From: Nitrospira sp.
GTDB taxonomy: Bacteria > Nitrospirota > Nitrospiria > Nitrospirales > Nitrospiraceae
Assembly (NCBI GenBank): GCA_016788885.1
Contig: JAEURX010000045.1
Span: 1-32,904 of the forward strand
DNA: 32,904 bases
Direction: 5' to 3'
Each line of letters begins with the position of its first letter. Position 1 is the stretch's first letter. Shown piece by piece: positions 1-32,904 of the stretch. Below the pieces are notes generated by a model, which worked only from the letters and a program-made list of their open reading frames with translations, was not told the origin of the DNA and ran no database searches. A program made the position numbers and the translations under genes.

Positions 1-119
1 GTTGCTCTGCTCGGTCACTCTCGTACCGACTCCCTGACCATCATCCCCCTGGTACTCCCAACGTGGATGTTACACCGCACGGCCGGTGATGGCTGTGCAC
101 ACGAAAGGAAGGACACGTC

Positions 120-485
120 ATGATGAGACAATCTCCCAAGAACTGGTGCCTGCGCGGTTGGATGGGTGCGGTGTTGTTGGCGGCGGCACTCACGGCCGGC
201 TGTATGCACCATCCCGGTGGAATTGCTCCTTCAACAAAGCCGTTGGCGCCGGGAGGATATACCGAACTTGGGAAGGTGCGCGGGCAGGATTGCGTGTATT
301 ACCTGCTAGGGTTCATTCCTGTCACCGGCGGAAATGAGATGCGTCATGCGGTGGATGACGCGCTGCGCACCAAGCCGCTGGCCGATGCGATCGTGGAGGT
401 GACGGTCGACGGGTACTTCCAGTATTTCATCCTGTTTTCACGGGCCTGCACCCAGGTGCAGGGGATTGCCGTCGAAACCAAGTAA
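120..485 (+). CDS. Small TRL-like lipoprotein
   Basis: A 121-residue predicted lipoprotein. A hydrophobic N-terminal stretch (about residues 15-27) ends in the lipobox LTAGC, so Cys28 would be lipidated and the protein anchored in the outer or inner membrane. The mature part (GGYTELGKV, then a segment with LLGFIPVTGG, then a beta-rich tail with VTVDGYFQYF and VQGIAVE) resembles small TRL-like lipoproteins, in which a signature 'LG..P.TG' region precedes alternating strands. No function can be assigned. Two ATG codons are adjacent (120 and 123). A purine-rich GGAAGG lies about 8 bases upstream, so either could be used. It stands alone, with the ada gene starting 85 bases downstream. Confidence 0.8.
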   Translation: MMRQSPKNWCLRGWMGAVLLAAALTAGCMHHPGGIAPSTKPLAPGGYTELGKVRGQDCVYYLLGFIPVTGGNEMRHAVDDALRTKPLADAIVEVTVDGYFQYFILFSRACTQVQGIAVETK

Positions 486-570
486 GCCCAAGCCGGCAGG
501 TCTCGAATTGGAGCGCAAGAACCGGAGTGTGGTGTTCGCCGGGAGCGGGTAGAATGTCGACAGGAACACC

Positions 571-1734
571 ATGGAACGGCAACATCCGACAGCCGACACC
601 GTTTTCCCGCAAGACAGGGCTGGTGTACGGGCTCCGTCGCAGGAGCAGTGCTGGGCCGCCCTGTGGGCTCGCGACGGTGCCATGGACGGGCGGTTCTATT
701 ATTCGGTGCGGACAACCGGCGTGTATTGCCGGCCCTCTTGTTCGGCGCGTCGACCGAGGCCTGAGCATGTCCGGTTTCATGCGACCTGCGTGGATGCGGA
801 GCAGGCGGGGTTTCGGCCTTGCCGACGTTGCCGGCCTGATGGGCCATCAGAGGTCGAGCGGCAAGCGGCGAACATGGTGCGCATCTGTCGACTGATCGAA
901 CAGGCCGACCATGTGCCGCCCCTCAGTGAGTTGGCAGCGCACGCAAAGCTGAGCCCCTCCCATTTTCATCGGATCTTCACCTCCGTCGTCGGGCTCACGC
1001 CGAGGGGGTATGCCGCCGCGCAACGGGCGAAACGTCTGCGACAGGAATTGGAACGAGGGCGCTCGGTAACCGCGGCCATGTATGACGCCGGTTTCGAGTC
1101 CAGCGGGCGGTTCTATGCGGCGGCGCCTGCGTTGCTGGGCATGGCTCCTTCCCAGTACCGTGCCGGCGGGGCGCAGACCGAACTGTGGTTTGCCGTGGGG
1201 GACTGTTCGCTGGGTGCCGTTCTGGTGGCTCAAAGTCACCGGGGGGTCTGTGCCATTCTTTTAGGTGATGAGCCTGAGAGGTTGGTGCGAGACCTTCAGG
1301 TTCGATTCCCTCGGGCCCGACTGATCGGTGGGGATCCCGGGTTTGAGCGAGTGGTCTCATACGTGGTGGGTTGCGTGGAATCACCAGCGCGTGGGCTGAG
1401 TCTGCCGCTCGATATCCGGGGAACGGCGTTCCAACAACAGGTGTGGACGGCACTGCAGCAAATCCCTGTTGGGACGACCGCGACGTACCGCGAGATTGCG
1501 CGTCGTATCGGTCGGCCGGCGTCGGTGCGAGCGGTCGGACAGGCCTGCGGGGCGAACCCATTGGCCGTCGCGATTCCCTGTCATCGGGTTGTGCGTCAAG
1601 ACGGTGATCTGGCCGGCTATCGCTGGGGCATCGAACGCAAACGTGCCCTGTTGGCACGGGAGAAGGAGCTCAGTGGCCAGGTGGACCAGTCCTGGCCTGC
1701 CTCCCTGGAGCAGACCACGGATGACCATCCCTGA
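571..1734 (+). CDS. ada: Ada: bifunctional alkylation-response regulator and O6-methylguanine-DNA methyltransferase
   Basis: A 387-residue protein with the full Ada architecture. Residues about 20-95 form the zinc-binding methylphosphotriester acceptor domain, with the four cysteines Cys53, Cys57, Cys84 and Cys87; Cys53 corresponds to the acceptor Cys38 of E. coli Ada. Residues about 100-195 form an AraC-type helix-turn-helix region (LSELAAHAKLSPSHFHRIF, then a second helix pair ending in PSQYR). Residues about 205-365 form the O6-alkylguanine transferase, with the active-site motif PCHR at 336-339 (Cys337). Known role: it removes methyl groups from DNA irreversibly and, once methylated at the N-terminal cysteine, activates the adaptive response. 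The start at 571 is preceded by CAGGAA. No alkB or alkA neighbour is present; a lone receiver gene follows 222 bases downstream. Confidence 0.95.
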   Translation: MERQHPTADTVFPQDRAGVRAPSQEQCWAALWARDGAMDGRFYYSVRTTGVYCRPSCSARRPRPEHVRFHATCVDAEQAGFRPCRRCRPDGPSEVERQAANMVRICRLIEQADHVPPLSELAAHAKLSPSHFHRIFTSVVGLTPRGYAAAQRAKRLRQELERGRSVTAAMYDAGFESSGRFYAAAPALLGMAPSQYRAGGAQTELWFAVGDCSLGAVLVAQSHRGVCAILLGDEPERLVRDLQVRFPRARLIGGDPGFERVVSYVVGCVESPARGLSLPLDIRGTAFQQQVWTALQQIPVGTTATYREIARRIGRPASVRAVGQACGANPLAVAIPCHRVVRQDGDLAGYRWGIERKRALLAREKELSGQVDQSWPASLEQTTDDHP

Positions 1735-1773
1735 TGGGCTCTGCCTCCTTCGCGGCACCTGTGGGTAACTGAT

Positions 1774-1793
1774 CATGGTGCAGTTGCACCATG
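1774..1793. promoter_or_regulatory. Perfect 9-bp palindrome upstream of the receiver gene
   Basis: CATGGTGCA-GT-TGCACCATG is a perfect 9-bp inverted repeat with a 2-bp centre, 40 bases after the ada stop and 164 bases before the receiver gene start. No T-run follows, so a terminator is unlikely; it looks like an operator for a dimeric regulator. Nearby is an 11-base direct repeat, GGTAACTGATC at 1764-1774 and GGCAACTGATC at 1838-1848 (10 of 11 identical). The regulator is unknown. Confidence 0.4.
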
Positions 1794-1956
1794 CCTGGCT
1801 TCATTCCACCACCGCAATGCTGTCGCGGCGCTGCTCTGGCAACTGATCGATCGGTAACCTATTGAATTAGTGGTGCCGCACTTCTCGCCTCGCAAGGCGT
1901 TGTCCTTGCATCGCGTCATCGCACACACGCAAGCCGGGGAGCGAAGGGAGGGCATC

Positions 1957-2397
1957 ATGAGAATGGCGTGGCCGTTCGGGCAGGATGCGAACGAGAACGT
2001 GCACCTGGGACGGGTCTTAGTGGTAGACGACGAGGATTCGATCCGCGGCCTACTCCGCAAGACGTTGACCCAGGCGGGATATGACGTGGAAGAGGCGGAG
2101 GACGGCGGGCGAGCTGTTGAAGTCTTGAGCAGTGGCGATAACCCGCTCCTGCTCGATGTGATTATTTGCGATATCCGGATGCCGCGAATCAATGGGGTTG
2201 AGGCGATCGGATATTTTCGCGCGCAGTATCCCTCCCTCCCGGTCATTGTGTTGACCGGCTACCACGATGAGCGCTTGGCCCATACGCTGCGCCAGCAGGG
2301 CGTGGTGCTGTGGTTGGAGAAGCCAGCCGAACGGGAGCAGATCCTTGCGTCGGTCGCGCAGGCCATTGCCGGGCGTCGCTTCAGCTTCTATCCGTGA
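1957..2397 (+). CDS. Single-domain response regulator (receiver only)
   Basis: A 146-residue protein that is almost entirely a CheY-like receiver domain. Visible landmarks are the acidic pair Asp24-Asp25 (VVDDED), the phospho-acceptor Asp72 (IICDIRMP), Thr100 (VLTGYHD) and Lys122 (LEKPAE). There is no output domain, so it would act by protein-protein contact within a phosphorelay. The reading frame is open further upstream to 1870. I chose ATG 1957 because AAGGGAGG (1944-1951) lies five bases upstream and the extra residues do not belong to the receiver fold. ATG 1963 is a weaker alternative. No kinase is adjacent, so its partner is elsewhere; the kinase at 20502 has its own regulator. Confidence 0.85.
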   Translation: MRMAWPFGQDANENVHLGRVLVVDDEDSIRGLLRKTLTQAGYDVEEAEDGGRAVEVLSSGDNPLLLDVIICDIRMPRINGVEAIGYFRAQYPSLPVIVLTGYHDERLAHTLRQQGVVLWLEKPAEREQILASVAQAIAGRRFSFYP

Positions 2398-2409
2398 GGC
2401 CGGCGCCTC
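2396..2409 (+). terminator. Weak hairpin at the end of the receiver gene
   Basis: GAGGC-CGGC-GCCTC forms a 5-bp GC-rich stem overlapping the stop codon of the receiver gene and is followed by a T-rich but interrupted stretch (TTCCTGTTTGATTTT). It is short for an intrinsic terminator and is only a candidate. Confidence 0.3.
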
Positions 2410-2490
2410 CTTCCTGTTTGATTTTCGTAGGGCGGCTTCTTAGAATCCTCCCGAACAACCGTCATCGCTTGCTCAGGAGGATCAGAAGGT

Positions 2491-3174
2491 ATGTTTGACG
2501 TCATGGCCAAAGCGACTTTCCGCCCGTCACTTCGCTACTGTGCAGCCGCCGGTCTGGTGGGTCTGTGTCTCACGGGCCTGCTCCCGGCTCCGCTCCATGC
2601 CGCACGAGGTGGTACCAGCCCGGGGGGCGGGAAGACGGAAGTGTTGCCCGTCCAAAAGGCTGCGCCGGCGGTGGTCATCATTGAGGGCGCCGGGAATGAG
2701 GCCGACCTGCGTCGCCAATTGCGAAGCAAGAACGGAGTGGCCGAACTTGGGGCCTCCACGCCGAAAACACTGTTCTCTCAGGCCCCGACCGGCTCGTTCG
2801 GGTTTATCGTTCCGCGGTTGCTCGGCATGGCACTGGTGACGCAGAGTCCTGACCTCGGGATCGATCGCGCGGCTCCGGCCACCAATGCGTTCGAAATTCA
2901 CAAGCTGGCCGACGGCAGTGGCATGGTGGTGGGGTTTATGGGGAAGGAGTCTCTGCCTCAGGTGACGCCGAGTTTACGGCCGAAGACCGTGCGCATCGCC
3001 TTGTATTCAAATCCGTCGGAAAAAGCCCCGCACATTGTCGCCGTCCCGCTGGTGAAGCTGGCGGCAGACCGGTTGCCGAGCCGGCTGGATCCGAAAAATC
3101 CCGATGGGGCAGTCGTGCTGGAGATGGATCTTCAGGGCACCTCGACCCATGCGTCCACCCAGGGGGGGCAGTAG
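2491..3174 (+). CDS. Exported protein of unknown function
   Basis: A 227-residue protein with a clear Sec signal peptide: basic start, hydrophobic core CAAAGLVGLCLTGLL, and a likely cleavage after PLHA near residue 37. The mature part holds no motif I recognise. It has a predicted beta-rich middle (FGFIVPRLLGMALVTQ, then GMVVGFMGKESLP) and an acidic, low-complexity end. The start at 2491 is supported by a strong AGGAGG at 2475-2480; the in-frame ATG 2503 is too far from it. It is probably periplasmic. It is convergent with the minus-strand gene pair ending at 3254, and a strong hairpin lies between them. Confidence 0.75.
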   Translation: MFDVMAKATFRPSLRYCAAAGLVGLCLTGLLPAPLHAARGGTSPGGGKTEVLPVQKAAPAVVIIEGAGNEADLRRQLRSKNGVAELGASTPKTLFSQAPTGSFGFIVPRLLGMALVTQSPDLGIDRAAPATNAFEIHKLADGSGMVVGFMGKESLPQVTPSLRPKTVRIALYSNPSEKAPHIVAVPLVKLAADRLPSRLDPKNPDGAVVLEMDLQGTSTHASTQGGQ

Positions 3175-3185
3175 TCGGTGATGGT

Positions 3186-3221
3186 GCGTGGGAGACGGCA
3201 GGCAGTCACCGCCTCCCACGC
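3186..3221. terminator. Hairpin between convergent genes
   Basis: A stem of 13 positions with one mismatch: GCGTGGGAG at 3186-3194 pairs with CTCCCACGC at 3213-3221, and CGG 3196-3198 pairs with CCG 3209-3211, leaving a 10-base loop. It sits between the plus-strand gene ending at 3174 and the minus-strand gene ending at 3254. Neither side has a clear T-run, so it may be a transcript-end stabiliser rather than a classic intrinsic terminator. Confidence 0.45.
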
Positions 3222-3253
3222 GATACACCTTCAGCACCGCTGCGTGTGCAGCG

Positions 3254-3592
3254 TCAGTCTCCCACCGTGATGGTAATGCTATCGGTCGCCGTTCCCGTAT
3301 CCTTGTGGTCGTGATCGGCGATTTTCACCGTGATCGTATGCTCACCCTTGGTCACCTGGGTAAAGGTGCCCTTAAATCCCTTCTGATACGCGCCATCTAA
3401 ATAGACGTGCGCGTGGTTGTCTCCCGTGCCGTTCAAGATCTCATACTTCATGTCGAACGTCTCAGCGACGGTCGCGCCGTTGTGCGGCGACAGGATGTTG
3501 ATCGTGGTTGCATTTTCGGCGGCGCACCAGGAACTCAGCGCGACGGTCGCGCCGAGGGCCAACGTGCAAGCAGAGAACAGTACACGTGTCAT
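3254..3592 (-). CDS. Small periplasmic protein, DUF4399-like
   Basis: A 112-residue exported protein. A signal peptide (about residues 1-24, ending SWCAA-EN) precedes a compact domain with ILSPHNGATVAETFDMKYEI, then GDNHAHVYLDG, then GEHTITVKIADHDH. This pattern of a Gly/His-rich loop and 'G.H.I.V.' strand resembles DUF4399 and other Ig-like periplasmic domains. The histidine-rich loops (NHAH, DHDH) could bind metal, but that is inference. The start at 3592 is chosen because GAGGAGG (complement of 3599-3605) lies six bases upstream; the longer open frame to 4111 runs over the MOSC gene and is spurious. It lies 26 bases downstream of the MOSC gene on the same strand, so the two are probably co-transcribed. 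Confidence 0.8.
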   Translation of the reverse strand: MTRVLFSACTLALGATVALSSWCAAENATTINILSPHNGATVAETFDMKYEILNGTGDNHAHVYLDGAYQKGFKGTFTQVTKGEHTITVKIADHDHKDTGTATDSITITVGD

Positions 3593-3618
3593 ACACAGCC
3601 TCCTCGTGAATACAGACA

Positions 3619-4341
3619 TTATTCCGAATGATTGTCGCCGGTCCGCCGTCGTTGTGGATCCGGTTCGTTCCGGTTCTGTCCCCGTTGCCGTAAGGTTTCT
3701 TGCCAGCTGGAGGACAGCAGTGGACATCGGCTCAGGTGCTCGGCTGCAATCCGATTGTCTCGCTCGTGATGCATGATGTGGTTGGCCGTGGCAATGGTCC
3801 ATTCTGGGTAGGAGCGTTCTACCAGGTTGAGGATCGCATTCGTTTCCACCAGGCCTTCCTGTAAGACCCGGAAATACCAGCCTGTGAAGCCGGTCTGTTC
3901 GACCTGAAGCGCCAAATCCTTGCGCTGCCAGCGGCGAGCCAGTTTCCAGCAGGGCTGGCGCGGTTGTGACACCTGCACGACGGCCGACCCAACGGAAAAG
4001 ACATCGCCGATACAGACGTATTCCTCGGTGAGTCCTTGCAACGTGAAGTTTTCTCCAAAGGCCCCCCCGGTTAGCTGATGCGGCGGCAGGAGCCCGTGCC
4101 AATGAAACCAATGTTCCGAGGGATAGGCGCAGACGGCCTTGTCCGGCCCTCCGTGGTGGACGAGATCCGCTTGGCCGTCTCCCTCAAGATTATGACGATG
4201 CAGACGGACCGGACCGGTCACCGTGCGCTTGAAGATACCGGTGGCCCAGGGTTTCTGAGCCGGATCGTTGGAAGGGTCCGGATGGCGTTGCTCAGGCAAT
4301 CCCACCTGGATTGACCATATGAGGCCGGTCGTGTTCTGCAT
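3619..4341 (-). CDS. MOSC domain protein (YiiM-like)
   Basis: A 240-residue protein of the MOSC (molybdenum cofactor sulfurase C-terminal) superfamily, closest in look to YiiM. Landmarks: an N-terminal strand SIQVGLP, RTVTGPVRLHRHNLEGDGQ, the core HHGGPDKAV-CAYP (residues 62-74), GGAFGENF (92-99) and SQPRQPCWKL with the conserved Cys131. Known family role: sulfur carrier or molybdenum-cofactor-dependent reduction of N-hydroxylated compounds; the substrate here is unknown. I chose ATG 4341 because the family motif begins directly after it; the frame is open to 4404 but the extra residues have no family resemblance, and neither start has a strong ribosome site. It is divergent from a LysR gene. 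Confidence 0.85.
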   Translation of the reverse strand: MQNTTGLIWSIQVGLPEQRHPDPSNDPAQKPWATGIFKRTVTGPVRLHRHNLEGDGQADLVHHGGPDKAVCAYPSEHWFHWHGLLPPHQLTGGAFGENFTLQGLTEEYVCIGDVFSVGSAVVQVSQPRQPCWKLARRWQRKDLALQVEQTGFTGWYFRVLQEGLVETNAILNLVERSYPEWTIATANHIMHHERDNRIAAEHLSRCPLLSSSWQETLRQRGQNRNEPDPQRRRTGDNHSE

Positions 4342-4432
4342 GCGTGGATTCCATTGGCGCCGACAGACGATGCACGGCGACGTGACTGGGCAAGGTAGTG
4401 CCATGCTGGATGGTGCGTCAAAGTGTTTGTTC

Positions 4433-4447
4433 TGATTAGGTCAATCA
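4433..4447. promoter_or_regulatory. Candidate LysR operator (interrupted dyad)
   Basis: TGATT-N5-AATCA is a perfect 5-bp interrupted dyad in the 130-bp gap between the divergent MOSC and LysR genes, 25 bases before the LysR start. LysR regulators usually bind such dyads between themselves and a divergent target. The spacing between the outer T and A is 13, not the canonical 11, so the assignment is weak. Confidence 0.35.
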
Positions 4448-4471
4448 CTTCCAGTTATGATAAGACGTGGT

Positions 4472-5380
4472 ATGGAATTTCGCCACCTTCGCTACTTCCT
4501 GGCCGTGGCCGACGCCTTGCACTTCACGAAGGCCGCCCAGGGATTGCCGGTCTCTCAGCCCGCCTTGTCTGCGCAGATCAAACAATTAGAGCAGGAAGTC
4601 GGGGTGCCGCTGTTTGATCGCGTCGGACGCTCGGTGCAATTGACGCGGGCGGGGGCCATTTTTCGCGAACATGCACGGCGAGCCTTGCGGGAGATGGAGC
4701 TGGCTCAGGTGGCCATCGCCGAGGAGGAAGGCTTGCAGCGGGGCACCCTCACGGTGGGTGTCGTACAAACCGTCAATGCCTATTTGATTCCAGAAATCGT
4801 CAGTCGGTTCTCGACTCTCCATCCACGGGTGGTGCTCAAGTTCGATGAATTGTCCGGTCCGGAAATCGAAGCGGGCGTCACGAATGGATTGCTGGAACTG
4901 GGTATCGGGTTTGTTCCGGCAGGTTCCGACCGTATCGAGAGCCAGCTCTTGTTTGAGGAAGATTTTGTTGTGATCGCTTCACCCAGGCATCCGTTCACTC
5001 GCCGCCGTCGCTTACCACTGGCGGCGCTGGCCGATGAGCCGTTGGTCCTCCTTCCGGGCATCTTTTGTACGCGTCGTCTATTGAACACCAGCTTCGAGCA
5101 GGCGGGCGTGGTCCCTCGGGTCACTGTTGAAATGAACTCGATTGAAGGCATTCTCGCCACGGTGAAAACCAGTAACCTGGCGACCGTGCTCCCTCGACTG
5201 TCTCTGGGATTGGAGGGAAATGCCGGACTTCGAGGTATTCCGCTCAACAATCCGACACCCCGACGGGGGCTCGGGCTGCTCTGGAGAAAGGGCGGCTACC
5301 GGAGCGGGGCGGCTCAGGCGTTGGCCGATCAGGTGCGCCTCGTTGTCAACGAACGCTGGAGGCGAAAGGAGGATAGGTGA
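4472..5380 (+). CDS. LysR-family transcriptional regulator
   Basis: A 302-residue LysR-type regulator of normal family length. The N-terminal winged helix-turn-helix (MEFRHLRYFLAVAD, then FTKAAQGLPVSQPALSAQIKQLE, residues about 1-60) is typical of the CynR/CbbR/BenM branch. Residues about 90-295 form the periplasmic-binding-like effector domain (GTLTVGVVQTVNAYLIP to RRGLGLLWRKGG). The start was set at ATG 4472, where LysR homology begins, rather than ATG 4457. It is transcribed away from the MOSC gene, the classical layout in which a LysR protein controls its divergent neighbour. The effector is unknown. Confidence 0.9.
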   Translation: MEFRHLRYFLAVADALHFTKAAQGLPVSQPALSAQIKQLEQEVGVPLFDRVGRSVQLTRAGAIFREHARRALREMELAQVAIAEEEGLQRGTLTVGVVQTVNAYLIPEIVSRFSTLHPRVVLKFDELSGPEIEAGVTNGLLELGIGFVPAGSDRIESQLLFEEDFVVIASPRHPFTRRRRLPLAALADEPLVLLPGIFCTRRLLNTSFEQAGVVPRVTVEMNSIEGILATVKTSNLATVLPRLSLGLEGNAGLRGIPLNNPTPRRGLGLLWRKGGYRSGAAQALADQVRLVVNERWRRKEDR

Positions 5381-5427
5381 GTCGAGGTGTAGGTTTGTCC
5401 GGACCAGACTCAGGAATCGGTGTTGAG

Positions 5428-5453
5428 GGAATTTTTTTAGGCTGCCTTGTAAC
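5428..5453 (+). promoter_or_regulatory. Candidate ECF-sigma autoregulated promoter
   Basis: GGGAATT (-35 region, GGAATT at 5428-5433) and GTAAC (-10 region, 5449-5453) are separated by about 15-16 bases, with a T-run directly after the -35 element. ECF factors typically recognise a GGAA- or GAAC-type -35 and a short GT-containing -10 at this spacing. It lies 60 bases before the ECF sigma gene that heads the efflux operon, as expected for autoregulation. The match is by eye. Confidence 0.45.
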
Positions 5454-5512
5454 CTGTGCGCCTCCCCCGCCGACTGACCTCATGAGGGCTCTGTCTGTGG
5501 TCCTCAGGGCGG

Positions 5513-6172
5513 ATGGGGTATGATGCTGAAGTCGACGCCGACACAGGGGATCACGTCAGTTTTACGGGAGCGCAGGCACTCGTGTCCGATGACGCCGAAT
5601 GTATCGACCGAGTCTTGCGCGGGGACATCGATCGGTTCAGCGAATTGATCGCTCGGCACCAGCGCCATGTGCTGAAGATTGTGCAGGGACATGTGCCGGG
5701 GGATCATGTGGCGGAGGTGGCGCATGACGTGTTTGTTCGCGCCTATGCAGGGCTTTCGCAGTACTCAAGGCAGGTTCCGTTTGAACATTGGTTGTCTCGC
5801 CTCAGTGTTCGAGCCTGTTATGATTTCTGGCGTGCGCATCGTCGGACCGAGGTGCCCGTCAGCGGGTTGACCGATGATCAGGTGGGATGGCTGGACCGTG
5901 CGCTGGCAGATGAATCAGGCCAACGGTTCCGTGATCAAGCAGACCGGCGTGACTCGCTGGAAGTGTTGGACTGGGCGTTGACCCAATTGTCACCCGAACA
6001 CCGTCTGGTTTTGACTTTGGTGTCGCTTGAAGGCCGTTCCGTGCGCGAGGCGGCTGAGCTGTTGGGGTGGACGGTGGTCAACGTAAAGGTGCGGTGTTAT
6101 CGAGCCAGGCAAGCCTTGCGGGCGATTTTTCTTCGGGAATGGGAGCGACACCGGCATGACCGTCCATCGTAA
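5513..6172 (+). CDS. ECF-family RNA polymerase sigma factor
   Basis: A 219-residue extracytoplasmic-function sigma factor. Region sigma-2 spans about residues 40-110 (FSELIARHQRHVLKI, VAEVAHDVFVRAYAGL, FEHWLSRLSVRACYDFWR). Region sigma-4 spans about 147-205, with the helix-turn-helix SVREAAELLGWTVVNVKVR. It would redirect RNA polymerase to its own operon, which encodes an efflux system. The start is ATG 5513; a GTG at about residue 24 is possible since the first 25 residues are not part of the fold. The next gene, a membrane anti-sigma, overlaps it by 17 bases, and a periplasmic sensor follows. This is the order seen in CnrYXH-like metal-response modules. Confidence 0.92.
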   Translation: MGYDAEVDADTGDHVSFTGAQALVSDDAECIDRVLRGDIDRFSELIARHQRHVLKIVQGHVPGDHVAEVAHDVFVRAYAGLSQYSRQVPFEHWLSRLSVRACYDFWRAHRRTEVPVSGLTDDQVGWLDRALADESGQRFRDQADRRDSLEVLDWALTQLSPEHRLVLTLVSLEGRSVREAAELLGWTVVNVKVRCYRARQALRAIFLREWERHRHDRPS

Positions 6173-6476
6173 ACGCGCGTTGGGGCAGATTGAGGCGGTT
6201 CTGGCGCAGGCGCATCGCGCTCGCGGCGAGGTGGCTGTGGGAGAACAATGGGCGCAGGATGTCATGCGAACGATCCGGCGGGAGGCCGCGCAACATCCTG
6301 CCCCTTCTCTCCTGTCCTGGGCAGAGCCGTTGGTGTGGCGCGTGGCTACCGGTGCGGCGCTCGTGGCCCTGTTCTTTGCCGGGTCGGTGGCCGTGTATAC
6401 CAGGCAGCACCCCGCTCCGGTTACGGCAGCATGGCTTGAAGAGTTTGATGCGGGATCATCGTTTCCTGATCAATAA
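6156..6476 (+). CDS. Membrane-anchored anti-sigma factor (CnrY-like)
   Basis: A 106-residue single-span membrane protein. Its cytoplasmic N-terminal half is rich in charged helix (QWAQDVMRTIRREA, residues 31-44), a pattern typical of short anti-sigma helices that clamp an ECF factor. One transmembrane segment lies at about 62-81 (WRVATGAALVALFFAGSVAV), followed by a short periplasmic tail. It overlaps the sigma gene by 17 bases and so is translationally coupled. The function is inferred from position, size and topology; sequence similarity to known anti-sigmas is low by eye. It has no canonical zinc-binding HxxxCxxC motif, so it is not a ZAS-type anti-sigma. Confidence 0.75.
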   Translation: MTVHRKRALGQIEAVLAQAHRARGEVAVGEQWAQDVMRTIRREAAQHPAPSLLSWAEPLVWRVATGAALVALFFAGSVAVYTRQHPAPVTAAWLEEFDAGSSFPDQ

Positions 6477-6503
6477 CTCGGTCGGAGGCTCGGAGCGAGC
6501 GGT

Positions 6504-6926
6504 ATGTCACGCACCGGATTGTGGATTGGGCTGATCATCCTCTTTTTCGCCGGGACTTTAATAGGCGCCGTGGGGATGTCGCTGTATTCTCAGTACGAGG
6601 ATGAGCATCGATGGGAGCGGGGACCGGCGGCTCGAGAGGAACGGATTATGAAACGACTGACCCAGGACCTGGCCTTGTCGACGACACAACAGGCGGAAGT
6701 TGAGCCGATTGTGGCGCGTGCCCATCTTGAATTGTTACGGTTGCGGGTGCAGCACCAGCCGGATGTCGATCGGGTGCTCGATCTGGGGATGCAGGAACTG
6801 AAGACGAAGTTGTCGTCGGAGCAACAGGTCAAGTTGGACGGGCTCCATGCGCAGCTTCAGCAGCGCTGGCGGATGACCCGCGACTATGTCCGGCAGGCGC
6901 AGGATGCCGGGGGACGGAAGGAATAG
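6504..6926 (+). CDS. Periplasmic sensor, CnrX/CpxP-Spy-like
   Basis: A 140-residue protein with one N-terminal membrane anchor (about residues 6-27) and a helical periplasmic domain. The domain reads like the heavy-metal sensor and Spy/CpxP fold: [25 protein letters not shown], then [31 protein letters not shown] (LTxxQ-type repeats). Histidines at 35, 74, 84 and 115 and Met124 are possible metal ligands, but I cannot align them reliably with the CnrX site. In the Cnr system this partner restrains the anti-sigma until nickel or cobalt binds; here the signal is unknown. GGAG at 6492-6495 supports the start. It lies between the anti-sigma and pump genes. Confidence 0.8.
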
Positions 6927-6931
6927 CGGCG

Positions 6932-8170
6932 ATGGCTGAGTCGGTGAGATTTTCGACGCTCTTGAAACGGTGGATGATCGGGTTGTCGGCGGCCTGTCTA
7001 TTGGCTGTGGGCACCTACGTCATGATGACCAGGTCCGGTGAAGCCCAACCAGGCCGCGCGGAGAAGCGTCCGGCCATGGCCGCGAGGAATACGCCGGTCG
7101 TGGCGGCGGTGGCGAAAACCGGGGAGATCAATATTTATTTGAACGGCTTGGGATCCGTCATCCCGATGAATACGGTCACGGTCAAAAGCCGGGTAGACGG
7201 CCAATTGATGCGCGTGCTCTTCAAAGAAGGGCAGGTGGTGCACAATGGCGAGCTGCTGGCACAAATCGACCCGCGCCCCTTTGAAGTGCAGTTGATCCAG
7301 GCTCAGGGACAAATGGCGCGCGATCAGGCGCAGTTGAAAAATGCGCAATTGGATTTCGAGCGCTATCGCGACCTGTATAAGCAGAACTTCATCCCCAAGC
7401 AGCAGCTCGATACCCAGGAAGCCCTGGTGCGTCAATACGAGGGCATCGTCAAGGCCGATCAAGGGCAGATCGACAATGCCAAGTTGCAGCTGACCTATTC
7501 GAGCATTACCGCGCCGATCGACGGACGCGTCGGGTTGCGCCTCGTGGATGCGGGCAATATCGTGCATGCGAACGATCCCAATGGATTGCTGGTGATTACG
7601 CAGTTACAACCGATCACCGTTGTGTTCGCGCTGGCGGAAGATCACCTGCCGGCCGTGTTCGAGCGGCTCAAGGGCGGGAAGCCGCTTGTTGTGGAGGCCT
7701 TCGATCGCGAGCAGAAACGCAAATTAGCGACGGGCACGTTGCTCACTGTCGACAATCAAATCGATCCCACCACCGGAACCGTTCGCCTCAAAGCGGTCTT
7801 TCCGAACGACGACAGCGCGCTGTTCCCGAATCAGTTCGTGAATGCCCGTCTGTTGCTCGATATCAAACAAGGCGCGACCATCGTGCCGTCCGCGGCTATT
7901 CAGCGCGGACCCAAGGGAACATTTGTCTATGTGGTCAACGAAACGGAACAGACTGTCAGCGTGCGCGCAGTGACCGTGGGCGTGTCGCAAGGCGAAGACA
8001 CCTCGATCGACACCGGACTGACGTCAGGCGAAACCGTCGTGGTGGATGGAACTGAAAAATTACGCGAGGGCAGCAAGGTCGAGATGCGGCCCTCGGGCGG
8101 AGCGGTTCCAACCGGCCAGGAGAAGCCAGCGACCGGAGGGGAACGAAGAAAACAGGGGAATCGCACGTGA
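6932..8170 (+). CDS. mdtA: RND efflux periplasmic adaptor, MdtA-like
   Basis: A 412-residue membrane-fusion protein. It has one N-terminal anchor (about 12-30), a barrel-sandwich (lipoyl) half-motif ([22 protein letters not shown]), an alpha-hairpin with [23 protein letters not shown], the returning lipoyl half ([23 protein letters not shown]), and a beta-barrel region with [19 protein letters not shown]. These are the signatures of MdtA. It links inner-membrane RND pumps to an outer-membrane channel. GGAAGGAA ends just before the start, overlapping the sensor stop codon. Its stop overlaps the next start by four bases (GTGA). The tail after residue 390 is Gly/Pro-rich and probably disordered. 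Confidence 0.93.
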
Positions 8171-11100
8171 ACCCCTCGCGACTGTTCATCGTACGGCCGG
8201 TCGCGACGGTCCTGACGATGATCGCCATTCTGCTGGCTGGAGCGCTGGCGTATCGCCACCTGCCTGTATCCGCGCTTCCTCAAGTCGACTATCCCACGAT
8301 TCAAGTGTTGACGTTTTATCCCGGAGCCGGGCCGGACGTGATGACCTCCTCCATTACGGCCCCGCTCGAACGGCAGTTCGGACAAATGCCCGGGCTCAAC
8401 CAGATGACCTCGATGAGCTCCGGGGGCAGTTCGGTCGTCACCCTGCAATTCAGTCTCGACATCGATTTGGACGTGGCCGAGCAGGAAGTGCAGGCGGCCA
8501 TGAATTCGGCGGCCACCTTCCTGCCTCGCGATCTTCCCGCGCCGCCCGTCTATAACAAGGTGAATCCCGCAGATGCGCCGATCCTCACATTGGCGTTGAC
8601 GTCAGCCACCCTGCCCCTGTCGCAGGTCCGCGACTTTGCCGAAACCCGGTTTGCGCAAAAGATTTCCCAATTGTCCGGCGTGGGTCTGGTGAGCATCAGC
8701 GGGGGGCAACGTCCGGCCGTGCGCATCCAGGCCAATCCACGTGCGTTGGCCGCCTACGGCTTGACGCTGGAAGATCTTCGCGTCGTGGTGGCGGCTGCCA
8801 ATGTCAACCAGGCCAAAGGCGGTTTCGATGGGCCGCGCCGCGCGTCGATCATCAACGCCACGGATCAGTTATTCGCCGGCAAGGACTACAAGGCGTTGAT
8901 CGTGGCCTATCGCAATGGCGCTCCGGTTCGGTTGTCGGAAGTCGCTGAGGTCATCGACGATGTCGAAAACACCAAGCAGGCGGCCTGGATGAACGAGACG
9001 CCGGCGGTGATCGTCAACATTCAGCGCCAGCCGGGGACGAATGTCATCGAGGTAGTCGACCGGGTGAAGAAGTTGCTGCCGCAACTACAGAGCACGTTGC
9101 CGTCGTCAGTGCAGGTGTCCGTGCTGACTGACCGCACGACCTCGATTCGCGCCACGGTTCGAGATGTGCAGTTTGAGTTGGTGTTGGCGGTGGCCCTCGT
9201 GATCCTGGTGATTTTTTTGTTTCTGCGGACCTTGCCTGCCACGGTAATTCCGGCGGTGGCGGTGCCCCTGTCCCTCGTCGGAACCTTCGGGGTCATGTAT
9301 CTCATGGGCTTCAGCCTGAACAATCTGACCTTGATGGCGCTGACGATCTCTACGGGCTTCGTGGTCGACGATGCCATCGTGATGATCGAGAACATTGCGC
9401 GGTATCTCGAACGGGGAGACTCGCCCTTTCAGGCCGCTCTCAAAGGTTCGAAGCAAATCGCCTTCACCATCCTGTCGTTGACGGTGTCCCTGATTGCTGT
9501 GCTGATTCCCTTGATATTCATGGGCGATGTGGTGGGACGGTTGTTCCGCGAATTCGCTGTGACGCTGAGCATCACCATTCTCATTTCGGCCGTGGTGTCG
9601 CTCACCTTGACCCCGATGATGTGCGCCCGACTCTTACGAGAGCGGCGGGAGGAACAGCCTGGCCCATTGTCGCGGGTATCGCAGCGGGTGTTGGATCGCA
9701 TCATCGCGGGATATGGACGAAGTCTGCAGTGGGTGTTGCAGCGTCAGCAGGCGACGCTGGTCGTGACGGTCGCCACGCTCGTGGTCACCGTCGTGCTGTT
9801 CGTCCTGATTCCCAAGGGGTTTTTTCCGCTTCAGGACACCGGCGTGATCCTCGGCATTACAGAGGGACCGCAAGCGGTGTCGTTCGGCACGATGGCGGAA
9901 CGGCAGCAGGCTTTGGCTCGCGTCATCCTTGAGGAGCCGGCCGTGGAAAGCCTCACTTCGTTTATCGGTGTGGATGGCACGAATACGACACTCAACAGCG
10001 GGCGCATCTACATCAACCTGAAGCCGCTGGGAGATCGATTGGCCGGCGCCGGCGACATCATCCGCCGGCTGGAATCACGTGTGGTCGACGTAGACGGCAT
10101 CACCTTACACATGCAGCCGGTGCAAGACCTCACGGTAGAAGATCGGGTGAGCCGGACGCAGTTTCAATATACGCTGGAAGATGCGGATCCGGAGGAATTG
10201 AACCGCTGGGCCCCGAAACTCTTGGAAAGTTTGCAACTGCGGCCGGAGCTGCGTGATGTCAGCAGCGATCAGCTGAACCAAGGACTAGCCTCGCTCGTGG
10301 AGATCGACCGCAATACGGCTTCGCGTATGGGCATCACGCCGCAACTCATCACCGATACGTTGTACGACGCGTTCGGCCAGCGGCAGGTCTCCACCATGTT
10401 TACGCAATTGAATCAGTATCGCGTCATTCTGGAGGTCATGCCGGAATTTCAGAAGGGGCCAGAGGCGCTGCAGGCTCTGGAGGTGCGCGGGACAGGCGGC
10501 TCCGTGCCACTAAACGTCTTTACCCGTGTCACGGACACCACGGTCCCTCTTGTCATCAGCCGGCAGGGACAGTTTCCCGCGGTGACGATCTCATTCAACC
10601 TGGCGCCGAATGGCTCTCTCGGCGAGGCGGTGGAGGCGATCCGACATGTCACGCAGGAAGTGGGCCTTCCTGCCAGTATCCGCGGGAGTTTCCAGGGCGC
10701 GGCGCAGGCTTTTCAAAATTCGCTGGAGCATGAACCGTTGCTGATCCTGGCCGCCTTGATCACGGTCTATATCGTGCTCGGTATTTTGTACGAGAGCTAT
10801 ATTCATCCACTGACGATCCTCTCGACCCTGCCGTCCGCCGGCGTAGGCGCCCTGTTGGCCCTCATGCTGCTTCGTATGGAATTCAGTATCATCGCATTGA
10901 TCGGCATCATTCTGCTGATCGGGATCGTGAAGAAGAATGCCATCATGATGATCGATTTTGCCTTGGATGCCGAACGCACTGAGGGGAAGCGGCCGGAGCA
11001 GGCCATTTATGAAGCCGGGCTGCTGCGTTTTCGTCCCATCATGATGACGACCCTGGCTGCGCTGTTCGGAGCGTTGCCGCTTGCCATGGGGGCGGGCGTC

Positions 11101-11280
11101 GGCTCGGAGTTACGTCGTCCGCTCGGTATTGCGATCGTCGGCGGACTGGTCTTGAGCCAGCTGTTGACGCTGTACACCACTCCGGTGGTGTATCTTGCTT
11201 TGGATCGACTGGCCGCCCGCTTCCGCCGAAGTCCTGAGCCGGTGTCGGTAGGGGAAGCCGTGCCGATAGGTCCACCATGA
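8167..11280 (+). CDS. mdtB: RND multidrug efflux transporter, MdtB-like
   Basis: A 1037-residue inner-membrane RND permease of the HAE1 family, highly similar by recall to E. coli MdtB from the first residues ([28 protein letters not shown], then [16 protein letters not shown]). It has the expected twelve membrane spans in two halves. The proton-relay aspartates are present at 401-402 (GFVVDDAIV), as is the relay lysine region ([15 protein letters not shown], Lys922-Lys923). It starts with GTG at 8167, overlapping the mdtA stop, and its stop overlaps the mdtC start as ATGA. It works as a heteromultimer with MdtC in E. coli, where the pump exports bile salts, novobiocin and related compounds; the substrate here is unknown. 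Confidence 0.95.
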
Positions 11281-14200
11281 ATATTTCGGCTCCTTTCGTG
11301 CGGCGCCCTGTCGCGACCACCTTGCTGACGATCGGCGCGACCCTGGTCGGGCTCGTGGCGTTTCCCTTTTTGCCGGTGGCCTCGCTGCCGCAGGTCGAGT
11401 TTCCTACCATCAACGTGTCGGCATCGTTACCGGGGGCAAGTCCCGAGACGATGGCATCGTCCGTGGCGGCTCCCTTAGAGCGTCAGTTCACTCGCATCGC
11501 CGGCGTCACGGAAATGACCTCCTCCAGTACGATCGGCGGAACCAACGTCACCCTTCAGTTTGAGCTCAACCGGGATATCGACGGCGCCGCGCGGGATGTG
11601 CAAGCCGCGATCAATGCGGCTCGTGCCGATCTTCCCAGTAATCTGCCGACGGCCCCCAAGTACAGCAAGGTCAATCCTGCCGACGGCCCCATTCTGATTT
11701 TGGCTATCACCTCTGACCTCGTCACTCGTGGGCAAATGTACGATGCGGCGTCGAGCATCCTGCAGCAGAAACTTTCGCAGGTGGAAGGCGTGGGGCAGGT
11801 GGCTGTGGGCGGAGGGTCATTGCCGGCGGTCCGTGTGGATCTCAATCCCACCGCCTTGAACAAGTACGGCATCGGGTTGGGAGAGGTGCGCCAGATTCTG
11901 AACAGTACCAATGTGAACCGTCCGAAAGGGCAACTGACCGCGGACGATCATACATGGGAAATCAGGACCAATGATCAGCTCCACAAAGCCGAGGACTATC
12001 TGCCGTTGATCGTGGCGTATCGAAACGGGCGCGCCGTGCAGTTGTCCGATGTGGCGGCGGTGGAGTCGTCGGTCGAGGATTTGCGAACCATGGGGGTCGC
12101 GAACGGCACGCCGGCCGTCTTGGTGATCATCTATCGGCAGGCTGGCGCGAACATCATTGAAACCGTGGATCGTCTTCGCGCGCGCCTGCCTCAGCTGGAA
12201 GCGTCCCTTCCGGGTAGTATGTCCTTGTCCATCGTGATGGATCGGACGCCCGTCATTCGCGCGTCGTTGCATGATGTCGAACGGACCCTCGCCATTTCCG
12301 TCGCCCTCGTGATTCTCGTGGTGTTCGCGTTTCTCCGCGATGTGCGGGCCACCTTGATTCCGGCCGTGGCCGTTCCCGTGTCGCTGATCTCTACGTTCGG
12401 TGTCATGTACGTGCTGGGTTATAGCCTTGATAATTTGTCGCTCATGGCGCTCACGATTGCGACGGGGTTTGTGGTAGACGACGCGATCGTCGTGCTGGAA
12501 AATATCACACGCTATCGCGAACAGGGCGTACCGCCCCTGGAGGCGGCCCTGCGAGGCGCAAGGGATATCGCCTTCACGGTCGTCTCGATGACCCTCTCGC
12601 TGGTGGCAGTATTCATCCCGATTTTTCTGATGGGCGGGATGCTCGGCCGGCTGTTTCGTGAATTCGCCGTCACCTTATCTGTGGCGATTCTGGTGTCGCT
12701 GCTCATATCACTCACGACGATTCCCATGCTGTGCGCGCGTGTCCTGAAGTCGGGTGTTGTCCATTCGCATGGCTGGTGGTATCGGATAAGCGAACGGGGG
12801 TTCCGCGTTATGTTGCGTGGCTACGCTACCAGCCTGACCTGGGTCCTCCGGCATCCACATATGATGTTGGCGGTGACGTTAGCCACCATGGCGCTCACGG
12901 TGTATCTTTACATTCTCGTGCCAAAAGGATTTTTCCCCCAGCAGGATACCGGTCGGCTGTTCGGCAATATCCAAGCGGCGCAGGATATCTCGTTTCAAGC
13001 GATGCGGCAGAAACTCACCGAAGTCGTAGAGATCATCAAGAGCGATCCGGCCGTCTCCAGCATCACGGGCTTCACAGGCGGCGGGGGCCATGCCGGCACG
13101 ACCAATACGGGACGGATGTTCATCGCCCTCAAGCCGCTTGAAGAACGCGGCCTCAGTTCCGACGAGGTGATTGGCCGGCTGCGTCCAAAACTGGCGAAGG
13201 TGCCGGGCGCTCCAACCTATCTGCAAGCTATTCAGGATCTGCGGATCGGTGGCCGGGCCAGTAGCGCGCAATATCAATATACGCTGCAGAGCATGGATCT
13301 TGCTGAACTTAACACCTGGGCGCCGAAGGTGGAGGCGAAATTGCGGACGCTTCCGGAGGTTGTGGATGTGAACAGCGATCAGCAGGATCGGGGGCAACAA
13401 TCCCTTGTCGTGTTCGATCGGACGACTGCGTCCCGGCTCGGGTTGAGTCCCCAACTCATCGACGATACATTGTATGACGCCTTTGGTCAGCGGCAGGTGT
13501 CGATCATGTATACTCCGCTGAATCAATACCACGTGGTGATGGAAGTTGCTCCGCAATACTGGCAGAACCCGTCCGCGTTACATGAAATTTATGTTCGATC
13601 CCCAAGCGGTGCTCAGGTGCCGTTGAGCGCGGTGACGCGGTACGAGCCGGCCAATACCATTTTGTCCGTCAACCATCAGGGACAATTTCCCGCGGTGACG
13701 CTGTCGTTCAATATGGCTGCTGGCGTGTCGTTAGGGGAGGCTGTGCTGGCTGTGGATGCAGCCATGCGCGACATCGGTTTGCCGGCGAGCGTGCGCGGGA
13801 CATTTCAGGGAACGGCCAAGGCGTTCCAATCCTCTGTAGAGAATCAACCTTGGTTGATTCTGGCGGCGCTGGTTACAGTGTACATCGTGCTGGGGATTCT
13901 CTATGAGAGTTACATTCATCCTGTCACGATTCTCTCCACCTTGCCTTCCGCCGGGGTAGGAGCCTTGTTGGCATTGCTGCTGTTCAAATCGGAACTGAGC
14001 ATGATCGCCTTGATTGGGATTATGCTGCTGATCGGCATTGTGAAGAAAAATGCCATCATGATGATCGATTTTGCTTTGCAGAGTGAACGGATAGGAGAAG
14101 GGAAAACTCCACAGGCAGCGATTTACGAAGCCTGCCTGCTGCGGTTCCGGCCGATCATGATGACCACGGCGGCAGCCCTCCTCGGTGCATTGCCCCTGGC

Positions 14201-14378
14201 CGTAGGTATGGGGGTGGGATCGGAACTGCGGCGCCCGCTCGGCATCGCCATCGTGGGCGGTCTGTTGGTGAGTCAGGTCCTCACGCTCTACACGACTCCT
14301 GTCATGTATCTGCTTCTCGACCGTCTACGACTTCGATGGGTTCGGGCTCGAGAGGCCTCCCCGCATCCCGCCGCCTAG
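11277..14378 (+). CDS. mdtC: RND multidrug efflux transporter, MdtC-like
   Basis: A 1033-residue second RND permease, paralogous to but distinct from the preceding one. It matches MdtC features: [35 protein letters not shown] near the N terminus, the substitution pattern [23 protein letters not shown], proton-relay Asp401-Asp402 ([14 protein letters not shown]) and Lys923-Lys924 ([15 protein letters not shown]). In E. coli the MdtB2C heterotrimer is the working pump. The start overlaps the mdtB stop by four bases, so the three pump genes are translationally coupled. No TolC-type channel or BaeSR two-component pair follows, unlike enterobacteria; control appears to come from the ECF unit at the operon head. 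Confidence 0.95.
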
Positions 14379-14430
14379 AGACTCGCATTCAATACACACA
14401 TACTCCGCCTCGTTTGTGACGATATGCGCA

Positions 14431-14471
14431 TTGACAACTGTTTCCCCATCATGATATTGAGAATTGCTATC
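14431..14471 (+). promoter_or_regulatory. Promoter with overlapping Fur-like box
   Basis: A perfect -35 TTGACA (14431-14436) is followed after 16 bases by a -10-like GATATT (14453-14458, 4 of 6 to TATAAT). The -10 is overlaid by GATATTGAGAATTGCTATC (14453-14471), which matches the classical Fur 19-mer GATAATGATAATCATTATC at 14 of 19 positions, including both outer GATA/TATC ends. The region is AT-richer than its surroundings. It lies upstream of tonB and an iron-type receptor operon, so iron repression is a natural reading. Confidence 0.6.
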
Positions 14472-14613
14472 AAGAATTGTGGAGGAAGCCTCTAATAAGT
14501 TTTAGTCAATGACGCGGATCGTGAATCGAGTTCACGCAACATTCGAATAAGGCCAGCGGCCCCATGCGGTCAGAGCCCAAAGTTGTCTCACGACAGCTTT
14601 GGGCTTTTTGTTT
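14465..14613 (+). ncRNA. Candidate Fur-controlled small RNA or attenuated tonB leader
   Basis: Transcription from the promoter at 14431-14458 would start near 14465 and run into a strong intrinsic terminator ending near 14610, about 50 bases before tonB. The roughly 148-base product has no ORF of note and contains successive hairpins: GAGG/CCTC (14482-14492), CGTGAA/TTCACG (14520-14536), GGCC/GGCC (14551-14561) and the terminator. This is either an iron-regulated small RNA or a leader that attenuates tonB. Boundaries are estimated, and no similarity to a named RNA family was seen. Confidence 0.35.
14574..14613 (+). terminator. Strong intrinsic terminator upstream of tonB
   Basis: AGCCCAAAG (14574-14582) pairs with CTTTGGGCT (14597-14605), and TGTC/GACA continues the stem inwards with one T-G wobble, giving a 14-pair stem with a 4-base TCAC loop. 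It is followed by TTTTGTTTTTT. It could end transcripts from the efflux operon (stop at 14378) or those starting at the Fur-type promoter at 14431. Confidence 0.85.
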
Positions 14614-14660
14614 TTTGTCGCCCGGTTTCAGGGTGTTGTCGGAAGAGGGAGGTCGAAAAA

Positions 14661-15701
14661 ATGTCGGAAGCCGCACTGACGGCAAATATCGCCCATATAC
14701 AAGGAGCTCGCAGTGGAGGGTGGCTGATTTCATTGGTACTGCATGGCGGACTTGTCGCTCTCGCGATGCAGACTGTGATGGAGGTCAAGCCGCATCTTCA
14801 AACGGAGACCTTTCGATGGGATGTGGCATTGCACCAGGCGCCGACACCGAGTCCTGTTGCTGCTGAGGCGCTTCCTACACAAGAGTCGGTTCCAAGACGG
14901 ACAGAGCCCACGAAACCAGTGTCTTCGTCCGTCTCGAGTCCTTCGCGAGCGCCGGTTCCCAAGGTCGTGGAGCGGACGGCAATCGTTCAAACGGTTCAGG
15001 CTACGCAAGTCACCCCGCGAGTAGTCGAACGCTCCGCCCCTCAGGAGCGCCAGTCGGTCGTGACAGAGGTACAACCGGTTACCTCGCGACCGGTTGAGAC
15101 AGTAGTGGCCCATGCGCAGGAGATCCTGCAACAGACAAACCAGGACGCTGTTCAGGCCGTCGAAGCGCAATCGGTGACAGCACAGTTGTCTGAAACGATG
15201 ATTCAGCAGTCAGCCGTTCCCGTCGAAACCCTGGCGACCGAGGTGGAACAGCCCGCTATCGTCGCACAAGAGGTAGTTCAGACTGAGTCCTCCGTCGCTA
15301 CTGCAACGGTTTCACTCAATGGGCCGCAGGACGCGGTTGTGTCGGAGCCAATCGTCACGCACCAGAGTGCAGTTGTCCATCGTGAGGTGCGTGAGACGGC
15401 GTCGGCGCAGGCAGACCTTGGTTGGTTAGCGGAGTCCCTGTGGACGCGGATCGAGCAATTGAAGCGGTATCCCAGGCAGGCGCGAGCGCGTCGGTGGGAA
15501 GGCAAGGTGGTGTTGGAAGCGGTGATCCGTCATGACGGAACGATTCTCGAATGTTTGGTCGCCGAAAGTTCCGGCCACGGCTTGCTGGATCAAGATGCCA
15601 TCTCGGTGTTGAGGAAAGCTTCTCCGCTTGCCCTGAAACACCCGCTGGGGAAAGAGCAAATCACTATTCTGGTGCCGATCGCCTATCGGCTCGAGGGGTA
15701 A
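14661..15701 (+). CDS. tonB: Energy transducer TonB
   Basis: A 346-residue TonB protein. An N-terminal transmembrane anchor (about residues 20-37, GGWLISLVLHGGLVALAM) is followed by a long Pro/Val/Glu/Thr-rich periplasmic spacer. The C-terminal TonB domain lies at about 260-346 (WTRIEQLKRYPRQARARRWEGKVVLEAVIRHDG, then ESSGHGLLDQDAISVLRKASPL). It transmits proton-motive force, via ExbB-ExbD, to outer-membrane receptors; no exbB/exbD is in the window. ATG 14661 is chosen because GAGGGAGG (14645-14652) lies eight bases before it; the frame is open back to 14583 but that part overlaps the terminator. The likely client receptor is encoded at 16582. Confidence 0.9.
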   Translation: MSEAALTANIAHIQGARSGGWLISLVLHGGLVALAMQTVMEVKPHLQTETFRWDVALHQAPTPSPVAAEALPTQESVPRRTEPTKPVSSSVSSPSRAPVPKVVERTAIVQTVQATQVTPRVVERSAPQERQSVVTEVQPVTSRPVETVVAHAQEILQQTNQDAVQAVEAQSVTAQLSETMIQQSAVPVETLATEVEQPAIVAQEVVQTESSVATATVSLNGPQDAVVSEPIVTHQSAVVHREVRETASAQADLGWLAESLWTRIEQLKRYPRQARARRWEGKVVLEAVIRHDGTILECLVAESSGHGLLDQDAISVLRKASPLALKHPLGKEQITILVPIAYRLEG

Positions 15702-15741
15702 GGAGCGGCAAGTCATCTTACGCGATCAAAGGAGTTTCGTC

Positions 15742-16200
15742 ATGAGCGATGTCATGCAGAATGTGCGGAAGAGAGTAGTCGAGGCGGTCCTGTGCAGCGC
15801 GTGCCTCTTGTGGTTGGGGGCGGGGCCGGTCCTGGCTCAACCGAAAGGTGACAAGGTGTTTCAGGCGGTGGCGACCGATGCAAAGGGCGTCGAGACCGAG
15901 GTGCACGGCGTCATCTTCTACTGGGAAGAAAAAATAAGCGAAACATCGTTTGTGCCGCATGAGCTGAAGGAAGTGCCGGTCAAACGCGGAACCGCGACGG
16001 TCAAGATCAAGTTCGATGTCATCAAGACGATCGACGTGAAACCGTCCGGGAATGGGACGCCGCCCGCTGTGTCCATTACGTTGAGCGACGGAAAAGCGGG
16101 AGAGTTTACCCTGGCCATAGCCGGAAGCTTTAAAGGGCAATCGGATTTTGGCGAAGTCGAATTGCCGGCAGTTGACCTCAAACGCATTGCGTTCAAATAA
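15742..16200 (+). CDS. Exported protein of the tonB operon, unknown function
   Basis: A 152-residue secreted protein. The signal peptide spans about residues 1-32 (CSACLLWLGAGPVLAQ). The mature domain is beta-rich and reads as one small sandwich (VFQAVATDAKGVETEVHGVIFYWEEK, then FGEVELPAVDLKRIAFK). No family is recognised. The start has AAAGGAG ten bases upstream; an in-frame ATG four codons on is less well placed. It lies 41 bases after tonB and 54 bases before a Com-like zinc finger, so it is probably in the tonB transcription unit. By position it may help metal or siderophore uptake, but nothing in the sequence shows that. Confidence 0.8.
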   Translation: MSDVMQNVRKRVVEAVLCSACLLWLGAGPVLAQPKGDKVFQAVATDAKGVETEVHGVIFYWEEKISETSFVPHELKEVPVKRGTATVKIKFDVIKTIDVKPSGNGTPPAVSITLSDGKAGEFTLAIAGSFKGQSDFGEVELPAVDLKRIAFK

Positions 16201-16253
16201 ATTTCACGAGTAATCGAGCGGCGGCAGAGAGGCCGTCGAGCGGAGGAACTGGC

Positions 16254-16442
16254 ATGACGAACAGCACGAAGCGCGACACGGCTCGGATTTTAGCTTGCGA
16301 CGATGTGCGTTGCCGGTGTGGACAGCTTGTCGCGCGATGGGCGGAACAGGGCATCGAAATCAAGTGCAAGCGGTGCCGGCGTCTCGTCACGATTGCCTTT
16401 AACGCGATCGGAGGGAGGCCGCCGGCGATGCTTGCGAACTAA
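16254..16442 (+). CDS. Com-like small zinc-finger protein
   Basis: A 62-residue protein containing DVRCRCGQLVARWAEQGIEIK and CKRC, that is Cys20-x-Cys22-G with Cys38-x2-Cys41, around the 'R..G.GIEIKC.RC' core typical of the Com family. Phage Mu Com is a zinc-binding translational activator that binds mom mRNA; bacterial relatives are annotated as Com-family regulators but their targets are mostly unknown. GGAGG about six bases upstream supports the start. It is the last gene before the terminator at 16493 and directly precedes the TonB-dependent receptor. A role in controlling translation of neighbouring mRNAs is possible but unproven. Confidence 0.75.
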   Translation: MTNSTKRDTARILACDDVRCRCGQLVARWAEQGIEIKCKRCRRLVTIAFNAIGGRPPAMLAN

Positions 16443-16492
16443 CTATTTCCGAGCGACGTCAAGGTAGAGGCCAAAGGACCGTGCGTGTCCAG

Positions 16493-16528
16493 AGCCCAAG
16501 ACCATCAACATGGTCTTGGGCTTTTTAT
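16493..16528 (+). terminator. Intrinsic terminator after the Com-like gene
   Basis: A perfect 13-bp stem: AGCCCAAGACCAT (16493-16505) pairs with ATGGTCTTGGGCT (16510-16522), with a CAAC tetraloop and a following TTTTATTG. It ends the tonB transcription unit. Its outer stem (AGAGCCCAA ... TTGGGCTTTTT) is shared with the terminator at 14574. No convincing promoter was seen in the 54 bases between it and the receptor gene. Confidence 0.85.
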
Positions 16529-16581
16529 TGTGTGGTGATGCGTTGTGAGTATCCGTGAATGAATAAGGAGAACAACTAATC

Positions 16582-18768
16582 ATGGCGGGACGTATCCGGG
16601 TCATGGGTGGAAGGGCTGTATGGGTGTTGGCGATAGGACTTGGTTGTAGCTGGAATACCCTTGTTCTGGCGCAAGGGATAGAGACGACTGTTCCCGGCCA
16701 GCAGGCCTCCGATGCAGGGACCAGCGCAGATGAGAGGAACACGGCGGTCGAGCCGGAGCAGCCGGCGAAGTCCAAACCAGTGAAGATTCCCGAAGTGATG
16801 GTGAAAGACGTGCACGAACGAAACGAGCCGGATCAGGAATCGGTGAAGGACATCGCGGGATCGGTAAATGTCGTCACGCGCGAGGAAATTCAGCGCGCCC
16901 GGCCGAAAAACGCCGACGAAATGTTGCGGCGCGTGCCCGGTGTCAACGTGCTCGACGAATATGGCCAGGGGATGCGACCCAACATCGGCATCCGGGGTAT
17001 GGATCCCCGGCGCAGCAAAAACATTCTCCTCATGTTGGACGATATCCCCATACAACCGGCCCTCTTTGGCGATGCCTCAACGTATTACATGGTGCCGATC
17101 GAACGCATCGACCATATCGAGGTGATCAAAGGAGGCGCCTCGGTTCTCTATTCACCGAATACTCAGGGTGGCCTCATTAATTTTATTCAGAAACGGATTC
17201 CTACGACGCCGACGTTTTCCACCACGAATACGTTCGGCAGTTTCAACTTGTTTCAGTCGGACACGCAGTACGGGGGCCATTGGGGGAATTTTGGCGCACA
17301 ACTCGGGTATGTCCGGCGCCAGTCAGACGGTTTCAGAGACCATAGCAAATCCCAGCTGGATGATTTCACGATGCGATTCGAGGCCAATCCCGACGATCGG
17401 ACGCGCATTACGACGAACATCTCCTGGTACGACGAAACGACGCAGACGCCTGGAAGTATTACACCCGCTCAATACCGGAGCGATCGCACACTGGCCGGGA
17501 AACCGAATGATGAATTCAAAGGGCAGCGTGGAGCCATCGATGTGACGGCGAGCCGGGAGATCGACGCCCACAACACGGCCAAGGTCATCGTGTACGGCAA
17601 CGTGTTCGAACGGAACTGGTATATCCAGGACCAGGCCGCCAACGGGACGCTGCTCTCGACCAGTCAAAACTTTCTGCGCAAGTTCAATGTCTTCGGCGTC
17701 ATGCCGCAACACCAATTCAAATTTTCGCTCTTTGGATTGGATCAGCAGATCACCTCCGGCGTGCGGTATCACGCGGAGCGGCTGACGGACATTACTGGAA
17801 TCGGGACGGCCGGTTCGAAGATCAGCCGCACGACGAACAACGCCGATTTGGAATCGGTGGCCTATGCGGCCTATACGGAGACGGCGATTCGGCTGACCGA
17901 AGCCTTCACCATTTCGCCAGGCATACGGTGGGAGCAGGTCAATCAAAGCCGCGAGACGATGAACGCCGTTCCCCCTGCTGGAGGGAATTTCAAGAGCTAC
18001 AAGACGACACAAGGACTGATCTACGGGACAGGGGTGAAGTATCAACTCACCCCGGACAGCATGCTGTTCGGCCACGTCCATACGACCTTCAGGCCGCCGA
18101 CCTTCGCCAATGCCGTCGATCCGACGAGTGGAACCACACAAGACCTCTCGGCTGAGCGCGCATTGAGTTCGGATATTGGCATTCGGTCCATGCTGGTCCC
18201 GGGGGTGAGTGCGGAACTCGCGCTGTTTCGCACCGAATTCAGCAATCAGATTGTCCAGCAGGGCAGTCAGTTCGTCAACGCCGGAAAGACGTTGATGGAA
18301 GGAATCGAAAGCACCGTCAGTCTCGATTGGGGAGAAATTGTCCGTCCACTGCAAGGCTTCGTCACCAGAGGCAGCATCACGCTCTTACGGCCGAAGTCCC
18401 TATTCGGAGCGACGGACGGGAAAGACCTGCCGTATGCCCCGCGCATGACGTTCTATGGATTGGTGGGCTATTACCACCCGACCGGGGCGTCGATTGAAGC
18501 TGATGCCACGTATGTCGCGCAACAGTTTACCGATGGCGCGAATACCCAGACGGAAAATGCCCTCGGTACAAACGGCGCCATCCCTTCCTACACCATCTGG
18601 AATCTGCGGCTCAATTACGCGCCGCCGAAGGCGAAGTGGGCCATTTTCGCCGGTGTACGCAATCTGACCGATGAATCATTCATCGCGCAACGCACCACCG
18701 GCAGTTTCCTGGGGATTCAGCCCGGTGAAATCCGGAATTTCTACGGTGGGGTCTCCTGGAGATTTTAA
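16582..18768 (+). CDS. TonB-dependent outer-membrane receptor (FecA/siderophore type)
   Basis: A 728-residue receptor. A signal peptide (about 1-31, ending VLAQG) and a linker with a possible TonB box (IPEVMVKDV) precede the plug domain, about 80-200, with GSVNVVTREEIQRARPKNADEMLRRVPGV, PNIGIRGMDPRRSKNILLMLDDIPI and IEVIKGGASVLYSPNTQGGLINF. The rest forms the 22-strand barrel, ending in the outer-membrane C-terminal aromatic (SWRF). The plug most resembles FecA-like ferric citrate or siderophore receptors; the exact ligand is open. AAGGAG precedes the start. The two downstream genes, DUF4198-like and PepSY, are usual companions of metal-uptake receptors. An upstream Fur box was not found for this gene itself. 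Confidence 0.92.
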   Translation: MAGRIRVMGGRAVWVLAIGLGCSWNTLVLAQGIETTVPGQQASDAGTSADERNTAVEPEQPAKSKPVKIPEVMVKDVHERNEPDQESVKDIAGSVNVVTREEIQRARPKNADEMLRRVPGVNVLDEYGQGMRPNIGIRGMDPRRSKNILLMLDDIPIQPALFGDASTYYMVPIERIDHIEVIKGGASVLYSPNTQGGLINFIQKRIPTTPTFSTTNTFGSFNLFQSDTQYGGHWGNFGAQLGYVRRQSDGFRDHSKSQLDDFTMRFEANPDDRTRITTNISWYDETTQTPGSITPAQYRSDRTLAGKPNDEFKGQRGAIDVTASREIDAHNTAKVIVYGNVFERNWYIQDQAANGTLLSTSQNFLRKFNVFGVMPQHQFKFSLFGLDQQITSGVRYHAERLTDITGIGTAGSKISRTTNNADLESVAYAAYTETAIRLTEAFTISPGIRWEQVNQSRETMNAVPPAGGNFKSYKTTQGLIYGTGVKYQLTPDSMLFGHVHTTFRPPTFANAVDPTSGTTQDLSAERALSSDIGIRSMLVPGVSAELALFRTEFSNQIVQQGSQFVNAGKTLMEGIESTVSLDWGEIVRPLQGFVTRGSITLLRPKSLFGATDGKDLPYAPRMTFYGLVGYYHPTGASIEADATYVAQQFTDGANTQTENALGTNGAIPSYTIWNLRLNYAPPKAKWAIFAGVRNLTDESFIAQRTTGSFLGIQPGEIRNFYGGVSWRF

Positions 18769-18814
18769 TGGGGAGCCGCAACCTTTGACCGAACTTCAGA
18801 AAGGAATGACGCTG

Positions 18815-19624
18815 ATGAATCGGAACCTGTTCAATCGTGGATTATGGGGAATCGTCTTGGTGGCGAGCCTGTTGGAAGCAACTCCGGCCCAGGCCCATTT
18901 TGTCTGGGTGGAGACGGATGCGACGGCACCGGCTGATGCGGGACAGGGAGTGAAGGTGTATTTCGGTGAGTATGCCGAATTCCTGCGAGAGGAACGTGGA
19001 GGCCGGCTTGATTCGATCGACGGCGTCACCGTGCGTGTGCAGGATCCGAAGCGCGGGAAGACCGACGTGCCGCTGACCAAGCAGGTCAACCATTTCGTCG
19101 GTTCCGTCTCCTCCTGTGTCCCGGGACGGAATGCGGTGGTCGCCGAGCAAACCAAAGCGCCGGTTCAGGATCTACGCAAGCATGATCTGGGTATCGTCAA
19201 ACCGATGTTCTATGCCAGGACCTATTTCGTCTGCCTGGAAGAGAGCCGCGTGAATGAGCATGAGCGGGATCACTCGACGCCGCTGGCGTTGGACTTGATC
19301 CCTCTCACCACAGGATTGAATCTAGCGTCCGGCCGTGTGACCCCGGGGCCGGGCGGCGAAATCGTAGTGAAAGCGATCTTTAATGGCCAACGCTTGCCTG
19401 GGACTCAGGTGTTGGTGCATGCACCCAATGGCTGGGACAAGGAGCTCAAAACGGATGCCGAGGGTATTGTCTCCTTCACTCCACTGTGGCCAGGCCGGTA
19501 TGTGCTGGAGATGATTCACGTCGAAAAGACACCGGGGGAGTTCGAAGGGACGGCCTATGAGGCGTTGCGCCATCGCAGCACCTTGGCACTGCAGGTGAGG
19601 GCCGAGCGCCCCGGGGAGCGATAG
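18815..19624 (+). CDS. DUF4198-like periplasmic protein
   Basis: A 269-residue exported protein with a signal peptide ending at about residue 27 (TPAQA-HFVWVE). DUF4198 proteins characteristically start AH-F/DLWV after cleavage and are encoded next to metal-uptake receptors. The N-terminal part contains GVKVYFGEYAEFLREERGG; the C-terminal part (GEIVVKAIFNGQRLPGTQVLVHAPNGWDKELKTDAEGIVSFTPLWPGRYVLEM) is an Ig-like carboxypeptidase-regulatory-type fold. AAAGGA at 18800-18805 lies nine bases from ATG 18815; the ATG at 18806 is too close to it. The frame runs open to 18671 inside the receptor gene but that is not coding. The next gene begins one base after the stop. Confidence 0.87.
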   Translation: MNRNLFNRGLWGIVLVASLLEATPAQAHFVWVETDATAPADAGQGVKVYFGEYAEFLREERGGRLDSIDGVTVRVQDPKRGKTDVPLTKQVNHFVGSVSSCVPGRNAVVAEQTKAPVQDLRKHDLGIVKPMFYARTYFVCLEESRVNEHERDHSTPLALDLIPLTTGLNLASGRVTPGPGGEIVVKAIFNGQRLPGTQVLVHAPNGWDKELKTDAEGIVSFTPLWPGRYVLEMIHVEKTPGEFEGTAYEALRHRSTLALQVRAERPGER

Positions 19625-19625
19625 C

Positions 19626-20429
19626 ATGAATCGCGGCGGATCTGAACGACTTGTCAGAGTGACTCATCGCTGGTTGGGTATGGGGGCCATGGGTTTTCTA
19701 TTGCTCTCCGTCGTGACAGGCCTGTTGTGGGCGGACGCGAAGTTTCTCTATTGGGATGACCACTATAAGGAGAAGCTCCGGCCGCTGGCTGGCCCGCCGC
19801 TGGAAACAGCCACGTTGCCGGTCGATCGCGCGATACTGGCGGCCAAGGACGCCGTGGGCGGGCGGGCGTTGGTCGAGCAGGTGGTGTTACGGTCGGATTT
19901 CGGCCGCGTGTTCTACGAACTCAAATTGCGTGTCGAGGGCGTGTCCACCACCCTCTTGCTCGACGCCATGACCGGCGAGCGTCTGTCGCCGATTTCGCGG
20001 GAGCTGGCGCCGGTGATTGCTCAGCAATATGTGCGTGCACCGGCGACCGTCACCGGTGTCGACATCGAGCGATATACGCCACGCAAAAAGAAACGTGCAC
20101 AGGATGCCGTGCGCGTTCGTTTCGACAATGCCGATGCCACGGAGATCGTGCTGGACCGGCAGACCGGGGACATCCTCGAAGACGAAGGTCGCTGGCGGCG
20201 GGTGCATTTTGCCGTGATGCAGCTGCACCAGTTGAACTTTTTCGGGTTTGAGAAAACGTTGCTCAATATTCCGGGCGTGCCGATTCTGTTGATGAGCCTG
20301 TCGGGAGGTGCCCTCTGGCTCTTTCACCGTGCCAGGGCGCGGCGTTCGAGATCGGCGATTTCATCCAGAGAGGCAGCAGTGTTTCCTGCCCGTTCGGACG
20401 ATGCAAAGGAGGTTCCACCCCTAGGCTGA
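19626..20429 (+). CDS. PepSY-domain membrane protein
   Basis: A 267-residue protein with an N-terminal transmembrane segment (about 17-36), a large periplasmic part with two PepSY-like stretches (RAILAAKDAVGGRALVEQVVLR and RYTPRKKKRAQDAVRVRFDNADATEIVLDRQTGDILEDEGRWR) and a second transmembrane segment (about 215-233). THRWLG (His14) and MQLHQLNFFG resemble the conserved histidine positions of PepSY-TM ferric reductases and siderophore-reduction proteins, which bind heme, so it may release iron by reduction in the periplasm. It starts one base after the preceding gene, completing a receptor-DUF4198-PepSY unit. The last 35 residues are charged and probably cytoplasmic. Confidence 0.85.
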   Translation: MNRGGSERLVRVTHRWLGMGAMGFLLLSVVTGLLWADAKFLYWDDHYKEKLRPLAGPPLETATLPVDRAILAAKDAVGGRALVEQVVLRSDFGRVFYELKLRVEGVSTTLLLDAMTGERLSPISRELAPVIAQQYVRAPATVTGVDIERYTPRKKKRAQDAVRVRFDNADATEIVLDRQTGDILEDEGRWRRVHFAVMQLHQLNFFGFEKTLLNIPGVPILLMSLSGGALWLFHRARARRSRSAISSREAAVFPARSDDAKEVPPLG

Positions 20430-20501
20430 GCGCGGGCGGGATGACGCGACGGTGGCGTTTTCTTTCGCTGGTTGTTTAGAATGAGCGCTCTGAGGTGGGG
20501 A

Positions 20502-22535
20502 ATGACGATTCGTACCATCAAGGGCCGCATTGTACTCGCCATTGTGCTGGTGGGCTGTATTCCGCTCCTGATCGGACTCATTCTCGCCTACATGTCCGGT
20601 ATGCGTTCGCTTCGCGACGTGATCGGCGGAAATTTTCAAGCGATTGCCGAACAGGCCGCCGATCGCCTGACCATGCTCGTGCAGAGCGAAGTGCAGGGGG
20701 TGCGGTTGCTTGCATCCGCGCCTTTGCGGGTGCGTCAGCCGGTCGAAGCTGCCAATCTGTCTTATGCGGGCGAGTGGTCCGACACGCAGCGGCTGATTCA
20801 AGAACGCGCGAAGGAATGGGAGAGAGGACACGACAACGCGGCCGGCCTGTTGAATTCAGAATTGTCGCGCTTTCTTCTAGAGACGAAAGTCCGCGACGGC
20901 GACAAGATGGTCGGGCTGCTGATCACCGACCGGTATGGAGCATTGGTCGCAGCCAGTTCGGAACCGGATCACTACTTCCTCAGCCATGAACCCTGGTGGG
21001 AAGCCTTACAGGCCGGAGGCCTCGATCGCGTCTACGTCAGCGGGTTAATCCCCGGGCAGGAAGGATCCTTTCGCTCGCCGGAAGAGACCATCGATATTGC
21101 GGTTCCCATCCTTGACGACCATCAGCACACGGTCATCGGTGCCATTAAGGCGTCCTATCGGTTTGATTCTCTCTTCGCGATGATCAAAGAGATTCGGATC
21201 GGGCAGACCGGGCACGCCATGTTGTTCGACGCAGCCGGGCAGCCTCTGGTCTGTCCCATTTTGCCGCGTCGCGCCCATCGAATCCCCGGCCAGTTGATGA
21301 CCATGATCGTGTCGTCAAACCCCGGTTGGGGCATCGCCGAAGACGACGGCCATGGAGCGACGGATACGGTGGTAGGATATGCGCCGGTCACGGGGCTGAG
21401 CCTGCCGGACAACTCCTGGCACGTCTTCGTGCGGCAACAACCGGAGGAAACTTACGCACCCATTCGCGACCAGTTACGAAACCTCGCGTTGATCGGAGTG
21501 GTGATGTTGGGCCTGCTCTGGGCGATGGGCCGCTACGTGGCGACCAGAATCGCCCAACCGATTCAAGTGCTCAAGACGGGTGTGGAAGCGATCAGCCGAG
21601 GCACCTACGACGGCCCGCTCGATGTGAAAACCGGCGATGAATTTGAAGACCTCGCGGCGGCTGTCCATCGCATGGCCGATCGGTTGCAGGCCTCGCGCAT
21701 CGAGCTGGAGTCACTGAATGCCGAACTCACGCATCGGGTCGAGGAGAAGACCGCGGAGATTACGCGGCAGATGCGGAAACTGGAACTCTCGGAGCGGTTG
21801 GCGACATTGGGTAAGGTGGCGAGCGGGATCGCGCATGAAATTAACAATCCACTCGGCATCATTCTCAATCGTATCGAATGCATGGAGGCCGACGCCGCGC
21901 AGTCGAACGTGCCGGATGAGGTTGCCCGCGATCTGGTGACCATTCGCTCTCAAGCCGAACGAATCTCCAGAGTGACGCGCAGCATCCTCACGTTCTCTCG
22001 CGGGACGGTGTCCATGCTGAAGCCGCTCGACCTCAACTGCGTGGCCCGGACCTGCGTGGCCATGGCAGGCGAACGGATGACGGGGCTTTCTGTCCGGATC
22101 GGCATGGATCTGGCACCTGTCTTGTCGCCTGTGATGGGTGATCGTGATCGATTGGAAACCGTGCTGCTGAACGTGATCAATAACGCCATTGATGCGGTGA
22201 CCGCTTGTGGCGATCGGGGAGTGGTCACGGTTCGGACGACTCCTGTGCAGATCGATGGTGATGAGTGGGTGCAGATCAGCATATCGGACAACGGGCCCGG
22301 TGTGCCGACGGCGATTGCGGATCGAATTTTTGATCCATTTTTTACGACGAAGCCGGCAGGCCAGGGAACGGGGTTGGGCTTATTCTTGAGTTATGGCATT
22401 GTCTCAGACCATCGCGGCCGGATTGAGGTGCGGAACGACAACGTGGGCGCCGTGTTTGAGATCTATCTGCCTGCGGTGGGCCTGGGTGAACGCGTGCATG
22501 AAGGAGCACCATGGGGATTGCAGGAAAAATTCTGA
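20502..22535 (+). CDS. Sensor histidine kinase (dCache-HAMP-HisKA-HATPase)
   Basis: A 677-residue membrane kinase. TM1 lies at about residues 9-30 and TM2 at about 326-343, enclosing a roughly 290-residue periplasmic sensor that looks like a double Cache domain (VGLLITDRYGALVAAS, then IGQTGHAMLFDAAGQPLV). A HAMP and coiled coil (about 344-420) follow, then the phospho-acceptor His445 in GIAHEINNPLG, the N-box NVINNAIDAV, and ATP-binding GPGVP and GTGLGL motifs. ATG 20502 is preceded by GAGGTGGGG; ATG 20481 is an alternative with no ribosome site. It overlaps the NtrC-family gene by 25 bases, so the two form a pair. The Cache sensor suggests a small periplasmic ligand. Confidence 0.9.
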   Translation: MTIRTIKGRIVLAIVLVGCIPLLIGLILAYMSGMRSLRDVIGGNFQAIAEQAADRLTMLVQSEVQGVRLLASAPLRVRQPVEAANLSYAGEWSDTQRLIQERAKEWERGHDNAAGLLNSELSRFLLETKVRDGDKMVGLLITDRYGALVAASSEPDHYFLSHEPWWEALQAGGLDRVYVSGLIPGQEGSFRSPEETIDIAVPILDDHQHTVIGAIKASYRFDSLFAMIKEIRIGQTGHAMLFDAAGQPLVCPILPRRAHRIPGQLMTMIVSSNPGWGIAEDDGHGATDTVVGYAPVTGLSLPDNSWHVFVRQQPEETYAPIRDQLRNLALIGVVMLGLLWAMGRYVATRIAQPIQVLKTGVEAISRGTYDGPLDVKTGDEFEDLAAAVHRMADRLQASRIELESLNAELTHRVEEKTAEITRQMRKLELSERLATLGKVASGIAHEINNPLGIILNRIECMEADAAQSNVPDEVARDLVTIRSQAERISRVTRSILTFSRGTVSMLKPLDLNCVARTCVAMAGERMTGLSVRIGMDLAPVLSPVMGDRDRLETVLLNVINNAIDAVTACGDRGVVTVRTTPVQIDGDEWVQISISDNGPGVPTAIADRIFDPFFTTKPAGQGTGLGLFLSYGIVSDHRGRIEVRNDNVGAVFEIYLPAVGLGERVHEGAPWGLQEKF

Positions 22536-23929
22536 TCGTTGATGACGAGCAGGATGCGTTGGACAATTGCCGGCGGATTTTGAGTCGTGTGCCTTATGAT
22601 TGTCTGACCGAATGTGATCCGGCCCGCGCATTGGATATCATTCAGCGCGAGCGGCCGGGATTGATTCTGACCGATTTGCGCATGCCGCAGCTGGACGGGA
22701 TTGAAGTGTTGGCTGCGGCCAAACGAATGGATCCCTCGGTCCAAGTGGTGCTGTTGACGGCGCATGCCACCGTGCAGACCGCGGTGACGTCGATGCGGTA
22801 TGGCGCCTTCGACTACATTACCAAACCGTTCACCAGCATCGACCTGGTGCAAGTCGCCCGGCGAGCATTCGGCGAAGATGGCGCGACGGCTGCGAAGCAA
22901 ACCGGGGGAGCTGAGGTCCGGCCTCCTGTTGATCAGGAGCGTCCGGGGAAGCGGGCCGGTTTGTCCCGAGTGATCGGGGAAAGCCCCGCCATGGAGTCGG
23001 TCTTCAGCCTGATCGAAAAGGTGGCTCCCACGCATTCCAACGTGTTGGTCTATGGAGAAAGCGGCACGGGAAAAGAACTCGTTGCGCGCGCGATTCACGA
23101 TGCCAGCCTGCGGGCGGACCGTCCCTTCATTCCGGTGGATTGCGTGTCGTTGCCTGATACGCTTCTGGAATCGGAACTGTTCGGTCATGAGAAGGGTGCC
23201 TTTACCGGTGCGCATGTCTCAAAGCCGGGGTTGTTCGAGGTGGCGGCAGGCGGGACCGTGTTTCTGGACGAGGTCAGCGGAATGAGCCAGACCTTGCAGT
23301 CGCGGTTACTGCGGGTCTTGCAGGAGCGGCAAATGCGGCGCGTCGGTGGCATCCGGTTCTTGGATATCGATGTGCGGGTGATTGCGGCATCGAACCAGGA
23401 TCTTGAAGCCGCCTGCCGGCGGGGAGAGTTTCGCGAGGACCTCTATTACCGGCTGAATGTCATTCCCATTGTTCTTCCACCGTTACGAAATCGTGAGGGA
23501 GACATTCTGCTCCTGGCGCGGGAATTTCTGCGGCGGTTCGTCAAGCAGCAACGGCTGGGGTTGGCGTGTGTGCCGGAATTGGATGCGTCGGCGACGGATC
23601 TGTTGTGCGGGTACTCCTGGCCGGGAAATGTACGTGAGTTGCAAAACGTCATTGAGCGGGCCGCAGTTCTGGCCGATGGGCCGGTCATTACGAGCGTCCA
23701 CTTGCCCGATCGGTTGCGGCAATGCGGAGGGGAGGAGTCTGCGTCAGGAGAAGCCGGCTCCTTCAAACATGCCAAGCAGGTGGCGGTCACGACATTCGAG
23801 CGAAGTTTTTTGATCGACCTCCTGAAGAGAAACGATGGGCACATGGGGAAAGCCGCCCGTGAAGCCGGAGTGGACCGAAAGACGGTTGAGCGGATGGTCA
23901 AGAAACATGGCTTGCGCGAACTGTTCTAG
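22511..23929 (+). CDS. NtrC-family sigma-54-dependent response regulator
   Basis: A 472-residue regulator with three domains. The receiver (about 5-120) holds phospho-acceptor Asp55 in LTDLRMP and Thr/Lys switch residues. The AAA+ ATPase (about 153-385) has Walker A GESGTGKE (182-189), the sigma-54-contacting GAFTGA loop (229-234) and Walker B GGTVFLDE (247-254). The C-terminal Fis-type helix-turn-helix is at about 430-472 (MGKAAREAGVDRKTVERMVKKHG). AAGGAG lies seven bases before the start. It is the cognate partner of the overlapping kinase. The likely target is the oxidase gene immediately downstream, whose leader holds a sigma-54 promoter and tandem dyads. Confidence 0.95.
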   Translation: MGIAGKILIVDDEQDALDNCRRILSRVPYDCLTECDPARALDIIQRERPGLILTDLRMPQLDGIEVLAAAKRMDPSVQVVLLTAHATVQTAVTSMRYGAFDYITKPFTSIDLVQVARRAFGEDGATAAKQTGGAEVRPPVDQERPGKRAGLSRVIGESPAMESVFSLIEKVAPTHSNVLVYGESGTGKELVARAIHDASLRADRPFIPVDCVSLPDTLLESELFGHEKGAFTGAHVSKPGLFEVAAGGTVFLDEVSGMSQTLQSRLLRVLQERQMRRVGGIRFLDIDVRVIAASNQDLEAACRRGEFREDLYYRLNVIPIVLPPLRNREGDILLLAREFLRRFVKQQRLGLACVPELDASATDLLCGYSWPGNVRELQNVIERAAVLADGPVITSVHLPDRLRQCGGEESASGEAGSFKHAKQVAVTTFERSFLIDLLKRNDGHMGKAAREAGVDRKTVERMVKKHGLRELF

Positions 23930-23935
23930 CCGAAA

Positions 23936-24054
23936 GCGTAAAACGTAAAAAGTTCAATGTGAAAGGTAAGACCAGACGCGAGGTGTGTGCTTTCAGATCG
24001 TTCACGTCCTATTCTTTGTCTTTCGTTTCACATGGTGCCTTTCACGTTTTGCGC
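23936..24054. repeat. Long imperfect inverted repeat after the NtrC-type gene
   Basis: Bases 23936-23972 and the reverse complement of 24018-24054 match at 30 of about 37 positions, giving a hairpin with about 37-bp arms and a loop of about 45 bases. Matching blocks include AAAACGT and ATGTGAAA. It begins seven bases after the regulator's stop codon, so it may shape or end the transcript, or be the remnant of a dispersed repeat. Confidence 0.6.
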
Positions 24055-24098
24055 CTTACGTTCACCGTTTCCGTCACGCGTTCACCGTTTCTATTCAC
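24001..24098 (+). repeat. Degenerate TTCAC-rich direct repeats
   Basis: TTCAC occurs six times in under 100 bases, at 24001, 24027, 24041, 24061, 24081 and 24094. Two 12-base copies of GTTCACCGTTTC are exactly 20 bases apart (24060-24071 and 24080-24091). This intergenic sequence is not coding and overlaps the right arm of the inverted repeat. It has no spacer structure of a CRISPR. Confidence 0.6.
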
Positions 24099-24143
24099 GG
24101 TTCGGCTGATGGCTCTCCGTTCATTGTTTGAATGGGGCATTGA

Positions 24144-24171
24144 TGTCCCATGGGGACAAATGTTCCGGACA
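24144..24171. promoter_or_regulatory. Candidate enhancer: two tandem dyads upstream of the sigma-54 promoter
   Basis: TGTCCC-ATG-GGGACA (24144-24158) is a perfect 6-bp dyad. TGTTCCGGACA (24161-24171) is a near-perfect dyad sharing the TGT..C/GGACA half-site, with centres 15 bases apart. They sit about 145-170 bp upstream of the -24 element at 24312, in the range used by NtrC-family activators. The binding protein is inferred to be the adjacent regulator. Confidence 0.5.
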
Positions 24172-24222
24172 CTCACTGTTCGCCTGTAAATCCTAATCAA
24201 TCTTGATGTTGGCTAGTCTTTG

Positions 24223-24250
24223 ATGGGGCGCGGTCGCCCCATTGTTGTTT
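24223..24250 (+). terminator. Candidate terminator of the kinase-regulator operon
   Basis: ATGGGGCG (24223-24230) pairs perfectly with CGCCCCAT (24235-24242) around a CGGT loop, followed by TGTTGTTT. The T-run is broken, but the 8-bp GC-rich stem and tetraloop are good. It lies between the proposed enhancer and the sigma-54 promoter. Confidence 0.5.
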
Positions 24251-24311
24251 CTCCTCTCCCTGCTGCAGTCGAAAATTCCCCGCAAAGTCTAAGTTTCCGG
24301 TCTCGGTCAAT

Positions 24312-24328
24312 CTGGAACGAGAGTTGCT
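24312..24328 (+). promoter_or_regulatory. Sigma-54 promoter of the giant multicopper oxidase
   Basis: CTGGAACGAGAGTTGCT fits the sigma-54 consensus TGGCACG-N4-TTGC(A/T) at every informative position but one (A for C in TGGC). The invariant GG (24314-24315) and GC (24326-24327) are exactly 10 bases apart. Transcription would start near 24339, giving a leader of about 217 bases before the oxidase start at 24556. The sigma-54 activator gene lies immediately upstream. Confidence 0.75.
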
Positions 24329-24372
24329 CCCGTATCCGGCGTCTTTTTGTGCGCAGTTCTTTCTATGCGCAT

Positions 24373-24480
24373 TGATGGGTGCGCCATCATGTGATGCCGC
24401 GAATCAAGGGTGTGGAAACCGAAGGACCGGCCTCCTGGTGTTTCCACTCCATGAGGTGCAGGCCTTCACGGGCCTGCACC
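24373..24480 (+). promoter_or_regulatory. Structured leader of the oxidase mRNA
   Basis: Three hairpins lie in succession in the predicted leader: TGATGG/CCATCA (24373-24378 with 24384-24389), GTGGAAAC/GTTTCCAC (24412-24419 with 24440-24447) and GGTGCAGGCC/GGCCTGCACC (24455-24464 with 24471-24480, a perfect 10-bp stem). The remaining 75 bases lead to the ribosome site GAGGAGGT at 24541. I do not recognise a known riboswitch, including the manganese (yybP-ykoY) class. Confidence 0.4.
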
Positions 24481-24555
24481 GCACGCGGCGCGGCTCGGTG
24501 GCAGAGAGTGGGAGTGCGGAGGGTTGTTGTATGGTTTCAAGAGGAGGTAGGTCTA

Positions 24556-27500
24556 ATGAGATCGGTACGTAGCGGGCCCAGGAAACTGAATAAGCACAGG
24601 TCCCAAGCGGCCTGGAAGCTCCTGTTGGGAGTCATGCTTCCATCGGTCTGTGTTGGGGCGTTCAGTGTGGCGTCGGCGGCGCCTGAGCTGCATGGGGCTG
24701 CACACAATCAGCCGGCATGGGCTGAGCAGTTGAAGGGACAGACCATTATCGAGGATGCGCAGGAAGGTCATGTCGAGCGCACCGCGATGATGGAGCGTCA
24801 ACACCAGCGCATTATGGAGAAGATCAACGAGCAGTTGATCCATGATGCCGAGGTGCAGCGCACAGGCGGCCAGTACAACAACGTCAACATGTTGCACCAG
24901 TACGGCGCCGGGAATCAGGATTTGTTGTTGATGTCGAACAGCGGCGCTGAGCCGGTCTCGTCAATGGGCGGGAAGTGTCCGGCCAGCGCGCCGGTTCGCA
25001 GCTATGACGTGTCGGCGATCAATGTGGAAATCACCTTGAACATGTGGCTCGATTTCTATCCGGGCTACATGTACACGCTGACGGAAAATATCGACAAGGT
25101 CCGTGCAGAGGAGACGAAGAACAAAGAGGCGCGGGATAAGGACGGCTACGATCCGGGCGGCGTCATCAACGGGTTGCAGAATCAGTTCATTCAGCCGCTG
25201 GTCCTGCGCGGCAATCAGGGGGATTGCGTGAAGATGACCCTCCGCAACCAGTTGGAGGGTGATGAGGAAGTCAGCTTGAACATTCATGGTTCCAGCATGG
25301 TCATGTCGGCTACGGGACAGCCGGCCACGACCACCAATCCCGACAGCATCGCCGCCAAGGGCAAAGCGGTGGAGATGGAATGGTATATCCCGCCGACGCA
25401 GCAGGAGGGCAGCCGCCAGTTCCATTCCTACAGCAATGATCGCGAGTTGACCGTGATGGGCCTCTTCGGGTCCTTCGTGATCGAGCCGAAGGGGTCTGAG
25501 TACCTCGAACCGCTCGGAACCGGCGATCCTCAGCCGACCAAGAGCGGCTGGCAGGCGATCATCAAGAACGGCAGCGGACCGGACTTCCGGGAGTTCGTGC
25601 TGTTTTATCATGAAGTCGGCGACGAAGCATTTCGTCCCTTGAACAAGAAAGGCGACTTCATTCCGCAGCGCGATCCGCTCACCGACGTCTATCGTCCGGT
25701 GGCCCGCGCCTTGAACTATCGGAGCGAGCCGTTCGGCGTCGACAATATGCAGACGCAGCACGAATACTTCGGCTTCGAGGACGAGTCGATGGCCTACAGC
25801 GCGTATACGTTCGGCGATCCGGCCACGACCATTCCGCGCAGCTACCTCGGAGACCCGGCCAAGTTCCGGCTGGTGCACGGTGGCTCCGAAGTATTTCACT
25901 CGCACCATCCGCATGGCGGAGCGATTCGTTGGCCGCGGAGCCCGCGGGCCATCGACGAAATGCCCTTGTGGCATGCGGCGAAGAACGGTCCCGTGAAATA
26001 TCCCGTGATCCGGACGAAGTCCGATCGCGTCGACGTGGAAGTCATCGGACCGTCCGAGACCATGGATCTGGAAACGGAGTGCGGATCCGGTCTCTGCCAG
26101 CAGTTGGCCGGAGACTTTCTCTTCCATTGCCACGTGGCGCATCACTATATCGCGGGCATGTGGGGCTACTGGCGCGTGTACAACACCATTCAACAGGGCG
26201 CGAATCACAATGACGTGATGCCGGACCTCCTGGAGTTGCCGGACCGCAAGGGCCGCATCAAGGCGGGGGTCACGTCAGACGAACTGATCGGCAAGACCGT
26301 CGATTGGTTCGGTAAGCAATTCAAGATCGTGGAGAAGGGCAAGACCGATTGGAAGGCCGACCCGGCCGTCGTGACTCTCAAGGACTGGGTCGAAATGCAG
26401 TTCCCACCGCAGGGTCTGCCGGGCCACAAGAAGGATGAGCGCGACCAGACCAAGTCCTATGACGCGACCGTGCTGAATTGGAACTGGCAGGGGAACCGCG
26501 CCATGACCGAGCCTGAGAACACGGTGCCGAATCCGCGGTATCAATCGACCCATCCGGGCGAGCGGCTGCCGATCGTGTTCGAGCCGTTGACCGGTAAAGT
26601 CTCCTGGCCGCACTTGAAGCCGCACTTCGGTCGGCGCGTGCCGTTCTCGAAGAGCCACAATCCTTCTCCATGGTTGGAGATGATCCACCTTGAGGAAGAC
26701 GGCCAGCCGAGTTCCTATCCGGCCAAGCCGGGTGAGAATGGACGCTGGAGCCTGTGCCCGGAGAATGCCGGGTCGAAGAAATACAACGTGCACTTTATCC
26801 ATACGCCGATGATGCTCGCCGACAAACAAGGCGACACCCCGGCCATCATGGATGAAGGCGGGTTGATTTATGTGTTGCATGAAGAGGAAGCGGCCATTCG
26901 CAAGAACAACGACCTGCGCTTCCCGCTGGTCGTACGGTCGAACATCTACGATTGCGTGGATTGGATGTTGACCAGCGAATGGGACGACGATGACTTCGGG
27001 AATTTCCATGCCTCGAAGGTCAATACCCATTGGCACTTTCTGCAGTTCGACAACCAGTCGTCGGACGGCGTGATCACCGGCTTCTCGAACGAACAGTCGG
27101 TGCGCCCGTTCACCATGTTGGAGAAGAAAACGGACAAGGGCTTGCCCTTGCCGTTGAACACCATCTTCACGAAGACGGGAAAGAAGGGCGATCGCGTGAT
27201 CACCCTCAAGAACGCCGCGCAGTATCATCCCGGCATTGAAATCCTGATCGGCGCGGATAACGTCGGCGGGAATGAAGTCGGACGGATCCAGTCGATCAAG
27301 GGCAACGAGATCACACTCGTCCGGCCGTTGAAACACGATCATCCGGTGAAGGATATCGTGACGGTGGAATTTGTTCGGCAGCGGTTCTGGGTGGATTCCG
27401 ATGTGGGCACCGTGTTCTGGCACGACCATGCGTTGGGCCGGATTACCTGGGGCCACGGCGGATTCGGCACGATGATTGTCGAACCGGTCGGATCGACCTA

Positions 27501-29436
27501 TCACAACCCGAAGACCGGCGCGCCGATCCGGAGCGGTCCGTTGGCGGACATCCGCACCGCGGAGCCTGTAGGCTACGGGGTCAACGGCAGCTTCCGTGAG
27601 TTGCTGGTGCAATTGAATGACAGCGTGCCGCACACGATCAATATCGTGACGGCGGGCAATCCTCCGGGCCAGCCGGTGGAAGTGGCCCTGGAAGCGGGAA
27701 AGACGATCTCCTTTCCGATTCCTGACCATATCAAGATGACGCCGATGCCGTTCCTGAACGGCGGGACCCATACAACGGGCGGCAGTCTCAACTTCAGAGC
27801 GGAGCCGATCAGCGGACGCCTGAAGGCGAATCCGGATCCCTCGAAGCTCTTCAGCAGCGCCGTACACGGCGATCCGTACACCCCGATGGTACGAGCCTAC
27901 CTGGGTGACACGGTCGTGTTCCGGTTGCTGCAGACCATGACCAATGAAAGCATGGTCTGGACGCTGTCCGGGCATACCTATCTGACAGAGCGGTATGCCG
28001 GCGATGCGAACCGGAAGAACTCTATCCATGTCGGTATCGCTGAACGATACGACCTCGTCGTTCCGCAAGCCGGTGGACCGCGACTGCAGGCGGGCGACTA
28101 CATCCATTTCAATGGTCGTTCGTCCAAGTTCTCGGAAGGCGCCTGGGGTATCTTGCGCGTCCTCGATAAGGACGTGACGGATCTGCAGAAGTTGCCTGCC
28201 GGGTACAGCGGCCGGAACGAAATTCCGAAGGCTCCGGCGGTGTGTCCTGCCGATGCGCCGGTGAAGAGTTTCAATGTGTCGGCGATCGATTTCCCGTCGA
28301 TGAAGTTGAACCCGAAGGCCCCGGATGCCATCGAGGTCGATTTCGAGCGGACCATCCAGATGGTCAATCCTGATGCCAAGATTTACGTCTTGGATGAGGA
28401 TGTCGCGACGGTGGCGTCCGGCCTCCAGCCGATGCCGTTGACGTTGCGCGCGAACGTCGGGGACTGTTTGAAGGTGAAGCTGAGCAACAAGATGAAGCAG
28501 GGCCGTGCGTCGTTCTCGGCGCTGGGTCTGGCGTTTGATCCGAAAGATTCCCTGGGTGCAAACGTCGGCAACAATCCGGGCGAGCAAACCGTCGCGCCGG
28601 GTGAGAGCCGCGTCTATACGTACTATGCCGATCCATTCATCGGGGAGACTGCGTCCCTGGTGTGGGACTGGGGGAATGTCATGACCAATCCCCGCAACGG
28701 ACTGTACGGCGGTATCGTGATCGGGCCCAAGGGGGCGACCTATCGCGATCCGAAGACCGGTGCGGATATCTCCACCAAGAACAGCTGGGTGGCCGATGTC
28801 ATCGTGAATCGGACGATTCAGGGGTACGAACATCGCCAGAACTACCGCGATGTGGCCTTGTTCTTCCAAGATGAAGACAACATCATTGGAACCAGCTTTA
28901 TGCCCTACGTACAAAACACGGCGGGATTGACGGCTGTGAACTACCGTTCGGAACCGTATAAGTTCCGCGAAGCCAGCGGATGCTCCCTGGGCAAGGTGTT
29001 CCAGCCTTGCTCGGTGGACAAGCCGGACAGCATTGCCACGCCGCTCATCGAAGCGCATGCGGGAGATCCCGTGCGCATCCATGTATTCGGGGCGAGCAAT
29101 GAACAGAACGGCATGTTCAGCGTGGAGAAACATGAATGGCCGATCGAGCCGTTCATGCGCGGCGCCGACCAAATCAGCGTCGTGGAGTTCTCAGCGTCGG
29201 AATCGCTGGATGCCTTTATCCCTGCCGCAGGCGGAAGCTTCCGTCTGCCGGGTGATTATGTCTGGAGCAATCAGCGATTGCCCTATGCCCAATCGGGGCA
29301 ATGGGGTCTGTTGAAGGTGTTGCCCACCGATGACCAACGAATCCTCCCGTTGAGTCAGCAGGCACCTTCGATCAAGCGGGCGGGGTCAGAGGCGGGAGAT
29401 CCCATTGTCTCCCGTATGTCGAACCCCATCCAATAG
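24556..29436 (+). CDS. Giant six-cupredoxin multicopper oxidase (MofA/MnxG-like)
   Basis: A 1626-residue exported oxidase with a signal peptide to about residue 46. GAGGAGGT seven bases upstream fixes the start; the upstream open frame lies in the leader. Copper motifs in chain order are HSHHPHGG (448-455), HCH-x2-HH-x4-M (524-535, type 1 and trinuclear ligands), HWH (825-827) and HDH (956-958). The usual order is HWH, HDH, then the C-terminal pair, so here it is permuted, as in MnxG-type and ceruloplasmin-like proteins. Three two-domain modules are visible; modules at about 141-540 and 1230-1620 share CPA-APV, GDC and NYRSEP motifs. In the second and third modules the HCH site is lost (around 1180-1197 and 1566-1583). 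The size is close to Leptothrix MofA, a putative Mn oxidase. The substrate is unproven; Mn(II) or Fe(II) are candidates. Confidence 0.88.
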   Translation: MRSVRSGPRKLNKHRSQAAWKLLLGVMLPSVCVGAFSVASAAPELHGAAHNQPAWAEQLKGQTIIEDAQEGHVERTAMMERQHQRIMEKINEQLIHDAEVQRTGGQYNNVNMLHQYGAGNQDLLLMSNSGAEPVSSMGGKCPASAPVRSYDVSAINVEITLNMWLDFYPGYMYTLTENIDKVRAEETKNKEARDKDGYDPGGVINGLQNQFIQPLVLRGNQGDCVKMTLRNQLEGDEEVSLNIHGSSMVMSATGQPATTTNPDSIAAKGKAVEMEWYIPPTQQEGSRQFHSYSNDRELTVMGLFGSFVIEPKGSEYLEPLGTGDPQPTKSGWQAIIKNGSGPDFREFVLFYHEVGDEAFRPLNKKGDFIPQRDPLTDVYRPVARALNYRSEPFGVDNMQTQHEYFGFEDESMAYSAYTFGDPATTIPRSYLGDPAKFRLVHGGSEVFHSHHPHGGAIRWPRSPRAIDEMPLWHAAKNGPVKYPVIRTKSDRVDVEVIGPSETMDLETECGSGLCQQLAGDFLFHCHVAHHYIAGMWGYWRVYNTIQQGANHNDVMPDLLELPDRKGRIKAGVTSDELIGKTVDWFGKQFKIVEKGKTDWKADPAVVTLKDWVEMQFPPQGLPGHKKDERDQTKSYDATVLNWNWQGNRAMTEPENTVPNPRYQSTHPGERLPIVFEPLTGKVSWPHLKPHFGRRVPFSKSHNPSPWLEMIHLEEDGQPSSYPAKPGENGRWSLCPENAGSKKYNVHFIHTPMMLADKQGDTPAIMDEGGLIYVLHEEEAAIRKNNDLRFPLVVRSNIYDCVDWMLTSEWDDDDFGNFHASKVNTHWHFLQFDNQSSDGVITGFSNEQSVRPFTMLEKKTDKGLPLPLNTIFTKTGKKGDRVITLKNAAQYHPGIEILIGADNVGGNEVGRIQSIKGNEITLVRPLKHDHPVKDIVTVEFVRQRFWVDSDVGTVFWHDHALGRITWGHGGFGTMIVEPVGSTYHNPKTGAPIRSGPLADIRTAEPVGYGVNGSFRELLVQLNDSVPHTINIVTAGNPPGQPVEVALEAGKTISFPIPDHIKMTPMPFLNGGTHTTGGSLNFRAEPISGRLKANPDPSKLFSSAVHGDPYTPMVRAYLGDTVVFRLLQTMTNESMVWTLSGHTYLTERYAGDANRKNSIHVGIAERYDLVVPQAGGPRLQAGDYIHFNGRSSKFSEGAWGILRVLDKDVTDLQKLPAGYSGRNEIPKAPAVCPADAPVKSFNVSAIDFPSMKLNPKAPDAIEVDFERTIQMVNPDAKIYVLDEDVATVASGLQPMPLTLRANVGDCLKVKLSNKMKQGRASFSALGLAFDPKDSLGANVGNNPGEQTVAPGESRVYTYYADPFIGETASLVWDWGNVMTNPRNGLYGGIVIGPKGATYRDPKTGADISTKNSWVADVIVNRTIQGYEHRQNYRDVALFFQDEDNIIGTSFMPYVQNTAGLTAVNYRSEPYKFREASGCSLGKVFQPCSVDKPDSIATPLIEAHAGDPVRIHVFGASNEQNGMFSVEKHEWPIEPFMRGADQISVVEFSASESLDAFIPAAGGSFRLPGDYVWSNQRLPYAQSGQWGLLKVLPTDDQRILPLSQQAPSIKRAGSEAGDPIVSRMSNPIQ

Positions 29437-29445
29437 GGTGAGGGA

Positions 29446-29472
29446 GGCGGCCTCTCTTCACGGGGGGCCGCC
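29446..29472 (+). other. GC-rich hairpin after the oxidase stop codon
   Basis: GGCGGCC (29446-29452) pairs with GGCCGCC (29466-29472) across a 13-base loop, ten bases after the oxidase stop. It has no T-run and precedes the main terminator, so it may protect the 3' end of the message. Confidence 0.45.
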
Positions 29473-29503
29473 GTATGGATGCAGTGCCGGTCCTAATCAC
29501 CAG

Positions 29504-29546
29504 ACTGCGGGAGAGCCCACGGGGGCTCTCCCGCAGTTGTGTTTTT
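29504..29546 (+). terminator. Intrinsic terminator of the oxidase gene
   Basis: A perfect 15-bp stem, ACTGCGGGAGAGCCC (29504-29518) with GGGCTCTCCCGCAGT (29523-29537), ACGG loop, followed by TGTGTTTTT. It ends the oxidase transcript before the convergent minus-strand gene at 29634. Confidence 0.85.
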
Positions 29547-29633
29547 GCACAAATGGAATGTCGGAGTCCTGTGCCCACGGGCTGAGAGCATTGCGGCAGC
29601 CATGCTGTCGGGCCGTGCGTGAACGGTGGTCCG

Positions 29634-30395
29634 TTATCTCCCGCGTACCTGGGCCACCAGGCTCTGCAGCATCTTCAAATCCATGGCCCCTGGTACCAAC
29701 TCGGTGCCGACGATAAACGCTGGGGTGCCGGTGATGCCGAGGGTCTTTGCGAGGCTGCGGTTGCGATCGATCACCGTTTGCCACTCCGGCCTGTTGATAT
29801 CCGCCTCGAGCCGACTCACATCCAGGCCTACCGTCTGGGCAATCCGAAACAGGTGTTCTTTCGTGAGATCATCCTTCATTGCCAGCAGTGCCTCATGAAA
29901 AGCCTGGTGTTTCCCCTGTCGATGTGAGGCCAACGCGGCTTTGGCGGCCAGTTCGGACGTCTCGCCGAGAATCGGAAAGTCTTTATACACGACACGGATG
30001 CCGGTATCCCGTTGTTGTAGCTCGGTCAGCGCGGACGCCGCTCGTTTGCAATACCCGCAGCGATAATCGAAAAACTCCACGACGGTGATGTCACCAGTCC
30101 GGTTTCCGCTGATCGGGGAGTCCGGATCGTTGAGTAACTCCTGCTGGTGGGTGGCGATGGCGGCTTTCTGCCGTTGTTGCTCCTCGGCCGCCCGTGTGTT
30201 TTCCAATGCCTGCAAGGATTGTTCGATGACTTCAGGATGGGTACGGATGTAGCGTTCGATGATCTGTTCCAGGGCGAGTCCTGTGCCAGGGTCTCCCGTC
30301 GGTTCAGCAGGCCAGGCGTTTAAGGGAACAGAAGCCCACCATGAAGCGAAGGAAAACATCGTCAGAACGACCATGCGATTGGTGCCCGGTGTCAT
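29634..30395 (-). CDS. DsbA/ScsC-family thiol oxidoreductase
   Basis: A 253-residue exported thioredoxin-fold protein. The signal region is residues about 1-28. A helical N-terminal extension (about 40-85, EQIIERYIRTHPEVIEQSLQ) typical of ScsC/DsbG-like trimeric or dimeric members precedes the catalytic domain. The active site is CGYC (Cys113-Cys116, in FFDYRCGYCK) and the cis-proline loop is TGTPAF (Pro225). It would form or shuffle disulfides in the periplasm. ATG 30395 has GGGAGG (complement of 30400-30405) upstream; the frame is open to 30455 but without a ribosome site. It is convergent with the oxidase, whose cysteine pairs it may help fold (inference), and lies 85 bases downstream of a small exported protein gene. 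Confidence 0.9.
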   Translation of the reverse strand: MTPGTNRMVVLTMFSFASWWASVPLNAWPAEPTGDPGTGLALEQIIERYIRTHPEVIEQSLQALENTRAAEEQQRQKAAIATHQQELLNDPDSPISGNRTGDITVVEFFDYRCGYCKRAASALTELQQRDTGIRVVYKDFPILGETSELAAKAALASHRQGKHQAFHEALLAMKDDLTKEHLFRIAQTVGLDVSRLEADINRPEWQTVIDRNRSLAKTLGITGTPAFIVGTELVPGAMDLKMLQSLVAQVRGR

Positions 30396-30480
30396 GCGGC
30401 CTCCCGTTGAGTCAGTGTGGAGCACGTCGTGGAACACGGTGCTGCAGGCGGGCATTATACAAGAATCGCGGGCGGCGAGG

Positions 30481-30774
30481 TCAGTTGGCGGGGTCTGTCG
30501 GCAGCTTGGCGATCTTGATCAACGTATGCTCGTCATTGAGTTCAAATGTGACATGGTCGCCAACGCTGAGGCCATGCAGCAGGCGAACGTCGCGAACGGG
30601 GAGGGCGCGTGATTCTCCCGTGGGAAGGAGAATGGTAAGCGTCAGGGCCTCCTGGTCGATGGATACAATCGTGCCGCCCAGCAGGGCAGACTCGGCGGGT
30701 GGGGCCGCAGCCACAAAGCACGCCGTGGTGCAGGGAAGGACGAGCAGGATGAACCGCAGTACCAGCAAAATCAT
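30481..30774 (-). CDS. Small exported protein of unknown function
   Basis: A 97-residue protein with a hydrophobic signal peptide (LLVLRFILLVLPCTTACFVAAA) and a short beta-rich domain (GGTIVSIDQEALTLTILLPTGESRALPV, then GLSVGDHVTFELNDEHTLIKIAKL) that reads like a small OB- or SH3-type barrel of the 'sequence-dependent regulatory' kind found in small periplasmic proteins. A lipoprotein reading is not excluded but no clean lipobox is seen. No strong ribosome site precedes ATG 30774. It lies upstream of the DsbA-like gene on the same strand and may be co-transcribed with it. Confidence 0.6.
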   Translation of the reverse strand: MILLVLRFILLVLPCTTACFVAAAPPAESALLGGTIVSIDQEALTLTILLPTGESRALPVRDVRLLHGLSVGDHVTFELNDEHTLIKIAKLPTDPAN

Positions 30775-30844
30775 CCGATACCATAACGCATACCCGATTC
30801 GCGCGGAACTAGCATTTCCCCTAAAGCGGCTCCGCGCAGTAGAC

Positions 30845-31052
30845 CTAGCAGGATGCGGAAAAAGTCCACCAGCGGCGTTCTCGCCTCGTTCAGCGGCTCA
30901 ACGTACGACACGAGTACGATTCGCCGCTTCACTCGCTGCGGCCTTGCTGGATGGCCTTGTTGCGCATCCTGCCGACTATCCTGATACCAACATGCCACGT
31001 GAGCTGATCGCGGCGTAGCGTGCAAAAAATGAGGTTTTCCGCAGCCTGCTAG
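30845..31052. mobile_element. MITE-like element with terminal inverted repeats
   Basis: CTAGCAGGATGCGGAAAA (30845-30862) and TTTTCCGCAGCCTGCTAG (31035-31052) are inverted copies, 17 of 18 identical, bounding 208 bp without a gene. Inside, GCAGGATGCG (30848-30857) also pairs perfectly with CGCATCCTGC (30963-30972), and AGCGGC/GCCGCT with CGTAC/GTACG (30892-30928) forms a nested hairpin. The element can fold into a long imperfect cruciform. It fills most of the 351-bp gap between two divergent genes; the flanks (30775-30844 and 31053-31125) show nothing I can support. No direct target duplication beyond the CTAG ends is seen. Confidence 0.65.
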
Positions 31053-31125
31053 AGCGGCGGTTGAGGGATTTTCCGGTTGCGCTGATCGTACGGGCGATTT
31101 ATGGTGAGAGCAGAGAAAGGACGTC

Positions 31126-32346
31126 ATGCCCCAAGCCGATCGTGAAGTCCCAGCCGTGCTGGTCGCGAACGCCGGATCGTCGAGCGTCAAATGGGCGTTG
31201 TTTCATGTGGGAGGTTCGCCCGTCCGGGCGGCAGCGGGGCGGATCGAGCGCATCGGGCTTCCGGACGGCATCGTGACGTTCACCGATGGCGAGACCGGGC
31301 AGGACCAACGGCGTGTCGCGCAGATCCCGAACCATGCGGCAGCCGTGCAGGTCCTCATTGATCAACTCGGGCAGAGCGGCCGGGGATTGTCACTACAAGC
31401 CATCGGCCATCGAGTCGTCCATGGAGGCAGCCGCTATACGAATCCGGAGGTGATCTCGAAGGCAGTGAGAGAAGAGTTGCATCGGCTCAGTCCCTACGAT
31501 CCCGAGCATCTTCCGGCGGAACTCACCCTGATCGACGCCCTGGACATTCAATACCCGGCCATCCCGCAAGTCGCCTGTTTTGATACCGGATTCCATCAAC
31601 ATCTGCCGCCGGTCGCTCGTCTCATGGCGATTCCCCGCCGGTACGAAAAACAGGGCATCAGGCGATATGGATTTCATGGCCTGTCCTACGCCTACTTGTT
31701 AGAAGAGCTGGAACGGGTGGCCGGCCGTGAGGCCGCGCGCGGCAAGGTGATCCTGGCCCATTTGGGAAACGGGGCCAGTCTCGCCGCAGTGCGAGAGGGC
31801 GTGAGCATTGATACGACGATGGGTTTCACCCCGGCCTCCGGGCTGCCCATGAGCACGAGATCCGGCGACCTGGACCCTGGTCTGGTGTCCTACCTCGCTC
31901 AAACCGAGGGCATGACGGCGGATCAGTTTCATCATATGGTCCATGCGCAGTCGGGCCTGCTGGGATTATCCGAGCTCAGTTCCGACTTACGGGACTTGCT
32001 CGCGCAGGAAGGCCGCGATACGCGCGCCGCAGAGGCGGTAGCGGTATTTTGTTATCAGGGGAAAAAGTGGATCGGCGCCTACGCGGCGGCCCTCGGTGGC
32101 GTCGATCAGCTGGTCTTCAGCGGCGGCATCGGCGAACATTCATCCGTCGTGCGGGCGCGGATGTGTGACGGCCTGGCATTTCTCGGCATTGAGTTGGATC
32201 AGGCGCGCAACGAGGCCCATGACGCGGTCATCTCCCGGCCGGGCAGCCGGGTGACGGTGCGCGTGATCCAGACGGATGAAGAGCGCCACATCGCGCAATC
32301 GGTCTGTCGGCTATTGGCCCTGCCCGTCAACCGTGGAACGAAATGA
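31126..32346 (+). CDS. ackA: Acetate kinase
   Basis: A 406-residue acetate kinase of family length. Motifs: NAGSSSVKW (15-23), HRVVHGG, FDTGFHQHLPPVA, GFHGLSY, HLGNGASLAAVREG, TMGFTPASGLPMSTRSGDLDPG and FSGGIGEHS. It catalyses acetyl phosphate + ADP to acetate + ATP in the cytoplasm. AAAGGA about seven bases upstream fixes the start. It is followed 64 bases later by a phosphoketolase gene in the same direction, which makes acetyl phosphate, so the pair gives a substrate-level ATP route from sugar phosphates. This pairing is known in several bacteria with the phosphoketolase pathway. Confidence 0.96.
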   Translation: MPQADREVPAVLVANAGSSSVKWALFHVGGSPVRAAAGRIERIGLPDGIVTFTDGETGQDQRRVAQIPNHAAAVQVLIDQLGQSGRGLSLQAIGHRVVHGGSRYTNPEVISKAVREELHRLSPYDPEHLPAELTLIDALDIQYPAIPQVACFDTGFHQHLPPVARLMAIPRRYEKQGIRRYGFHGLSYAYLLEELERVAGREAARGKVILAHLGNGASLAAVREGVSIDTTMGFTPASGLPMSTRSGDLDPGLVSYLAQTEGMTADQFHHMVHAQSGLLGLSELSSDLRDLLAQEGRDTRAAEAVAVFCYQGKKWIGAYAAALGGVDQLVFSGGIGEHSSVVRARMCDGLAFLGIELDQARNEAHDAVISRPGSRVTVRVIQTDEERHIAQSVCRLLALPVNRGTK

Positions 32347-32410
32347 ACCCGTCGCGTCATCGTTTCGGCAGGAGGCGGCAAGGGACGCGTACATCTGAAA
32401 GAGGGACTTC

Positions 32411-32904
32411 ATGAAAGAGACGACCCGTGCGAATCAGCCGCTGAGCCCCGAGATGCTTCAACGGATCCACGCCTACTGGCGAGCGGCCAATTATCTTTCC
32501 GTCGGGCAGATCTATTTGTATGCCAACCCGCTGCTCAAGCAGCCACTGAGGCGGGAACATATCAAGCCGCGCCTGCTTGGCCATTGGGGAACGACGCCGG
32601 GGTTGAATTTTATCTACGCCCATCTCAACCGCATCATCAAGGCGCAGGATCTCCCGGTGCTCTACGTCGCCGGACCTGGTCACGGCGGTCCCGGGCTGGT
32701 CGCGAATGTGTACCTCGAAGGGACCTACAGCGAAGTCTATCCAAACATCTCCCAGGATGAGGCGGGGCTGCAGCGTCTGTTCAAGCAGTTTTCTTTTCCC
32801 GGCGGCATTCCGAGCCATGTGGCGCCGGAAACCCCCGGCTCCATCCACGAGGGGGGGGAGTTGGGCTATTCTCTGGCCCATGCCTATGGGGCGGCCTTCG
32901 ACCA
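32411..32904 (+). CDS. xfp: Phosphoketolase, N-terminal part (cut by window end)
   Basis: The first 164 codons of a D-xylulose 5-phosphate/D-fructose 6-phosphate phosphoketolase (full proteins are about 800 residues). Visible family motifs: [51 protein letters not shown] and [17 protein letters not shown], which form part of the thiamine diphosphate and substrate site. It splits the sugar phosphate with inorganic phosphate into acetyl phosphate and an aldose phosphate. GAGGGA at 32401-32406 precedes ATG 32411. The frame is intact to the window end. It follows ackA in what is probably one operon. Confidence 0.95.

Follow-up and report, generated by a model that had tools for sequence, protein, structure and literature searches.

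Probable sigma-54 promoter, paired palindromes and conserved leader RNA upstream of an MnxG-like multicopper oxidase gene in Nitrospira

Kinase, regulator and oxidase genes

Contig C45 of a 3.92-Mb Nitrospira genome is the window considered here, that is, the whole stretch of DNA that was analysed (32,904 nucleotides). It carries, in this order, genes for a sensor histidine kinase, an NtrC-type response regulator and a large multicopper oxidase, the last two being separated by an intergenic gap of 626 bp (Table 1). The regulator satisfies the criteria for an AAA+ activator (GAFTGA motif and Fis-type HTH), and the kinase adjoins it in every orthologous locus with sufficient flank, with the sole exception of the L038/L054 pair. 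The oxidase aligns with the solved MnxG chain (PDB 9bxa, E=5e-80), and scores 127 bits against the curated NCBIfam MnxG model NF041487, for which the cut-off is 3100; as it falls so far under this value, it is considered remotely related to MnxG rather than a true MnxG. A Shine-Dalgarno (SD) sequence conserved among orthologous leaders argues for 24556 as its start codon. The genome contains a single copy of rpoN (E=1.5e-56), with the RpoN box ARRTVAKYRAE, and the absence of this gene, which an earlier note made from the sequence alone had named as refuting its sigma-54 promoter, therefore does not apply.

Upstream of these genes, positions 5513-18768 harbor genes for an MdtABC-like RND efflux system, an ECF sigma factor, TonB and a FecA-like receptor. 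Just 3' of the regulator gene (23933-24057) lies a 40-nt inverted repeat of CGTTTCACGTTTT-like words, strongly variable among orthologs and resembling an intergenic repeat element. Nitrospira-type oxidase loci are also held by two records titled uncultured Nitrosospira (CAADGJ01; L036, with a protein identity of 96%, and L072), a title that probably reflects a misassignment.

Table 1. Positions of the genes, regulatory elements and leader RNA parts in the window
Feature	Position	Strand	Basis or remark
Sensor histidine kinase, dCache_1-HAMP-HisKA-HATPase_c	20472..22535	+	Pfam; probable sensor for the promoter
NtrC-type response regulator: receiver, sigma-54 AAA+ with GAFTGA, Fis-type HTH	22511..23929	+	Probable activator
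Distal palindrome UAS1, ATGGGGCATTGATGTCCCAT	24132..24151	.	Probable enhancer; conserved in 19/19 leaders
Proximal palindrome UAS2, ATGGGGCGCGGTCGCCCCAT	24223..24242	.	Probable enhancer; conserved in 19/19 leaders
Sigma-54 -24/-12 promoter (very probable), CTGGAACGAGAGTTGCT	24312..24328	+	GG 24314-24315, GC 24326-24327
Predicted transcription start, with conserved first transcribed bases (CGTCTTT..)	24339..24355	+	Start inferred from -12 geometry
Three-way-junction leader RNA	24396..24489	+	Folding, covariation
Leader RNA outer stem	24396-24401/24484-24489	+	Part of three-way junction
Leader RNA core hairpin	24408-24450	+	Part of three-way junction
Invariant core, GGACCGGCCTCC	24424..24435	+	Reverse complement of paralog SD-to-start region (GGAGGCCGGTCC-ATG)
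Leader RNA second hairpin	24455-24480	+	Part of three-way junction
Oxidase Shine-Dalgarno AGGAGG	24542..24547	+	Conserved among orthologous leaders
Multicopper oxidase, 1626 aa	24556..29436	+	Pfam Cu-oxidase_3; distant MnxG relative

Promoter, palindromes and adjacent regulator

Compared with the sigma-54 consensus YTGGCACGN4TTGCW, the promoter element presents one informative mismatch (A for C at 24317) and an exact GG-N10-GC spacing, in agreement with the earlier note. The claim that it is the only correctly spaced site also held within the window, where no other sequence lies within one mismatch of TGGCACGNNNNTTGC (TGGCACGN4TTGC). In a weighted scan of both strands of the window, using weights that approximate, by our own estimate, the published conservation, it ranks first with a score of 0.93, the runner-up reaching 0.87, and when the 626-bp intergenic region is simulated as a first-order Markov sequence, 0.175% of trials contain an equal or better score on the + strand.

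Could such a site be a chance match, with another promoter driving the oxidase? In favor of this possibility, the motif TGGMACGN4TTGC is not enriched genome-wide (3 exact matches versus 6 for the reversed control), so that the sequence match alone is insufficient and a comparison is needed; "near-perfect", as the match had been called, thus becomes a good match, and it is the comparison across orthologs that decided. Among 19 distinct leaders of orthologous Nitrospira oxidases, the element is the best sigma-54 match in all 19, and 24314-24318 (GGAAC), 24324-24329 (TTGCTC) and the GG-N10-GC core are invariant, at a distance from the start codon varying from 103 to 315 bases. Against the chance match stand this invariance at variable distance, the recurrence of the site in six other genera (see below), and the failure of a search for a sigma-70-like promoter in the region, and this reading can be practically dismissed. 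The sigma-54 interpretation is in turn supported by rpoN, the adjacent NtrC-type activator, the top match in the 19 leaders and the recurrence in other genera, leaving little doubt that 24312-24328 is a sigma-54 promoter, on computational grounds only, without expression data. Transcription starting near 24339 with a leader of 217 bases (24339-24555), as predicted in the earlier note, is consistent with the promoter geometry and remains unmapped. The block at 24339-24355 has a mean column identity of 0.81. Over the ~17 bases transcribed first (CGTCTTT..G.GCA), conservation equals that of the regulatory elements; these bases might serve as another protein site or belong to the RNA.

Two palindromes upstream of the promoter, as well as a structured RNA in the leader, had been overlooked in the earlier note, which thus understated the finding. 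Both palindromes follow the consensus ATGGGGC-N6-GYCCCAT, precede the promoter by ~89 and ~180 bp and are 91 bp apart in the window, a spacing kept at 90-92 bp in all 19 genus leaders. Their mean identities to the window (0.90 and 0.84) approach that of the promoter core (0.92), intervening stretches reaching 0.50-0.57. The gap between palindromes and promoter is 9 bp shorter in L035 and 33 bp shorter in L038/L054, and helical phasing of the palindrome-to-promoter distances is weak at 10.5 bp. The genome has no exact match besides the two copies in the window; around three further copies with one mismatch, no equally high sigma-54 site was found within the surrounding 2.4-3 kb, and most paralogous oxidases (63-85% identity) lack any such element at the promoter position. 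The proximal palindrome could alternatively be the terminator of the regulator gene, as its hairpin and T-rich tail are flagged as terminator-like. Against this, conservation of the T run breaks down in L103, L109 and L019, and the arm sequence is itself conserved, beyond pairing, and recurs 91 bp upstream and beside regulator paralogs; a terminator instead of an enhancer is thus very improbable.

Orthologs of the regulator (at least 84% identity) are present in 20 of the 29 genomes of the genus. In one such locus with an early contig end (L159), the order regulator, two palindromes and promoter is kept, and in three genomes two palindromes and a sigma-54 site likewise lie downstream of a regulator paralog (65-66%). 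Relatives of the regulator (62-72%) occur in six other genera, from which 32 loci were fetched. About 20 of them show a palindrome with a sigma-54 site after it, and 14 of these have two palindromes, 88-92 bp apart; no palindrome was detected in the scanned downstream stretch of nine loci, some of which lie at the end of a contig or at a gap. The multicopper oxidase downstream is mostly 48-54% identical to that of the window, and 85% in L218, which has both palindromes and a GGAACAGGAGTTGC site, the latter spotted by eye. Since this array recurs before divergent oxidases, the control region and the regulator stay together despite oxidase divergence. The sister genomes G022 and G026 keep the palindromes and promoter in the absence of the kinase/regulator pair (best regulator 44%), and it is conceivable that another activator suffices there, or that these sites are decaying after loss of the pair.

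In the upstream regions L038 and L054, from two sister genomes, both palindromes and the promoter persist, and the leader RNA element is gone along with the kinase/regulator pair. At the paralogous locus of L156, L157 and L158, the regulator precedes two palindromes and a sigma-54 site, after which come a second NtrC-type regulator and a further sigma-54 site, then the leader RNA core and finally an additional multicopper oxidase, an arrangement that may form a sigma-54 cascade.

On the basis of this co-occurrence only, the two palindromes are probably enhancers for the adjacent kinase/NtrC-type regulator pair, no binding data being available. Control of the oxidase promoter by this pair is likewise probable, with regulator binding inferred and no expression, footprinting or genetic data.

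Leader RNA and its match to a paralogous oxidase

The leader folds into a three-way junction in which, across 17 copies, 97.4% of cells are paired and 9 of the 25 pairs are compensated, values that none of 500 shuffles reached. A covariance model run over 29 genomes retrieved 23 copies, all of them in orthologs of the leader studied and in tandem in four genomes. No match above the gathering score was found in Rfam 15 anywhere in the window. Leaders from other genera share the same design, with an outer stem 98.3% paired, seven compensated pairs and the core GGAYYGRCCTCC; several of them have a U-rich run after the outer stem, which, by inference, could terminate a short leader RNA. On these computational grounds, there is every reason to regard the leader as a conserved structured RNA.

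Other identities were considered for this leader. A dispersed repeat is ruled out by its single copy in the genome. A CsrA target fits poorly: CsrA is present in the genome, but the conserved core is far longer than the GGA motif, and the GGA is paired. An in-frame upstream GTG ORF exists (24379), and a coding leader is disfavoured because orthologous leaders differ by indels.

Paralogous oxidase genes, among them the C65 copy in the same genome, have an SD-to-start stretch (GGAGGCCGGTCC-ATG) to which the core of the first hairpin, GGACCGGCCUCC, is exactly reverse-complementary; the ribosome binding site (RBS) of the paralog reads AAGGAGGCCGGTCCATG. The hypothesis of an antisense RNA arose post hoc from this match, and whether core and target covary among genomes was tested only then. 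In G060, G096, G133 and G135, which have GGAGGTCGGTCC as the paralog site, the core reads GGACCGACCTCC, and in G055, with GGAGGCCAGTCC at that site, it reads GGACTGGCCTCC; pairing is achieved via G-U wobble in G054, G142 and G160, and a 17-nt match is preserved through G-U wobbles in G064. In all six genomes without the ~70% paralog, the core matches the RBS of a ~67% paralog over 15-17 nt, upstream bases included (AGCGAGGGGAGGCCA). Over 21 genomes, the duplex between leader and paralog RBS has a mean energy of -33.0 kcal/mol within the same genome versus -27.9 kcal/mol when the two come from different genomes (permutation p = 5e-5).

These values call for some caution. A script assigned the start codons on the basis of the best in-frame SD; sites of L057 and L094 were added from named contigs, that of G138 was corrected by hand, and miscalled starts in G094, G096 and G138 were excluded from the duplex test. 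Duplex energies leave out the cost of opening the hairpin, permutation values overstate independence because the genomes are related, and the retargeted genomes form one part of one genus. The paralog RBS is conserved even in genomes without the leader, which indicates that it was not shaped by the leader.

Two other explanations can be opposed to a trans-acting RNA. The first is a purely cis-acting leader, riboswitch-like or attenuator, in which the CCUCC core masks the SD of the oxidase itself; it remains possible, as the RNA element is located in the leader, is duplicated in tandem in four genomes, and has a core that, in the window, can pair in part with the SD of its own gene (83% over 12-nt arms). 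However, this complementarity to AGGAGGTAGGTC (24542-24553) is only partial, the paralog RBS is a better partner than the own RBS in 16 of 16 genomes (mean of -33.2 versus -22.1 kcal/mol), and core variants track the paralog RBS, up to the wobble-preserved match of G064. The second is that the core merely mimics the anti-SD tail of 16S rRNA, covariation being a phylogenetic coincidence, as CCUCC can pair with any SD and clade members share both sequences. This appears unlikely, since complementarity of 12-17 nt exceeds the SD, duplexes with other genes of the window are weak (-9 to -25 kcal/mol), only 2 of 2000 shuffled window leaders match the observed duplex energy, and each genome lacking the usual paralog matches another one.

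The balance of this evidence, which is computational only, tips slightly towards the leader being a trans-acting antisense RNA that switches isoenzymes, repression itself being inferred. In a bolder version of this antisense reading, to which we also lean by a small margin, the leader of Nitrospiraceae would repress paralogous oxidase mRNAs at their RBS, evolve with its target and be retargeted upon paralog loss.

Proposed regulation and known systems

In the model proposed here, the periplasm-facing kinase, in response to a signal that is only inferred, would phosphorylate the adjacent NtrC-type regulator. Once phosphorylated, the regulator would bind both palindromes and loop to the sigma-54 RNA polymerase at 24312-24328; the conservation of the promoter, the pairing of the palindromes and their co-occurrence with the regulator are computed results, the binding itself being inferred. 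Transcription would begin near 24339, an inferred start, and induce the MnxG-like multicopper oxidase. The leader, whose covariation is established by computation, would then fold into its three-way junction, with a core hairpin antisense to the RBS of the paralogous oxidase mRNA. Complementarity that covaries between genomes is also a computed result; repression of the paralog by the induced transcript, or by a leader fragment of it, leading to an isoenzyme switch, is inferred. None of the inferred steps rests on expression, footprinting or genetic data. Taken together, promoter, regulator and structured leader, leaving the antisense step aside, form an account that is probably correct.

Several known systems can be compared with this locus. 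In Pseudomonas putida, MnxS1/MnxS2-MnxR control mnxG and mcoA, sigma-54 sites are predicted at the oxidase promoters, and an rpoN insertion in a relative abolishes Mn oxidation (PMC11409713, PMC11930936). Both systems associate a sensor kinase and a sigma-54-dependent response regulator with a large multicopper oxidase target, and as the Nitrospira oxidase is a distant MnxG relative, the circuit resembles that of Pseudomonas. In contrast to the latter, the Nitrospira pair lies directly upstream of the oxidase, with two palindromes 91 bp apart and a structured leader RNA. That the Nitrospira circuit would work like MnxSR-MnxG is an analogy only: membership is not established, and Mn oxidation is untested. 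Compared with NtrC-type enhancer-dependent promoters, the layout is ordinary, with a -24/-12 element, tandem palindromes ~90 and ~180 bp upstream and an adjacent REC-AAA-Fis activator. To our knowledge, no described regulator has the palindrome sequence ATGGGGC-N6-GYCCCAT.

For the leader, the SreA riboswitch of Listeria, which acts in trans on prfA (PMC8079631), offers a precedent of a leader RNA with a second role, pairing in trans with a separate mRNA whose translation it blocks; for the Nitrospira leader, such an activity is only a prediction. Unlike SreA, the predicted target is the RBS itself, on a paralog of the leader's own gene, and no ligand or terminated fragment has been shown. An MnxG-like multicopper oxidase of Nitrospina/Nitrospira, of the same enzyme family and organism group, has been discussed for Mn-based ROS defence (PMC3578206), regulation being absent from the relevant sections of that paper, and no description of the promoter or leader RNA was found in the literature searched.

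Nitrite-oxidising Nitrospira possess several giant MnxG-like multicopper oxidases with unclear roles. For one such oxidase, a promoter has now been defined by computation, together with its likely activator, an operator sequence, and a leader RNA for which a target is predicted. If the antisense step is true, the leader would provide a compact means for an induced enzyme to shut off its paralog and represent a new family of structured RNA, the transcript of the induced gene thus containing its own riboregulated isoenzyme switch.
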